Assembly: GCA_007131245.1 (NCBI GenBank)
Contig: SLQX01000016.1
Coordinates: 1-59,047, forward strand
Direction of reading: 5' to 3'
Source of the DNA: Bacteroidales bacterium
Lineage (GTDB): Bacteria > Bacteroidota > Bacteroidia > Bacteroidales > UBA7960
Length of the DNA: 59,047 bases
The stretch's first letter is position 1; each line of letters begins with the position of its first letter. The position numbers and the translations under genes are program-made. Below the pieces are notes generated by a model. The model did no database searches, had not been told where the DNA came from, and worked only from the letters and a program-made list of their open reading frames with translations. Below, piece after piece: positions 1 through 59,047 of this stretch.

Positions 1-1394
1 AAGACAAACCCAAAGATTTTAAGCAGGAAAACAAACAACACGAAAAATCTATACGGGCTAAAGATACCGACAAAAAAGCAGATAAAATAGCTAATCATCA
101 ATCCAAAAATCAGCAACAGAAAGAAAATCAACCATCTGCTGAAAAGCACCAACACACCCAAGTGGCCGAAACCACCCAAACAAACAACCAGCAGCAAGGC
201 AAAGATGGTCGTGATAAAGACAATCAGCAAAAGCAAAAGAACAATGAACGCCGCAACCAGGAACCAGTATATGAGTTTGACGGTATCATTACTGCCGAAG
301 GAGTACTGGAAATTATGCCTGACGGCTATGGCTTTTTGCGTTCCTCTGATTACAACTACCTGAACTCACCTGACGACATTTACGTTTCCCAAAGCCAGAT
401 TAAACTATTTGGGCTGAAAACCGGAGACACCATAAATGGAGGTATCAGGCCACCTAAAGAAAACGAAAAATATTTCCCTTTGATCAAAGTGGAAAAAATA
501 AATGGCCGTATTCCAGCAGAGGTTCGCGACCGGGTACCCTTCGATTTTCTTACACCGCTATTCCCTCAGGAAAAGTTTGAACTTACCGGACATGCGCAAA
601 GTAATATTTCCACCCGCTTAATTGATATGTTTGCCCCCATTGGCAAAGGACAACGTGGTCTCATTGTTGCACAACCCAAAACAGGTAAAACCATTCTCTT
701 ACAGGATGTAGCCAACGCCATTGCTGCAAACCACCCTGAGGCCTTTTTGATTGTTTTGCTCATAGATGAAAGACCGGAAGAAGTTACAGAGATGGCCCGC
801 AACGTTAAAGCGGAAGTGATTTCATCCACCTTTGATGAGCCCGCCGACCGACACGTAAAAGTTGCTAACATCGTTCTTGAAAAAGCGAAACGTATGGTTG
901 AATGTGGTCATGATGTTGTTATTCTGCTTGATTCCATTACCCGTCTTGCCAGGGCCTTTAACACCGTTGCCCCCGCTTCAGGCAAAGTACTTTCAGGTGG
1001 GGTTGATGCCAACGCCCTGCATAAACCTAAACGGTTTTTCGGTGCAGCCAGAAATATTGAAGATGGAGGTTCTCTTTCTATCATCGCAACTGCACTTACC
1101 GATACGGGTTCAAAGATGGATGAGGTTATTTTTGAAGAATTCAAAGGTACAGGTAATATGGAATTGCAGTTGGATCGCAGACTATCCAACAAACGTATAT
1201 TCCCATCCATTGATATCGTGGCTTCGGGAACCCGTAGAGAAGACCTGTTAATGGACAAAGAAATGATGAATCGCGTCTGGATTTTGCGTAAATTTATTGC
1301 TGATATGACGCCCCTGGAAACCATGGAGTTTTTAATGGACAAAGTCAAACATACTCAATCCAATGAAGAGTTCCTATTATCGATGAATGGATAA
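1..1394 (+). CDS. rho: Transcription termination factor Rho (5' end outside window)
   Basis: ATP-dependent RNA helicase that ends transcription of untranslated or weakly translated RNA. The frame is open from base 3 to the window edge, so the GTG listed at 162 is not the real start and the gene is truncated on the left. The visible N-terminus (about 85 codons before the folded part) is a low-complexity Q/N/K/E-rich stretch. After it come the cold-shock-like RNA-binding domain (from [11 protein letters not shown], with the DGYGFLR motif) and the RecA-type ATPase: Walker A PKTGKT, Walker B VILLDS followed by ITRLARAFN, and the Q/R-loop region from [20 protein letters not shown]. The long disordered N-terminal region is typical of Bacteroidota Rho. 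In Bacteroides thetaiotaomicron it is reported to drive condensate formation; that it does so here is inference. Identification is secure. Confidence 0.97.
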
Positions 1395-1447
1395 GGGATA
1401 CAGGTTCAGAAAGAGAATTCCTAATACATTCCCGGAACTCAAATTAC

Positions 1448-1485
1448 AAAGGGCTGCTAAAATGCAGCCCTTTGCTTTTTGCTTG
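1448..1485 (+). terminator. Hairpin terminator after rho
   Basis: A perfect 10-bp stem AAAGGGCTGC / GCAGCCCTTT with the loop TAAAAT is followed by a T-rich tract (GCTTTTTGCTT). It lies 53 bases after the rho stop codon and has the form of an intrinsic terminator. Confidence 0.8.
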
Positions 1486-1592
1486 ATAACTACTCATAAA
1501 CCCAAATTTAACACCTATTTAACGATTTCCTTCCCGAACTGATAACTGTTGTTATCTCTAAATCATCTAAAGCCCTTAAAAGAGGCCCGGAA

Positions 1593-3737
1593 CTATTTTG
1601 AAGGAAGTCTCCTGCGCTTAAGCCTCAGTGAGTTTAATACAACAATTACATCAGACAATGCCATAGCTGCTGCAGCTATCATCGGACTTAGCAGTCCTAT
1701 CACTGCCAATGGTATAGCCATAACATTATAAATAAAGGCCCAGAATAAATTTTCCTTAATGGTTCGCCGGGTTACCCTGGCTGAACCAAAAGCCGTGGAA
1801 AGCAGTTCAAGATTACCTTTTAGCAATACCACGTCTGCAGATTTTACAGCCACCTGGGTACCCGTGCTCATGGCTATACCCACATAAGCTTTTGCCAATG
1901 CCGGGGCATCATTTATTCCATCCCCAACCATGGCCACTTTGTTTTGTGACGAAAGTTCTTCCACAATCCGGAGCTTTTCCTCGGGTCTTTTTTCGGCATA
2001 AACCTCTTCAATACCCAACTTCTGAGCAATATCCTGACATTTTTTCTCCCTGTCACCGCTGAGCAAAACTGTTTGTTTTCCACTGTTTTTAATATAATCA
2101 ATGGCTTTTCGGGCCTCAGGTTTTATCTCATCTTCTATGTCAAGCCATCCTATGAGATTTTCATTCATGGTTACGTAAATACTATGGGTACTGTCAGTGG
2201 TTAATGACTTCGCAACTTCATAAGAACCAACCCTGTAAATATTGCCCTCTTTGTCTGTGGCCGTCAGACCCAACCCTTTTTCTTCCTCGACTTTTTCAAA
2301 CCTGATTAGCGCTGCTCCTTTAAATTCTTGTACAATAGACTTGGCGATGGGGTGAGAGGAGTGTTTCTCAATACTATAGAGCAATGAAACAAGACTTTGC
2401 TGACTTTTACCGCCCATTGCTTCCAGATTACTTACACGAAACTTGCCCGTGGTAAGGGTTCCTGTTTTGTCAAAAATAACTTTTTCGATAACAGGGAGTT
2501 TATCAAATACGCTACCACCCTTGATTAGAATACCATTTTTGGCGGTACGGCCTAACCCTACGACTACAGCGGTGGGAATAGCCAAACCAAGAGCACACGG
2601 ACAGGCGATCACAAGAACAGCTACACCACGCATGAGCGCATCCCGAAAGGGCAAATCTGTACCCAGAAACCACCCCAGCCAGGTTGCCAGTGCAATAATT
2701 ACAACTGTTGGCACAAATACAGTACTAATCTTGTCGGCAAGGTTCTGCAACTGCGGTTTATCTTTTTGGGCATTCCGAACCATTTCTATGATTTGCGACA
2801 AGACAGTATCTTTACCGGTGGCAGTAGCTTTTACCTTTATATTACCGGTTTCAAGGATGGTTCCACCAATCACCTTATCCCCTTTAACCCTGTCAACAGG
2901 AATGCTCTCACCTGAAACCATCGATTCATCAATGCTCCCATAGCCCCAGTATATTTCACCATCAACCGGTACCTGATCCCCACTGTTTACAAGAAATAAA
3001 TCACCGGTTTGCAGCAGGGATGCGTCTACCTCTTCTATATATTCCTGCCCTTCGTTCATTTCCTGTGTAATACGTTTAGCTGATGTTTTCTGTAGACGGG
3101 TAAGTTCATCCACAGCCGATGTGGTTTTTTTGACAGAACGATGCTCCAACATATTACCAAGTAGCACAATACTAATGATACTTGCCGAAGTTTCGTAAAA
3201 CATATAATCAGGACCTAACCGGTAAAGGGTACCAATCAGGCTGTAAACAAAAGCTGCGGTTGATCCCATAAATATCAACACATCCATATTAGTAACCCCA
3301 GCCTTAAGACTATTGTAAGCACTTTTGCCAAAATGCCAGAACCCAACTGCAAAAACAGGGAGGGTTAATGCCAGCTGAAAATAGTCATTGTGCAGCAGAT
3401 CAAAAGGCACAAACATGGCTAGAATAAGAGGTACAGTGAAAATAGCCGTAAAATAGAACTTTTTTTCAATGGTGCTTAATCCCTTCCGACGCGGCTGTTC
3501 ACTTTCATGGCCATCTTTTCGACGGGTCACCTTATACCCCAGGTTTTCTATGGTTTTGACCGCAACCGAAAAGGAGTTTTCGTCCCCGGCTTCAAAACGA
3601 ACATCATCGGTGGTAAAATCTGCATCAACATTTTTGAAACCTTGCTTCTCAAGAGCTTTTTTAATACCTAAAGTGCAGTTGGTACAGCTCATCCCCTCCA
3701 CTTTCAATTCAACCACATGTAAAGCATTATTTTTCAT
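1593..3737 (-). CDS. copA: Copper-translocating P1B-type ATPase (CopA)
   Basis: Inner-membrane pump that exports Cu(I) (possibly Ag(I)) by ATP hydrolysis. In the 714 residues I see one N-terminal heavy-metal-associated domain (GMSCTNC, about residues 14-20), paired transmembrane segments, the actuator motif SGES, the transmembrane metal site CPCALGLAIP near residue 380, the phosphorylation motif DKTGTLT near 424, the soft-metal ATPase HP motif (SSHPIAKS) near 461, and the hinge GDGINDAPAL near 606. The CPC motif and single CxxC domain are the CopA pattern and argue against the Zn/Cd (ZntA) and K (KdpB) types. The length is at the short end for CopA, as expected with one metal-binding domain. 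The ATG at 3737 is well placed for the N-terminal domain. No CopZ, CueR or CsoR-like gene is adjacent and I saw no -7 element for it. It is divergent from the DUF1460 gene. Confidence 0.95.
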   Translation of the reverse strand: MKNNALHVVELKVEGMSCTNCTLGIKKALEKQGFKNVDADFTTDDVRFEAGDENSFSVAVKTIENLGYKVTRRKDGHESEQPRRKGLSTIEKKFYFTAIFTVPLILAMFVPFDLLHNDYFQLALTLPVFAVGFWHFGKSAYNSLKAGVTNMDVLIFMGSTAAFVYSLIGTLYRLGPDYMFYETSASIISIVLLGNMLEHRSVKKTTSAVDELTRLQKTSAKRITQEMNEGQEYIEEVDASLLQTGDLFLVNSGDQVPVDGEIYWGYGSIDESMVSGESIPVDRVKGDKVIGGTILETGNIKVKATATGKDTVLSQIIEMVRNAQKDKPQLQNLADKISTVFVPTVVIIALATWLGWFLGTDLPFRDALMRGVAVLVIACPCALGLAIPTAVVVGLGRTAKNGILIKGGSVFDKLPVIEKVIFDKTGTLTTGKFRVSNLEAMGGKSQQSLVSLLYSIEKHSSHPIAKSIVQEFKGAALIRFEKVEEEKGLGLTATDKEGNIYRVGSYEVAKSLTTDSTHSIYVTMNENLIGWLDIEDEIKPEARKAIDYIKNSGKQTVLLSGDREKKCQDIAQKLGIEEVYAEKRPEEKLRIVEELSSQNKVAMVGDGINDAPALAKAYVGIAMSTGTQVAVKSADVVLLKGNLELLSTAFGSARVTRRTIKENLFWAFIYNVMAIPLAVIGLLSPMIAAAAMALSDVIVVLNSLRLKRRRLPSK

Positions 3738-3857
3738 ATATTTAATTTGTTTGAAAACGTATTATGTACTTAAATACCTATATTTGAAACAACTTACAAA
3801 ATAAAGAGTTCGATACTTAAACAATTATAACACAACAAATCTTTACCTCAAAAGATT

Positions 3858-3865
3858 TAACTTTG
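3858..3865 (+). promoter_or_regulatory. -7 promoter element TAACTTTG (DUF1460 gene)
   Basis: Exact match to the Bacteroidota -7 consensus TAnnTTTG, only 7 bases before the ATG at 3873 and 25 before the in-frame ATG at 3891. No convincing TTTG -33 element at the usual spacing. Confidence 0.5.
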
Positions 3866-3872
3866 TTTGTAC

Positions 3873-4826
3873 ATGAAAAATCCATTTAGCATGGCAAACT
3901 CCTTGCCCGTTAAAAATATTTTCCTCCTGGCCTGGATCCTGTTTTCAGGATATGCCTGCTCAGGAAATAAGTCTGACAGTGAAAGACAGATGGATTCTTT
4001 CTCTGTTCCATTTTGTCATTCTATTGCCCCAACGGAAATCTTAACATCGACACAAGACAGTTTGTTGTACCACCAGTTCATCAATCATGAGATGGAGGTT
4101 GTTGAGGGAAAACCAGCAATTGCAGACCAAATCATACATGTTGCCAGGCTTTTTAAATCCACACCCTATGTAGCATCCACCCTTGAGGTTACCGATAAAG
4201 AACAACTTGTTATAAACCTGGGCGAATTGGACTGCACCACTTTTGTTGAATATGTGCTGGCCATAAGCCTGGCGTCACATTACCAGCAAACAAACTTTGA
4301 AGACTTTTCCAGGATAATTACCTGCCTGAGATACAGAGATGGTATTATTGATGAGTATCCTTCCAGATTGCATTATTTTACGGAGTGGCTGCAGCAGCAT
4401 GTAAAAAACGGACTGCTGGAGTTAACCAGTGACAAACTAGGCAGTAAACCTTTTAATACCGAGGTTAGCTTTATGAGCTCGAACCCTCATTTATATCAAC
4501 AATTGGATAATCCCGATTTTATTGAAGAAATCAAGAAAGTGGAAAAAAGAATTTCATCTTTTACCATGAACTACATCCCCAAAGATGAGATTTCAGAGTT
4601 GGAAAACAAAATTATGGATGGCGACATCATTGCTTTTACTACTGATATACCCGGCCTGGATGTATCACATAATGGGTTTGCCTATCATCACAAAGGTCGT
4701 TTACACTTGCTTCATGCTTCCACCCGCAAGGACATGGTTGAAATAACACCGATTCCTTTAAGCCGTTATATTGCCCCCATGGCCAATGTAACAGGAATTT
4801 TGGTGGCAAGGCTTACCCCCGGGTAA
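3873..4826 (+). CDS. DUF1460 family lipoprotein (amidase-like, NlpC/P60-type fold)
   Basis: Belongs to the DUF1460 / N-acetylmuramoyl-L-alanine amidase-like family, exported papain-like cysteine hydrolases common in Bacteroidota and proposed to act on cell-wall peptides. The family signature GELDCTTFVEYVLA holds the probable nucleophilic Cys, and VSHNGFAYHHKG near the C-terminus carries the His partner. The N-terminus is a lipoprotein signal: a hydrophobic run and then GYACSG, so Cys is likely lipidated. The track starts at a TTG (3867); I prefer ATG 3873, and ATG 3891 is also possible and still leaves a complete signal peptide. The -7 element just upstream makes 3891 attractive unless the mRNA is leaderless. 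It stands alone, divergent from copA and convergent with tsaD. The substrate is not known from sequence. Confidence 0.85.
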   Translation: MKNPFSMANSLPVKNIFLLAWILFSGYACSGNKSDSERQMDSFSVPFCHSIAPTEILTSTQDSLLYHQFINHEMEVVEGKPAIADQIIHVARLFKSTPYVASTLEVTDKEQLVINLGELDCTTFVEYVLAISLASHYQQTNFEDFSRIITCLRYRDGIIDEYPSRLHYFTEWLQQHVKNGLLELTSDKLGSKPFNTEVSFMSSNPHLYQQLDNPDFIEEIKKVEKRISSFTMNYIPKDEISELENKIMDGDIIAFTTDIPGLDVSHNGFAYHHKGRLHLLHASTRKDMVEITPIPLSRYIAPMANVTGILVARLTPG

Positions 4827-4888
4827 CTAATCGAAAGGTGAGCCCCACAAAATCGGGCTTCATTTCCCAGGTAAATATGTAATTTATA

Positions 4889-5905
4889 TCAGTCGGAGTA
4901 CCTGGTATAGGGTGTAACTTGCTGGTGGGCAAAATCTCCCTCCTGGAACTTATAATACCCGGCCATTGCAATCATAGCTGCATTATCGGTACTGTATTCA
5001 AACTTTGGGATATAAACCTTCCAGCCCGACTGTTCCTGCTCCTGGAGCATGGTCTGTCGCAGGCCTGAGTTGGCTGATACACCTCCTGCGATAGCCACAT
5101 GCCTGATCCCTGTTTGCTGTGCTGCTTTTCTCAGCTTATTCATCAGTATTTCAATGATGGTATACTGTACAGAGGCACTGATATCCTCTTTATTTTCTTC
5201 AATATACTGGGGGTTTTTCTTTAATTGGTCACGCAGATAATAAAGCACCGACGTTTTGAGTCCACTGAAAGAAAAATTCAGTTCAGGTATTTTGGGATGT
5301 GGAAATGGAATGGCATGCGGATTGCCTTTTTTAGCCAGTTTATCGATAAGAGGTCCTCCCGGATAAGGAAGTCCCATAATCTTTGCGGCTTTATCAAAAG
5401 TTTCACCTGCCGCATCATCGATCGTCTGACCAATAACTTCCATTTGAAAATGATTCTTTACAAGCACTATTTGGGTATGGCCGCCGGAGACTGTAAGACA
5501 TAGAAACGGGAACTCAGGTTTTTGAGGTTGCTGCGGATCCTCTATAAAATGAGCAAGGATGTGCGCATGCATATGATTCACCTCGATAAGAGGAATACCC
5601 AGAGCCATAGAAAAAGACTTGGCAAAGGATGCACCTACCAGCAAGGACCCCAACAAGCCAGGACCATTGGTAAATGCTACTGCATGAAGTTGATTTTTGT
5701 GTATCTTTGCAGCATCCAAAGCTTTATGAATGACTGGAATGATGTTTTGCTGATGTGCCCGGGATGCCAGCTCAGGAACCACACCACCATAAAATTTGTG
5801 AACTTCCTGATTTGCAATAACATTGGCAAGAATTTTGTTGTCTCTCAATACTGCCGCTGAAGTATCATCACAGGAAGACTCAATTCCCAGAATATAGGTT
5901 TCCAT
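4889..5905 (-). CDS. tsaD: tRNA N6-adenosine threonylcarbamoyltransferase TsaD
   Basis: Transfers the threonylcarbamoyl group to A37 of ANN-decoding tRNAs (t6A synthesis) together with TsaB, TsaE and TsaC. The 338-residue length is standard. The sequence opens with the ASKHA-fold motif LGIESSCDDTSAAV, has the metal-binding HMHAH near residue 110, the glycine-rich LTVSGGHTQIVLV and YPGGP segments, and the C-terminal AGGVSANSGLR motif. The start ATG at 5905 is unambiguous from the family N-terminus. A -7 element lies about 50 bases upstream. TsaB, TsaC and TsaE are not in this window. The gene is divergent from the large TamB-like gene. Confidence 0.98.
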   Translation of the reverse strand: METYILGIESSCDDTSAAVLRDNKILANVIANQEVHKFYGGVVPELASRAHQQNIIPVIHKALDAAKIHKNQLHAVAFTNGPGLLGSLLVGASFAKSFSMALGIPLIEVNHMHAHILAHFIEDPQQPQKPEFPFLCLTVSGGHTQIVLVKNHFQMEVIGQTIDDAAGETFDKAAKIMGLPYPGGPLIDKLAKKGNPHAIPFPHPKIPELNFSFSGLKTSVLYYLRDQLKKNPQYIEENKEDISASVQYTIIEILMNKLRKAAQQTGIRHVAIAGGVSANSGLRQTMLQEQEQSGWKVYIPKFEYSTDNAAMIAMAGYYKFQEGDFAHQQVTPYTRYSD

Positions 5906-5957
5906 GAAGTTAAAACAGTTGTTTTGTGTAATTTTTTTTGTTCCAAAAATAGGGAGG

Positions 5958-5965
5958 CAAAGTTA
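5958..5965 (-). promoter_or_regulatory. -7 promoter element TAACTTTG (tsaD)
   Basis: On the minus strand the sequence reads TAACTTTG, an exact TAnnTTTG match 52 bases before the tsaD ATG. It overlaps the region where the N-terminus of the divergent TamB-like protein may begin. Confidence 0.5.
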
Positions 5966-6003
5966 TTAAAAAAACAGGTCGCATAATACTACTTACATCT
6001 TTT

Positions 6004-9000
6004 GTGATGTTTCTCATCCCAACGGTAATGTATTTCACATTCCGTTCTCCCGCCGTACAAACCTATTTGGCTAATAAAGCAGCGGAGTATCTATCGCGTG
6101 AGCTTGATGCTAAAGTAAGCGTGGGTGGTGTTAACATTACCTACACCATGAATATCGTGCTTGAAGACCTTGCCCTTGAAGACCAAAGAGGAGAGCCCCT
6201 GCTTGCAACCCAAAAAATTGAATTTGACATTAGCCATATTTCCTTTTCAAACCGAACCCTTAATATCAATAAACTTTTATTTGATCAGGCCCTGCTTTAT
6301 ATCACTGAGTATGAAGATGAAAATCTTCACAACTTCCAGTTTATTTTAGATTATTTCCAGGCTGATAAGCAGGATACAGATACGATAACATTACCCAACT
6401 GGGACGTATCGGTTCGTTCGTTTGAATTTGCACAATCCGGTCTTTGGTATAAAAACCATAATCAGCAAGATTCAGACTTTGGTTTTAATCAGAGTAACTT
6501 TGTTGTGGATAACTTTTACATCGACATAGAAGATATTTTCTTTGAAGATGAAATATTTATGGCATCCCTGGTAAACCTCTCGCTGGGCGAATCCAATGGT
6601 TTTAGCCTTAATAAAGTCACTGCAGACATATTTTTATCTCCCCTTGGCGGACACATTAATAACTTTGAATTAAACACTGCACTCAGTCAGGTAAAGATGG
6701 ATGTGGCTTTGGACTATAACTCCTACAATAGCTTCAGACATTTTGCCGATTCCGTTGATTTTGATATCGAACTCCAAGCTTCTGATTTAGATCTTTATGA
6801 AATTGGCTATTTTATTCCGCAGGCATATGGTATTGAAGGCCTTACCAGGGTTGAGGGAAATTTCAGTGGCCAACTAAGCAATTTGCAAGCATCTGATGTG
6901 TATATGCGTTATGGCAATATGACACAGTTTACAGGTGATTTTGATATTACAGGATTGCCGGATAAGGAAAATGCTTTTATGAACTTTTCAGTTGACCACC
7001 TCATCACCCATAAAAAGGACATTGAACAGTTTCGCCTGCCGGGAGAAAAAACTGCATACCTGGAACTACCCCCCGAATTTGAAAGCCTGGGGGTAACATC
7101 TTTTAGAGGAAATTTCACCGGTTTTTTACATGATTTTGCCGCTTCAGGAAATATTCAGTCAGCCCTTGGTGAAATTTCTGCTGATTTGGCAATTACCAGC
7201 AGCGACAATTTTGAAAATGTGGTTTATGAGGGTAATTTGGCAACCAATGAATTTCGGCTCGGTCTTTTTACAGGTAACACCAGTTGGGGAAGAATCACTT
7301 TTGATACGCATATTTCAGGCAGTGGGCTAACCCTTGAGGATGCAGACATGGATATGACAGGCCGGGTTAAGTCTATGGTTTTTAATAAATATGAGTACAG
7401 AAATATTGATGTAAATGGACGTTTTTACAATAAACGTTTTAATGGTAACCTGCTTATTGATGACCCAAACTTGCTGGTGAACTTCAACGGCCTGGTAGAT
7501 TTTCATGAAGATATCCCACTACTCAACTTCACCCTGGAGCTGGAACGGGCCAACCTGACTCAGCTCAATCTTTACCAGAGAGACAGCCTTTTCCATAGCC
7601 TTGTATCCACAGTTGTACACGTAGATGGCAAAGGCAGTAACCTTGACAACATGGAGGGTGATGTAATTGCTTACCAAAGTAGCTATTACGAAAAGGCCAT
7701 TGAACCTTCTGATACGATAATTGAGCAAGCGTATCATACCGATGTGATTGCCCTTGAAAATCATAATTTACCCAATGACCACAAGTTGGTAAGATTTTAC
7801 TCCGATTTTGCAGATTTTCGTATGGAAGGGAATATTAATTTTGAAAATATTGTTCAATCTTTTCAGCAAATGGCATATACTTATGCACCGGCCCGTTTCC
7901 GGAATCCACCTCCGGAAAATAACAATGGCGAAAGGTACATCCAAACAGCTAATTTTGAAATTCATTTAAAAAATACGGAACCCATAACAGCTATTTTCTG
8001 GCCTGCCATTCGTATAGCACCACATACTTTTCTAAATGGTAACATTGATACCCAAAATAGTTCGATTGCTTTAAACGGGGATATCGATTATATATCCCTG
8101 GGCAATCGCAATATTCAAAACCTATCACTCAAGTTGCACTCTGATACAACAGAACTATTGCTTACCACCCAAAGCGACCGATTTTTGCTATCAGACAGCA
8201 TCTGGATGGATCGTTTTACATTTTCAGGAAAAGTTGCCAGTGACAGTATTACTGTGACCTCAGAATGGGAAAACCATCAATCACGAAATAAGAACTACGG
8301 ACAAGTCAATGCTAAAGGAAATTTTATTTCCCCGAATTTTACCCAATTCAGCATCATGCCCTCAAGGGCCTATATCAATGATTCGCTCTGGACCATAAGG
8401 CCTGGCAACCAGATTACTCTTGACTCAACATCCATTGCTATTGAAAACTTTTTTCTATACAAAAACGATGAAGATTTAAAAGTTGACGGAGTGTTGAGTG
8501 ACAGCCCAGAGGATCAGTTGCTTTTGGAACTGAATAACTTTGACCTAAAGAGTTTTGCTTTTTTACTTGGTGACAGAAAGCTTGATTTTGCGGGTTTTGC
8601 CAGCGGTAAAGTAAACCTCTCCACACTCAATCATTCTCCCAGCATCACGGCCAATATGCTGGTCAAAGACTTTGCCTTTAACCACGATCATTTGGGTGAT
8701 CTCTCTGTTGAAAGTAACTGGGATGCCAATGAGAACGCTTTTAAAGTAGGTGCTGAGGTGATTTATTACGGCAATGTTGGGTACAACAAGCCCATCATAG
8801 TCAATGGCTACTTTTACCCTGAACGGGAAGATGATAATTTTGATCTGGACATAAAAATTGAAAACCTCAAAATGTCTGTTTTTGGCAGATATATGGAAAG
8901 TTTTACCTCGAACTTCAGGGGGCTGGCATCAGGCAACCTAAGGCTCGATGGACCTGTGGAACAACCCGAACTCACAGGAAGAGCCCGGCTGGTAAGAACG

Positions 9001-10512
9001 GGGTTCAGGGTCGATTACCTGAATACGTCCTACTCTTTTGCCCATGAAGTTGAAGTGGGTAAAGACTATTTCAAGCTGGACAACCTCACTCTTAACGACA
9101 CCATTGGAAATACGGCCAATGTATCGGGAGTTATCAGACATACCAACTTTAACAACTTCAGCCTTGACCTTAGTATTTGGCCCGACAGGATGGTGGTACT
9201 TAACACCATGCCCCACCATAATAATTCCTTTTATGGCACAGCCTTTGCCACAGGCCTTGCCCGTATTCACGGTCCCGTTAATGATATCACCCTGGACATT
9301 TCTGCTCTAACCAACAGGGGCACACGTATTTCACTACCCCTGGATTATGACGGTTTAATGACAGAGTCAAGCTTTATTACTTTTGTAGCCCCCCAGGATA
9401 AAGCAAACGGTAATCAACAGATAGAAATCCCGCAAACACAAATACAGGGGTTAACCATGAATTTCGACCTGGAAATAACACCTGATGCCGAAGTGCAAAT
9501 CATTTTTGACTCGCAGATTGGTGACATAATGCGCGGACGTGGTTTTGGTGACCTAAAGTTTGAGTTGGATAACCAGGGGGGCTTTAATATATACGGGGAT
9601 TATACACTGGAGGACGGAGATTACCTTTTCACTCTGCAAAACCTTATCAACAAAAGGTTTCGAATGGAGCAGGGAGGCACCATCAGCTGGAGAGGAGACC
9701 CTTATAATGCAGAAATTGATATTCGTACCATATATTCACTGAGAACCACTCTACATGATTTGGCCATGAACCAGGCAGACACAGCTGATATCTACCAGCG
9801 AAGAGTTCCCGTTGAGACGGTGCTCCACCTTACTGAAAACCTTTCTAACCCGTCCATTAATTTTGAAATACAACTTCCCTCAGCTGATGAAAGTGCACGC
9901 GAGATGCTGGACAGACTTATTACCACCGAACAGGAGATGAACAGGCAGGTTTTTTCCTTGCTGATTCTCAACCGGTTTGTTCCTCCCGACGATTCTTTTA
10001 ATACAGCATTGGGTTACGGAATGGGGTCAACCTCTACAGAGCTCCTTAGCAACCAACTCAGCAACTGGCTGTCGCAAATCAGTTCTGATTTTGATATTGG
10101 GGTCAATTACAGACCGGGAGATGAAATCAGCAGCCAGGAAATTGAAGTAGCACTTTCCACCCAACTGTTTGACGACAGGGTGATTATAGACGGAAATGTG
10201 GGTGTAGCCGGGGATCATCCTGCTCAGACACAAAGAGCAAGTAATATCATCGGCGACGTAAATGTGGAGGTAAAAATAACCCCTGAAGGAAAATTCAGGG
10301 TAAAAGCATTTAACCGGTCAAACACCTTTGACATTATTAATACCAATGCTCCTTACACCCAGGGTGTAGGCGTATTTTACAGACGGGAATTTGACAGTTT
10401 AAGTGACCTTTTCCGCAAGCAGAAAAGGTCATCATTGGATATCCCTGAAGTACAGACAGTACAGGAGGATTTTGAAAGCACTGACATATCACCGTTAACG
10501 CCCGGTGAGTAA
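6004..10512 (+). CDS. TamB-like AsmA/DUF490 family protein (paralogue 1)
   Basis: Very large (1502 aa) periplasm-spanning protein of the TamB/DUF490 group, repeat-rich beta-taco proteins thought to carry lipids or help insert outer-membrane proteins. Near the N-terminus is the family motif RSPAVQTYLANKAAEYLS; the C-terminal TamB domain includes IRGRG-like DIMRGRGFGDLKFEL, the DGDYLFTLQNLINKRF strand, WRGDPYNAEIDI and VFSLLILNRF. The listed start is GTG at 6004, which leaves a clipped membrane anchor. The frame is open upstream to a stop at 5950 and encodes KKTGRIILLTSF, which looks like the true anchor start, so initiation may be at a non-standard codon (for example ATT 5965). No TamL partner is adjacent, unlike the second TamB in the window. 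Convergent with the AI-2E permease gene. Confidence 0.88.
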   Translation: MMFLIPTVMYFTFRSPAVQTYLANKAAEYLSRELDAKVSVGGVNITYTMNIVLEDLALEDQRGEPLLATQKIEFDISHISFSNRTLNINKLLFDQALLYITEYEDENLHNFQFILDYFQADKQDTDTITLPNWDVSVRSFEFAQSGLWYKNHNQQDSDFGFNQSNFVVDNFYIDIEDIFFEDEIFMASLVNLSLGESNGFSLNKVTADIFLSPLGGHINNFELNTALSQVKMDVALDYNSYNSFRHFADSVDFDIELQASDLDLYEIGYFIPQAYGIEGLTRVEGNFSGQLSNLQASDVYMRYGNMTQFTGDFDITGLPDKENAFMNFSVDHLITHKKDIEQFRLPGEKTAYLELPPEFESLGVTSFRGNFTGFLHDFAASGNIQSALGEISADLAITSSDNFENVVYEGNLATNEFRLGLFTGNTSWGRITFDTHISGSGLTLEDADMDMTGRVKSMVFNKYEYRNIDVNGRFYNKRFNGNLLIDDPNLLVNFNGLVDFHEDIPLLNFTLELERANLTQLNLYQRDSLFHSLVSTVVHVDGKGSNLDNMEGDVIAYQSSYYEKAIEPSDTIIEQAYHTDVIALENHNLPNDHKLVRFYSDFADFRMEGNINFENIVQSFQQMAYTYAPARFRNPPPENNNGERYIQTANFEIHLKNTEPITAIFWPAIRIAPHTFLNGNIDTQNSSIALNGDIDYISLGNRNIQNLSLKLHSDTTELLLTTQSDRFLLSDSIWMDRFTFSGKVASDSITVTSEWENHQSRNKNYGQVNAKGNFISPNFTQFSIMPSRAYINDSLWTIRPGNQITLDSTSIAIENFFLYKNDEDLKVDGVLSDSPEDQLLLELNNFDLKSFAFLLGDRKLDFAGFASGKVNLSTLNHSPSITANMLVKDFAFNHDHLGDLSVESNWDANENAFKVGAEVIYYGNVGYNKPIIVNGYFYPEREDDNFDLDIKIENLKMSVFGRYMESFTSNFRGLASGNLRLDGPVEQPELTGRARLVRTGFRVDYLNTSYSFAHEVEVGKDYFKLDNLTLNDTIGNTANVSGVIRHTNFNNFSLDLSIWPDRMVVLNTMPHHNNSFYGTAFATGLARIHGPVNDITLDISALTNRGTRISLPLDYDGLMTESSFITFVAPQDKANGNQQIEIPQTQIQGLTMNFDLEITPDAEVQIIFDSQIGDIMRGRGFGDLKFELDNQGGFNIYGDYTLEDGDYLFTLQNLINKRFRMEQGGTISWRGDPYNAEIDIRTIYSLRTTLHDLAMNQADTADIYQRRVPVETVLHLTENLSNPSINFEIQLPSADESAREMLDRLITTEQEMNRQVFSLLILNRFVPPDDSFNTALGYGMGSTSTELLSNQLSNWLSQISSDFDIGVNYRPGDEISSQEIEVALSTQLFDDRVIIDGNVGVAGDHPAQTQRASNIIGDVNVEVKITPEGKFRVKAFNRSNTFDIINTNAPYTQGVGVFYRREFDSLSDLFRKQKRSSLDIPEVQTVQEDFESTDISPLTPGE

Positions 10513-10605
10513 ATACCATACAAACATTTAACAAATCAATATATCACCTGCCAACAAATAATATACCTCTAAATACCTGAACCACCATTGTCAGTTTTCC
10601 GGATG

Positions 10606-11724
10606 TTATAGTCTGAATCTGCCTCTTACAACCCGTATTTGTTCACGCAAGGATTTCCGGTTCATCTTTTTTTGTGCTGAATGTGTATCCCCTAACAAAA
10701 ATCCATAAGGTTCCATCCCCTCAACCTCATCAAATATAACTTTCAGTATGGCCATCCCCGGAATAAAGAGAATCATTCCGGCTAATCCCCAGATAAAATT
10801 TCCCACAAACAATGCAATGATAGTCATTAAGGGATTCATCGACACCTTACCCCCCACAATTTTGGGGGTAAACAAATTACTTTCGAGCAGCTGAATGACA
10901 TAGAAGGCCAGGAAAACACCAAACACATACCATAAGGAGTCTTTGGTAAGAAAGGCATACATAATGGGAAGTGTAGCACCTAGGAATGGTCCCAGAAACG
11001 GAATCACATTCAGAAGGGCTGCAAAGCCGGCAAAAAGAAATGCGTGCTTAATTCCAAGACTTAATAAAGCGATACTGTTCAAAACTGCCAGCACACATAT
11101 CACGATAAACATCCCTATGATATAATTCTGAACTACCAGCTTTACTTTGTAAATAACATTCTTAACCTTTATTTTATGCCTTTCTTCAAAGGACATAAGG
11201 ATAAACTCAATAAGAAAGTTTCGAAAATAGAGAAACAAAAAAATGTAGATTGGCATGATTAAGACCATGGTAAGCGTACCGGCTGTGGCAATAATACCCT
11301 GGGTAAGCCCGGCAGCATTTTCATACAAATACTGAAAAATGGTCTGTTGGATATTATCACCTGATATGGGCACAACGCCTTCCAAATTTTCTTCTATATA
11401 GGCATTTAAAATCCCCAGGTAATAGGAAACCCGCTGCTCCAAAAGGGTGAGGTCATCTGCAAAACGAAGTATCTGGTTGTAGAAGAAATAGACCAGGGCA
11501 CTAATGGCCGCTAACAGTAAGATAACACTTAGACCAACGGCAAGGGCCTTGGGAAAGCGCAACCGTTCCAAAAAGGAGGTCAGCGGACTTATCATAATGG
11601 CCAAAAGTCCGGAAACCAACAGGGGGACCAATATGGACTTAGCCTCTCGCATAATAAATACCACCAACACCAATCCAAGCATCAGAATGACCAACTTCAC
11701 ATAAAATGCAAATTTTACTTTCAT
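10606..11724 (-). CDS. AI-2E family transporter (PerM/UPF0118)
   Basis: Inner-membrane protein of the AI-2E/UPF0118 exporter family (PF01594). Members are reported to export autoinducer-2, Na+/H+ or other small solutes, so the substrate cannot be stated. The 372 residues contain about eight hydrophobic segments, including a pair at residues 10-45, one near 60-80, and a cluster in the C-terminal half. The family-typical segment NVIPFLGPFLGATLP and the downstream GGKVSMNPLMTIIALFVG are present. It lies 8 bases downstream of the VanY-like gene, so the two are almost certainly co-transcribed from the promoter upstream of that gene. Confidence 0.9.
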   Translation of the reverse strand: MKVKFAFYVKLVILMLGLVLVVFIMREAKSILVPLLVSGLLAIMISPLTSFLERLRFPKALAVGLSVILLLAAISALVYFFYNQILRFADDLTLLEQRVSYYLGILNAYIEENLEGVVPISGDNIQQTIFQYLYENAAGLTQGIIATAGTLTMVLIMPIYIFLFLYFRNFLIEFILMSFEERHKIKVKNVIYKVKLVVQNYIIGMFIVICVLAVLNSIALLSLGIKHAFLFAGFAALLNVIPFLGPFLGATLPIMYAFLTKDSLWYVFGVFLAFYVIQLLESNLFTPKIVGGKVSMNPLMTIIALFVGNFIWGLAGMILFIPGMAILKVIFDEVEGMEPYGFLLGDTHSAQKKMNRKSLREQIRVVRGRFRL

Positions 11725-11732
11725 AATAATCT

Positions 11733-12641
11733 TTATTGAAAATGTTTTTTACATCCGGCATCGATTGCCAATACATAATTATTTATCACATCCAGCTCTT
11801 GGGCTGTTTGCCAACCATCAAAACCACGGATATGCTCATAATCCACCGAGTCAGCAAAAATTTCCAAATAAAGGCGGGCAACTGGGATAAATGACCAGTG
11901 CCATTTCTCTTCCTCATACCCTTGGTTATCTCTTTGCCCTAAAACAGTGTACGGCTGACAAAAGCCATAGTAAGAGGCATTTTCACTGAGCCATTCATAC
12001 TCTAGCTTGCCCTTTCCTTCCCGGAAGTAGTTATTGTCAAGGCTGTTGATATCTATATCTGTTCCCCAGTGGTGCCGTGATGTGCCGGGCATGGCACTAA
12101 AACGTAATACTTCTTTTGCCCTCTTGCTGGGATCAATGATACTGGTAGCATTGATATTTCCATGCAAAGACTGAACTCCATTCCATTTGTTTTCCCATAT
12201 ACGTTTCTGATGATCAAAACTTCGGAATGCAGAAATAATGGTTAATTGCACGCCACCTTCGGAGGCAGCAGCGTGCATTTTCTTAAATGCTTCATAAGCC
12301 TCCTTATGCATATACAGTCCTTCCCTATTGCCATAACCTGAATGAACTAGGGTAAGAAGACTGTCTCTCTCCTGTCTTGAGTGCTTACCTAGTAGTATAT
12401 TTGTTGTAGGTAAATGATTTTCTTGCATAATTTCATCGCTCTTTTCCTGTTCTGCTTTTTCCTCCTGCACATGATTTACAGTATGCTCCTTTTGATGGAT
12501 GTCTGCATCAGGAATTCTTTGGTAAGACCTGTATGCCCGGGAAAAAATGATAGCAAGGGCCAGTGCAATTATCAATAGGATAGTAAAGATACTTTTCTTC
12601 TTTATGGTAGCCTTCTTTTTTTTAAACCGATTTTTATTCAT
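11733..12641 (-). CDS. VanY-type D-alanyl-D-alanine carboxypeptidase (M15B)
   Basis: Zinc carboxypeptidase of the M15B family, which trims terminal residues from peptidoglycan stem peptides. It has a basic N-terminus and one transmembrane segment (about residues 18-35), a charged linker, and a C-terminal catalytic domain with SAFRSFDHQ, the zinc-ligand motif SRHHWGTDIDI and the second metal/catalytic motif EEKWHWSF. These three blocks are the M15B fingerprint. The protein is therefore anchored in the inner membrane with the enzyme in the periplasm. The ATG at 12641 fits. It is the first gene of a two-gene operon with the AI-2E permease. Family members may be D,D- or L,D-carboxypeptidases and sequence does not separate them. 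Confidence 0.88.
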   Translation of the reverse strand: MNKNRFKKKKATIKKKSIFTILLIIALALAIIFSRAYRSYQRIPDADIHQKEHTVNHVQEEKAEQEKSDEIMQENHLPTTNILLGKHSRQERDSLLTLVHSGYGNREGLYMHKEAYEAFKKMHAAASEGGVQLTIISAFRSFDHQKRIWENKWNGVQSLHGNINATSIIDPSKRAKEVLRFSAMPGTSRHHWGTDIDINSLDNNYFREGKGKLEYEWLSENASYYGFCQPYTVLGQRDNQGYEEEKWHWSFIPVARLYLEIFADSVDYEHIRGFDGWQTAQELDVINNYVLAIDAGCKKHFQ

Positions 12642-12689
12642 TGGTGTTAAAACTATCTAATCAGGTATATTTATTTAATGTTGTTTCTC

Positions 12690-12697
12690 CAAAGCTA
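12690..12697 (-). promoter_or_regulatory. -7 promoter element TAGCTTTG (VanY-AI-2E operon)
   Basis: Minus-strand TAGCTTTG matches TAnnTTTG and lies 48 bases before the ATG of the VanY-like gene. Confidence 0.45.
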
Positions 12698-12775
12698 TTT
12701 AATATCCCGTGTGTTCGGGAGTATCAAAATTACATTTTTAACCGATATTTTTACCTGAACCATCAAACAATTGCG

Positions 12776-12783
12776 TAATTTTG
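12776..12783 (+). promoter_or_regulatory. -7 promoter element TAATTTTG (LOG-family gene)
   Basis: Exact TAnnTTTG match 45 bases before the ATG at 12829. It overlaps the TTG at 12781 that the ORF track uses as a start, which argues for the downstream ATG. Confidence 0.45.
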
Positions 12784-12828
12784 TTACTTATTCATGAAAT
12801 TTTAATAAATCTACAATATTTCAAAAGT

Positions 12829-13641
12829 ATGAAGAAAGTTTTAAAAGCATACGAAAATTTAGAATTCTTAAAATCTCCCTCTGCCCGGGTATTGAGAATC
12901 ATGTCAGAGTTTGTCGAGCCCCAGGCCCGCTTTAAGAAAAACAACATTCAGGATACGGTTGTTTTTTTTGGTTCTGCACGGCTGATGCCAAAAAATGACG
13001 CCCAAAAGCAATTGGATGCCATAAAAAAAGAATCCTCACCTGATAAAACTAAATTGCATAAAGCAGAAATTAGCCTGAAAAACTCAAGGTATTATGATGA
13101 CGCAGTGGAGCTGTCGCGCCGGATAACCCAGTGGTCAATGAAAAATTATTACCACAACGGAAGACGCTATGTAGTATGCACGGGAGGTGGCCCTGGCATT
13201 ATGGAAGCAGCCAACAAGGGTGCCTATCTTGCCGGGGGCAAATCTATAGGTCTCAATATCAGTCTACCTTTCGAACAGTATTCCAACCCCTATCTTGAAG
13301 ATGATATGAATTTGGAGTTTCACTACTTTTTCATGCGGAAATTCTGGTTTGCCTATCCGGCCAAAGCCATTGTCATTTTCCCGGGTGGCTTTGGTACTTT
13401 GGATGAGCTTGCCGAAATCCTTACCCTGGTGCAAACAGGCAAAATCAAAAAAGAAATGAAAATTCTTATTTACGACAGCCAATACTGGAACGATATCATC
13501 AACTTTAAAAAATTTGCCGAGCATGGTATGATAAGTGAAGCGGATCTGAATCTTTTCACCATTTGCGATAGCGTTGACCAGTTGGAACAAGAGCTAATGG
13601 CCCATTTTGAAGCGGTTAAGGAAAGCGATAAGTTGATGTAG
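12829..13641 (+). CDS. LOG family protein (nucleoside 5'-monophosphate phosphoribohydrolase-like)
   Basis: Rossmann-fold protein of the LOG/YgdH family (older name: lysine decarboxylase-like). Members cleave the N-glycosidic bond of nucleoside monophosphates; cytokinin activation is the best-known case, while bacterial roles are mostly nucleotide salvage. I see VVFFGSARL near residue 40, GGGPGIMEAANKGA, and the signature PGGFGTLDELAEI with the catalytic E. The track starts at TTG 12781, but that codon sits in the -7 element, so ATG 12829 (MKKVLKAYENL) is preferred, giving 270 residues. Longer than the smallest LOG proteins because of a 60-residue N-terminal extension. Convergent with the TamL gene, with only 15 bases between stops. 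Confidence 0.88.
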   Translation: MKKVLKAYENLEFLKSPSARVLRIMSEFVEPQARFKKNNIQDTVVFFGSARLMPKNDAQKQLDAIKKESSPDKTKLHKAEISLKNSRYYDDAVELSRRITQWSMKNYYHNGRRYVVCTGGGPGIMEAANKGAYLAGGKSIGLNISLPFEQYSNPYLEDDMNLEFHYFFMRKFWFAYPAKAIVIFPGGFGTLDELAEILTLVQTGKIKKEMKILIYDSQYWNDIINFKKFAEHGMISEADLNLFTICDSVDQLEQELMAHFEAVKESDKLM

Positions 13642-13656
13642 ACCTTTACTTACCCA

Positions 13657-15978
13657 TCAGAAAGGATAACCAATGGCCAGGTTAAAAAGCAGATTGTCTC
13701 TTCTCCAGGCACCATCGAAAGGCTTGAATGCCTGGAAATAGCCCAGTGAGTCATCGTAAGGTATGGCAAGGGGAAAAGCCAAATCCAGGCGCAAAATAAA
13801 AAAGGTAAAATCGAAACGCAGCCCAAAGCCCGTGCCCAACGCTATCTGGCTAAGAAATTCGTTGCTTTCAAATTTGCCACCGGGCGCTCTTTCCCGTTCG
13901 CGCAAATTCCAAACATTTCCTGCATCAGCAAAAAGCGCTCCCTTCACAATACTTGTAAATTCGTAACGATATTCCAGGTTGAGTTCCAGTTTCATTTCCC
14001 CCGACTGGTAAATATTAAAACTAGTAGCCAGAGTATCTGGAGTTTCATAGGATCCGGGACCCAACGTGCGTGGATGAAAAGCGCGGATGCTGTTACTGCC
14101 ACCGATGCTAAATAATTTGATATAGGGAAGTGTGGATGAATTACCATATGGTATTCCTACTCCGGCAGCTATACGGCTGACAAGACGCTGACCATGCCTC
14201 ATATCCAGGTAATAGCGAACATCAAAGTCAGCTTTGGAATACTGCGAAAAACTTTGATTGAAAATGCCATAATCACCCTCAATATCCGATTCTCCTAATC
14301 CAAAGCCCTCCATAAACAAATAAAGCAAATTGCCGGAAAAATCCAGGTTGAAATTTAAGTACCAGTCATGTTTACGTCGCTCCTTCAGTTGTGAATTATA
14401 CTGAAAAGAGTATTCCGACCCCAACAGGAATTGCTCAAACAGTCCTCGTCTGAAAAGTACTTCATCAGAAAAAATTTGCTCATAATCCTCAGAAATAGTA
14501 CCAAGAGAAAAAATATTAAAGACAAAAGGCATATATCGATGACGGGTGGTAACCGATTGATTCCACTGATAGCCAAACTGGCTCCTTGCTGAAGAAACGC
14601 TAAAAGCATCCGTTCTGCTGAGAAAATTAAAAGAAAGTGTCACCAGGGTGCGGGGAACAAACCTGGGCGATATGTTGCTAATACCAAAGGGAGCCAAAAA
14701 CTGGGGTATCGCCAGCTCAGAAGACAAGCCTGCTTCGTAGGAGCTGGATTGCGCTTCTCTGCCACCCAACAAAACTTCATAGGAACCATCCAGGTTAAGG
14801 CTGAAATGCTCCGCACCTCCTAAAAAGTTTCTATTATGAAAAGAAACCGTAAGTCCGGGCCCGGCAAAGTTGGTAGACTTGGATACGCCCCTGAGCTCAG
14901 TACTTATGGTTTTCTTCTCCATGGGTGTTAGTTGTACATGTACATCCAAATTATCGTTTGCAGCAACATCTCTGAAGCGAACATTCACAAACTTAAAAAC
15001 CTCAAGCCCCATTAAATGATTAAGCGTCAGATCGTGATTATTGCTATTATACCATTGGCCATTTTCGAAAAACACAGCACCTTTTAGTGTGGAGGGTCTA
15101 AATAGACCATGGTTATTAACCAGGAAAAAGTTATCAGCAAGATTCAGTGTATCTTCCTGGTTATTATCAGATTCAAGCTCCGGAGTATGACCTGCATTGA
15201 TGTAAACATTGCGGATTTTATACTTTTTCAGGGCTTTGGATGGAGTATTGGGTTTTAATTCCAGAGAAAGGCTCACCTCCCTGTTTCCCACGGTGGTATC
15301 TGCCCTGAAAATCAGAAAGTCATGATGGAAATAAAAATACCCCAATTCTTTCAAATGCTGATTGATTCGTTCTCTTTCCTGTTTAAGTTTGCTTAAACGA
15401 TAGCCTTCGCCGGGGCGGATAAGAGTCTCTTCCAGGGATGCGTTAATTACGGATGAAATATCTTTATCATCCCCAAGGGGAAGTATTTCTTTGATGGTAA
15501 ATGCAGGCTCAAGACTGACAAGAAATTCAGCCCTTGCGGTTCTTTGCGATTCCCGTGCAATAAAATCTACATTGGCATCGAAAAATCCCATATTAAACAA
15601 TCTGTTTTCTACCAACCTGACACTACGCTCTGCATCAAAGTCCTGCCATAATACAGGTGGTCTTCCAATGCGTGTTTTCATCCATCCACGAATCCCCCCC
15701 TCAGGATCTTCACCGGCGATGTTGTAAACCCATAAACGGGGTCTTATCCCCAGAAACCGCTCATTGGGCTTTGGCCTTATAACACGCTCAACTTCGGCAA
15801 CCACCTCACTTTTATTTTCTATCTTTTTTTCAGATTCAACACGAATCTTACTTCCCTTGTAAAGTTTTTGGTCTTCTTCCAGGTAGCTGAGGCTAGAGCA
15901 ACCCGAAAAAAGCAAAAGCAGTAGCAAAGCCTTCAAAAAGCCAAAACCTTTGGTTGTATGTATATGATTCAAAACCAT
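13657..15978 (-). CDS. TamL: BamA/TamA-family outer-membrane lipoprotein
   Basis: Omp85-family outer-membrane barrel of the TamL type, the Bacteroidota counterpart of TamA that carries a lipoprotein signal. The N-terminus has a leucine-rich run ending in LLFSGCSSL, so Cys is lipidated. POTRA-like segments follow to about residue 380, then the 16-strand surface-antigen barrel. The last residue is Phe (NLAIGYPF), the usual beta-signal. The track begins at TTG 16002; I prefer ATG 15978, 33 bases after the TamB stop. The order TamB then TamL, with no promoter between, indicates one operon. Known TamA/TamB pairs assemble a subset of outer-membrane proteins; the same role is inferred. Confidence 0.9.
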   Translation of the reverse strand: MVLNHIHTTKGFGFLKALLLLLLFSGCSSLSYLEEDQKLYKGSKIRVESEKKIENKSEVVAEVERVIRPKPNERFLGIRPRLWVYNIAGEDPEGGIRGWMKTRIGRPPVLWQDFDAERSVRLVENRLFNMGFFDANVDFIARESQRTARAEFLVSLEPAFTIKEILPLGDDKDISSVINASLEETLIRPGEGYRLSKLKQERERINQHLKELGYFYFHHDFLIFRADTTVGNREVSLSLELKPNTPSKALKKYKIRNVYINAGHTPELESDNNQEDTLNLADNFFLVNNHGLFRPSTLKGAVFFENGQWYNSNNHDLTLNHLMGLEVFKFVNVRFRDVAANDNLDVHVQLTPMEKKTISTELRGVSKSTNFAGPGLTVSFHNRNFLGGAEHFSLNLDGSYEVLLGGREAQSSSYEAGLSSELAIPQFLAPFGISNISPRFVPRTLVTLSFNFLSRTDAFSVSSARSQFGYQWNQSVTTRHRYMPFVFNIFSLGTISEDYEQIFSDEVLFRRGLFEQFLLGSEYSFQYNSQLKERRKHDWYLNFNLDFSGNLLYLFMEGFGLGESDIEGDYGIFNQSFSQYSKADFDVRYYLDMRHGQRLVSRIAAGVGIPYGNSSTLPYIKLFSIGGSNSIRAFHPRTLGPGSYETPDTLATSFNIYQSGEMKLELNLEYRYEFTSIVKGALFADAGNVWNLRERERAPGGKFESNEFLSQIALGTGFGLRFDFTFFILRLDLAFPLAIPYDDSLGYFQAFKPFDGAWRRDNLLFNLAIGYPF

Positions 15979-16011
15979 AATATATTCTTCTTTATCTTGC
16001 AAATAAGGGCC

Positions 16012-19000
16012 TTACATATCAGGAGGGACCAAATCTTCGAACTCGGGAAGCAGGTGTACTTCTGACTCCTCTTCTTTTTTCATAAACAGCTCCCGGAATT
16101 GATTATAACTCCTTGAAAAAACAATTGAAACACCCGTTTCAGTTACTTGTCCGTCGAAGACATCTCCATAGTTTCTTTTCCTGAAGCCTTTCAGAATCAA
16201 ATTTCCTTCAGGGTTAATCAGGTATTCTATACTAAAATCACCGGCGATGTCAGTAGGGTTTGTTTCCCTTCGTGCTTCATCTTCCAATTCGATATTTCCA
16301 CCCACACTTACTCTCACCCGCTCATCAAAAAAATCACGTGAAACCTCCATCTGAAGTTCGGTTCGCCCTCTTCCATCACCATCAGTGAAATCCACAAACG
16401 ACTCTACCTCTATGTTGATATCCACTCCTCTTACATACCTGTCAGATAAGCGGTTTAGCTGTTGAGAAAGAATCTGGCTGGCAGAAGAGCGCGCCGTAGA
16501 AGTTAAATCTCCTCCTCCCAGTGAAGCAAATGGATTTTCCTGGATAAAATTACCCAGGATAAGCAAAGCAAACACCTGCTTGTTAAGCTCCGATTCGTTT
16601 TGGTTAATTTGATTGATTCGAGCCATGAGTGAACCATCCATGGCATTTTGATGCTCCGGGGGGAGGTCAAGCTCAAAGCTAATCTGGGGCTCCATCAGAT
16701 TCCCTTTCATTTTGAGGTACACCAAAAAAGGGAATTGCTGCCGCATAGCAGCACCCTGGGCCTGGTCACCGGATGCCTGACCGGCCATAAGCTCCCGGGT
16801 GCCTGTACGAATTGTGTAAATAGCTGTAATATCAACATTTGCATTGAGGGGATCGCCTGTCCAGACTATATTGCTTCCGGAACGAATACGGAAGTTACGC
16901 CGTATCACATCATAAAAAGTAAGCAAATATTCACCCTCTACCATTTCGTAACGGCCCGAGAGGGATACCCGTCCACCAGGATCAACTCCCAGACTTAACA
17001 CTCCCCCACCCTGCACTTCCAGGAAATCACCGGCGTACTCATCGATAATTATTTTCACATCTGTTTGCCTGTCGATTTCGATGTTAGCATTTAAGTCCAG
17101 GCGTTCAAAAGAGGACTGCACCTCCCTGGAATCCGCCTCTCTGGCCATTTGATAAAATAGGGTGTCCCTTGGTTGTACAAACTCCACCACCCCTTCATCT
17201 CCAATGGCCTCCGGCATGGTTTGTGGCAGGTAAAAAGTAAAATCAGACCCTTCATTTAGCTTGATTCTCCCTTCCACCTCTGGATTATCCTGGCTTCCGG
17301 TAAGACGTAAATCTGTATCCATCAATATTCGACCATGATACAAATCATTCTGGTTGGGTTTTACATTCATCAGTAAAAAGTTTCGCGAACTCAAGCTAAT
17401 GTCAAAGGCCAGCTGATTTAGATCGGCAAAATTTACATTTCCGTTTAATGTTGCGTTTCGCCCCATAGAATCTTCCAGTGATAGACCTTGTAACCTTAAT
17501 TGCTGCCTGTCAAAAAGAATTTGCTCGCTTTTGAGAAAGTAACCCGCGTTCAGGTCTGGAACCCGGAACGCTGTCTCGTTGATATTGAGTTCTCCGGCAA
17601 CCATTGGCTCACTGGTAGTACCGGTAATATTCATTTTCCCGGAAAGATATCCTTGCAGGTGGGTAAGATTGCCGCCAGCAAACCCTTCAAAGGACGGTAG
17701 ATCAAGTCTTTCAAGGTTTACCTGCATATCAACAGACTCTTGCTCCCCGCTACGGTAGTTACCTGTAACAGTAATATCTGTAAGCTTACTTTTTACCGTA
17801 GCAAAAACTTCAAACAGGTTTTGTTCCGGATTTTCTGCTTTCAATACGATATCACCAATGGTATCACCCCTGAAGGAAAATTCATCCACAGATATATCTG
17901 CCAGGAAAGAAGGGTTTTCAAAAAAGTTAATAAAGCTAAAATGGCCATTTAGCATTCCTCCAACAACAGGTAAGCTATCCGAAATATGAGTCAGGTTCCC
18001 TAAATCTATCTGTTGCATTTGAGCATCTACTATCGGGTAACTTTGTTCGTGCTCACGACTGGCCAGAGAAATTAACCGCTCCTGACTTTGAAGGTTAAAG
18101 TTGTGAATTTGAATAAATTGTTTGCCGAAGGTTATTCTGTTATCAGGTGATACCTGCCACAACTCTCCATTGATCATGGGCTCAGTCTCACGCAAATGGA
18201 AAACATACAGGCTATCGGATATTTCCAAACGAGCTGGCAGTGCATATAAAGGGTTATTTTCAAAATCGCTGAGCGACAGGTCAAAATCCAGCAATTGATC
18301 CCTGAAACTTCCTGCAACCTGTAAGTCATGGTATAACATCTGTTGTAAATCCAATTTTTCCAGCGAAACCACAAAATTCATTTTATCGTGGTCAGAATGA
18401 ACACTGGTATTAAAACGGGTAAGGTCAAGGCCGGCATAACTTATTCGGGGCCAGTTCACCTCCAGGCTCAACCTGCGTAAACTTTTATTGTAGGACAACC
18501 TGGCGTTCAGTGTATCATAGTTTTGAACGTCTTTTAAAACAACGTTGGAAATCAAATCATTGGGTTTTACTATCAATTCCAACTCAAATTGCTTGTTTTC
18601 AGAACCGTCGGTTTCCGTCTCCAGGTAGGGGAGTTCATAATAATGGGAAAAATGCCCGGTAAGCTCTCCGGGAATCCGGGCTGGGGAAAAGTTTCCGGAA
18701 AAGTCGGCATCTGCAATTTGTGACCGCAAGGTAAGGATATATTCTCCGGCTTCTACCCCTGAGTTAATTTGTAATTCTGGTAAATCATAAATTTCATTTT
18801 CCAATGCCATGCTTGTATTGCGCAAACTTACATGACCACTGAAAAAATCATCCACGTCAAAAACCAGGTCAGCCTGCAAGTTTGTCTTCACCAATAAGTC
18901 ATCTTCCACAACTCCCAATTGCCCCAGCTGCGCATAATGAACCACTAATTTACTCTGAAGTGCAGGCACTGCAGAAAAAGCAGCATAACCACCCTCCAAT

Positions 19001-21078
19001 TCCAGTGAAAGTTTATCATCCTGGTAATTGGTGGAAACACTTGCCACAGAATCTTTTAACTCCAGGTTAACTATCCAATCATTATACGCATATTGGTTAT
19101 AGGTAAGATTTCCCAGCTCAATCTTTCCCTCCAGGTTCATCTCTTCAGGCTTGGTGCCCTTTCCCACTATATCCACATTCAAGGCCACCGGTTCGGTAAT
19201 TTTTTCGCTTTGCATGAGGAGCTTACCCACATCAAACTCATCTGCAACTAGCTTTCCAGAGAACGCTGAAAGGCCATCCGGCACCTCTTCCAGGTAGGCC
19301 TCCAAAGCAATATTGCCCAAATCCGACTGTATACTTGAGTATGCTTCAAAAGACTTAACTGAACCTTGTGTTTTGTTTTTTACATATACAAAGTTCGGCA
19401 ACTGAATTCCCTGCGGTTTCAAGGTGTCAGGCAGATTGGCCATAAAACGACCCGGGGCAGCAAAAACTTCCATCATGGGCAGATCCCAGGATAAACTATC
19501 TTGCCTGGGTAACCCTTTAACGTTGCCATGCAGGCTCGCAGTAAAAAATTCGGGGGCAGTAATTTGTAAACTATCCAGCTTTAAATCAGATATCTTACCA
19601 CTAAATCCACCTCCCAGTCTCAATCCATGGTTATCTGGCCAGTTAAAATACAGCTGATTCATCACCGGCATAAAATAAGCCAGATCTTCTTGTATGTGTG
19701 TTTCCAAAAAACTAAAGTCCAGGTGGTAGTTCAAGATATCATCCTGGGCAAAATGGAGAAAGTTGTTGTTGCTGGCAAATGAAAAACCCACCTTGCTTTC
19801 CCCGGTGTGAAGAAAAAAGTCCTCAATACGTGTTTGGTCACCAAGCTCAATATCACCACTGAATTCCAGGATTTTCATCTCCTCTCCCAGGTTCATGCTT
19901 ATATTCTGAAGGTGTAGCCGCACGTTTTCGGGTGATACTAACACTTCACTCAGAGCCATATTCAAATGGTCAATCTTAAGGTTCTCCGGATTAAAAACAC
20001 CTGGTGACGGGGTAAACCCATCTTGAACCAACTGAAAGAAAGATTCCTTCACAGAAAACTCTTTAACGCCAATGGACCAGTCCATAAGGTCGGCAAAGCG
20101 GAATGAAAAATCCGTAGTGTCCCCGGAATCCTCTTCAAGGGGCTTTTTTCCCGAATCGTGCTGTCCGTTTACTTGAGGAAAATCAAACTGCGCCACCAAT
20201 TTTTCAAGTGTCAGTGTTTGCAGTTTCACTAAATAATTATGTAACTCAATATTTTCCGGAATAAGCAACAATGACTCGAGCTGCACTGCCATTGAGGTTC
20301 CCTGGTAATCTGTAAAAGAGAAAGCCGGGTGTGCTATTTTTAATTCTGCCAACGCCAGATTTAACAGGGGCATTCCGGTTGATTCAGTGGGTTCAGGTGG
20401 GATTGTGGGCTTATTTATTTGGATTTGCACCTCGGGTCTTTCCAACAAAGTAGCTCCAAGGTGGTATTTACCGGTAAGCAAATCGGCCTGGGATAAGTCG
20501 GTAGTGAATTTTTTCAAGCCTGCCTGCAAATCCAAACCGGTGGTATGGTCGTACATATCAAAGGTGATGTCTTCCAAATGAATCTTGCGAACGTCAATAC
20601 TCCAGCCATTTTCTGCTTCTTCGGATTCATAGTCAGCTTCAGGGGTTTCTTCATCGGCAAAAGCATCTATCAAAAACTGGTAGTTATATACCGTATCCGG
20701 TTCTTCTCTTATCATCTTACCCACCACATCATTCAACTCCAGCAGGTTAACATCTACTTTTTGCCGCAGCAGGGATGTCAGCCGCACATCCACAAAAATA
20801 CTTCCTGCATACAGCAATGTATCTCCCTGGGTATCTTCAGCATAAATACCTTTCAGTCCGACAGATTTGGGAAACCTGATGGCAACCCTCTCAACATCAA
20901 AGCGGGTGTTTGTTTGGGATGAAATGGAAGTAGTAATCCTTTGGATGAGAAAAGTTTGTACGGAAGAAAGCTGTAACAGCAGGCTCACAACTAAAAATAA
21001 AACCAATAAAGAGCCAATAAGCCATGCCCCTGCTTTCAGAATCCACAGCAAATACTTTTTAATTAAAGATTTTAGCAT
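16012..21078 (-). CDS. TamB (translocation and assembly module, DUF490; paralogue 2)
   Basis: 1688-residue TamB protein: an N-terminal inner-membrane anchor (about residues 12-35, LLWILKAGAWLIGSLLVLFL), the motif SVQTFLIQRITTSISSQTNTRF, then a very long repetitive beta-rich domain crossing the periplasm, and a C-terminal DUF490 domain with ITAIYTIRTGTRELM, PFLVYLKMKGNLMEP, KQVFALLILGNF and a final SIEYLINPEGNLILKGF segment. It is the upstream gene of the TamB-TamL operon, fitting a physical bridge to the TamL barrel. The ATG at 21078 gives a proper anchor. Compared with paralogue 1 it is about 190 residues longer and retains the complete anchor. Confidence 0.92.
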   Translation of the reverse strand: MLKSLIKKYLLWILKAGAWLIGSLLVLFLVVSLLLQLSSVQTFLIQRITTSISSQTNTRFDVERVAIRFPKSVGLKGIYAEDTQGDTLLYAGSIFVDVRLTSLLRQKVDVNLLELNDVVGKMIREEPDTVYNYQFLIDAFADEETPEADYESEEAENGWSIDVRKIHLEDITFDMYDHTTGLDLQAGLKKFTTDLSQADLLTGKYHLGATLLERPEVQIQINKPTIPPEPTESTGMPLLNLALAELKIAHPAFSFTDYQGTSMAVQLESLLLIPENIELHNYLVKLQTLTLEKLVAQFDFPQVNGQHDSGKKPLEEDSGDTTDFSFRFADLMDWSIGVKEFSVKESFFQLVQDGFTPSPGVFNPENLKIDHLNMALSEVLVSPENVRLHLQNISMNLGEEMKILEFSGDIELGDQTRIEDFFLHTGESKVGFSFASNNNFLHFAQDDILNYHLDFSFLETHIQEDLAYFMPVMNQLYFNWPDNHGLRLGGGFSGKISDLKLDSLQITAPEFFTASLHGNVKGLPRQDSLSWDLPMMEVFAAPGRFMANLPDTLKPQGIQLPNFVYVKNKTQGSVKSFEAYSSIQSDLGNIALEAYLEEVPDGLSAFSGKLVADEFDVGKLLMQSEKITEPVALNVDIVGKGTKPEEMNLEGKIELGNLTYNQYAYNDWIVNLELKDSVASVSTNYQDDKLSLELEGGYAAFSAVPALQSKLVVHYAQLGQLGVVEDDLLVKTNLQADLVFDVDDFFSGHVSLRNTSMALENEIYDLPELQINSGVEAGEYILTLRSQIADADFSGNFSPARIPGELTGHFSHYYELPYLETETDGSENKQFELELIVKPNDLISNVVLKDVQNYDTLNARLSYNKSLRRLSLEVNWPRISYAGLDLTRFNTSVHSDHDKMNFVVSLEKLDLQQMLYHDLQVAGSFRDQLLDFDLSLSDFENNPLYALPARLEISDSLYVFHLRETEPMINGELWQVSPDNRITFGKQFIQIHNFNLQSQERLISLASREHEQSYPIVDAQMQQIDLGNLTHISDSLPVVGGMLNGHFSFINFFENPSFLADISVDEFSFRGDTIGDIVLKAENPEQNLFEVFATVKSKLTDITVTGNYRSGEQESVDMQVNLERLDLPSFEGFAGGNLTHLQGYLSGKMNITGTTSEPMVAGELNINETAFRVPDLNAGYFLKSEQILFDRQQLRLQGLSLEDSMGRNATLNGNVNFADLNQLAFDISLSSRNFLLMNVKPNQNDLYHGRILMDTDLRLTGSQDNPEVEGRIKLNEGSDFTFYLPQTMPEAIGDEGVVEFVQPRDTLFYQMAREADSREVQSSFERLDLNANIEIDRQTDVKIIIDEYAGDFLEVQGGGVLSLGVDPGGRVSLSGRYEMVEGEYLLTFYDVIRRNFRIRSGSNIVWTGDPLNANVDITAIYTIRTGTRELMAGQASGDQAQGAAMRQQFPFLVYLKMKGNLMEPQISFELDLPPEHQNAMDGSLMARINQINQNESELNKQVFALLILGNFIQENPFASLGGGDLTSTARSSASQILSQQLNRLSDRYVRGVDINIEVESFVDFTDGDGRGRTELQMEVSRDFFDERVRVSVGGNIELEDEARRETNPTDIAGDFSIEYLINPEGNLILKGFRKRNYGDVFDGQVTETGVSIVFSRSYNQFRELFMKKEEESEVHLLPEFEDLVPPDM

Positions 21079-21209
21079 TAAAAACAGGGATTAATAATAT
21101 GAGCTATTGCTTTTAAAGGTTAACACAGGAAATCCAAATTTTGTTGTTATACCCACGATGATACTACCTTAATAAAGGTTAATCTGCTTTATTGGGGGGA
21201 ATATTTACT

Positions 21210-21217
21210 TAACTTTG
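21210..21217 (+). promoter_or_regulatory. -7 promoter element TAACTTTG (T9SS cargo gene)
   Basis: TAnnTTTG match, followed by a leader of about 75 bases to the ATG at 21295. A TTG at 21192-21194 precedes it, but with only 15 bases between the boxes. Confidence 0.45.
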
Positions 21218-21294
21218 GATTTCAATATACATACCTTCCCAAAAGCAAATTTACATATTAGATTCTTAGCTTTACTAACCTAAAAACCAAAATT

Positions 21295-24200
21295 ATGCAA
21301 AAAAAAATTACGCTTAGCCTATTATTTTTACTTTTTGCCGGAATTGTGAGTGTACAATCCCAACTTGCACCACGTGATGGCAGCCTCCAGGATTTACCTC
21401 AAATTGTTGACTTTGAAGAATTTGACGGACTAAACCTGTCAGATATTTACCCTGGTTGGCAACAAGGAAAAGGGTATCTTCAGCCAGTACAAGCCGGAAG
21501 TGCATTTTTCCGCGGAGATGTGCTGTTTGGCACTGCTACAGCAACAGTAAGATTTGACTATATGGGCATAAAAGATGAGTGGATCATCAGCCCTCAGTTT
21601 TTGGTTACTGAAAACACCAAAGTAACATTTAAGGCGGCATTAACCCGCTTTTGGGACGACCCGGCACCAGGGAACTTCTCTCATAATGATAGTGTTTCCG
21701 TAATGGTATCTACCGACCAGGAGGGGTTTGATTTTGCCCACACCATCCACTCCTTTAAGATGGAAAATCCTCCTCCCACAGAACTGGAAATGTACCAGTT
21801 TGATTTGAGTGAGTTTGAAGGGGAGCTTATTCACCTTGCCTTTTATGCAACCAACGGACAGGAAGCCAACAGCCTGAGTGCATTTCACCTTGATGACATT
21901 GAAATAAAAGATGCCCACGCCCTGGATGCTATGCCCGTGGAGTTAATTTCACCCAGAGAAAATCAGTGCTTTCAAGAGCAAACTCCTGTTGCAGTTACAG
22001 TAAGAAACGACGGCTATGAAGCTGTTTCCACAATACCCGTAAGGGTAAGGGTTCGTGGTGCCCTCAACACCAACCTCTATGCAGTGCATGAAGGTACATT
22101 GCAACCTGGTGAAGAGAGTGAATTATTTGTGGGGTATATTGAAAATCCGCCCTATGGAGAATACACCCTATCGGTATCTACAGAATTACCCGGTGATACC
22201 TACAATTACAATGATGAATTGCCCAAAGCAGAATTTACCCATGCAGAACCCCTTGAACTACCTCTCCCTTTTATGAATTTTATGGGTTTCTTTTCCAGTA
22301 ACCTCAGTGAGGTGTATCCGGGATGGTACGAAGCACGAGGTAAAGGGCGCCCCATTGTAGCCATGAATACAGACTGGCAGGGAGCCAGCTATGATGATGC
22401 CAGAACAGCCAATGTGTTCTATACAGGTCTTGGCACAGAAGATTGGATGGTAGGCCCCAAATTTACTGCCACTGAAAATCTTGTCGTTGAAATGCGTGCT
22501 GCTATTGAATATTGGGAAGGCCCCCAGCAAATGGGCTCCGATGACAAGTTGGCAATTATGATATCAACCGATTGTGGTGAAACATGGGAAGAGGCAGCTG
22601 CTATCACACAGGAAGACAACCTGACAACATCGCTTCAACCTTTCACTTTTGAATTAGGCCAGTACGACGGAGAAGATATTATTCTTGCCTTTTACGCCAC
22701 CACCGGTTCGGTAAGTGACCCCGAACAATACATTATCCATATTACGGATATCAACATCAAAAACCTTTTCGACCTTGATGCCGGTGTTACAAGATTACTG
22801 GATCCGGGTAACCTTTGTGCCTTGGGTAACGACGAGCCTGTAACCATTGAAGTAAAGAACTTTGGCCAACAAACCATTTCCGGTTTTGATGTAGCTTACG
22901 TGCTGAATGATGAAGAACCTGTTGTGGAAACCATTACCCAAAGCCTTGAGTATAACGATGTTATTACACACACATTCTCAACAACCGTTGACTTAACCCA
23001 GGAGGAAGAAAACTATATTACGGTTTATACCCTGCTTGAAGGTGATGAAAACCCCGGTAATGACGCCATTGAAGATATTCCACTGGTGATATCCACATTT
23101 GATTTGAGTGCAGATGGAGAGTACACCATGGGGTTTGAAGAAGACGAAGACTTCTCTGCATGGTTGGTTGAAGATGGGAACAATGATGACATTACCTGGG
23201 AATTGGTTGATGATCCGGCACATGCCAACAGCGGTGATTATTCCTATGCTTACTTTTCAAACCAAAGCAGTACACAAAGTGACGACTGGCTTTTCAGCTC
23301 CTGCTTTTTCCTTGAAGAAGGACAAACCTATAATATCAGCTTTTATTACAGAAACAGGGCCAGCCTCTTCCCTGAAAGCCTCAAACTTAATATGGGTCAG
23401 GGCCAGTTTGGTGAGGCCATGGATATTGAATTGCTTGACCTGGGTGAAATTGATAACCCCTCTTATATGCAGGCAGAGGTTGAGTTTACAGTGGATGAAT
23501 CGGGTGAGTATTATTTTGGATGGCACGCCTATGGCCCGGCAGACCAGTTTGGTATGCATATAGATGATATTTCTATTTATCAGGTATTTGATGTAGATAT
23601 TGCACTGCAAAACTACAATGTACCCCGCAACAAAGATGAAAACTGCGTATTGGAAGATGTGGAAGAAATTGATTTGCTTATCAGAAACGTAGGAGAACAA
23701 ACTGTTAATCAGGTAGACCTTGTTCTGGAAGTAGATGGTACCGATACCTATGAATTTACCGTTGATATTAATATAGAGAGCAGTGAAAGTCAATGGATTT
23801 CCATTTCCAATGGTTTTGCTCTAGACCCTTACCAAAGCTATAATCTAAAAATTTGGAACGATACAGAACTGGACCTCAACTCTGCCAATGATACCTTGTG
23901 GATTGAAAACTTCAGGCATGTTCAGTACCACATGGGATTTGAAGAACACGAGGAAGAAGAGTTTGAAAATTGGACTATTCAAAGCCTCCAGGGAACCAGC
24001 GAATGGTTTATCAATGAAGGATCCGGAGAAGCTAATACAGGCAGTCAGTCCCTGGCCATTAGAACCGACTCGGGAGATGATGGTGATAATACATTCAATA
24101 ATGACTGGGCAATAACCGACTGTTTCTATCTTGAAGCAGGACAGTGCTATGAAATCTCATTCTACTACCGCTCATGGTTTTCCACAGAAAATCTGGCAGT

Positions 24201-25134
24201 ATATATGGGCGAAGGCAGTGACCACAGTGACATGAATGAACTGTTGATTGACCTGCCGGAATTCAGCCATAACACCTACGAATATGTTTCCCAGCAATTC
24301 ACCGTTGAAGAAGACGGAGTATACCATTTTGGATTCCACACGGAGGGGGACATTTCGGGACGTTACTACATATTTGTGGACGATGTGAGCATCATTGAAG
24401 ATGAGGGTGCAACACCTCTGGCTGATATTCAGACCCAAATACTGGATAACGAAGTATACTTCCAGGCCCATGCCGAAAATTACTCATCACTGGAATGGGA
24501 TTTTGGTGATGGAAACACTGCTTCCGGAGAAGAAAATGTTTTCCATGTGTACGATTCGCCAGGCACCTACAATGTAACCTTAACCTTAGGAAGTGGCTGT
24601 ATTGATGCAGAGTTTACAACCACCGTCACCCTTGAATGCATCATGGAGGCTGACTTTGAATACGAACAGCTGGAAGGAAAAACAGTTACTTTCACTGCCA
24701 CTAACGGGGCAGCGGGCTATGAGTGGGACTTTGGTGATGGCAATACCGGAGCTGGTGCAACCGTTACGCACACTTACCAAAACGAAGAACCCACTACTTT
24801 TGATGTTGTTATGACAGCCCACTTTAATTGTGGCTATCAAACAGTGGAAAAGCAAGTGTACGTGGAAGAGATAGTAAACCTTGTAGAAGGTGACAGCAAT
24901 GATACTTTCAAGGCTTTTCCCAACCCTGCAAGCAGTCACATTAACATCACCGCTGATCAATTATTCCAGCGTATTGTTTTAACCGACGTGCAGGGAAGAA
25001 CTGTTCGGGACTACGACAACCTGAACCAAAGCAGTTACAGGCTTAGTGTGGAAAACTTACAAACCGGAGTCTATTTTATCCAGTTGCACACAACCGATGG
25101 AGTTGCTGTTCAAAAGCTTCAGATACGTAATTAG
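21295..25134 (+). CDS. T9SS-secreted modular surface protein (choice-of-anchor J repeats, PKD domains)
   Basis: Exported protein with a Sec signal peptide (ITLSLLFLLFAGIVSVQS) and a type A T9SS sorting domain at the C-terminus (FKAFPNPASSHINI ... VQKLQIRN, about residues 1203-1279). Between them I read a repeated plan: choice-of-anchor J-like (concanavalin/jelly-roll) domains at about 40-200, 320-490, 605-760 and 875-1030; the first three are each followed by a CARDB-like domain beginning around a single Cys (NQCFQE, NLCALG, ENCVLE). Two PKD domains (WDFGDGNT motifs near 1067 and 1145) precede the sorting domain. No catalytic motif was seen, so an adhesive or polymer-binding role is inferred. 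The gene stands alone, with its own promoter element and hairpin terminator. Confidence 0.85.
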   Translation: MQKKITLSLLFLLFAGIVSVQSQLAPRDGSLQDLPQIVDFEEFDGLNLSDIYPGWQQGKGYLQPVQAGSAFFRGDVLFGTATATVRFDYMGIKDEWIISPQFLVTENTKVTFKAALTRFWDDPAPGNFSHNDSVSVMVSTDQEGFDFAHTIHSFKMENPPPTELEMYQFDLSEFEGELIHLAFYATNGQEANSLSAFHLDDIEIKDAHALDAMPVELISPRENQCFQEQTPVAVTVRNDGYEAVSTIPVRVRVRGALNTNLYAVHEGTLQPGEESELFVGYIENPPYGEYTLSVSTELPGDTYNYNDELPKAEFTHAEPLELPLPFMNFMGFFSSNLSEVYPGWYEARGKGRPIVAMNTDWQGASYDDARTANVFYTGLGTEDWMVGPKFTATENLVVEMRAAIEYWEGPQQMGSDDKLAIMISTDCGETWEEAAAITQEDNLTTSLQPFTFELGQYDGEDIILAFYATTGSVSDPEQYIIHITDINIKNLFDLDAGVTRLLDPGNLCALGNDEPVTIEVKNFGQQTISGFDVAYVLNDEEPVVETITQSLEYNDVITHTFSTTVDLTQEEENYITVYTLLEGDENPGNDAIEDIPLVISTFDLSADGEYTMGFEEDEDFSAWLVEDGNNDDITWELVDDPAHANSGDYSYAYFSNQSSTQSDDWLFSSCFFLEEGQTYNISFYYRNRASLFPESLKLNMGQGQFGEAMDIELLDLGEIDNPSYMQAEVEFTVDESGEYYFGWHAYGPADQFGMHIDDISIYQVFDVDIALQNYNVPRNKDENCVLEDVEEIDLLIRNVGEQTVNQVDLVLEVDGTDTYEFTVDINIESSESQWISISNGFALDPYQSYNLKIWNDTELDLNSANDTLWIENFRHVQYHMGFEEHEEEEFENWTIQSLQGTSEWFINEGSGEANTGSQSLAIRTDSGDDGDNTFNNDWAITDCFYLEAGQCYEISFYYRSWFSTENLAVYMGEGSDHSDMNELLIDLPEFSHNTYEYVSQQFTVEEDGVYHFGFHTEGDISGRYYIFVDDVSIIEDEGATPLADIQTQILDNEVYFQAHAENYSSLEWDFGDGNTASGEENVFHVYDSPGTYNVTLTLGSGCIDAEFTTTVTLECIMEADFEYEQLEGKTVTFTATNGAAGYEWDFGDGNTGAGATVTHTYQNEEPTTFDVVMTAHFNCGYQTVEKQVYVEEIVNLVEGDSNDTFKAFPNPASSHINITADQLFQRIVLTDVQGRTVRDYDNLNQSSYRLSVENLQTGVYFIQLHTTDGVAVQKLQIRN

Positions 25135-25156
25135 GTTTTACTAAAGTATTCTTTTC

Positions 25157-25193
25157 AAAAAGGCTTCGTCAATCAGGCGAAGCCTTTTTGTTT
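25157..25193 (+). terminator. Hairpin terminator after T9SS cargo gene
   Basis: Perfect 12-bp stem AAAAAGGCTTCG / CGAAGCCTTTTT, loop TCAATCAGG, ending in a run of T, 22 bases after the stop codon. Strong intrinsic terminator shape, and A-tract symmetry could let it work on both strands. Confidence 0.9.
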
Positions 25194-25302
25194 TATAAGA
25201 GGAGCATACTACTCTACTAACCTGCATTATTCACAAAAAGTTAAGTTGAGTTTTTATGAGCTTTGGGTGTGTAAATGAAAACCCCGGTTTCTGTAGTTTT
25301 TA

Positions 25303-25310
25303 TAATTTTG
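25303..25310 (+). promoter_or_regulatory. -7 promoter element TAATTTTG (YbaK/ProX-like gene)
   Basis: TAnnTTTG match 28 bases before the ATG at 25339; no clear -33 box at the standard distance. Confidence 0.45.
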
Positions 25311-25338
25311 CACCCTTTAAACTAAATTTTCAGAAACC

Positions 25339-25851
25339 ATGAGAGGCGATCCCCAATTGTATGACCTGCTAAAGAAACTGGAGATAGATTTCGAGTATTA
25401 CGAGCATCCCCCTGCCCCAACCATTGAAGAAGCAGCAAAATACTGGAAAGATCTGGATGCCACACATTGCAAAAACCTGTTTTTCAGAAACCATAAAGGA
25501 AACAAACATTACCTGGTAATTCTTGAGCACACACAGGCTCTAAACATCAGGGATCTTGAGCAAAGACTAAGACAGGGAAAACTGACCTTTGCATCACCCA
25601 AAAGGATGAAGAAATACCTGGGGATTTCACCCGGATCAGTTAGTCCTTTGGCACTCATTCACGACAGTGAAAAACACGTGCACGTTTTCCTGGACAAAAA
25701 TCTTGAAAAAAGCGATACCATCAGTTTTCACCCCTGCATCAATACAGCATCCATAGTTATAACTTTTGAGGATTTTATCAGGTTTCTCAACCACCTGGGA
25801 AATAGTTATGAGTATGTACAAATGTATGATGAAGTAGTGAGGGCCCGCTGA
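25339..25851 (+). CDS. YbaK/ProX-type aminoacyl-tRNA deacylase (PrdX-like)
   Basis: Single-domain (170 aa) protein of the YbaK/aminoacyl-tRNA-synthetase-associated family, most like ProXp-ala/PrdX, which hydrolyses Ala mischarged onto tRNA-Pro in trans. Visible features are the N-terminal YEHPPAPTIEEA segment, the conserved Lys in HCKNLFFRN, the LRQGKLTFASPKRMKKYLG helix and the signature GISPGSVSPLAL. The end of the protein keeps the EDFIRFL segment of this subgroup. The ATG is 28 bases after a -7 element. The tRNA pair cannot be proved from sequence; Cys-tRNA-Pro (YbaK) is the alternative. Confidence 0.85.
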   Translation: MRGDPQLYDLLKKLEIDFEYYEHPPAPTIEEAAKYWKDLDATHCKNLFFRNHKGNKHYLVILEHTQALNIRDLEQRLRQGKLTFASPKRMKKYLGISPGSVSPLALIHDSEKHVHVFLDKNLEKSDTISFHPCINTASIVITFEDFIRFLNHLGNSYEYVQMYDEVVRAR

Positions 25852-25998
25852 AAATAACATCCGTGGCCCCTGGTAACAGCAATCTGTTATACCAGGTGAA
25901 CTTCAATAATTCCCTGTAAACAAATTCACAAAACCTTATATTCAAAACTTATTTGGGATAAAACAGACCGTTTGCAAGGTTGATTTCAGACCTCAATT

Positions 25999-26862
25999 TT
26001 ATTCTGATGATCCTGGCTCTTCTTCCGGTTCAAGACTAATGAATCCGGCGTCGGGAGAGCTACGCCTCAGGGCGTTGTTTCTTACATTAAAGGTAAAATG
26101 GAGGGGGTCAACCAGGAAGGGGCTGGCATTTTTTTGAACATAACGGTTAAGTAAAAAATCAAAAATATAGCGTGCATTGCGTACACCAGCAAAACGGTTG
26201 ATGTCATAAACATCATCCATTGTAAGTAAATAGGATTCGTATTCATAGTTTACTTCTCCGCTCAAACCATGGTATCTGAAACGGCCATCCACATAATCTG
26301 AAGTTATAAAGTTGCTGTAAAGCACCAGCATACCTTCCTCTTTAGAATCATCATCAACCACGCTAAATTCGAACCATGTATTACGCTCTATGGTGCGAAG
26401 CAAAAAATCCTGGCGGTAAACCACATTATCTACCATGGCCCTTTCGGTCATTTGCTGATCGTATTCATTAACTTCTGTTTGGGCAATGGTGAATACATAT
26501 CTACGTCCATCGTATGATAAAAAATCATTAAATTTCTCAGGCCTAAATACCAGGAGCTCATACTTTTCAAGCTCATCATAAAGGGATTCCATGAAAATTT
26601 CAGCCGCCACGTCGATATCCAACTCTTTTAGAAAGTGGCTTTTATCAATACCCTGGGGATCATCAAAAGCAACCCTGTTTTCTTCGGCATCAAAGGGAAA
26701 ATAAAACAGATGCGTATAAGCCGGTGGTACAACCATAACAGCAACTTTTTCTTTTTTCTCCAAAAAGTCTGCAGCGGCTCTGCGGCCGGGCATACATGAA
26801 GAGACGATAAGAAGAAGTATAACCGGTATAAGGATATGATGCTTCCGGCTTATTTTATGCAT
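25999..26862 (-). CDS. Lipoprotein of unknown function
   Basis: I do not recognise this protein. The track starts at TTG 26871, but ATG 26862 gives a cleaner N-terminus: basic residues, a hydrophobic run and the lipobox IVSSCM, so it is a predicted lipoprotein of about 287 residues. The body begins with KEKVAVMVVPPAYTHLF, is rich in aromatic and acidic residues, and has a C-terminal tail of Glu/Pro/Ser. No catalytic motif or repeat was found. It is followed upstream by the flavodiiron gene on the same strand (about 150 bases apart), with no sign of coupling. A structural periplasmic or outer-membrane-attached role is only a guess. Confidence 0.75.
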   Translation of the reverse strand: MHKISRKHHILIPVILLLIVSSCMPGRRAAADFLEKKEKVAVMVVPPAYTHLFYFPFDAEENRVAFDDPQGIDKSHFLKELDIDVAAEIFMESLYDELEKYELLVFRPEKFNDFLSYDGRRYVFTIAQTEVNEYDQQMTERAMVDNVVYRQDFLLRTIERNTWFEFSVVDDDSKEEGMLVLYSNFITSDYVDGRFRYHGLSGEVNYEYESYLLTMDDVYDINRFAGVRNARYIFDFLLNRYVQKNASPFLVDPLHFTFNVRNNALRRSSPDAGFISLEPEEEPGSSE

Positions 26863-27012
26863 AGTAAACAAACGTTATTGAACGTAAATTATTTCAATAT
26901 CTTGTATTCTGAAGGGGTCCGTGAAAAACACCTTCTGCTTAAGTTCCGGCAGTAAGAAAGATTTTAGATCTTCTGATCCGGAAATCCTTCCTATACCCAA
27001 ACGCTTAAAACA

Positions 27013-28233
27013 TTAAGAAACTGTTTCTAGTTTTGCGCCTATTTCTTTGCCGTATGCAATACACTTATCAAAGGCATCCTCATGCGGGGTAAATTTCACA
27101 AATACACCCTCACCCTGTACATCAAGTTTCAGGTTGCTGAGCATGGTATTAATAATTTTGGGTGCTTCACCACTCCAACCATAGGACCCAAAGGAACCGG
27201 CAATTTTTCCTTTATCACGGATAGGACTTATCAAAGCAAACATACGGTATACCGGTAAAAGTATATTTTGATTAATGGTGGGACATCCCACAATAACACC
27301 CTTGCTTTTGGCCAACCTTTCATCAATATCCCCCAATGGCATGGTTTCAATATCGGCTACCTCAACATCAAAATCACCTGCCGAACGTATCCCCTCAGCT
27401 ATCTTCTCTGCCAGCATCCCTGTGTTTTGATAGGCCGAAACATAGGGTATAAATACACGTTTCTTTTCGGGCTCCGAAAGTGCTTCACTGGCATATTTTT
27501 CTGACAGGTCCACCCACTTTTTCCACTGTGTCATCAATAAGGGGCCATGCCCCGTCAGTATAGCTTCAATTTCCAGGGGCCTTATCTTTTCTATAGCTTT
27601 CAGCATAAACTTGCTGAAGGGCTTGAGAATAACATCAAAATAATATTTGAAAGCATCATCGAATTCTCCTACCTTATCATCGTACATCTCGTGATGACAA
27701 TAGTGGCAGCCAAAAGAGTCACAAGTAAACAAATACTTGTCCTCTTCAAGATAAGTATACATTGAATCGGGCCAATGCAGGTTGGGTGCCGAAATAAACC
27801 GTAATGTTTTATTGCCCAAATCAAGGGTATGCCCGTCTTTGACAATAAGGTTCTTAAAATCTTTGCCCAAAAAATCTTTCAGATAACTAATTGCCAACCT
27901 ACTACCTACAACAGTAGCATTGGGAGCCAACTCCAGCAGGTTGGCCAGGTTTCCGCTATGATCAGGCTCGGTATGATTGAGAATAATGTATTCAATATCA
28001 GCTGGATCTGTCACTTGCTTGATTTTTGCCAGGTAAGTATCCCAAAACTTTTCTTTGCTGGTTTCAATAATGGCCTTTTTATCTGCATTGATAAAATAAC
28101 TGTTGTAAGTGGTACCAAATTCGGTTTCCATTACCACATCAAAAGTTACAATATCATAATCCAAAATGCCAATCCATTTGACATCGTCATTAATGTCTAA
28201 TACCTGTGTGTCGGGTACTTTTTGATCTCTCAT
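27013..28233 (-). CDS. Flavodiiron protein (FprA family A-type flavoprotein)
   Basis: Cytoplasmic reductase of O2 and/or NO to water or N2O, protecting anaerobic metabolism. The N-terminal metallo-beta-lactamase-like diiron domain carries the ligands in [11 protein letters not shown], a His in [10 protein letters not shown], an Asp in [10 protein letters not shown] and the GHGPL His. The C-terminal flavodoxin domain starts near residue 260 ([13 protein letters not shown]) and has the FMN loop [12 protein letters not shown]. Length 406 aa is normal for the two-domain class A form. There is no fused or adjacent rubredoxin, so the electron donor is encoded elsewhere. O2 versus NO preference cannot be read from the sequence. 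Confidence 0.95.
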
Positions 28234-28337
28234 TCCTTTTATTTTTTATAGGTTCACTGATTAAGCAATGGTATTACAAAATGCGGATAACGAAAAACAA
28301 CTTGTACATTTAAACAGCCTGGTCGATTTCACTTGTT

Positions 28338-31043
28338 TTAAAAATCAAATTTAATTTGCTTTGCGTCCAGGTCATCATCTGCATCTGTATTTTTAATAAC
28401 AGCAGACTTGCCCGATGGTTTATTGTTGTCCTTATTTTGTGTATCTTTTTCATGCTCCCCTTGGGCATTGTCTTCTTCAGGTTTGAGATCGGGCTCAGGA
28501 ACAAGTGGTTCCATCCATTCCACTGTTTCTATTTCGCTACTGGAAAGTCTTTTACCTTTTGCTTTTATGCCTTTAATTGCAATAAATTCATGCACATTGA
28601 TCTCTTCATCTGGTTTTTGTTTTCTGCCACCCGATACAAATTTTACTTTAATCAAAGGCATTTGGGCGGCTGTTATTGTGACAAGTTTGCTATTATCATC
28701 CTCCGGTATAAAAGGTTGAAACTTTTCTGAGAGATCGGGCTGGAAGCGTTTGATATAATAATGGCCACTTGCGACATCCTGGTATACCGCTGTGATAATA
28801 CGCTCAGGATTGTATTTCTCAATAATCAAAGGGTTTTCTTCGAAATGGGCCGACAATTCATAATTCATGGTGCGGTAAGTACCTGAAGAAAACATAGCCA
28901 GAATTTTGTCTTCACCCTTGAAGGCTCCAATATATTTGCCCCTTTTATCCACATTGAGCCTGAGAACATTCTCGTCAAACCACAGATTCAGGGCAGTCAA
29001 TGTAGATATCCCCTGGTCTTTGAGTACAATTTTCCGGACTTTATGTTTGGTTAGCTGGTTACCTGCTGCTCCACGCCCTTTAATGGCAAGCTCACTGAAA
29101 TCCAGATCAAATACCGGCTTCTTCAGCTTGGGCTTGTGTCGCAGGTATATTGTTACAACTTCTGCCTGACCGTTGGGGTTGGCTGTAAAATACAAAACTT
29201 TGGTGCCTTTGGTACCTTTAGTTATGCTGTATTCTTTATCGCGCGTAACTCCTTTTACATAAAACCGTTTCATATAAACAGCTCCCTGCGGACCGTCCTG
29301 GTAAATCATATTATAAATAGTGCGGTCATCATTTTTCTCAAATACCGCAATATGAATAACGTTTTTTCCCACAAAGGACTTGGCCGATACTTTTGTAACC
29401 ACAAAAGTACCATCATCTCTGAATACGATAATATCGTCTATATCTGAACAATCGCAAACAAATTCATCTTTCTTCAGAGAAGTACCGGCAAAACCTTCTT
29501 TTCTATTTACATAAAGTTTCTCATTGGCCACAGCCACCCTGGTTGCTTCAATACTTTCGAAAGAACGGATTTCGGTTTTGCGCTCACGCCCCTTACCATA
29601 TTTCTTTTTGATATTTCTGAAGTACTTGATGGCAAACTCTACCAGGTTATCAAGATTATAATTTACCTGTTCAAGTTTTTCTTCAAGACTATTAATTACC
29701 TCATCTGCCTTAAAAGCATCATACCGGGAAATACGCTTGATACGAATTTCGGTAAGTTTAATGATATCATCGCGGTTTATTTCCCTGTAAAACTGTTTTT
29801 TAAAAGGTTCTAGTCCCTTATCAATGGTATCCAGCACCGACTCCCAGGTTTCGCATTCCTCAATGTCGCGATAGATCCTGTTTTCTATAAAAATCTTTTC
29901 CAGGCTCGAGAAGAGCAGTTGCTCCAGCAGTTCAAACTTTTCTATTTCCAGCTCTTTACGCAGCAAACTCACCGTGTGGTCGGTAGAAATAGTGAGAATC
30001 TCACTTACCCCCAGGAAACGTGGTTTGCTCCCCTCAATTACACAACAGTTAGGAGAAATACTCACCTCACAGTCGGTAAAAGCATACAAAGCATCAATAG
30101 CCTGGTCAGGAGAAATATTTGGCCCGAGAATTACACGGATTTCCACATTCTGTGCTGTATTATCCTCAATTTTTTTGATTTTTATTTTACCCTTCTCATT
30201 GGCGCTGACAATACTGTCAATGAGGTTAACCGTATTGGTAAAATAAGGAATCTCTGTGATGACCAAAGTTTTTTTGTCAAGGATACTTATTTTGGCCCTG
30301 ATACGAACCCTTCCACCGCGCTTTCCATCATTGTATTTTGAGAAGTCGGCCTGCCCACCGGTTATAAAATCGGGATACAAATCCAACTTTTCACCTTTCA
30401 GATAGGCAATGGATGCATTGATAAGCTCAACAAAGTTGTGGGGCAAAATTTTGGAAGCCAAACCTACGGCGATACCTTCCACCCCCTGAGCAAGAAGCAA
30501 GGGAAACTTCACAGGCAGACTTACGGGTTCTTTATTTCTCCCATCATAGGATGTTTTCCATTCGGTAGTTTTGGGATTGAATACCACATCCAGGGCAAAC
30601 TTCGACAAACGTGCCTCAATGTAACGAGGAGCAGCCGAACTGTCGCCGGTAAAAATATTACCCCAGTTACCTTGTGTATCAATCAAAAGGTCCTTTTGCC
30701 CAAGTTGAACAAGTGCATCTCCGATGGCAGCATCGCCATGGGGATGATACTTCATGGTATGACCTATGATATTGGCTACTTTGTTATAGCGTCCGTCATC
30801 CAGCTCTTTCATGGCATGCAAAATCCTCTTTTGCACAGGCTTCAGGCCGTCGCGAATTTCAGGAACTGCACGTTCAAGAATGACATAGGATGCATAATCC
30901 AGGAACCAATCCTGGTACATCCCGGAAATTTTGGTTACCGACTCACCCCCGCTGGGGTCAGAGCCAGGCTGATCCATGTTTCCGGAAGCATCCGGGTCAA
31001 ATTTTTCAGGTTGTTCAGGATTGTTGTTATTGGTATCGTCCAT
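28338..31043 (-). CDS. parC: DNA topoisomerase IV subunit A (ParC)
   Basis: A subunit of the type IIA topoisomerase that decatenates chromosomes. After an acidic N-terminal tail come the winged-helix/tower domain beginning DYASYVILERAVPEIRDGLK, the HPHGDAAIGDALVQLGQ helix and the active-site Tyr in SSAAPRYIEARLS, then a coiled coil and beta-pinwheel blades to about residue 830. The GyrA box (QRRGGKG) is absent, which with the overall form favours ParC over GyrA. At the position matching the quinolone-contact Ser of E. coli the residue is Ala (HPHGDAA). The C-terminal 70 residues are acidic and low complexity. ParE is not in the window. A -7 element sits about 100 bases upstream. Confidence 0.92.
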   Translation of the reverse strand: MDDTNNNNPEQPEKFDPDASGNMDQPGSDPSGGESVTKISGMYQDWFLDYASYVILERAVPEIRDGLKPVQKRILHAMKELDDGRYNKVANIIGHTMKYHPHGDAAIGDALVQLGQKDLLIDTQGNWGNIFTGDSSAAPRYIEARLSKFALDVVFNPKTTEWKTSYDGRNKEPVSLPVKFPLLLAQGVEGIAVGLASKILPHNFVELINASIAYLKGEKLDLYPDFITGGQADFSKYNDGKRGGRVRIRAKISILDKKTLVITEIPYFTNTVNLIDSIVSANEKGKIKIKKIEDNTAQNVEIRVILGPNISPDQAIDALYAFTDCEVSISPNCCVIEGSKPRFLGVSEILTISTDHTVSLLRKELEIEKFELLEQLLFSSLEKIFIENRIYRDIEECETWESVLDTIDKGLEPFKKQFYREINRDDIIKLTEIRIKRISRYDAFKADEVINSLEEKLEQVNYNLDNLVEFAIKYFRNIKKKYGKGRERKTEIRSFESIEATRVAVANEKLYVNRKEGFAGTSLKKDEFVCDCSDIDDIIVFRDDGTFVVTKVSAKSFVGKNVIHIAVFEKNDDRTIYNMIYQDGPQGAVYMKRFYVKGVTRDKEYSITKGTKGTKVLYFTANPNGQAEVVTIYLRHKPKLKKPVFDLDFSELAIKGRGAAGNQLTKHKVRKIVLKDQGISTLTALNLWFDENVLRLNVDKRGKYIGAFKGEDKILAMFSSGTYRTMNYELSAHFEENPLIIEKYNPERIITAVYQDVASGHYYIKRFQPDLSEKFQPFIPEDDNSKLVTITAAQMPLIKVKFVSGGRKQKPDEEINVHEFIAIKGIKAKGKRLSSSEIETVEWMEPLVPEPDLKPEEDNAQGEHEKDTQNKDNNKPSGKSAVIKNTDADDDLDAKQIKFDF

Positions 31044-31323
31044 TGATATTTTCCCGGAAAGTTATTTTGATTGATTAATTTACTGTGTCTTTTATAGATT
31101 AATCTTTGACATCGAAACCATGGCAAAAATCAAACGGTGCAAAGGTAATAATTTAGCAAAAACAATGTAGCACAACATAACCACACAAGCTGGTATTTTC
31201 ATGCTACATCAGTGAACCTCACTTTCTAAAACTCAAAAAAACAACCTCAATAAAAAGCATTAAAAATTATTTGTTGTCTGGTAAAAAAAAATATCTGGAT
31301 TATGGCAATCTGATTTTTCAGTT
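31044..31323. other. Intergenic region between the BatA-like gene and parC
   Basis: 280 A/T-rich bases: the parC leader and its -7 element (31140-31147, minus strand), and the 3' flank of the BatA-like gene. I found no ORF, RNA gene or convincing terminator. Confidence 0.5.
31140..31147 (-). promoter_or_regulatory. -7 promoter element TACCTTTG (parC)
   Basis: Minus-strand TACCTTTG, an exact TAnnTTTG match, about 96 bases upstream of the parC ATG. Confidence 0.45.
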
Positions 31324-33366
31324 CTATTTCCAAAACCTCAGCAAGAGTACCTCTGCAAACAAAAACAATAATCCCATAAAAAGAAAAGCTTTCCAGAGTT
31401 GTCTTCCACCGCGTGCTGTTTCTAACTGCCGCTCAAAGGAAATATCTCCGGTTTGAATTACATGACTCCTGACATTGTCATAACTCCCAATAAAGCTGTT
31501 AATTTCACTGCTAGTGTAACTTTCCAGCAATGACTCCCGCCGGTCATAATTAAAAGAAAGCATTCTTAAAACATGGTCTCCTGATTCCAGGGCATAGTTT
31601 CCCGCATCCCTTATTTGGCCATGAAGAAATAAGCGCGCCAGGTTACCTGTAGTGCGGACTTCAGGAATTACTTCAAGCTCATCACCCGTTATGGCAAACA
31701 ACTTGTCAGCGGGCACGGAAACATCCCTTACCGATACAAGTTCATCCACACCCAGGGTGTAATAGAGGGGGTGGAATGAGGCACTATGTAGAGCAATATT
31801 ATATACCGTTGGCACAAACATAGCATGACGCGGAAAATTGCTAAATTGGTCATTGGCCGGAACCGTTGACAGAAAAACCTGGCCCTGCCCGCTTTGTGCC
31901 GAAACAAAAAATTCATTCCCATTTTGCAACTGCATCAAATACTCTTGTTGTCCACGTGCTTGCTGTTCTAAAATAAAATACTGTTCCACCGAAGGCAAAT
32001 CTATATTTTCAGGGATATGGTCAAAAACACCGGTGTAAATATGGTGCAACTCGTTGATAGCCGTAACGCGCGTGCTTTGAGTATCCAGTTGAGCATAACC
32101 ATTTACATTTAGGCCAGCCAGGAATTCGTTGAAAGAGGTAAAATCCATGTTTTCGGCCGGAAACACAAGCAGGTTTCCCCCATCCTCCACATATCGCTGA
32201 AGCTCCAAAGAGAGTCCGCCACCAATGGCTTCCAACTCATTGAGTATAATCAGGTTTTGGTTAACAAAAGAAGCATAATCAATGGAGCCAACATTCATAT
32301 TGGTGAAAGTAAAAGTTGTATCAGATGCCAGCAGTGCATTTAAAAAACGGTTGGAGCTTTGCTGGTTGATAGCAAGCACCGGGATATTTTCACTCAATTG
32401 AAAACTAAAATAAAAACGGTCATCAAAAGTTACTGGATGATCATTGATTTCAACATATCCCCGCTGTAATGTTTCCCTGTCGAGTGTATAGGTGAGGGCA
32501 ACTTCTGCATAAGCCCCTGGCCTTATGTCAAATGTAGCCACCGAGCGTTGGGCACCATTTACATATAGTCGTACGGGTTGATTTTCAAGCTGCTCATCCG
32601 AATCATTAAAAATCCTTACCTGCAAACTAATGGCTTGTCCGCTCATTCTTACAGGGTTATCTATCCACACAGAATCAATAAACAGGTTAGCAGGCTGTGG
32701 GGAAGAAAAAGGAATAAAATAATACTCAAACGTTGAATCAGGCTGAGTTTGCTCAAAATCTGTCACATTTTTCTGAAAGTCGGAAAGGATAAAAGCGTGT
32801 TTTTGTTCCCGACCAGGTTCTTGCTGAATAATTTCCTGCTGACGCTGAACAACTTCGGAAAGTTTCCTCACCGAGGGGCTAAATGACACCTCATCCAGCA
32901 GTCGCAAGAAGTCATCCCTGCTTACAAACCTCTGATGCCGCCCCTCAAAATCATTGGTTAATAGCTGAAACTGATCTGTGGGGTTGAAAGCTTGCACAAT
33001 CTCCCTGGCGGTCTCCCTGGCCTCGTCAAACAAAGTACCATAGGCCGAGCCGGCCTCCATACTAAAGGAGTTATCAATAAACAAGCTCAGCTTATTACTC
33101 TCGGTAACTTCTTGTCCATCATAGTGAAGCGGGATGTAGGGCCGGGCAAAAGCAAAAACCAACAGTGCAATGGCAAGAATCCGGCTAATAAGAACCAACA
33201 GATGCTTTAGCCTGGCTTGCTTCTGGGTCTCATCGCTCAGACGTTCCAAAAAGCTGATGTTGGAAAAATAAACCTTTTTAAATCTGCGAAAATGAAACAA
33301 ATGGATAATGATGGGTATACTTATAGCAGATAGTGCCAGCAAAAACCAGGGATAAAGGAAGCTCAT
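31324..33366 (-). CDS. BatA-domain / VWA membrane protein
   Basis: Membrane protein with the BatA-type N-terminal double-transmembrane region (MSFLYPWFLLALSAISIPI ... IIHLFHFRRFKKVYFSNISFL, the TIGR02226 pattern), then a von Willebrand A domain with a MIDAS motif DNSFS near residue 99, a long C-terminal extracytoplasmic region and a final transmembrane helix (AFLFMGLLFLFAEVLLL). Length is 680 aa. Related proteins occur in the Bacteroides aerotolerance (bat) cluster, but no other bat gene, MoxR ATPase or DUF58 protein is adjacent here. The function is therefore unclear; protein-protein or metal-dependent adhesion in the periplasm is inferred. A -7 element lies about 50 bases upstream on the same strand. 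Confidence 0.85.
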   Translation of the reverse strand: MSFLYPWFLLALSAISIPIIIHLFHFRRFKKVYFSNISFLERLSDETQKQARLKHLLVLISRILAIALLVFAFARPYIPLHYDGQEVTESNKLSLFIDNSFSMEAGSAYGTLFDEARETAREIVQAFNPTDQFQLLTNDFEGRHQRFVSRDDFLRLLDEVSFSPSVRKLSEVVQRQQEIIQQEPGREQKHAFILSDFQKNVTDFEQTQPDSTFEYYFIPFSSPQPANLFIDSVWIDNPVRMSGQAISLQVRIFNDSDEQLENQPVRLYVNGAQRSVATFDIRPGAYAEVALTYTLDRETLQRGYVEINDHPVTFDDRFYFSFQLSENIPVLAINQQSSNRFLNALLASDTTFTFTNMNVGSIDYASFVNQNLIILNELEAIGGGLSLELQRYVEDGGNLLVFPAENMDFTSFNEFLAGLNVNGYAQLDTQSTRVTAINELHHIYTGVFDHIPENIDLPSVEQYFILEQQARGQQEYLMQLQNGNEFFVSAQSGQGQVFLSTVPANDQFSNFPRHAMFVPTVYNIALHSASFHPLYYTLGVDELVSVRDVSVPADKLFAITGDELEVIPEVRTTGNLARLFLHGQIRDAGNYALESGDHVLRMLSFNYDRRESLLESYTSSEINSFIGSYDNVRSHVIQTGDISFERQLETARGGRQLWKAFLFMGLLFLFAEVLLLRFWK

Positions 33367-33416
33367 TCAAAAAGTTGGATTTAAAGATTCTGTTTTCTTC
33401 TTCTACTTTACTCAAA

Positions 33417-33424
33417 CAAAATTA
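33417..33424 (-). promoter_or_regulatory. -7 promoter element TAATTTTG (BatA-like gene)
   Basis: Minus-strand TAATTTTG, 50 bases before the ATG of the BatA-like gene. Confidence 0.4.
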
Positions 33425-33532
33425 ATCTTTATTATTGAACGTATTCTACTTAAAATGTTTAAGACCTGGTCAAATTGTCTAAAAAACCGTTAACATAAGC
33501 CGACTACAATTATATTCGCTGCATTGCAACTT

Positions 33533-33571
33533 CTGTTTGCAGCAGAGCCCTGGTGAGATTTGCAGAAACAG
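33533..33571. repeat. Imperfect inverted repeat upstream of subtilase promoter element
   Basis: CTGTTTGCA ... TGCAGAAACAG: the arms pair except for two bulged bases. The repeat lies directly upstream of the -7 element at 33578 in the 382-base gap between the divergent BatA-like and subtilase genes. An operator is possible but unproven. Confidence 0.3.
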
Positions 33572-33577
33572 CAACCG

Positions 33578-33585
33578 TATCTTTG
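33578..33585 (+). promoter_or_regulatory. -7 promoter element TATCTTTG (subtilase)
   Basis: TAnnTTTG match; a TTTG at 33559-33562 could be a closely spaced -33 box (15 bases between). It implies a leader of about 155 bases before the ATG at 33749. Confidence 0.4.
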
Positions 33586-33748
33586 CCAATAAACCCATTT
33601 GCCCCGGCACTCAAATTTGATTCGGGTTAATTTTTGTATATTGCGAAAAATTATCAAAACCAAAACCCTGATTTATTCATTTACAACTTACCATTGGGGG
33701 GCTCTGTTTATCGAACTACCAGGCTCCTTTTTATCAATCAATTACATT

Positions 33749-36700
33749 ATGAAGCTTTTAAAAATTACTCTGTTTAATGCATTCATGGCCATTTTTGTTT
33801 TGGCAACCCCCGCATTAAGTCACAACATTATTACCTCCCATTTGCAGGAGCGGATTTCTGAAAGCAAATCCGGTGAGCATATTCGTATCAACATTCGTCT
33901 TGCAGAACAATATGACAGCCAATTACTGGCAACCAAAACAATGGGGGTTACCGATCCCCAGCAGAGAAGAAAAATTGCAAGCGAAACACTAAAATCATTT
34001 AGTAAAGCCAGCCAACAAGATTTACTTACTTTTTTGCAATACCAGCAAAAGAACATGGAGGTGAGTGGTATCAAATCCCATTGGATCATTAATCTCATTA
34101 ATGCCTATGCTACTGCTGAAGTGATAGAAGAAATTGCCCTGCACCCCGATGTGGTAAGGGTAGATTATGATCAATACCGCCAGGTTCTTGATCTGGAGGC
34201 ACCAGCTGCACCCACAGCCAGGGCAGATAAATTGAGTGACGGCATCGGCGATGGCAGTGATATTGAATGGAATGTTAGTCATATCAACGCCCCTGAGGTT
34301 TGGCAGCAGGGGTTTACCGGTGAAGATATCATTGTTGCCGTTTTGGATACAGGTGTAAACGCCCACCAGGATTTATCCGGGCGAATGTGGGAGCATCCGG
34401 ATTACCCCAATCATGGTTACAACTTTGCAGACAACAATTACGATACCTTTGATGGCTCAGGCCATGGAACACACTGTGCAGGTACGGTAGCCGGAAACGG
34501 TACTGCCGGTACCATCACAGGAGTAGCACCAGAGGCAATTATCATGGATTTGAAAGTACTTGACTCCTCGGGGGGTGGTACCGAATCGGGTGTATGGGCG
34601 GCCATAGAGTTTGCAGTAGACTATGGAGCCCATGTGATGAGTTTGTCGTTGGGTTGGCAACACCAATGGGGCCCTGACAGGGCAGCCTGGCGCACAGCCA
34701 TGGAAAATGCCATGAGCGCCGGAGTTATTGCATCCGTTGCAGCAGGAAATGAGGGAGACTGGGGAGGACAGCCCGCTCCAAATAATATCAGAACACCCGG
34801 TGACTGCCCGGCACCCTGGTCACACCCCGACCAAATATCAGAAGGCGGTAATTCAGCTGTGGTAACGGTTGGCTCAACAACCCAAACCGATAATATCTCC
34901 GGGTTTTCAAGCATTGGGCCGGTAACCTGGCAAAATGTTGCCCCTTTCAATGATTATGCTTACAATCCCGGCACAGGACTAATAATTCCTGATGTTGTGG
35001 CTCCCGGCAGCAACATTAACTCACTGGATAATGAATCTGAAGATGGATATACCGTAAAAAGCGGCACATCAATGGCTGCTCCCGCGGTGGCAGGATTAAT
35101 GGCACTGATGTTATCCAAAAACCCTTTTCTTACCCCCGAAGAAATGAGTCAAATCCTGGAGGAATCTGCTGTATCCTTAAGTGAAACCAAAAGTAATACT
35201 TATGGAAGCGGAAGAATTGATGCCCTGGAAGCTATCAATGCAACCAGTTTTTCGGGCTTGATTTACCAAAGCCACATTCTCGACGACAGCCAGGGAAATG
35301 ATGATGGGTACATCAATCCTGGTGAACTAATCAACATTGCTATTACAATGCACAACCCCACGGAGGAAGACATCACAGATGCCACCCTAATAGTAAGTTC
35401 TGACTCTGACTATATTTCATTTACCGACAGCATTGTGCACCTGGGCGATTTTGAGGCCGGAGAGTACAAATTCTTTAACAATGTAGCCACCTTTGAAACA
35501 TCCGAGGTTATTCCGGGGAATCACGAGATTACTTTTAGCCTGGTGTCTTTCTCAACGCACGATGATGATGACATATGGGAAAGCAGCTTTGTGGAAACAG
35601 CACATGCCCCATACCTTTCTATTGAAGAGCTGTCTATCGACGACAGTCAATACGGAAATGACAATGGAATTCTCGACCCGGGTGAAACGGCAAACATTAT
35701 TATAAAATTGAAAAACACCGGACAGCTTGAATCAGACAATGGCACAATAGAGTACAGTACAGAAAGTGAATGGCTTACACTGCTCAGCGATGAGCCCATT
35801 GAGCTACCATTATTGGCTCCCCAGGGCAGTATCGAATTAATTATTCCCGCCACAACCTCCTTGGAAACACCCCTGGAGTCTGCTGAAAGTTTGTTTATAA
35901 CTGCCCAGTCAGGCCTTTACACTTTTGAAGACTACCAGAATGTCATCATTGGTGAAGTTCCTGTATTTTCTGATGGCCCTATTCCTACAACCTTTAATTC
36001 ATCCCCCAACAGCAGCTCACATGCTACTCAACCAGGGCAGTTAACGGTAAACATTCCGAAGGATGCCACTATTACTGGTGTTGACGTAGAGTACAAAATG
36101 ACATCAACCAGCGCTGCATGGATGAGTGAGCAAAGATCGTTTATCAGGTGTGTTTCAGAAGGTGGAACAACCGAACCCCAGGTTTACCAGGGTAGCAACA
36201 ACTCGGGAGGAACCTATACCTATGAACGAACTAACCTTGACATCGCAAACAATGTAACCGGTGGTGGAGATATTGAATTTGAACTTCACGCTTTCCGAAC
36301 ATGGGGTGGCAGCGGCACAAACACTCAATATGCTTATGTTCCCAACAACTCCTGGCGCCTAACCTTACACTATGAACTTCCCGACATAGACATCACTTTC
36401 AAAGTCAGTAACCAAATCAATGAAACGGTTGAAGGTGCCGTGGTAAAAGTCTCTGAAGGTGAACAAAACACAAATGAACAAGGCGAAACAACCTTTACAA
36501 TAATCCCCGGTGGTTACTTCTATTCTGTCATGGCTGATAAACATGTGCCCATCGAAAATCAACATATTCATATTAACCAGGACACCATTGTCGAAGTTTT
36601 GATGGAAAGATTATTTTATGCCAGCTTTAACATCAGTGATCCGGATGGAAGCACCATCGATGAAGCCTTGCTAAAGGTTGAAGGTGAAGTTATTGAAGGT

Positions 36701-37330
36701 CATCAACTGATAGATCTGCGCAACGGAATCTTTGAATATACCATTGAAGCAGAGGGATATGCCCCCTTTGAAAACCAATTTGAAATTAACGATGCTGACC
36801 TGGTTATTGATGTGGAAATGAATCCTTTCTACAAAGTTCATTTTGCTGTTTTTGACCAATGGAGTACTCCGGTTGAAAATGCAACATTTACGATTGAAGA
36901 AAGCACTTACGAGGAAGGAGTCTTTAGCTTTGAGCAAATGCTTGCCGGAACCTATAACTACACAGTCTATGCAGATTACTACCAGGAATACCATGACACT
37001 TTTACAATCATAGACGATGATCTTCAATTAGAAATTTACCTGGATGCAGATGGTACAGATGTAATCCAAGCCGACCCCGATGAGAATATTCGTATTTACC
37101 CTAACCCGGCAAAAGACCAGGTGAATATTGAATTGGACAGGATGGACAACAATTCTTACCAAGTGACTTTGCTTAACCAACTTGGCCAAGCTATAAAAAG
37201 CATTGACTCAGGAAGCAGTCAGAATGCTATAAAACTAGAATTAAATGTATCGAAACTAAATGCCGGAATTTATTTTCTGCGCATTGAAAATCAACATATG
37301 AATTATTCACACAAACTTATTGTGCGGTAA
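33749..37330 (+). CDS. T9SS-secreted subtilisin-like serine protease (S8 family)
   Basis: Secreted endopeptidase. From ATG 33749 (residue 51 of the track ORF) there is a good signal peptide (LFNAFMAIFVLATPALS), then a propeptide, and the S8 catalytic domain: Asp in VAVLDTGVNAHQD near residue 197, His in GSGHGTHCAG near 238, the oxyanion Asn in VAAGNEGD, and Ser in KSGTSMAAPAVAG near 437. After it come two similar beta domains, each opening with a D-S-Q-x-G-N-D acidic loop and PGE (about 510 and 625), a jelly-roll-like domain (about 750-880), three carboxypeptidase-regulatory-like repeats, and a type A T9SS sorting domain (IYPNPAKDQVNI ... YSHKLIVR). The long N-terminal extension in the track is rejected because ATG 33749 starts the signal peptide. 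Monocistronic: it ends in its own hairpin. Confidence 0.95.
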   Translation: MKLLKITLFNAFMAIFVLATPALSHNIITSHLQERISESKSGEHIRINIRLAEQYDSQLLATKTMGVTDPQQRRKIASETLKSFSKASQQDLLTFLQYQQKNMEVSGIKSHWIINLINAYATAEVIEEIALHPDVVRVDYDQYRQVLDLEAPAAPTARADKLSDGIGDGSDIEWNVSHINAPEVWQQGFTGEDIIVAVLDTGVNAHQDLSGRMWEHPDYPNHGYNFADNNYDTFDGSGHGTHCAGTVAGNGTAGTITGVAPEAIIMDLKVLDSSGGGTESGVWAAIEFAVDYGAHVMSLSLGWQHQWGPDRAAWRTAMENAMSAGVIASVAAGNEGDWGGQPAPNNIRTPGDCPAPWSHPDQISEGGNSAVVTVGSTTQTDNISGFSSIGPVTWQNVAPFNDYAYNPGTGLIIPDVVAPGSNINSLDNESEDGYTVKSGTSMAAPAVAGLMALMLSKNPFLTPEEMSQILEESAVSLSETKSNTYGSGRIDALEAINATSFSGLIYQSHILDDSQGNDDGYINPGELINIAITMHNPTEEDITDATLIVSSDSDYISFTDSIVHLGDFEAGEYKFFNNVATFETSEVIPGNHEITFSLVSFSTHDDDDIWESSFVETAHAPYLSIEELSIDDSQYGNDNGILDPGETANIIIKLKNTGQLESDNGTIEYSTESEWLTLLSDEPIELPLLAPQGSIELIIPATTSLETPLESAESLFITAQSGLYTFEDYQNVIIGEVPVFSDGPIPTTFNSSPNSSSHATQPGQLTVNIPKDATITGVDVEYKMTSTSAAWMSEQRSFIRCVSEGGTTEPQVYQGSNNSGGTYTYERTNLDIANNVTGGGDIEFELHAFRTWGGSGTNTQYAYVPNNSWRLTLHYELPDIDITFKVSNQINETVEGAVVKVSEGEQNTNEQGETTFTIIPGGYFYSVMADKHVPIENQHIHINQDTIVEVLMERLFYASFNISDPDGSTIDEALLKVEGEVIEGHQLIDLRNGIFEYTIEAEGYAPFENQFEINDADLVIDVEMNPFYKVHFAVFDQWSTPVENATFTIEESTYEEGVFSFEQMLAGTYNYTVYADYYQEYHDTFTIIDDDLQLEIYLDADGTDVIQADPDENIRIYPNPAKDQVNIELDRMDNNSYQVTLLNQLGQAIKSIDSGSSQNAIKLELNVSKLNAGIYFLRIENQHMNYSHKLIVR

Positions 37331-37371
37331 TTTTATATCTTCGTTAAACTCTGTAAAAGCTACTTTTATTC

Positions 37372-37431
37372 AAAAACAACCTCCATTTCACTGTTTTCTT
37401 TCAAAGGGAAAGCCTAGGGAGGTTGTTTTTT
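37372..37431 (+). terminator. Hairpin terminator after subtilase
   Basis: 13-bp arms AAAAACAACCTCC / GGAGGTTGTTTTT separated by a 33-base loop, ending in a T run, 41 bases after the stop codon. The long loop lowers certainty. Confidence 0.6.
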
Positions 37432-37476
37432 ATCCATCTGCGGCTCTTACAAAGTTTCGGGTAAAAAGTTTAATAC

Positions 37477-37484
37477 TACCTTTG
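37477..37484 (+). promoter_or_regulatory. -7 promoter element TACCTTTG (helicase)
   Basis: TAnnTTTG match with only 15 bases before the GTG start at 37500, implying a leader of roughly 10 bases. Confidence 0.5.
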
Positions 37485-37499
37485 CAAAAAAAATAAACT

Positions 37500-38822
37500 G
37501 TGAACTTCCAGGAATTCAACCTTACCACACCGCTGCAGAATGCCATACAGGATATGGGCTTCAGTCAGCCCACAGCCATCCAGGAAAAGGCTTTCCCTAT
37601 TATTATGTCAGGAAAAGATGTTGTAGGTATTGCACAAACAGGCACCGGTAAAACCCTTGCCTACCTGTTACCTTTGATTCGACAACTAAAATACTCCGAG
37701 CAACGACACCCCAGGATCTTAATTATGGTACCCACCCGGGAGTTGGTAATGCAGGTAGTGGAAGAAGCCAAAAAGCTGACAACCTATATGAACGTCCGTA
37801 TTGATGGTGTATACGGTGGCACCAACATCAATACCCAAAGTCAGCGTATTTATCAGGGATTAGATATCCTGGTGGCAACCCCGGGCAGGCTTTTTGACCT
37901 TTCCATGAAAGGAACCCTGCGCCTGAAATCCATTCAGAAACTTGTTATTGACGAAGTAGACGAAATGCTTACCCTGGGTTTCCGGCATCAGTTGGTAAAC
38001 ATACTTGAGCTGTTGCCCCCAAAACGGCAAACACTCATGTTTTCGGCTACACTGGCCGATGAAGTGGAATCTATCATCAAAGATTTTTTCCGCGCCCCCC
38101 AATGGATAGATATCCATTACAGAGGCACACCCATCAGTCGCATTAAGCAATTGCTGTATAAAGCACCCAACTTTGCTACCCAGTTTAACCTTCTCAGCCT
38201 TTTGCTGGAAGAAGACGAGGTGTTTGAAAAAGTGTTGGTTTTTGCCCCTTCACGAAAAGCAGCCGACAAAATTTTCAATAAACTCACCCCAAAGTATGGT
38301 GATGAATTGGGGCTGATACACTCCAACAAAAGCCAAAATCAACGCTTTGGAGCATTGGAGGATCTTAAAAACGGCACTACCAGGATTTTAATATCCACTG
38401 ACCTTGTGGCAAGGGGTGTGGATATTTTTGAGGTAAGTCATGTGATTAATTTCGGTTTGCCTGATATCCCCGGGGCATATATACACCGCATTGGGCGAAC
38501 AGGCCGGGTGGACCGGGATGGTATTGCCATCACCCTGATGGCGGAGCATGAAGAAAATAAAAGGCTGGCCATTGAAAGCTACATGCAAAAAGCCATCCCC
38601 CAGGAGCCACTCCCCGAAGATCTTATCATTAGTAAGGCTGAAGACATATGGGATGAACCAACCCCCAGTGCAGGAGACAAACCCTACCTCAAGCCCCTGA
38701 AACTTCCACAGGGAGGAGGTGCTTTCCACACCAAAAAAAAAGAAAACCTGAAAACCAACCAGGGAGGCCCTGGAAGGAAAAAACGGGTAGCCCTCAAAAA
38801 AAGACAAAAAAGACGAAAGTAG
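37500..38822 (+). CDS. DEAD-box ATP-dependent RNA helicase
   Basis: RNA-unwinding enzyme with the two RecA lobes of the DEAD-box family: Q motif (GFSQPTAIQEKAFP), motif I AQTGTGKT, PTRELVMQV, TPGRL, motif II written DEVD rather than DEAD, motif III SAT, and in lobe 2 STDLVARGVDI and HRIGRTGR. After residue 375 a lysine-rich low-complexity tail ends in KKRVALKKRQKRRK, a probable RNA-binding anchor. The start is GTG at 37500, just after a -7 element; no upstream ATG is in frame. Such helicases act in ribosome assembly and mRNA decay; which one applies here is unknown. Confidence 0.94.
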   Translation: MNFQEFNLTTPLQNAIQDMGFSQPTAIQEKAFPIIMSGKDVVGIAQTGTGKTLAYLLPLIRQLKYSEQRHPRILIMVPTRELVMQVVEEAKKLTTYMNVRIDGVYGGTNINTQSQRIYQGLDILVATPGRLFDLSMKGTLRLKSIQKLVIDEVDEMLTLGFRHQLVNILELLPPKRQTLMFSATLADEVESIIKDFFRAPQWIDIHYRGTPISRIKQLLYKAPNFATQFNLLSLLLEEDEVFEKVLVFAPSRKAADKIFNKLTPKYGDELGLIHSNKSQNQRFGALEDLKNGTTRILISTDLVARGVDIFEVSHVINFGLPDIPGAYIHRIGRTGRVDRDGIAITLMAEHEENKRLAIESYMQKAIPQEPLPEDLIISKAEDIWDEPTPSAGDKPYLKPLKLPQGGGAFHTKKKENLKTNQGGPGRKKRVALKKRQKRRK

Positions 38823-38907
38823 GATAATCGCGGGATACGGAAAAGAAACATCTATTATCAAAGATGAAGTTTACTGTTTTCCCAATTGGCGAAATTGTTC
38901 AGGATCT

Positions 38908-38936
38908 AATCGGTAATTATAGGATCCGATTTTTCT
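38908..38936 (+). terminator. Possible hairpin terminator after helicase
   Basis: Short stem AATCGG / CCGATT with a 12-base loop followed by TTTTC, about 85 bases after the stop codon. The stem is only 6 bp. Confidence 0.35.
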
Positions 38937-39298
38937 TGCGGACGATATGTTGGCAATAACTGCGTGGCCAACCATGATATACATCCTAATTTTAACACAT
39001 CCCATGGGTAACATCCATTTTAATCCCCCCCCGCAACATCAACCCGGTCGTTTTTGAACGGTGACCCAAATGACAAAGCAATTTTTTGGAATGCTATTTA
39101 AAGGAGCCTCAAAGGGTTTCTTTAGTGGATTTTGCCTTTCTATGATTGATATTTTAAGGTATTGATTTTTAAACTATTCATGTGTTTTTCAACAATCCAA
39201 GCTTTTATATAAGGAGGCCTACCAAACATCTTTTTCTTTAACAACCGGCACCCTGCTTTGCACAAAACTTCTTCTCCAATTCAAAAAACAATAATGCG

Positions 39299-39306
39299 TA
39301 CCTTTG
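39299..39306 (+). promoter_or_regulatory. -7 promoter element TACCTTTG (glycosyltransferase)
   Basis: TAnnTTTG match that ends 6 bases before the ATG at 39313, placing the likely transcription start at or next to the start codon. Confidence 0.5.
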
Positions 39307-39312
39307 CCTCCT

Positions 39313-40533
39313 ATGCAAGGAAAACCACCCACCATACACGTTGCTTTACCTGCCATGAATGAGCGGGACTACATCGGGCGTACACTGGAATGCTTACAAA
39401 AGCAATCATTCGGCGACTTTCATACCTGGATTTGCGTCAACCAGCCCGAGAGTTTTCATGAAAATCCGGAAAAACAACACATTTGCCAGAACAACGCCCA
39501 AACACTCAGCCTGCTAAAAAATTACAAGTTGCCAAACCTGCACATCATTGACAAGTCCTCAAAGGGCAAAGGCTGGGAAGAGGGCAAACTGGGTGTAGGC
39601 ATGGCTCGAAAAACCATTATGGATACTATTGCTTCTGTGGCCAGTGACCAAGATATCATATTATCACTGGATGCCGACACCCTTTTCGGCGAAAACTACC
39701 TGGCGTCTGTTTGTCGAATATTCCTGCAAAACCCTGATGCAATGGGGCTTTCCAATCCTTACTATCACCCGCTGGGAGATGATAACAAACTTAACCGTGC
39801 CATGCTTCGGTACGAAATATATATGCGCTACTATGCCCTCAACATGCGCTTCACAGGCACCCCCTATTACTTTACCCCACTGGGAAGTGCGATGGCAGCC
39901 CCGGTTGATGCCTATAAGAAAATCAACGGGCTGACAGCCAAGAAAAGTGGCGAAGATTTTTATTTCCTGCAAAAACTTGCAAAAGCCGGCCAGGTCCTTA
40001 TGTATAACACCGAAATAATATATCCGGGTAATCGTTTGTCCAACAGGGTTTTTTTCGGAACCGGACCTGCAATGATAAAAGGTCTGTCAGGACAATGGAG
40101 TGCTTACCCGCTTTTTAACCCTGAGTTTTTCAAAGAGATAAAAAAAACCATCTCCATATTCCCTGATTTGTTTCATGGCCCCCACCCTACCCCAATGGAT
40201 AATTTCCTTAGTAATCACTTTCGGTGCCCTGACATTTTTGAGCCCCTGCGCAAAAACCACAAAAACCCTGACCGCTTTGTGAAAGCATGTCATGAAAAAG
40301 TAGATGGTCTGCGAATTTTACAATATTTGAAAGTGCAACATGAGCAAAATCCCGGTTGTGACGAAGAAAACCTGGCAACATTTCTCACTGAGAACTTCCC
40401 GGATAACAACCTCACAATAGAACTTAAAGAATTGAATTTTTCAGCTTCTCCCATAGATATCTTAAATAAAATCCGTAAATTTCTGTTTGAAACCGAACTG
40501 AAATTCCAAAAAGAAGATGCAAAACAAATATGA
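39313..40533 (+). CDS. Family 2 glycosyltransferase
   Basis: GT-A fold glycosyltransferase. I see the N-terminal nucleotide-binding segment VALPAMNERDYIGRTLECLQKQ, the DxD metal/nucleotide motif in LSLDADTLF, and the acceptor-site ED motif in KSGEDFYFLQKLAKAG, which together indicate GT2. No membrane segment is obvious, so it acts at the cytoplasmic side, but donor and acceptor are unknown. The track starts at TTG 39304 inside the promoter element; ATG 39313 is preferred. The final 17 bases overlap the start of miaA, so the two are probably translationally coupled, although no functional link between them is known. Confidence 0.85.
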   Translation: MQGKPPTIHVALPAMNERDYIGRTLECLQKQSFGDFHTWICVNQPESFHENPEKQHICQNNAQTLSLLKNYKLPNLHIIDKSSKGKGWEEGKLGVGMARKTIMDTIASVASDQDIILSLDADTLFGENYLASVCRIFLQNPDAMGLSNPYYHPLGDDNKLNRAMLRYEIYMRYYALNMRFTGTPYYFTPLGSAMAAPVDAYKKINGLTAKKSGEDFYFLQKLAKAGQVLMYNTEIIYPGNRLSNRVFFGTGPAMIKGLSGQWSAYPLFNPEFFKEIKKTISIFPDLFHGPHPTPMDNFLSNHFRCPDIFEPLRKNHKNPDRFVKACHEKVDGLRILQYLKVQHEQNPGCDEENLATFLTENFPDNNLTIELKELNFSASPIDILNKIRKFLFETELKFQKEDAKQI

Positions 40534-41434
40534 CCTTATCGTGATTACCGGTCCCACAGCCACCGGAAAAACAAGGCTGGCAGCAGAGATGGCCGACAGC
40601 GTGGAGGGAGAAATCATAAGTGCTGATTCGCGGCAGGTTTATAAAGGGATGGACATTGGTACCGGGAAAGACCTGGCTGAATACGTGGTAAACGGCCGTA
40701 TTGTACCGGTGCACCTTGTGGATATTGTTGAGCCCGGCTATGAGTTCAATGTGTTTGAGTTCCAGGAACACTTTCTGAAAGCATTCAACCATATCCGGAA
40801 GAGAAAGAAGCAGGCTTTTCTTTGCGGAGGAACGGGTCTGTATATTGAAGCTGCCCTGGCCAGGTATCAGCTGCTTAAGACGCCTGAAAATCCCGAACTG
40901 CGCAAAAGCTTAGAGCTTCTCACCCATGAAGAACTTGTGGAAAAGCTGGCGGGGCTTCGCCCGTTGCATAACACCACCGATTCCAGTGATCGCAACAGAC
41001 TAATCAGGGCCATCGAAATCGAAACCTACCAATTGGCAAATGCCCATAAAAAGAAAAAGTTTCCAGACTTCTCTCACATCATTTTTGCAGTAGATTTCCC
41101 TCGCGAGACCATCAGAAAGCGTATTACCCAAAGGCTGGAAAACAGACTTGAAAACGGGATGCTGACAGAAATACAAAACTTGCTGAAAAAAGGGCTCAAA
41201 CCTGAGCAATTAACCTTCTACGGACTGGAGTATAAGTACATAACCCAGTATATCACAGGAGAAATTGACTATGAAGAAATGTTCCGGAAATTGAACACAG
41301 CCATCCACCAGTATGCCAAAAGGCAAATGACCTGGTTTCGCAGAATGGAGCGAAAAGGTTTCACCATTCACTGGATTGATGGTACCCTTTGCAATGCCGA
41401 AAAAATTGCTCAAATGCATGAACGACTTGCATAG
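40517..41434 (+). CDS. miaA: tRNA dimethylallyltransferase MiaA
   Basis: Adds a dimethylallyl group to N6 of A37 in tRNAs reading UNN codons (i6A). The sequence has the P-loop GPTATGKT near residues 10-17, the substrate motif SADSRQVYKGMDIGTGK, GGTGLYIEA, and the later RKRITQRLENRLENGM and YGLEYKYI segments; the C-terminal KRQMTWFRR helix is conserved. 305 aa is standard. It begins inside the end of the glycosyltransferase gene (17-bp overlap), so it is expressed from that promoter. Its partner methylthiotransferase MiaB is not in the window. Confidence 0.97.
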   Translation: MQNKYDLIVITGPTATGKTRLAAEMADSVEGEIISADSRQVYKGMDIGTGKDLAEYVVNGRIVPVHLVDIVEPGYEFNVFEFQEHFLKAFNHIRKRKKQAFLCGGTGLYIEAALARYQLLKTPENPELRKSLELLTHEELVEKLAGLRPLHNTTDSSDRNRLIRAIEIETYQLANAHKKKKFPDFSHIIFAVDFPRETIRKRITQRLENRLENGMLTEIQNLLKKGLKPEQLTFYGLEYKYITQYITGEIDYEEMFRKLNTAIHQYAKRQMTWFRRMERKGFTIHWIDGTLCNAEKIAQMHERLA

Positions 41435-41470
41435 CCTACAGATGTTTGCACAATCCAACACCATCTCAAT

Positions 41471-41689
41471 TTAATAACACTTCAGGTAACCACTTAATGA
41501 AAAACCAGGGATGCTGCTTTTTATTTTACCCAAACCATCCCCAATAACCCATTTTGATTTGTACGGAAGTTTGCCGCATTGGGGCCGTGAGTTTTCAAAC
41601 ATGACATAAGATATCCGTCCATCAACTACCCATGTAATCCGACTGCCAATACCACCACCATCGGGTGCAGTTGAGATTATCTTTCGTAT
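41471..41689 (-). pseudogene. Possible decayed C-terminal gene fragment
   Basis: In the 348-base gap between miaA and the M14 peptidase, the minus strand has an open frame of about 72 codons after a TGA with no nearby start codon. It reads as protein-like sequence (for example PDGGGIGSRITWVVDGRISY) and ends with TAA at 41471. I do not recognise a family. It may be the remnant of a lost gene or chance; the rest of the gap holds only the -7 element at 41731. Confidence 0.25.
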
Positions 41690-41730
41690 TCAGCGATTTG
41701 ATTAGGTAAATACCTATAAAAAACTATTGA

Positions 41731-41738
41731 TATATTTG
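41731..41738 (+). promoter_or_regulatory. -7 promoter element TATATTTG (M14 peptidase)
   Basis: TAnnTTTG match 44 bases before the ATG at 41783. Confidence 0.45.
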
Positions 41739-41782
41739 CGGTAAAAAAACTACAAAACTGTTTATTAACCATCTTGTTGACC

Positions 41783-43270
41783 ATGAAAAAAACGGCTCTT
41801 ATCCTCCTGCTATTAATTTTGATGCTTTCCTGCTCCCGTCCAATTGAGTCACCCACAGTGCTCAGGGACTTTAAAACTCCGGCTATATCGGAAGAAGTAG
41901 TCGATTTTTCAATAACAGCTGCAGAAAAATCCCGGCATCTATCCTTTGAAAGCATAGGCACAAGTGTTGAGGGCAAAGACCTTGTGACCATAAGTGCATC
42001 CAAAGATGTTCCTCCAGACTCCATCCTGAGGGTACTTATTTTTGCCCAGCAACATGGCAACGAACAAAGCGGCAAGGAGGCCAGCATGCTGCTAATCCGC
42101 GATTTGGCACAGGGCAAAAATCTACACTGGCTCGACAGGATGCAGCTCTGGATAATTCCGCAGCTCAATCCAGATGGTGCCGACAGAAATGAAAGACGTA
42201 ATAGTGAGGGAGTTGATTTAAACCGGGATCACATCTTACAGCATGCTCCCGAAACCCGGGCACTCCATGAATTATTTAGAAGAATTCAACCCCACGTTAC
42301 CATCGACATCCATGAGTACCAGCCATATCGTGAGTCGTGGAGAGAGTTCGGCGGATATAAGAATTTTGATGTGCAGGTTGGGGTACCAACCAATCCAAAT
42401 GTAAGCGAAAACCTCCGTGAGTTTGCCCTTCGTCAGGCCCTTCCGGCAATAGAAACCCATCTTAACGAAAAAGGATTCAGCTTTCACAATTACCTGGTAG
42501 GTCCCGTACCCACTGAAGGTCGTACACGCCATTCCACAGTGGATTTTGATGATGGCAGGCAAAGTTTTGCCATTTTAAATACCCTTTCATTCATTTATGA
42601 AGGGATAAACGGACCTGATGGGTATGTTGAAAACCTTCAGGAACGCACCTATAGTCAGGTTGAAGCACTCACAGCCCTGCTCGATTTTTTACATCATAAT
42701 GCCCCTGAAGCTGTTGACAAAGTAGATAAAGCCAGGAAGAAGCTAATACAGTACGAGCCTGGAAAAGAAGTGGCTATCCGAATGGAACACTTTCCCGACG
42801 GAAGGGAGCTGTTACTCCCCCTGACTTCTTCACATACAGGAAATGATACAATTGTAACTGTAAAAAACTATCTTCCCAGGGCAGAACCCGTGGTGAGTGT
42901 AACACAACCCAGGGCTTACCTGGTGCCTGTTGCTGACAGCCTGTTAATGGACTTTTTACACCTTCATCATATAAATTACCAGAAAGATTTTGATACTCCA
43001 GGTAAAAAGGTTCACAGGTATTTTGTTGAAAATATTGAAACAAGTGTGGATGAAGAGCTGGAAAACCGTCTGCCGTCTGTTACCAGGAAAGAAAAAACCC
43101 CCGGTATGTTGGCAGGCGATTATGTTTGGGTACCCACAAGCCAGATACATGCCTACTTTCTGGTAAGCCTGTTTGAACCAAAATCTATGCTGGGCCTGGC
43201 CCAACGAAAGGGATACGAGTATTTGCTGGAAGAAGGAAATTATTTCCCGATATTAAGAGTGGAGAATTAA
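41783..43270 (+). CDS. M14-family zinc carboxypeptidase lipoprotein
   Basis: Secreted metallopeptidase with the M14 fold. The zinc-binding HxxE is in AQQHGNEQSGKEA, the third zinc ligand His in TIDIHEY and the catalytic Glu follows in SFIYEG; the substrate Arg/Asn region NPDGADRNERRN is also present. The N-terminus is a lipoprotein signal ending in LMLSCSRP. The track starts at TTG 41774; ATG 41783 (MKKTALILLLL) is a better start. The last 180 residues are an additional beta-rich domain without recognised motifs. Transcribed alone; the next gene has its own -7 element. Activity as an exopeptidase versus a cell-wall endopeptidase cannot be decided. Confidence 0.88.
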   Translation: MKKTALILLLLILMLSCSRPIESPTVLRDFKTPAISEEVVDFSITAAEKSRHLSFESIGTSVEGKDLVTISASKDVPPDSILRVLIFAQQHGNEQSGKEASMLLIRDLAQGKNLHWLDRMQLWIIPQLNPDGADRNERRNSEGVDLNRDHILQHAPETRALHELFRRIQPHVTIDIHEYQPYRESWREFGGYKNFDVQVGVPTNPNVSENLREFALRQALPAIETHLNEKGFSFHNYLVGPVPTEGRTRHSTVDFDDGRQSFAILNTLSFIYEGINGPDGYVENLQERTYSQVEALTALLDFLHHNAPEAVDKVDKARKKLIQYEPGKEVAIRMEHFPDGRELLLPLTSSHTGNDTIVTVKNYLPRAEPVVSVTQPRAYLVPVADSLLMDFLHLHHINYQKDFDTPGKKVHRYFVENIETSVDEELENRLPSVTRKEKTPGMLAGDYVWVPTSQIHAYFLVSLFEPKSMLGLAQRKGYEYLLEEGNYFPILRVEN

Positions 43271-43304
43271 AATGGCTTACGGGATGTGAATAGAAAATAA
43301 TTCG

Positions 43305-43312
43305 TACTTTTG
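43305..43312 (+). promoter_or_regulatory. -7 promoter element TACTTTTG (YchF-like gene)
   Basis: TAnnTTTG match 22 bases before the ATG at 43335. Confidence 0.45.
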
Positions 43313-43334
43313 CAGCCGAAAAAATCTGGCAATT

Positions 43335-44417
43335 ATGGCGTTAAAATGTGGAATTGTAGGGCTTTCCGGCACCGGCAAAACAACAGTATTCAACTGTTTA
43401 TCGAAAAGCAAAGTGGGCGCAGGAGCTCCCAAAGCAACCAACCTTGGGCAAATAGAGGTACCCGACCCACGTCTGGAGAAACTTTACGAATTGGGCAAGT
43501 CGGCCAAAATGGTACCCACCACCGTTGAGATAGTGGATATACCCGGGCTGATGAAAGGAAGCAGCCAAATAAAGGGGGGCAGCCAGTTTTTGGCAGATAT
43601 CCGGCAAACCGATGCCATCCTGCATGTATTAAGGTGTTTTGACGATGAAATGGTTCCTCATCTGGAGGGGAGTGTCAACCCGGTGAGAGACAAAGAGATA
43701 ATCGATTTAGAGCTCATCAGTCGTGACATCGAAACACTGGAAAAGAAAATTTTGCGACTTGAGAAAGTAGCCAAAAGTGGCGATAAGGATGCAAAAACAG
43801 GGATTGAGGTAATCAACCAGCTCAAAGACCATCTTGAGGGAGGTGAGAGTGCTCGCTCCTATGACATGGAAGAAAAGAACCAGAAGTATATTGATGATTG
43901 CTTCCTGCTTACTGTAAAACCTGTTCTTTATGTATGTAATGTTGACGAGGGTTCAGCTGCCAGTGGCAACGATTATGTGGAACAGGTGAAAAAATCCATT
44001 GAAGGAGAGGATTCGGGATTACTTATCATTGCAGCCCAGGCGGAAGCAGATATTGCCGAACTGGAAGATGAATCCGATCGCCAGGAGTTTCTTAAAGACC
44101 TGGGACTGGAAGAACCGGGTGTGAATAAGCTCATAAGGGCTGCCTACGATCTATTGAATTTAAAAACATTTTTTACCGTAGGCCCCAAAGAGGCCCATGC
44201 CTGGACCATCAAAGAGGGGATGACAGCACCCCAGGCGGCCGGGGTTATCCACAGCGATCTGGAAAGAGGCTTTATCAGGGCTGAGGTAATGAAGTATGAC
44301 GATTTTGTTGAGCTGGGATCGGAGCATGCCTGCAAAACAGCTGGGAAGTTCTACATTGAAGGTAAAAACTACATCGTAAAGGATGGTGACATTCTCAATG
44401 TCCGTTTTAATGTATAA
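43335..44417 (+). CDS. Divergent YchF-like GTPase/ATPase (DUF933 domain)
   Basis: Obg-related P-loop NTPase with the YchF layout: G domain, a helical coiled-coil insertion (about residues 125-180), and a C-terminal TGS/DUF933 domain (DFVELGSEHACKTAGKFY ... VKDGDILNVRFNV). The 360-aa length is near standard, and the G4-type VCNVDE is the NxxE form linked to ATP preference in YchF. However, the P-loop reads GLSGTGKTT rather than GLPNVGKST, and the usual switch I stretch with FPFCTIEPN is replaced by GAGAPKATNLGQIEVPD. This therefore looks like a paralogue of canonical YchF rather than the housekeeping copy. G3 is DIPGLMKG. It has its own -7 element. Its binding partner, a ribosome in YchF, is unknown here. 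Confidence 0.82.
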   Translation: MALKCGIVGLSGTGKTTVFNCLSKSKVGAGAPKATNLGQIEVPDPRLEKLYELGKSAKMVPTTVEIVDIPGLMKGSSQIKGGSQFLADIRQTDAILHVLRCFDDEMVPHLEGSVNPVRDKEIIDLELISRDIETLEKKILRLEKVAKSGDKDAKTGIEVINQLKDHLEGGESARSYDMEEKNQKYIDDCFLLTVKPVLYVCNVDEGSAASGNDYVEQVKKSIEGEDSGLLIIAAQAEADIAELEDESDRQEFLKDLGLEEPGVNKLIRAAYDLLNLKTFFTVGPKEAHAWTIKEGMTAPQAAGVIHSDLERGFIRAEVMKYDDFVELGSEHACKTAGKFYIEGKNYIVKDGDILNVRFNV

Positions 44418-44583
44418 AGGTAAAAACCTTTCCCCGATCAGTTACATCTCAAAACAAAGCATTCTTGGTGCAGGTAGCTTGCGGTCATTTATCTTATGAA
44501 GCACTCCACATCTAACCTAACCGTAAAACAAACCTTTGAGTTTTTAAGGAATTTGGGCCCGGGGTATGGCAAAATAGAGTTTT

Positions 44584-47500
44584 TCAAAGATTGAGCTTAT
44601 TAACCAGATTTGCAAAGTCGTTTTCTTTCACTGGTTTGGTAATATACTCATCCATACCCATGCTCATATATTTTTCTCTGTCACCTTCAAAGGCATTTGC
44701 ACTCAAACCAACTATGGGAGGAAGGTTGGTATATTTTTCTCTAAGGCGGTGAGTTGCTGCAATTCCATCCATCACAGGCATCTGAATATCCATCAGTACC
44801 AGGTCAAATTTGCCGGGCTCAAAGAATTCAAGCGCTTGTTGTCCGTTTTCAACGATATCCACCTTGTGGTTCTGAGAATGGAGAAGCAACTGAATAACTT
44901 TTTGATTGACTTTCTTATCTTCCACCAAAAGCACCCGCAGTGATTTTTCGCCAACAACCTCTTTAATGGGCTGTTTCAAGTCATCTTTTTTGGGCATGTC
45001 AACTTTTTTTGCCCTGAAGGTAAACCAAAAAGTACTTCCCTTGCCCGGTGTGCTTTTGAAATCAACATTACCTCCCAGTAATTTTGCAACCTCCCTGCAT
45101 ATGCTAAGCCCCAGGCCTGTACCTTCATGGGATCTATCATAAGTTTGCTCGGCCTGGTAAAAAGGTTGAAAAAGCTCTTTCTGCTTCTCCGGTGATATCC
45201 CTATTCCTGTATCAGATACAGAAACTTTAATGTAACAATAAGATTTTTGGGTTTCAATGGGTTGCTGAAAATCCATAGCAGATACATGGATATTAATTTT
45301 GCCTTTCGGGGTAAATTTCACCGCATTGGACAAAAGGTTACTGATAATTTGAAAAACCCGCTTATAATCACTTTGGATATATGGAGGCACATTTTGTTCA
45401 ATGGAGATATTCAAATGAATCTCTTTTTTGCTGATGGAAAAGAAGAGTTTTTCTGTTTCGCGAAAAAGCTTCTCAACAGCAAAAGCCTCCTCTTTGATAT
45501 TCACCTTGCCGGCCTCAATCTTTGAATAATCCAGCACCAGGTTAATGGTTTCCCGCAGGTTTTCTCCTGAATGTATGAGCGTATCCAAATAATCCGATTG
45601 CTCCGGTGTCAGGGATGTTTTCTTCATAACCTCTGCCATACCCAATATCCCGGTCAGCGGAGTGCGTATTTCGTGGCTCATATTGGCAAGAAAATTTTTT
45701 TTGAACTCCAGGGATTTTTGGGCAACCTCAACCTCCTTTTGTAATAATAATTCTTCCTGCTTTTTTTCTTCCCGTTTTCGGGCTTGCTCCTTTCGCCAAA
45801 AATATACCCAAAAAGAAAACCCCAGCAGGAGAATAAAATACATGGCCAAAGCCCAGGTACTACTCCACCAGGGCCTTTTTATGGTAAAGGGAAACTGCAG
45901 TTCCTCACTCGTAGAACCGTCAATATTCACCGCTTTCACTCTAAAATTGTAGCTGCCAGGTGAAAGATTGCCGTAAAATGCTCTTCTGGCATAAGTAACA
46001 TTGTTCCAGTCATTTTCAAAACCTTCCAGCTTGTAGGTATAGCCAACTTTGCCTTTGGCGGCAGGAGAGATCCCTACAAAGTTGAAACAAATATAATTGT
46101 TGTAATGGGCCAGGGTGAGATTATGTGGCAGTCCATACCATGGGGAGACTCCATCAAAATTAAAATTGCTGATTTCCATACCATTGGCTAATCGAAGCAA
46201 AGTATCCTGGTTATGATAAAACGCTAACCATGGTACAGATTCATTAAACAACCCCAAAGCCTGTATTTGTACTTCGGGAGCCTCTTCTGACAGGGGCAGC
46301 TTATGGGGGTTAAAAACCGTAAGAATATCATTGGAACCAATCCAAATGGTATTATCCGAAGCTTTGTACATAGCACTGGAGTTAACCCCTGTACCCATAA
46401 AGCCGTCATTACGGCTGTATGCTTTAAAAAATATCCCTTTGGAGTGAGCCCAGGAGGTAGTGTAATAATTTCCATTGCCCGATTTTTCTATATAGTCAGC
46501 ATCTAGAAATTGATTTAACCCCAGGCGTGTTCCTATCCATACATTCCTGTTGTTGTCCTCAATAAATGAATAAACAAAGTTATTGCTCAAACCATGTCGT
46601 TCAGTAAAGTGAAACAATCTATTCTCCTTTATCTTAATCAGACCACTTCCATACGTGCCAGCCCATATAGTGTTTTCACCATCAATAAACAACGACAAAT
46701 ACTCATTGGCAGGCAACCCCTCATTTTCTGTATAGTGAACAAACGAGTCCCCATCAAACATATTGATACCGCCTCTCCGCGTAGCAAACCACATATTGCC
46801 ACTTTGATCCTCTGCTATTTCCACAACATGATCGCTGGACAAACCCTGCTCGGTTGAATAATTTATGAAACGCTCACCATCAAAACAGAACACCCCATCT
46901 CCACCTGTGGCAAGCCATATATCCCCGTTACTGGATTGCTGAATGTGAAGAACTCTACTTGTGGCCAACAGAGCATCCCGGGGCGGAAGATAAAAATATC
47001 CGTCATCAAAAATGGCTAATCCATGATTCAAAAATCCCAGCCAAAGTTTGCCTGAATCCTCCTTAAACACGCTTCTTAGCCGGTTATCGGGCAAGCCATG
47101 CTCTGTGGTATACTGTAACAAATACCCTTTGTGCAATTTAAACAAACCCTGCGAATGGGATCCCAGCCAGGGATAATCACTATCCTCTGCTGCTGTGATT
47201 GACCGGATAAAACCATGGGGAAGTCCCTCATACTCACTATAATGACGAAAAACATCTCCCTGGTAATAGCCCAGTCCACCCCCATAGGTTCCAAACCATA
47301 AATTGCTGTTTTTATCCTCGGAAAGCACGGTAATAAAACTGTTTATCAATCCCTGGGCTTCTGTAAATGATGTAAAACTTTGCCCATCGTACCTGATAAT
47401 TCCGGCCTGCCGTGTACCAATCCAAACATCCCCCCCGGAACTGGTAAGCAGGCACAGTATATCATCATCAGGAAAACCTGCATTTTGTCCGTAATGTGTA

Positions 47501-48531
47501 AAAAAAACGCCATCAAAAGTCATCAGACCGCCGCCGTCGGTCCCTACCCACATAAGACCATTATCATCCTGGGCGAAATCAAGGATATAGTTACTACTTA
47601 GCCCCTGCTGGGTTGTATAATTGAAAAAATGCTCACCGTTAAATACCGATATACCGCCTCCTCGTGTACCCAACCAAATGTTTTGATCAGCATCTTCTTC
47701 TATGGTATAAACAACATCATGGGCCAACCCATGGTAACTGGTAAATTGAGTAAAAAGGTCCCCATCATGCCGAACCACACCACCCCCAAAGGTTCCCAGC
47801 CAGATGTTTCCCTGGGAGTCTTCAAAAATAGTCTCCACACTTGCTATGGGAAAACCTTGTTCTTCATCAAAGACAGAAAATTTTTTCCCATCGAAAATCA
47901 CCAGGCCGGATCTTCTGGTACCCATCCAAATCCTTCCATCATCGGTAGCATGAACCGTTAAAATATCGTTTTCAGGTAACCCTTGCTCGGTGGTATAATG
48001 ACTAAAAGTTGAACCATCAAATCTAATCAGCCCACCACCGTATGTTCCCAACCATAAATTCCCCATGGGATCCTCTGCAAGGGCACTGATATCATCATGG
48101 GCCAGTCCCTGGTGACGCGTATAAAAACCAAAGCTGTAAGAGTTTTCCGCTTTCAGGTAAGGATCTTTTGAAGTGGTAATAACAGGAAGGCCGGTCCTGA
48201 CAGTTTTGGGTGAAATTTCCACTGGAACAGGAGCTGTAAAACCCTGGGCAATTCGCACCCTTGCATCACCCGCACGGGTGACTTGTTTTGTTGCATCTAA
48301 AGTAACAGGTTCTTTTAAAGGAATGATTTGAGGATCAGCAGCAGTTACTTTTTCCAGCTGATTGGCTCTTAGCATGTATGAAGAGTCGGGTTCAGTGGCA
48401 GCGATAAGAGTACCTTCTATAGGCATGAAAGGGATAAGATGGCTATCCACTTCCTCTCTGTCATGAATAACCTCAGAACAAGCAGATAAAACCAATACAA
48501 TTACGGGGGCAAAAAAAAGCGATACTTTCAT
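44584..48531 (-). CDS. Hybrid sensor histidine kinase with double beta-propeller sensor and C-terminal receiver
   Basis: Two-component sensor of 1315 aa. A lipobox (VLVLSACSE, Cys18) is followed by about 120 residues without recognised motif and then about 14 two-component-regulator propeller repeats (W-[LMIVF]-G-T-x-GG type), enough for two seven-bladed propellers, to near residue 720. A Y_Y_Y domain (KAVNIDGSTSEE region) and one transmembrane helix near 890-905 come next; inside the cell are HisKA (NMSHEIRTPLTG, His near 951), HATPase (DTGIGISPEKQ; GTGLGLSICREV) and a receiver domain with Asp in VLMDIQMPVMDG near 1245. No HTH or other output domain follows the receiver, unlike classical HTCS regulators, so a separate phosphorelay partner is needed. 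In Bacteroidota such propeller sensors often detect glycans; the ligand here is unknown. Confidence 0.88.
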   Translation of the reverse strand: MKVSLFFAPVIVLVLSACSEVIHDREEVDSHLIPFMPIEGTLIAATEPDSSYMLRANQLEKVTAADPQIIPLKEPVTLDATKQVTRAGDARVRIAQGFTAPVPVEISPKTVRTGLPVITTSKDPYLKAENSYSFGFYTRHQGLAHDDISALAEDPMGNLWLGTYGGGLIRFDGSTFSHYTTEQGLPENDILTVHATDDGRIWMGTRRSGLVIFDGKKFSVFDEEQGFPIASVETIFEDSQGNIWLGTFGGGVVRHDGDLFTQFTSYHGLAHDVVYTIEEDADQNIWLGTRGGGISVFNGEHFFNYTTQQGLSSNYILDFAQDDNGLMWVGTDGGGLMTFDGVFFTHYGQNAGFPDDDILCLLTSSGGDVWIGTRQAGIIRYDGQSFTSFTEAQGLINSFITVLSEDKNSNLWFGTYGGGLGYYQGDVFRHYSEYEGLPHGFIRSITAAEDSDYPWLGSHSQGLFKLHKGYLLQYTTEHGLPDNRLRSVFKEDSGKLWLGFLNHGLAIFDDGYFYLPPRDALLATSRVLHIQQSSNGDIWLATGGDGVFCFDGERFINYSTEQGLSSDHVVEIAEDQSGNMWFATRRGGINMFDGDSFVHYTENEGLPANEYLSLFIDGENTIWAGTYGSGLIKIKENRLFHFTERHGLSNNFVYSFIEDNNRNVWIGTRLGLNQFLDADYIEKSGNGNYYTTSWAHSKGIFFKAYSRNDGFMGTGVNSSAMYKASDNTIWIGSNDILTVFNPHKLPLSEEAPEVQIQALGLFNESVPWLAFYHNQDTLLRLANGMEISNFNFDGVSPWYGLPHNLTLAHYNNYICFNFVGISPAAKGKVGYTYKLEGFENDWNNVTYARRAFYGNLSPGSYNFRVKAVNIDGSTSEELQFPFTIKRPWWSSTWALAMYFILLLGFSFWVYFWRKEQARKREEKKQEELLLQKEVEVAQKSLEFKKNFLANMSHEIRTPLTGILGMAEVMKKTSLTPEQSDYLDTLIHSGENLRETINLVLDYSKIEAGKVNIKEEAFAVEKLFRETEKLFFSISKKEIHLNISIEQNVPPYIQSDYKRVFQIISNLLSNAVKFTPKGKINIHVSAMDFQQPIETQKSYCYIKVSVSDTGIGISPEKQKELFQPFYQAEQTYDRSHEGTGLGLSICREVAKLLGGNVDFKSTPGKGSTFWFTFRAKKVDMPKKDDLKQPIKEVVGEKSLRVLLVEDKKVNQKVIQLLLHSQNHKVDIVENGQQALEFFEPGKFDLVLMDIQMPVMDGIAATHRLREKYTNLPPIVGLSANAFEGDREKYMSMGMDEYITKPVKENDFANLVNKLNL

Positions 48532-48743
48532 TGCTTATAATGTTATAACCAGAAAAATGGTATTCAACTGATAAAGCAAACCTTACACTTCCCCTTATTC
48601 AAATCATACTCAATAGCTTTTTTCTTTTAATATTTGAAAATCATATCAATTGCTTGTTCCCTGGTCTTTTCCAAAAACATCCATTGATTTTTATATTAAA
48701 AAACCCATTAAACATCAGACTTTCACAAAAGCATTCATTGAAT

Positions 48744-49439
48744 TCAACCCTCCTGCCAGCGGTGTTTGATAAACATGATTCCACCCACATCCATCAATGG
48801 GCCATTATACAATGGTATGATTTCAATTTCATGTTCCAAAGAACTTTTAAATTCCTCTCCTCCCGGTAAGTTGTTCAAACTACCACAAATATATAGTTTT
48901 TTCATCCAAAAACCACAACAGCCACCGAAAAAGCCATTGGCAACCCCCTTTAGCAAAACTTTTGAAGGCTCAACAAAAACACTTTCAATCTCCTGTTTTG
49001 TTAATACTTTTTCAATCCCTCTGTCTGAAGTAATCATTGTCTTTCCGGCCTGAAGGGTGTTGCACCGGACATAACCCTGCCGGCAATGAATCAATGGATA
49101 TCCGAGATTTTTAATAACAGGATCCGTATATTTTGTGTTATGGAGTATCCCCTGCGAGGTATAAAGCGCATTGTAATGAGCAGTAAAAGGGTATTTCTGC
49201 CCTACAATAAAGGCCCCTTCCTGAAAAGATATACCTTCCTCCTGCAGTAACTGTTTATACTTTCCTGGCAAATTAGGAGCCACAACCAACCCTCCCGGCC
49301 ATTGAAAAAAAAATATATCAGGGTGCCCGGAAATGGCATCATAGCAAATACCATCAGTGGCAAATTCAACGACTTTACCTACTTGTGACAATTTATATTT
49401 AGCCTTATCCGGCGCCTTTTGATCAATGATAATCAGCAT
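48744..49439 (-). CDS. DUF6873-like protein (GME-fold family)
   Basis: 231-residue cytoplasmic protein without signal peptide. I recognise it tentatively as the DUF6873 family, which is grouped with the guanidino-modifying enzyme (GME) fold of arginine deiminase and dimethylarginine dimethylaminohydrolase. Sequence blocks include FFFQWPGGLVVAP, the Cys/His-rich LIHCRQGYVRCN, MITSDRGIEKVL, and the near-C-terminal GFFGGCCGFW and GPLMDVGGIMFI. Candidate catalytic residues are His/Cys in HCRQGYVRC and the CC pair. It starts inside the radical SAM gene (17-bp overlap), indicating coupled expression and likely joint function. Reaction unknown. Confidence 0.6.
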   Translation of the reverse strand: MLIIIDQKAPDKAKYKLSQVGKVVEFATDGICYDAISGHPDIFFFQWPGGLVVAPNLPGKYKQLLQEEGISFQEGAFIVGQKYPFTAHYNALYTSQGILHNTKYTDPVIKNLGYPLIHCRQGYVRCNTLQAGKTMITSDRGIEKVLTKQEIESVFVEPSKVLLKGVANGFFGGCCGFWMKKLYICGSLNNLPGGEEFKSSLEHEIEIIPLYNGPLMDVGGIMFIKHRWQEG

Positions 49440-50427
49440 ACAATTGGTTTGGATTTACTTCCGTACGAGCCTGAAAAACAACTTTGTCAAATTGCCCTTC
49501 CAGCCTTTTGCGGTTGAGGGCTTTATGCCCTATTGCTGCATTTATATTGGATGGATGCACTGAAACTACAAGTAATTTACCTTTTTTTACAGCCACTGCA
49601 TTTGTGATTTTTTTCTCCCACACTTTGGTTAATACCAGCTCTCCAAAAGCCGGATGAAAAGGGCCTCCAAGCATTGTGTTTTTATCATAAAAGCCTTCTG
49701 AGGGGTGCAAACCCATTCTTAGTACCTTTATCTTCCGGTTTTCAAAGAACAAATATAGCTGAGCACACAGGTCTACAGCCTCTTCAAGAGATTGAGGCTG
49801 GTGGTTTTCAGCCTTGTATAGTCGGGCTAAGTGAGTATCTTTGATAACCAGTGTGGGGTAGATGCGAACGGTATCGGCCTTTAACTGTGTAATTTTTTTC
49901 GCTGTTTCCATGGCTTTATCGGGAGTATCTTTTGGCAATCCGGTCATCATCTGTAAACCCAACTCAAATCCCATTGCATTGATGGCTGCTGCGGCCTGCT
50001 CAACATCTGCCACCAAATGCCCCCTACCCGATAGTTCAAGTATTTCATCATCCAGGGATTGCGCTCCCAGCTCAATAGAACGCACACCATGGCTTTTCAG
50101 GTTTTCCAGAATTTTTGCTGAAATATAATCGGGGCGGGTAGATAATCTTATACCCTTTACCTTTTGGGAAGCAATATAAGGCTCGACCAGAGACAAATAC
50201 TGGTTCTGTTTTTCCATATCTAACCCCGTAAAGCTTCCTCCAAAAAAAGCCACTTCTACAAAGCTTTTTTGCCATGGTATGGTTGACAGGTAGCTTTCGA
50301 TGGTCTTGATAACATCCTGGCTTTGGGGTAAAGCAAGTTTACCGGTAATGTTATACTGATTACAATATACACAGCGAAAAGGACAGGCCAATTCCGGAAT
50401 AAATATGGGAATATTAAAATATCGCAA
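49423..50427 (-). CDS. Elp3-like radical SAM protein
   Basis: Radical SAM enzyme with the 4Fe-4S motif C-x3-C-x2-C in ACPFRCVYCN near residue 15, followed by the GGSFTGL and RLSTRPDYI (GGE-like and SAM-contact) segments and IELGAQSLDD. This order resembles Elp3 and HemN-type enzymes (COG1243-like), but there is no GNAT acetyltransferase domain and the last 100 residues (starting GLHPSEGFYDKNTM) are unlike SPASM or B12-binding regions. The only good start in the open frame is TTG at 50427, as a stop lies five codons upstream. A -7 element lies upstream. The downstream overlapping DUF6873-like gene is the likely functional partner. The substrate is not known. Confidence 0.78.
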   Translation of the reverse strand: MRYFNIPIFIPELACPFRCVYCNQYNITGKLALPQSQDVIKTIESYLSTIPWQKSFVEVAFFGGSFTGLDMEKQNQYLSLVEPYIASQKVKGIRLSTRPDYISAKILENLKSHGVRSIELGAQSLDDEILELSGRGHLVADVEQAAAAINAMGFELGLQMMTGLPKDTPDKAMETAKKITQLKADTVRIYPTLVIKDTHLARLYKAENHQPQSLEEAVDLCAQLYLFFENRKIKVLRMGLHPSEGFYDKNTMLGGPFHPAFGELVLTKVWEKKITNAVAVKKGKLLVVSVHPSNINAAIGHKALNRKRLEGQFDKVVFQARTEVNPNQLYADYH

Positions 50428-50505
50428 GAAGGAACATTTTTATTATAGAAGGAATACAAAACAGTAGCATTGTAGACAAGCTAGAGTTTATTTTTGTACC
50501 TCAGG

Positions 50506-50513
50506 CAAAGCTA
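50506..50513 (-). promoter_or_regulatory. -7 promoter element TAGCTTTG (radical SAM operon)
   Basis: Minus-strand TAGCTTTG, about 78 bases before the TTG start of the radical SAM gene. Confidence 0.45.
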
Positions 50514-50576
50514 AATAAAAAGCCAGATAAAAAGTAGTTATCGCAATATAAATTACTTCATATGGGGTGAAAAGGA

Positions 50577-50584
50577 TATCTTTG
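50577..50584 (+). promoter_or_regulatory. -7 promoter element TATCTTTG (DMT permease)
   Basis: TAnnTTTG match with 16 bases to the ATG at 50601, implying a short leader. Confidence 0.5.
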
Positions 50585-50600
50585 CGCCAAAATTAAAAAA

Positions 50601-51494
50601 ATGGAAATCAGAATTGGAGAGTTAGCCGCCCTGGGTACAGCCTTTTGCTGGACCATCACTGCCATATCTTTTGAAACAGCCAGCCGTAAAGTAGGAAGTG
50701 TGGCAGTAAATATCATCAGGTTGGTTATGGCCCTTGCACTACTCAGTTTTTTTTCATGGCTCAACAGAGGCATGTTTTTCCCAACTGACGCCACTGCTTA
50801 TATGTGGTACTGGTTGTTACTTTCAGGAATTGTAGGTTTTGTAATTGGTGACCTTTTTCTTTTTGAGGCTTTTACCCTTATCGGCTCAAGACTCTCCATG
50901 CTGATAATGACCCTGGTGCCTCCTATCACAGCAACACTTGGCTGGTTTTTAATGAACGAACAAATGACCTGGCTCAACATTTTGGGTATGGCCATGACCA
51001 TATCAGGGATTGCACTGGTTATTTTTCAGAAGCATAACTCAAAAGGGGAAAAAATCAGCTATCCTGTAAAAGGTTTGCTGTTTGCTTTTCTGGGTGCAGC
51101 AGGACAAGCCACAGGCTATGTACTGAGCAAATACGGGATGGGTGATTTTGACCCTTTCGCAGCCACACAAATTAGGGTAATGGCAGGGATCTTTGGATTT
51201 ACTATCGTAGTGTCATTTTTCAAAAGATGGAGAGCGGTTTTTGGAGCCTTAAAACAAAGAAAACCCATGTTGCTTATGTTGCTTGGAGCTACCTTTGGCC
51301 CGTTTATAGGTGTTTCACTGTCCCTGTTGGCAGCCCAAAATACAACCACCGGTATTGCCTCTACCATCATGGCCATCACGCCAATCCTGATCATTCCACC
51401 AACCATGATTTTCTTTAAACAATCTGTAAGCTGGAAAGAAATTGTTGGGGCTATAATAAGTGTGGGTGGTGTATCGTTATTCTTTATCTTCTGA
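50601..51494 (+). CDS. EamA/DMT superfamily permease
   Basis: 297-residue membrane protein with ten predicted transmembrane helices arranged as two EamA repeats, the first from LAALGTAFCWTITAIS and the second from KGLLFAFLGAAGQATG. DMT family members export amino acids, nucleobase compounds or other metabolites; nothing here narrows that down. It is followed after 50 bases by the penicillin-binding protein gene on the same strand and may share its transcript, although that gene does not obviously depend on it. Confidence 0.88.
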   Translation: MEIRIGELAALGTAFCWTITAISFETASRKVGSVAVNIIRLVMALALLSFFSWLNRGMFFPTDATAYMWYWLLLSGIVGFVIGDLFLFEAFTLIGSRLSMLIMTLVPPITATLGWFLMNEQMTWLNILGMAMTISGIALVIFQKHNSKGEKISYPVKGLLFAFLGAAGQATGYVLSKYGMGDFDPFAATQIRVMAGIFGFTIVVSFFKRWRAVFGALKQRKPMLLMLLGATFGPFIGVSLSLLAAQNTTTGIASTIMAITPILIIPPTMIFFKQSVSWKEIVGAIISVGGVSLFFIF

Positions 51495-51544
51495 CAAAAA
51501 GAAATACGTCCAAATACAACGCGTAGTAAATCCTGAGCGCTATT

Positions 51545-53890
51545 TTGAAAAAAAAACTCCAAATATATTTTGACCGAATATCCCAAATTTTTAAACCAGC
51601 CAACCCAAAAAAATTTTCCAGGCTGCTTCTGATTATAGTTGCATCGGGCATTTTATTAATGACTTTGCTTCTTTTTTCCTTTGTTTTAAGTGTTCGCATG
51701 GGTTTGTTTGGGACACTTCCCGATCACCAGGAACTTGCCTCCATAGAAAACCAGACATCCTCCGAAATCTATGCATCTGACGATGAATTACTGGGAAAAT
51801 ATTTCATTTATGACCGCTCTCAACTATTGCCTAATCAAGTCTCTGATAACCTTATCAATAGCCTCATAGCAACTGAGGATGCAAGGTTCTACAGCCATAA
51901 TGGCATCGATTACCGTAGTCTCATGCGTGTGTTTTACCGCACCCTTTTATTGAGGCAATCATCAGCAGGGGGTGGCAGCACTTTGAGCCAGCAGCTGGCA
52001 AAAAATCTTTATCCACGAAATGGAGACAGTTTTCTTTCTTTAGCTGTGGATAAAATTAGAGAAATGATTATTGCACGGCGGCTGGAGAGTATTTACTCCA
52101 AAAATGAAATATTGTTATTGTACCTGAATACCGTCTCCTTTGGTGAAAATGTATATGGTGTTACAGCTGCCTCTCTGCGCTTTTTCAACAAGAACCCCCG
52201 GGACTTAACTATAGAAGAAGCTGCCACACTTACAGGCATGTTAAAAGCCACTTCTTTTTACAATCCAAGACTTTTCCCGCAAAGAGCTCTTGACCGCAGA
52301 AACACAGTTATAGGCCAATTAAAAAGATATAAATACATAAACACTCATCAGGCCGATTCGATAAGGCAACTTCCCCTGGAGCTTGATTACACCCCTATGT
52401 CTCACCATCAGGGACCTGCACCCTATTTTAGAGAGTCAGCACGTACACATATTACCCGGTTATTGCATAAATACAACCAGGAAAACAATACCCAGTATAA
52501 CCTTTACACCGATGGACTAAAAATATACACCACCCTGGATTATAACCTGCAGCTCATTGCTGAAAAAGCCGTCGAAAAACAACTCCGGGAACAGCAACAG
52601 CGCATGAATGAGTATTATAAACGGTTATCCAGGCAAAAAGCCATGCCACTTCTACGGAAGTTAATGCTCCAAACCCAACGATACCAATCATTTCAAAAGA
52701 ATAATCTGGAGAGTGAGTCTGTTGAAGTACACTTTGACCAAGCCATTGCCATGGAATTTTACGAACCCGGAGGATCACAACGCCTTGAAATTTCACCGCT
52801 TGACTCCATCTTTTTATCTCAACAAGTAATCCACGCAGGTTTGGTATCGCTGGATCCCCGAAATGGTGCCATAAGAGCCTGGGTGGGTGGCAACAACATC
52901 AGTTTCTATCAGTATGATCATGTATTGGCCCAAAGGCAGGCTGGTTCTACATTTAAACCTCTGGTATATGCTACAGCTTTGGAGATGGGCATAGAGCCTT
53001 GTGAGTATGTAAGCAATGACTCCATCGTTTTTGAGGACAACGAAGGATGGAGCCCAGGCAATGTGGATGGTAATTATGATGGGTATTACAGTATGGCAGG
53101 AGCCCTCGCACATTCAGTAAACACCGTTTCTGCCCATTACATTAACCTCACAGGTATATTGCCTGTACTGGAAGTTGCACACAAAGCGGGCATCCACTCC
53201 CCCCTGCCACGTGTTCCTTCTATTGCACTAGGTACGGCCGATGTGAGCCTGCTGGAGATGACTTCTGCTTTCACCCCTTTTGTTAACAAAGGGAATTCTC
53301 AAAAACCCTTTTGGCTGTTGAAAATAGAGGATAAAAACGGTAAGGTAATTTACGATAACAGACCATCCCGTGAAACACCCGTGTTTTCAGAAAGTACTGC
53401 CTTAATGAGTCGCCAGATGCTTTCCTCTGTAGTAGATAGTGGTACAGCAGCCCAATTGCGCAACCGATTTGGCATTACAGATGCTTTGGCTGGTAAAACA
53501 GGGACCACCCAGCATGGTGCTGACACCTGGTTTGTTGGATTTAGCCCGGGCTTAATAACCGGAGTATGGACCGGAGTTGAAAACCCTGCTTTCGCTGGAA
53601 TTTATAAAACCCCACTCAGTTCTACCAATAGTGCTGTTCCGGTTTGGGGAGAGTATTACCGTATGATTTCTGAAAACACCCAAACCCGTGAATATAACAG
53701 GGGCTCTTTTACCCCACTGCCTGATTCATTGGCCATAAAACTTCAATGCAATATGTTTTTGGAAGAGCTACCCTCCCAAAGTTGGTGGGAAAAAATATTT
53801 TCCAGACCGGACGATGGTACTCCTGAGCCGAAACCCCGGGATGAGGAGCAACCAAGCCGTTTCCGCAGGTGGTTAGATAGGGTTTTCTGA
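51545..53890 (+). CDS. Class A penicillin-binding protein (PBP1a-type)
   Basis: Bifunctional peptidoglycan synthase. After a cytoplasmic tail and one transmembrane helix (LLLIIVASGILLMTLLLFSFV, about residues 28-50) comes the GT51 glycosyltransferase: EDARFYSHNGID, GGGSTLSQQLAKN and RRLESIYSKNEILLLYLN. The transpeptidase follows with the three active-site motifs SxxK (GSTFKPL), SxN (SVNTV) and KTG (GKTGTT). Length is 781 aa. The track start is TTG 51545, 50 bases after the permease; the in-frame KKKLQIYF segment that follows supports it. The 3' end is only 4 bases from the convergent Spy-like gene. Confidence 0.94.
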   Translation: MKKKLQIYFDRISQIFKPANPKKFSRLLLIIVASGILLMTLLLFSFVLSVRMGLFGTLPDHQELASIENQTSSEIYASDDELLGKYFIYDRSQLLPNQVSDNLINSLIATEDARFYSHNGIDYRSLMRVFYRTLLLRQSSAGGGSTLSQQLAKNLYPRNGDSFLSLAVDKIREMIIARRLESIYSKNEILLLYLNTVSFGENVYGVTAASLRFFNKNPRDLTIEEAATLTGMLKATSFYNPRLFPQRALDRRNTVIGQLKRYKYINTHQADSIRQLPLELDYTPMSHHQGPAPYFRESARTHITRLLHKYNQENNTQYNLYTDGLKIYTTLDYNLQLIAEKAVEKQLREQQQRMNEYYKRLSRQKAMPLLRKLMLQTQRYQSFQKNNLESESVEVHFDQAIAMEFYEPGGSQRLEISPLDSIFLSQQVIHAGLVSLDPRNGAIRAWVGGNNISFYQYDHVLAQRQAGSTFKPLVYATALEMGIEPCEYVSNDSIVFEDNEGWSPGNVDGNYDGYYSMAGALAHSVNTVSAHYINLTGILPVLEVAHKAGIHSPLPRVPSIALGTADVSLLEMTSAFTPFVNKGNSQKPFWLLKIEDKNGKVIYDNRPSRETPVFSESTALMSRQMLSSVVDSGTAAQLRNRFGITDALAGKTGTTQHGADTWFVGFSPGLITGVWTGVENPAFAGIYKTPLSSTNSAVPVWGEYYRMISENTQTREYNRGSFTPLPDSLAIKLQCNMFLEELPSQSWWEKIFSRPDDGTPEPKPRDEEQPSRFRRWLDRVF

Positions 53891-53894
53891 TGAA

Positions 53895-54383
53895 TCAGTT
53901 CCTGCGTCTGTCCTGCTGTCTACCTCTTCCGTGCCCTTCACGGTAAAGCTGCCTGTTGAAACTTCTTTCAGCATGGTAGAGAAGTACCACCTTTTTCAAA
54001 GGGAGTATTTCTTTAAACTTTTCATGATATTCGCGACGCAAAGCAGCCATTTCTTCCATGTTTTGGATATCCGCATCAGCCACTTCACGCAATTGCTCTT
54101 CACTCATATCATGCAGCTCCCTCAAAGGGACCCTTTGCTCACGGTGAGCAATCATCATTTGGTTGCGTTTGTCGGTATACTCGTTGTAAACGGGCCAAAA
54201 TTGTTGTGCTTCTTCAGGAGTGAGAGAAATTTCCTGGGTTATATAAGCTATTCTCTTGGCTTCCATCTCGCGAAATCTTTCCTGCCATTGTCCTGCCCCT
54301 TGTCCGGGCTGGCCATATCCATCCACACCCCAAAAAACAATAAACAACAACAATACGGCAATATAATTAGGCATTTTCTTCAT
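53895..54383 (-). CDS. Spy/CpxP-like periplasmic protein
   Basis: 162-residue exported protein with a signal peptide (YIAVLLLFIVFWGVDGYGQ) and an almost entirely helical body. The segment SLTPEEAQQFWPVYNEYTDKR is the type of L-T-P-x-x-A-x-x-x-W motif seen in small Bacteroidota proteins grouped near Spy/CpxP; the C-terminus is very basic (GHGRGRQQDRRRN). It is the last gene of the sigma/anti-sigma cluster, 37 bases after the anti-sigma gene. In other bacteria Spy and CpxP act as chaperones or stress sensors; that role is inferred. Confidence 0.65.
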   Translation of the reverse strand: MKKMPNYIAVLLLFIVFWGVDGYGQPGQGAGQWQERFREMEAKRIAYITQEISLTPEEAQQFWPVYNEYTDKRNQMMIAHREQRVPLRELHDMSEEQLREVADADIQNMEEMAALRREYHEKFKEILPLKKVVLLYHAERSFNRQLYREGHGRGRQQDRRRN

Positions 54384-54420
54384 AATTCAAGGATTTTTTA
54401 TTCAATATTTGGTATAACTT

Positions 54421-54912
54421 TTACCATGAATTTTCCACATCTATGGGCGATTGCATATAGTAATCACCATAGGTGGCAATATAGTCTATAAATTCATCTT
54501 CATTGTCAAACGTAGCAAAAAACTCCTCATCTTCTGCCTCTTCCAATGTTTCACCCAAAACCATATCATAATAGGCAGCGGACTGGTAATCGGCATAATA
54601 AGCAAAATATTCATCAAAAAGTGCATCATCCGTATATCCGTTCATGGCTTGCGGAGTCTCCTTTTGCCATATGAAATATCCGGCAAAAATCAGAAAAACA
54701 GCTACTGTCAAAGCATAAGCAAACTGCGGAATGCCCAAGCGGGAAAACACAGTATGCTGTTTTTTTTGCAACTGCTCCCTTCGTTTGCGAATATCCTGGG
54801 GCAAAGTTTCAAAATAATTGCCGGGTACTGAAAAAGGAGTTTCACCACTGTGTTTTTCCAGTGATGGAGCTACTTGCTTCAGTTCTTTTTTAATTTTATC
54901 CTTGTCTTCCAT
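54421..54912 (-). CDS. Putative anti-sigma factor (single-pass membrane protein)
   Basis: 163 residues with a cytoplasmic N-terminal part (about 1-65, with FSVPGNYFETLPQDI), a single transmembrane helix (about 66-85, FAYALTVAVFLIFAGYFIW) and an acidic extracytoplasmic tail rich in Asp/Glu/Tyr. No zinc-binding anti-sigma motif is seen, so the assignment rests on position right after an ECF sigma gene and on topology. It is 43 bases downstream of the sigma gene and 37 upstream of the Spy-like gene. Confidence 0.6.
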   Translation of the reverse strand: MEDKDKIKKELKQVAPSLEKHSGETPFSVPGNYFETLPQDIRKRREQLQKKQHTVFSRLGIPQFAYALTVAVFLIFAGYFIWQKETPQAMNGYTDDALFDEYFAYYADYQSAAYYDMVLGETLEEAEDEEFFATFDNEDEFIDYIATYGDYYMQSPIDVENSW

Positions 54913-54955
54913 TACAGGGTATTTTTTATTTTAGACAACAAAACCCCTCAAGGGT

Positions 54956-55504
54956 TTAATGCCTGGATATATACTCCTCAATTTTCTTTGCAGCATGATG
55001 ATAAGAAGCCTTCAGAGCACCTTCTGAAGTTTCCAGTATTTGGGATATTTCTTCGTATTTCATTTCATCAAAATAACGCATGTTGAACACCACTCTTTGT
55101 TTCTCAGGAAGTGTAAGAATGGCTTTTTGTAATAACTTCTGGATCTCATTTCCGGTAAAACCTTGATTGCTGTCAACTTTTGTTATTAAAGACTCTTCCA
55201 CATCCTGCCAGGGTAAAAAGAACCGGCGTTTTTTTCTCTTGAGAAAACTCAGCGCCTCATTGGTGGCAATGCGATAGAGCCAGGTAAAAAGACCTGAATC
55301 AGACCTGAACCGTTCCAGTCCTTTCCAGGCTTTAATAAAAACCTCCTGAATTAAGTCATTGGTGTCTTCATGATCCAAAACCAGGCGTCTTAAATGCCAA
55401 TAAATTTTTTCCTGATATTTTCTTACAATCAAATCAAAAGCATAATTGGGATTACCCGAATTATGGTAAAGATCAAGAAGCTTTTCATCAGAATAGTTAG
55501 TCAT
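54956..55504 (-). CDS. ECF-type RNA polymerase sigma factor
   Basis: Group 4 sigma factor with region 2 (DLIVRKYQEKIYWHLRRLV, DTNDLIQEVFIKAWKGLERF, TWLYRIATNEALSFLKRK) and region 4 (ILTLPEKQRVVFNMRYFDEMKYEEISQIL). The track begins at 55519, but that codon lies in a TAnnTTTG element, so ATG 55504 (MTNYSDEKLLDL) is favoured, giving 182 residues. It heads an apparent operon with the anti-sigma and Spy-like genes, pointing to envelope-stress regulation, possibly autoregulated. Its promoter specificity is unknown. Confidence 0.92.
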   Translation of the reverse strand: MTNYSDEKLLDLYHNSGNPNYAFDLIVRKYQEKIYWHLRRLVLDHEDTNDLIQEVFIKAWKGLERFRSDSGLFTWLYRIATNEALSFLKRKKRRFFLPWQDVEESLITKVDSNQGFTGNEIQKLLQKAILTLPEKQRVVFNMRYFDEMKYEEISQILETSEGALKASYHHAAKKIEEYISRH

Positions 55505-55516
55505 ACAGCATTTTGG

Positions 55517-55524
55517 CAAAAATA
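55517..55524 (-). promoter_or_regulatory. -7 promoter element TATTTTTG (sigma operon)
   Basis: Minus-strand TATTTTTG is a TAnnTTTG match with 12 bases before the ATG at 55504. It decides against the upstream start at 55519. Confidence 0.45.
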
Positions 55525-55720
55525 GATTGCTGCTTCTTTTTAGGTGAAGCTATTGGTTTGACTGATACAAAAACATAAGGTTTAAAAGCACCATGAAATA
55601 ATTTTTGAATTGTTTCCTGATTTACAAAACACCAACCATTCATTAAACATAAAGCAGAACTCCATACTTTAAGTGTTCTCCGGAACAAACCCAGAAGGTT
55701 TTGCTGAAACAGCCTCCCTA

Positions 55721-57109
55721 CTAATAATGTCCCACATTGACCACAGTAGTTTTTCCTGACTCAATACGAAAGCTTTTGTCAATGGAAAAAACGGTCTGAC
55801 TGGATACCCTTGAACGGAAGATTACACGGTATTTACCAGGTTGCAAATAAATCGTTTCCCGCCCCACATCCTCTTTCATTTCATGAATAACTTCCAGATG
55901 ATTGTCTTCATCGTGCAATACCTTTGCATAACCCGATGCCGGCAGCCTTATTACAGCTATGCCTGGTTGAGGAATCTCAACGGTGGTGTTATGACTTTGC
56001 TCAATACTTACATTTTCAACATGAATCCGGGGTAGCGACAACACCTCCAAATCATAATTCCCTACAAGATATTTTTCTGTATTTCCAAAATTTTGGGTTG
56101 TGAGAGTTTCCATTTCCCCTGCTTTGCGTACCACAGCCTGGTATGAAATTCTGCTGGCCCCCCCGGCAAGTAAGGTCAAACTGCCCTGGGGTGTGTCAGC
56201 TGCAATAATATTGTGCTTACCCGGATTGATGGATATATCCCTTACGGTAACCTGGGGTGTGGTATGTACCACCATATCGTATTGCATAAGCGGATCGAAA
56301 TAATAAAGGGTATCAGGCAGTCCCCGATGATTCATCGTATGCATAAAATTATTCATTATTTTCCCACTCACATGATCGTGAAAGGTCACAGGAACATTAG
56401 TTTCAGTGGGCAATCCATGAATATCCAGTAGATTCACCTGGGCTGTAGTATTGTCCAAAGCCTGGGATATAACAATTTCAAGGCTTTGCCGAAACTCAGT
56501 TTCACTGGTGGCATCAAAATATTCTCCTACACAATCAAACTCTTCCCTAAAGTCACGGCCAATTCCAATGATAAAAGGCTTTAGTACAATGCCTTGTTTT
56601 TGCAGCTCCTCTGACACGGCACATGGATCACCGCCACACTCTTCCAACCCATCTGTAATCAAAACGATGATGTTGCGGCAATTGTCGCAAGGGGGAAAAT
56701 CATGTTGTGCAAGTTCAAGCGACCGGGCAATGGGTGTGGTACCACGGGGAGTTATTTGTCGTAATCTACGCCGAATGGCAGGCACATTATCATCTTCAAA
56801 AGGAATTTCCAATTTTGAGTCATCGCAATCCTGGGGAGGGAAACGTTTCTGGTGGCCATATACGCGTAGGGCAAACTGGGTGTGTTCAATATGTCGAAGA
56901 CTATCAAGAAGTTCACCCAACAAATTTCGGGCAATATTTATGCGCATATCGCTTTGCCACCGAGCAAACATGCTTTGTGAAGCATCAAAGATAAAAAGTA
57001 TACGGGTGGTCGGGGCCTCTAAATCAGGCTCTTCCTGCTCCTGGGCAAATGTAATATGCCCCCCAAATACTACAAAAACAATAACAAATAATAATTTTTT
57101 TATGCTCAA
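55721..57109 (-). CDS. Secreted VWA-domain protein
   Basis: Exported 462-residue protein: signal peptide (LLFVIVFVVFGGHITFAQ) and a von Willebrand A domain (about residues 33-220) with MIDAS DASQS, Thr in GTTPIARS and Asp in ITDGLEE. Four or more Cys (DCDD, PCDNC, ECGGDPC, DCVGEY) suggest disulfides in the periplasm or outside. The C-terminal half is several beta-sandwich-like domains with no recognised motif and no T9SS sorting domain. Start is TTG 57109 because no ATG precedes the signal peptide within the open frame. No MoxR ATPase is nearby. Role unknown, probably binding. Confidence 0.8.
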   Translation of the reverse strand: MSIKKLLFVIVFVVFGGHITFAQEQEEPDLEAPTTRILFIFDASQSMFARWQSDMRINIARNLLGELLDSLRHIEHTQFALRVYGHQKRFPPQDCDDSKLEIPFEDDNVPAIRRRLRQITPRGTTPIARSLELAQHDFPPCDNCRNIIVLITDGLEECGGDPCAVSEELQKQGIVLKPFIIGIGRDFREEFDCVGEYFDATSETEFRQSLEIVISQALDNTTAQVNLLDIHGLPTETNVPVTFHDHVSGKIMNNFMHTMNHRGLPDTLYYFDPLMQYDMVVHTTPQVTVRDISINPGKHNIIAADTPQGSLTLLAGGASRISYQAVVRKAGEMETLTTQNFGNTEKYLVGNYDLEVLSLPRIHVENVSIEQSHNTTVEIPQPGIAVIRLPASGYAKVLHDEDNHLEVIHEMKEDVGRETIYLQPGKYRVIFRSRVSSQTVFSIDKSFRIESGKTTVVNVGHY

Positions 57110-57336
57110 AACAACTTCCTGTTGGGTGAAACTTCTTTAAATAACTATTTGACTCATTGCCAGTCTCTGCTTTGGAGAAAACAATTTGACTATAAACAAT
57201 GTCACTGTACTTTCTTCATAAAAACCGTTGCTTAACCTGTTTAATCAGTTGGTTATATACAGATAAAATAAAACTGCAATAACCTATTAAATATTACGCA
57301 AAACCATAAGTATTGTTGCTCAAACGAACTTACTTA

Positions 57337-57369
57337 TGCAATGTAATACATGTAAATCATAACATTGCA
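57337..57369. repeat. Inverted repeat TGCAATGT / ACATTGCA
   Basis: Perfect 8-bp arms around a 17-base spacer, in the gap between the divergent VWA and glnN genes. Could be an operator or a chance repeat. Confidence 0.3.
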
Positions 57370-57569
57370 GACTATTTTATCTGAACAAAGGCTACTAATC
57401 AACACATTTGTTAAATGCTCATTTTTTATTTGCAAAGGATGAATACCTATGAGCCAAAAGACAACAAAATTACATGATTTTTCTGCAAAATGCCTTAAAG
57501 AATTCTATTTAAAAAAGACACTCGCCACAACATAAAACATGCTTTTTTTTGATATACCCCCTCTGTTTT

Positions 57570-57600
57570 TTTGTTAGAAATATATATTTTTATACTTTTG
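57570..57600 (+). promoter_or_regulatory. Bacteroidota promoter of glnN (TTTG-N19-TACTTTTG)
   Basis: The best promoter in the window: TTTG at 57570-57573 and TACTTTTG at 57593-57600, 19 bases apart, matching the Bacteroidota -33/-7 consensus. It leaves a leader of about 50 bases to the glnN ATG. Confidence 0.75.
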
Positions 57601-57658
57601 CAACAATACCCCTGCTTTTTTTTAACCTAATAAACCATAACCTAACTTTTTTTCACAC

Positions 57659-59047
57659 ATGACTAACATAAGATTCACAGCACTCCAAAAAGCACTCTCA
57701 CATGCTCCTGTACAATTGCCCAACATTCCGGCAAAAGTTTCTGAGTATTTCGGTCAAAATGTATTCAGCGATAAAGCAATGCGCGAGTACCTTCCCGATG
57801 ATGTATACAAAAGCATCAGTGATAATATCGACAAGTCAGAAAAGATAAGCAAAAAAGTAGCTGACCAGGTTGCCTCCGCCATGAGGGCCTGGGCTATCAG
57901 TAAAGGAGCCACACACTACACCCACTGGTTTTTGCCCCTTAACGGTGCTACTGCTGAAAAACATGATGCATTCTTTAGCCCCACAACCGATAATCGCAGC
58001 ATCGAACAATTTGATGGAGGAAAATTGGTTCAGCAGGAACCGGATGCCAGCAGCTTACCTAGCGGAGGTTTACGCAATACCTTTGAAGCGAGGGGTTACT
58101 CGGCTTGGGATCCATCTTCGCCCGCCTTTATTTTGGATGGAACCTTATGTATTCCTACCATATTTATTGCTTACACCGGTGAGGCGCTTGATTTTAAAGC
58201 TCCTTTGCTACAATCCATCTCTTATATAGACCATGAAGCCACAGAGGTTTGTCAGTTGTTTGATCGCAGCGTGAATAAAGTGTACTCAACACTGGGCCTG
58301 GAGCAGGAATATTTCCTTGTAGACGAGGCATTGTATCATGCCCGCCCGGATTTGGTTATGACCGGAAGGACATTATTGGGTCATACCCCGGCCAAAGGTC
58401 AGCAAATGGAGGATCACTATTTTGGAGCAATCGCACCCAGGGTAAGTGCATTTATGAAAGAGTTTGAATATGAAGCCTGGAAATTGGGAATACCCATCAA
58501 AACCAGGCACAATGAAGTAGCTCCCAACCAGTTTGAGCTGGCACCTGTTTATGAAGAAGCCAATATTGCTATAGATCACAACCAGCTTACCATGGTAGTG
58601 ATGGAAAAAATTGCCCGCAAACACAACTTCAGGGTCCTTTTCCATGAGAAACCATTTGCCGGGGTAAACGGCAGCGGCAAACATAATAACTGGTCATTAG
58701 CTACCAATACCGGGAAAAACCTTCTTAGTCCGGGACATACACCTAAAACCAACCTTTTGTTTCTTACTTTCTTTGTGAACTTCATCAAAGCTGTTCATCA
58801 GAATGCTGACTTGCTGCGGGGAGCCATTTCATCAGCAGGCAACGATCACCGGCTGGGTGCCAATGAAGCACCACCCGCCATCCTGTCCATCTTTATTGGA
58901 GAACAGTTGACACAAGTATTGGAAGAGGTGGAAAAAAAGGTAAAAGACCGCAAAATGACACCGGAAGAAAAAACAGAACTTAAACTTAATATTGGTAAAA
59001 TCCCCCAAATTATCAGGGATAATACCGACAGGAACCGCACATCTCCC
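57659..59047 (+). CDS. glnN: Type III glutamine synthetase GlnN (3' end outside window)
   Basis: ATP-dependent synthesis of glutamine from glutamate and ammonia, the main ammonia-assimilation enzyme in many Bacteroidota. The ORF track omits it because no stop occurs before the window end: 463 codons are visible of the usual 700-730. Type III signatures are clear: THYTHWFLPLNGATAEKHD, LPSGGLRNTFEARGYSAWDP, the active-site LGLEQEYFLVD, RHNEVAPNQFELAPVYEE, HEKPFAGVNGSGKHNNWS and GNDHRLGANEAPPAI. Start ATG 57659 follows a consensus promoter with a leader of about 50 bases. Nitrogen control by this promoter is likely, but I recognise no regulator site. Confidence 0.97.
   Translation, partial: MTNIRFTALQKALSHAPVQLPNIPAKVSEYFGQNVFSDKAMREYLPDDVYKSISDNIDKSEKISKKVADQVASAMRAWAISKGATHYTHWFLPLNGATAEKHDAFFSPTTDNRSIEQFDGGKLVQQEPDASSLPSGGLRNTFEARGYSAWDPSSPAFILDGTLCIPTIFIAYTGEALDFKAPLLQSISYIDHEATEVCQLFDRSVNKVYSTLGLEQEYFLVDEALYHARPDLVMTGRTLLGHTPAKGQQMEDHYFGAIAPRVSAFMKEFEYEAWKLGIPIKTRHNEVAPNQFELAPVYEEANIAIDHNQLTMVVMEKIARKHNFRVLFHEKPFAGVNGSGKHNNWSLATNTGKNLLSPGHTPKTNLLFLTFFVNFIKAVHQNADLLRGAISSAGNDHRLGANEAPPAILSIFIGEQLTQVLEEVEKKVKDRKMTPEEKTELKLNIGKIPQIIRDNTDRNRTSP

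Follow-up and report, generated by a model that had tools for sequence, protein, structure and literature searches.

A conserved gene pair links an Elp3-like radical SAM protein to a predicted pentein of family DUF6873 in Bacteroidales

INTRODUCTION

What does an Elp3-like radical SAM protein do when its gene runs into that of a DUF6873 protein? The question is raised by a 59,047-nucleotide stretch of Bacteroidales DNA (assembly GCA_007131245.1, contig SLQX01000016.1), referred to below as the window. In Elp3, acetate is tunnelled from the acetyltransferase site to the radical SAM site, and the enzyme needs Glu207, Lys302, and Tyr304; the E207A variant is inactive and K302R nearly so (2026 study, PMC13315578). 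A preliminary description of the window proposed that the radical SAM protein lacks an acetyltransferase domain and that its neighbor resembles guanidino-modifying (GME) enzymes, the two being coupled in function. Here we ask what each protein is, how firmly the genes are tied together across genomes, and which substrate and division of labor would fit.

RESULTS

The overlapping genes and their surroundings

Both ORFs and their 17-bp overlap were found on the minus strand where the preliminary description had put them. The features used below are as follows.

49423..50427, minus strand: radical SAM gene, Elp3-like, 334 amino acids, TTG start (ORF with Pfam, NCBIfam, and PDB matches)
48744..49439, minus strand: DUF6873 gene, 231 amino acids, ATG start (PF21778; IF6/DDAH-like five-bladed pentein fold in the model)
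49423..49439, minus strand: 17-bp overlap of the radical SAM 3' end (protein ending in YADYH) with the DUF6873 5' end (protein starting with MLIIID)
50362..50385, minus strand: CX3CX2C motif of the radical SAM protein, Cys15/Cys19/Cys22, for the [4Fe-4S] cluster (from the sequence)
50140..50142, minus strand: radical SAM Ser96 codon, aligned with Glu207 of Elp3 (by profile, against the M. infernus protein)
49858..49866, minus strand: radical SAM Arg188-Ile189-Tyr190 codons, at the position of Elp3 Lys302-x-Tyr304 (profile alignment)
49468..49581, minus strand: C-terminal beta-alpha-alpha-beta unit of the radical SAM protein, residues 283 to 320, KH-like (DSSP of the model)
49317..49325, minus strand: DUF6873 His39-Pro40-Asp41 codons, GHPDIF motif, proposed general base (by comparison with HLDxxF, the His motif of GME enzymes)
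49062..49064, minus strand: DUF6873 Cys126 codon, QGYxRCN motif, proposed nucleophile (invariant in 80 of 80 sequences)
48789..48791, minus strand: DUF6873 Asp217 codon, GPLxDxGS motif, proposed triad acid (invariant in 80 of 80)

Downstream of the pair ends a gene for a 1,315-residue hybrid two-component sensor (44584-48531, minus strand) with propeller-type ligand-binding repeats and kinase and receiver domains. On the other side, and judged by eye from the sequence, a DMT/EamA-like transporter gene (50601-51494, plus strand) diverges from the pair and is followed by a gene for a penicillin-binding protein 1A-like protein with a TTG start (51545-53890, plus strand). No tRNA or RNA-modification gene marks the locus within the window.

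The radical SAM protein is neither Elp3 nor MnmL

Only two Pfam domains were found in the 334-residue protein, Radical_SAM (PF04055, E value 1e-17) and Radical_SAM_C (PF16199, 6.6e-18); Pfam detected no acetyltransferase domain. The cluster motif and Foldseek matches to radical SAM structures place the protein in that superfamily, and the motif cysteines are kept in 62 of 63 relatives, the remaining one having a gap. Elp3 enzymes are the closest solved structures, both in sequence and in the fold of an AlphaFold model (mean pLDDT, 90.8), so that the first view of an Elp3-like protein without an acetyltransferase holds. Like Elp3 (TIGR01211; tRNA U34 carboxymethylation), the core carries TRPD, ELG(A/V)Q, RGH, and YP motifs; unlike Elp3, the protein has neither the GNAT domain nor the Elp3-type N-terminal extension, and its partner is a pentein. 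It is not a member of the Elp3 family, scoring 97.3 bits against a curated cut-off of 350, nor of the MnmL/YtqA/YhcC family (TIGR01212), where it reaches 88.2 bits against 180.

The acetate site of Elp3 is changed as well. Two of its three essential residues are replaced, Glu207 by Ser96 and Lys302 by Arg188, while Tyr304 is retained as Tyr190, and each of the three is invariant in 63 of 63 relatives; the Glu207 placement follows our own numbering of a printed alignment, in which all three residues agree with a single offset of 16. Arg188 is thus the very change, K302R, that nearly abolishes Elp3 activity. Since two essential residues are replaced and the acetyltransferase is absent, the radical substrate is probably something other than acetate.

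MnmL shares the Radical_SAM_C architecture and a similar length, and an MnmL-like protein of Acetoanaerobium also has Ser at the Glu207 position, although it has Lys-x-His where the radical SAM protein has Arg-x-Tyr. The genome studied here encodes its own true MnmL in a separate gene (G000:C183:4836-5744), and MnmL shows no association with DUF6873. We also asked whether the pair could replace MnmL and rejected this, as MnmL, scored by TIGR01212, is nearly universal in the order. These observations bear on the reading in which the pair is a variant of a known wobble-uridine pathway, Elp3/cm5U or MnmL, carrying out a known reaction. Elp3 and MnmL/YtqA are indeed the closest families, but scores far under both cut-offs, the resident MnmL, the missing acetyltransferase, and the invariant Ser and Arg in place of E207 and K302 make it very unlikely.

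The C terminus of the radical SAM protein looks KH-like

In the model, DSSP assigns a beta-alpha-alpha-beta arrangement to the final 50 residues, with Gly300 and Asn305, both invariant, in the loop joining the helices, a further point of difference from Elp3. The loop reads Gly300-x-x-(Ala/Ser/Gly) and falls in register with the GXXG of the RpsC and Era KH domains, a weak match with an hhalign probability of at most 3%. The sole recurrent Pfam match was KH_2, in 3 of 26 members (best E value, 0.0087); KH_1 was found in 1 of the 26. On this basis the modelled C terminus looks KH-like, and we do not call it a KH domain.

DUF6873 is modelled as a pentein with an invariant Cys/His/Asp set

The downstream protein matches PF21778 over its full length (174.6 bits against a gathering cut-off of 27; E value 2.5e-51), and its model is confident (pLDDT, 96.3; pTM, 0.91). 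A Foldseek search of the PDB with this model gave 46 matches at E values of 1e-3 or lower (E values from 1.7e-5 to 1e-3, TM scores of only about 0.5), and among the 50 matches listed all were penteins: IF6, DDAH, deiminase, amidinotransferase, and RESC5. IF6 ranked first, followed by DDAH, agmatine deiminase, AGAT, and the trypanosome protein RESC5. The GME-like fold suggested earlier is therefore borne out by the model, which predicts the five-bladed beta/alpha propeller of the GME/pentein fold.

The proposal that the protein is rich in conserved cysteines did not survive alignment. The residues invariant in 80 DUF6873 sequences are His39, Pro40, Asp41, Asn90, Gln121, Cys126, Ser138, Gly173, Asp217, and Gly219; Cys126 is the only cysteine among them, and Cys174 and Cys175 vary. 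His39, Cys126, and Asp217 stand where repeats A, C, and E begin, and recur at matching places in two distant copies of clostridial type (Acetoanaerobium and MT836776), in both of which Arg125 is replaced by Lys.

DUF6873 thus resembles the GME penteins (DDAH, arginine deiminase, agmatine deiminase, and AGAT) in its five-bladed fold and in having an invariant Cys, His, and acid at repeat starts in the right cyclic order; it differs in being smaller, in a circularly shifted chain order, and in showing no significant sequence similarity to them. Read circularly, Asp-His-x-Cys reproduces the GME triad as it runs through repeats 2-3-4-5, the triad residues of the known enzymes being those that we take from general knowledge of the family and from printed arginine deiminase alignments. 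The active site would then be circularly permuted relative to those of DDAH and arginine deiminase.

Profile comparisons gave mixed results for this permuted register. Comparison by hhalign with arginine deiminase and AGAT-like profiles gave about 1% probability, and profile-profile comparison did not establish GME membership: the native profile, a doubled one, and five permutations were all nonsignificant. The native profile had no matches in the PDB. A rearranged profile had DDAH-1 as its sole match in the whole PDB, at a nonsignificant E value of 1.6, in an alignment that laid Asp217 on the DGGDVLF motif containing the DDAH-1 triad acid. The predicted register was the best of five against the AGAT-like (rank 10 of 120) and arginine deiminase (rank 2 of 120) profiles and was not the best against a single DDAH-like sequence. 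Judged from these sequence patterns, DUF6873 is probably catalytic, with a predicted thiol hydrolase or transferase activity.

Elsewhere in the phylum, 304-residue GME enzymes were seen in Bacteroidota genomes G053 and G036 (L239:204-1115 and L240), with EGGD, HLDCTF, and GGLLRCST motifs. They are related to arginine deiminase, though much shorter, and occur in 11 of 118 phylum genomes.

A different role for DUF6873 is that of a noncatalytic pentein which positions RNA or the ribosome for the radical SAM protein, all chemistry being left to the latter. IF6 and MRB11870 (RESC5), a protein of kinetoplastid RNA editing, are noncatalytic penteins (PMC3820961). IF6 and MRB11870, whose roles are related to RNA or the ribosome, are the best fold matches and of the same size, the top ones, IF6, being noncatalytic, and the 231 residues of DUF6873 lie near the minimal size for a pentein, that of IF6, catalytic members being usually larger (PMC3820961). 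DDAH-size penteins (255 to 285 residues) are nevertheless catalytic and match about equally well, and the invariance of His39, Cys126, and Asp217, in the 80 sequences as in the two distant copies, is not expected of a pure scaffold. DUF6873, moreover, is tied to a radical SAM enzyme, a further difference from IF6 and MRB11870. We regard the scaffold role as unlikely, though a serious alternative.

The two genes are gained and lost together

Among 294 genomes of the order, both genes are present in 78, the radical SAM gene alone in 10, DUF6873 alone in 2, and neither gene in 204 (Fisher P = 3e-57, a value that takes no account of relatedness among the genomes). An even sample of the phylum, which includes the genome studied here, has both genes in 4 of 198 genomes and neither in 194. 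As a negative control, the related radical SAM family TIGR01212 was above its cut-off in 274 of the 294 genomes, independently of DUF6873. Both genes were found in 38 families, at least 10 of which also have members without either, which indicates that the two have been gained or lost jointly many times.

The two genomes with DUF6873 alone (G431 and G301) are both soft cases. A damaged radical SAM gene remains in G431, whose contig agrees with L080 and L200 in length and position; by a search of G066, residues ∼33 to 124 and those beyond 237 are gone. This relic (L206, G066:C74:38500-41500; L080), in a genome with an intact DUF6873 gene, may be loss in progress or an assembly error. In G301 no radical SAM gene was found, and only 340 bases of contig remain upstream of DUF6873. 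The 10 genomes with the radical SAM gene alone belong to four families, and the genes beside it differ among the four, with no obvious replacement partner. Since the radical SAM gene occurs without DUF6873 and the reverse is almost never seen, we conclude that the pentein depends on the radical SAM protein.

This asymmetry bears on whether the radical SAM protein is a maturase that modifies DUF6873 itself, for example at Cys126 or Tyr123. A dedicated maturase would suit the gene overlap and the fusions described below, as well as the near absence of DUF6873 on its own. The genomes that keep the radical SAM gene alone would, however, hold a maturase with no target, and the protein lacks the SPASM/Twitch auxiliary-cluster domain usual in peptide-modifying radical SAM enzymes; we consider this reading improbable.

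Gene order, overlap, and natural fusions

The pair is adjacent in 64 of the 78 genomes with both genes, with DUF6873 downstream in every one. Of 59 relatives, 24 loci with DUF6873 were read, and in 23 the radical SAM gene immediately precedes DUF6873 in the same orientation or is fused to it; in the exception (G037) it is elsewhere in the genome. Among 92 distinct DUF6873 sequences, 64 were adjacent and unfused, and 54 of these share the exact 17-bp overlap. Another 27 were not adjacent to the radical SAM gene, which counts against a two-part system. When 15 nonadjacent cases in whole cellular genomes or chromosome-size records were checked, a complete or split radical SAM gene was found elsewhere in 14, and the remaining record (G066) held only a damaged relic. 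Loss of linkage across genomes would have spoken against the pair; the linkage holds.

In six genomes of two families the two proteins are encoded in a single reading frame of 574 to 659 codons (G039, G363, G450, and G518 in family f6; G340 and G501 in family f136). The linkers differ between the two families, so fusion probably arose twice. In the fused forms DUF6873 takes the C-terminal place that the acetyltransferase occupies in Elp3, so that the two-module plan of Elp3, with the second active site C-terminal, is kept. One fusion (L196, G450:C22) carries, within the radical SAM domain, an insert of ∼100 residues that includes repeats (SGWSRLRSTTGN, RWSSGAD), and L002 has another insert near that position.

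Co-occurrence (78 genomes with both against 12 discordant among 294), joint loss, overlap, and fusion all bear out the earlier suggestion that the two proteins are coupled. A functional link is near certain, and the two very probably form one modification machine.

The neighborhood did not reveal a substrate, as the genes between separated or unlinked pairs do not recur; by eye they encode a methyltransferase-like membrane protein, a phosphatase-like protein, and an SDR oxidoreductase, on the opposite strand. In the Acetoanaerobium record (Bacillota), DUF6873 and a radical SAM homologue of 41% identity lie far apart, the latter between rnc and smc. Mobility on phages or plasmids was considered and rejected: no viral contig was found, and one of three records from a plasmid collection is a 2.6-Mb chromosome-sized replicon. 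A record labelled "Bacteriophage sp." (L108, MT836776.1) has radA, DUF6873, and ethanolamine-utilization-like genes and is evidently a bacterial contig.

These loci also speak to a reading in which the substrate is a free small molecule, such as an arginine-derived guanidino compound; DUF6873 would be an ordinary GME enzyme, and the radical SAM protein would make or change its substrate. Such chemistry is typical of GME enzymes, the fold is theirs, agmatine deiminase, AGAT, and DDAH are among the matches, and in a single case, Persicobacter, an arginine decarboxylase gene is found two genes away from DUF6873. Across the loci read, however, no transporter, biosynthetic, or catabolic gene is repeatedly found within or next to the pairs, and the KH-like domain and the kinship with Elp3 point to RNA instead. 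We think a free small molecule rather unlikely.

DISCUSSION

The radical SAM and DUF6873 genes form a real, conserved two-gene system, whose parts come from known superfamilies and whose combination fits neither Elp3 nor MnmL. In the literature that we searched, which held few subscription papers, DUF6873 is named in no paper and we found no description of the pair; descriptions elsewhere are possible.

Our preferred reading, to which we give a probability of roughly 40%, is a two-part system in which an Elp3-type radical SAM protein acts on RNA and a thiol pentein, DUF6873, works only with it. RNA is favored as the substrate, ahead of a peptide or a small molecule, because of the KH-like end, the tRNA roles of Elp3 and MnmL, and the location of the clostridial homologue between rnc and smc, indications that are indirect and not decisive. 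The radical SAM protein, through its KH-like C terminus, would bind RNA, most likely tRNA, split SAM to give the 5'-deoxyadenosyl radical, and form or modify a carbon substituent of a base. Its Ser96, Arg188, and Tyr190 may represent a re-tuned form of the Elp3 acetate site. In DUF6873, Cys126, His39, and Asp217 would form the thiol hydrolase or transferase site. The pentein might act upstream, freeing a small donor beside the radical SAM site in the role that the acetyltransferase has in Elp3, or downstream, where it would trim, exchange, or finish the group installed by the radical SAM protein. As the radical SAM protein can stand alone and DUF6873 hardly ever does, the former would make the key product and the latter would serve it.

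A narrower proposal takes the upstream option further: the pair would be a second two-module machine of the Elp3 type, in which a small molecule released by the pentein at a permuted GME site replaces acetate, leading to hypermodification of tRNA or rRNA. In this full form we hold the proposal to be tentative and rather doubtful.

The pair places DUF6873 in a function-defining context and does the same for a third branch within the Elp3/MnmL radical SAM group. It is also directly testable, since both proteins are small, single-chain fusions exist in nature, and the residues to mutate are clear. If RNA is modified, the pair would be a lead to a new nucleoside in clostridia and in anaerobic Bacteroidota, and Elp3's plan of two active sites would have been rebuilt with a different second module.
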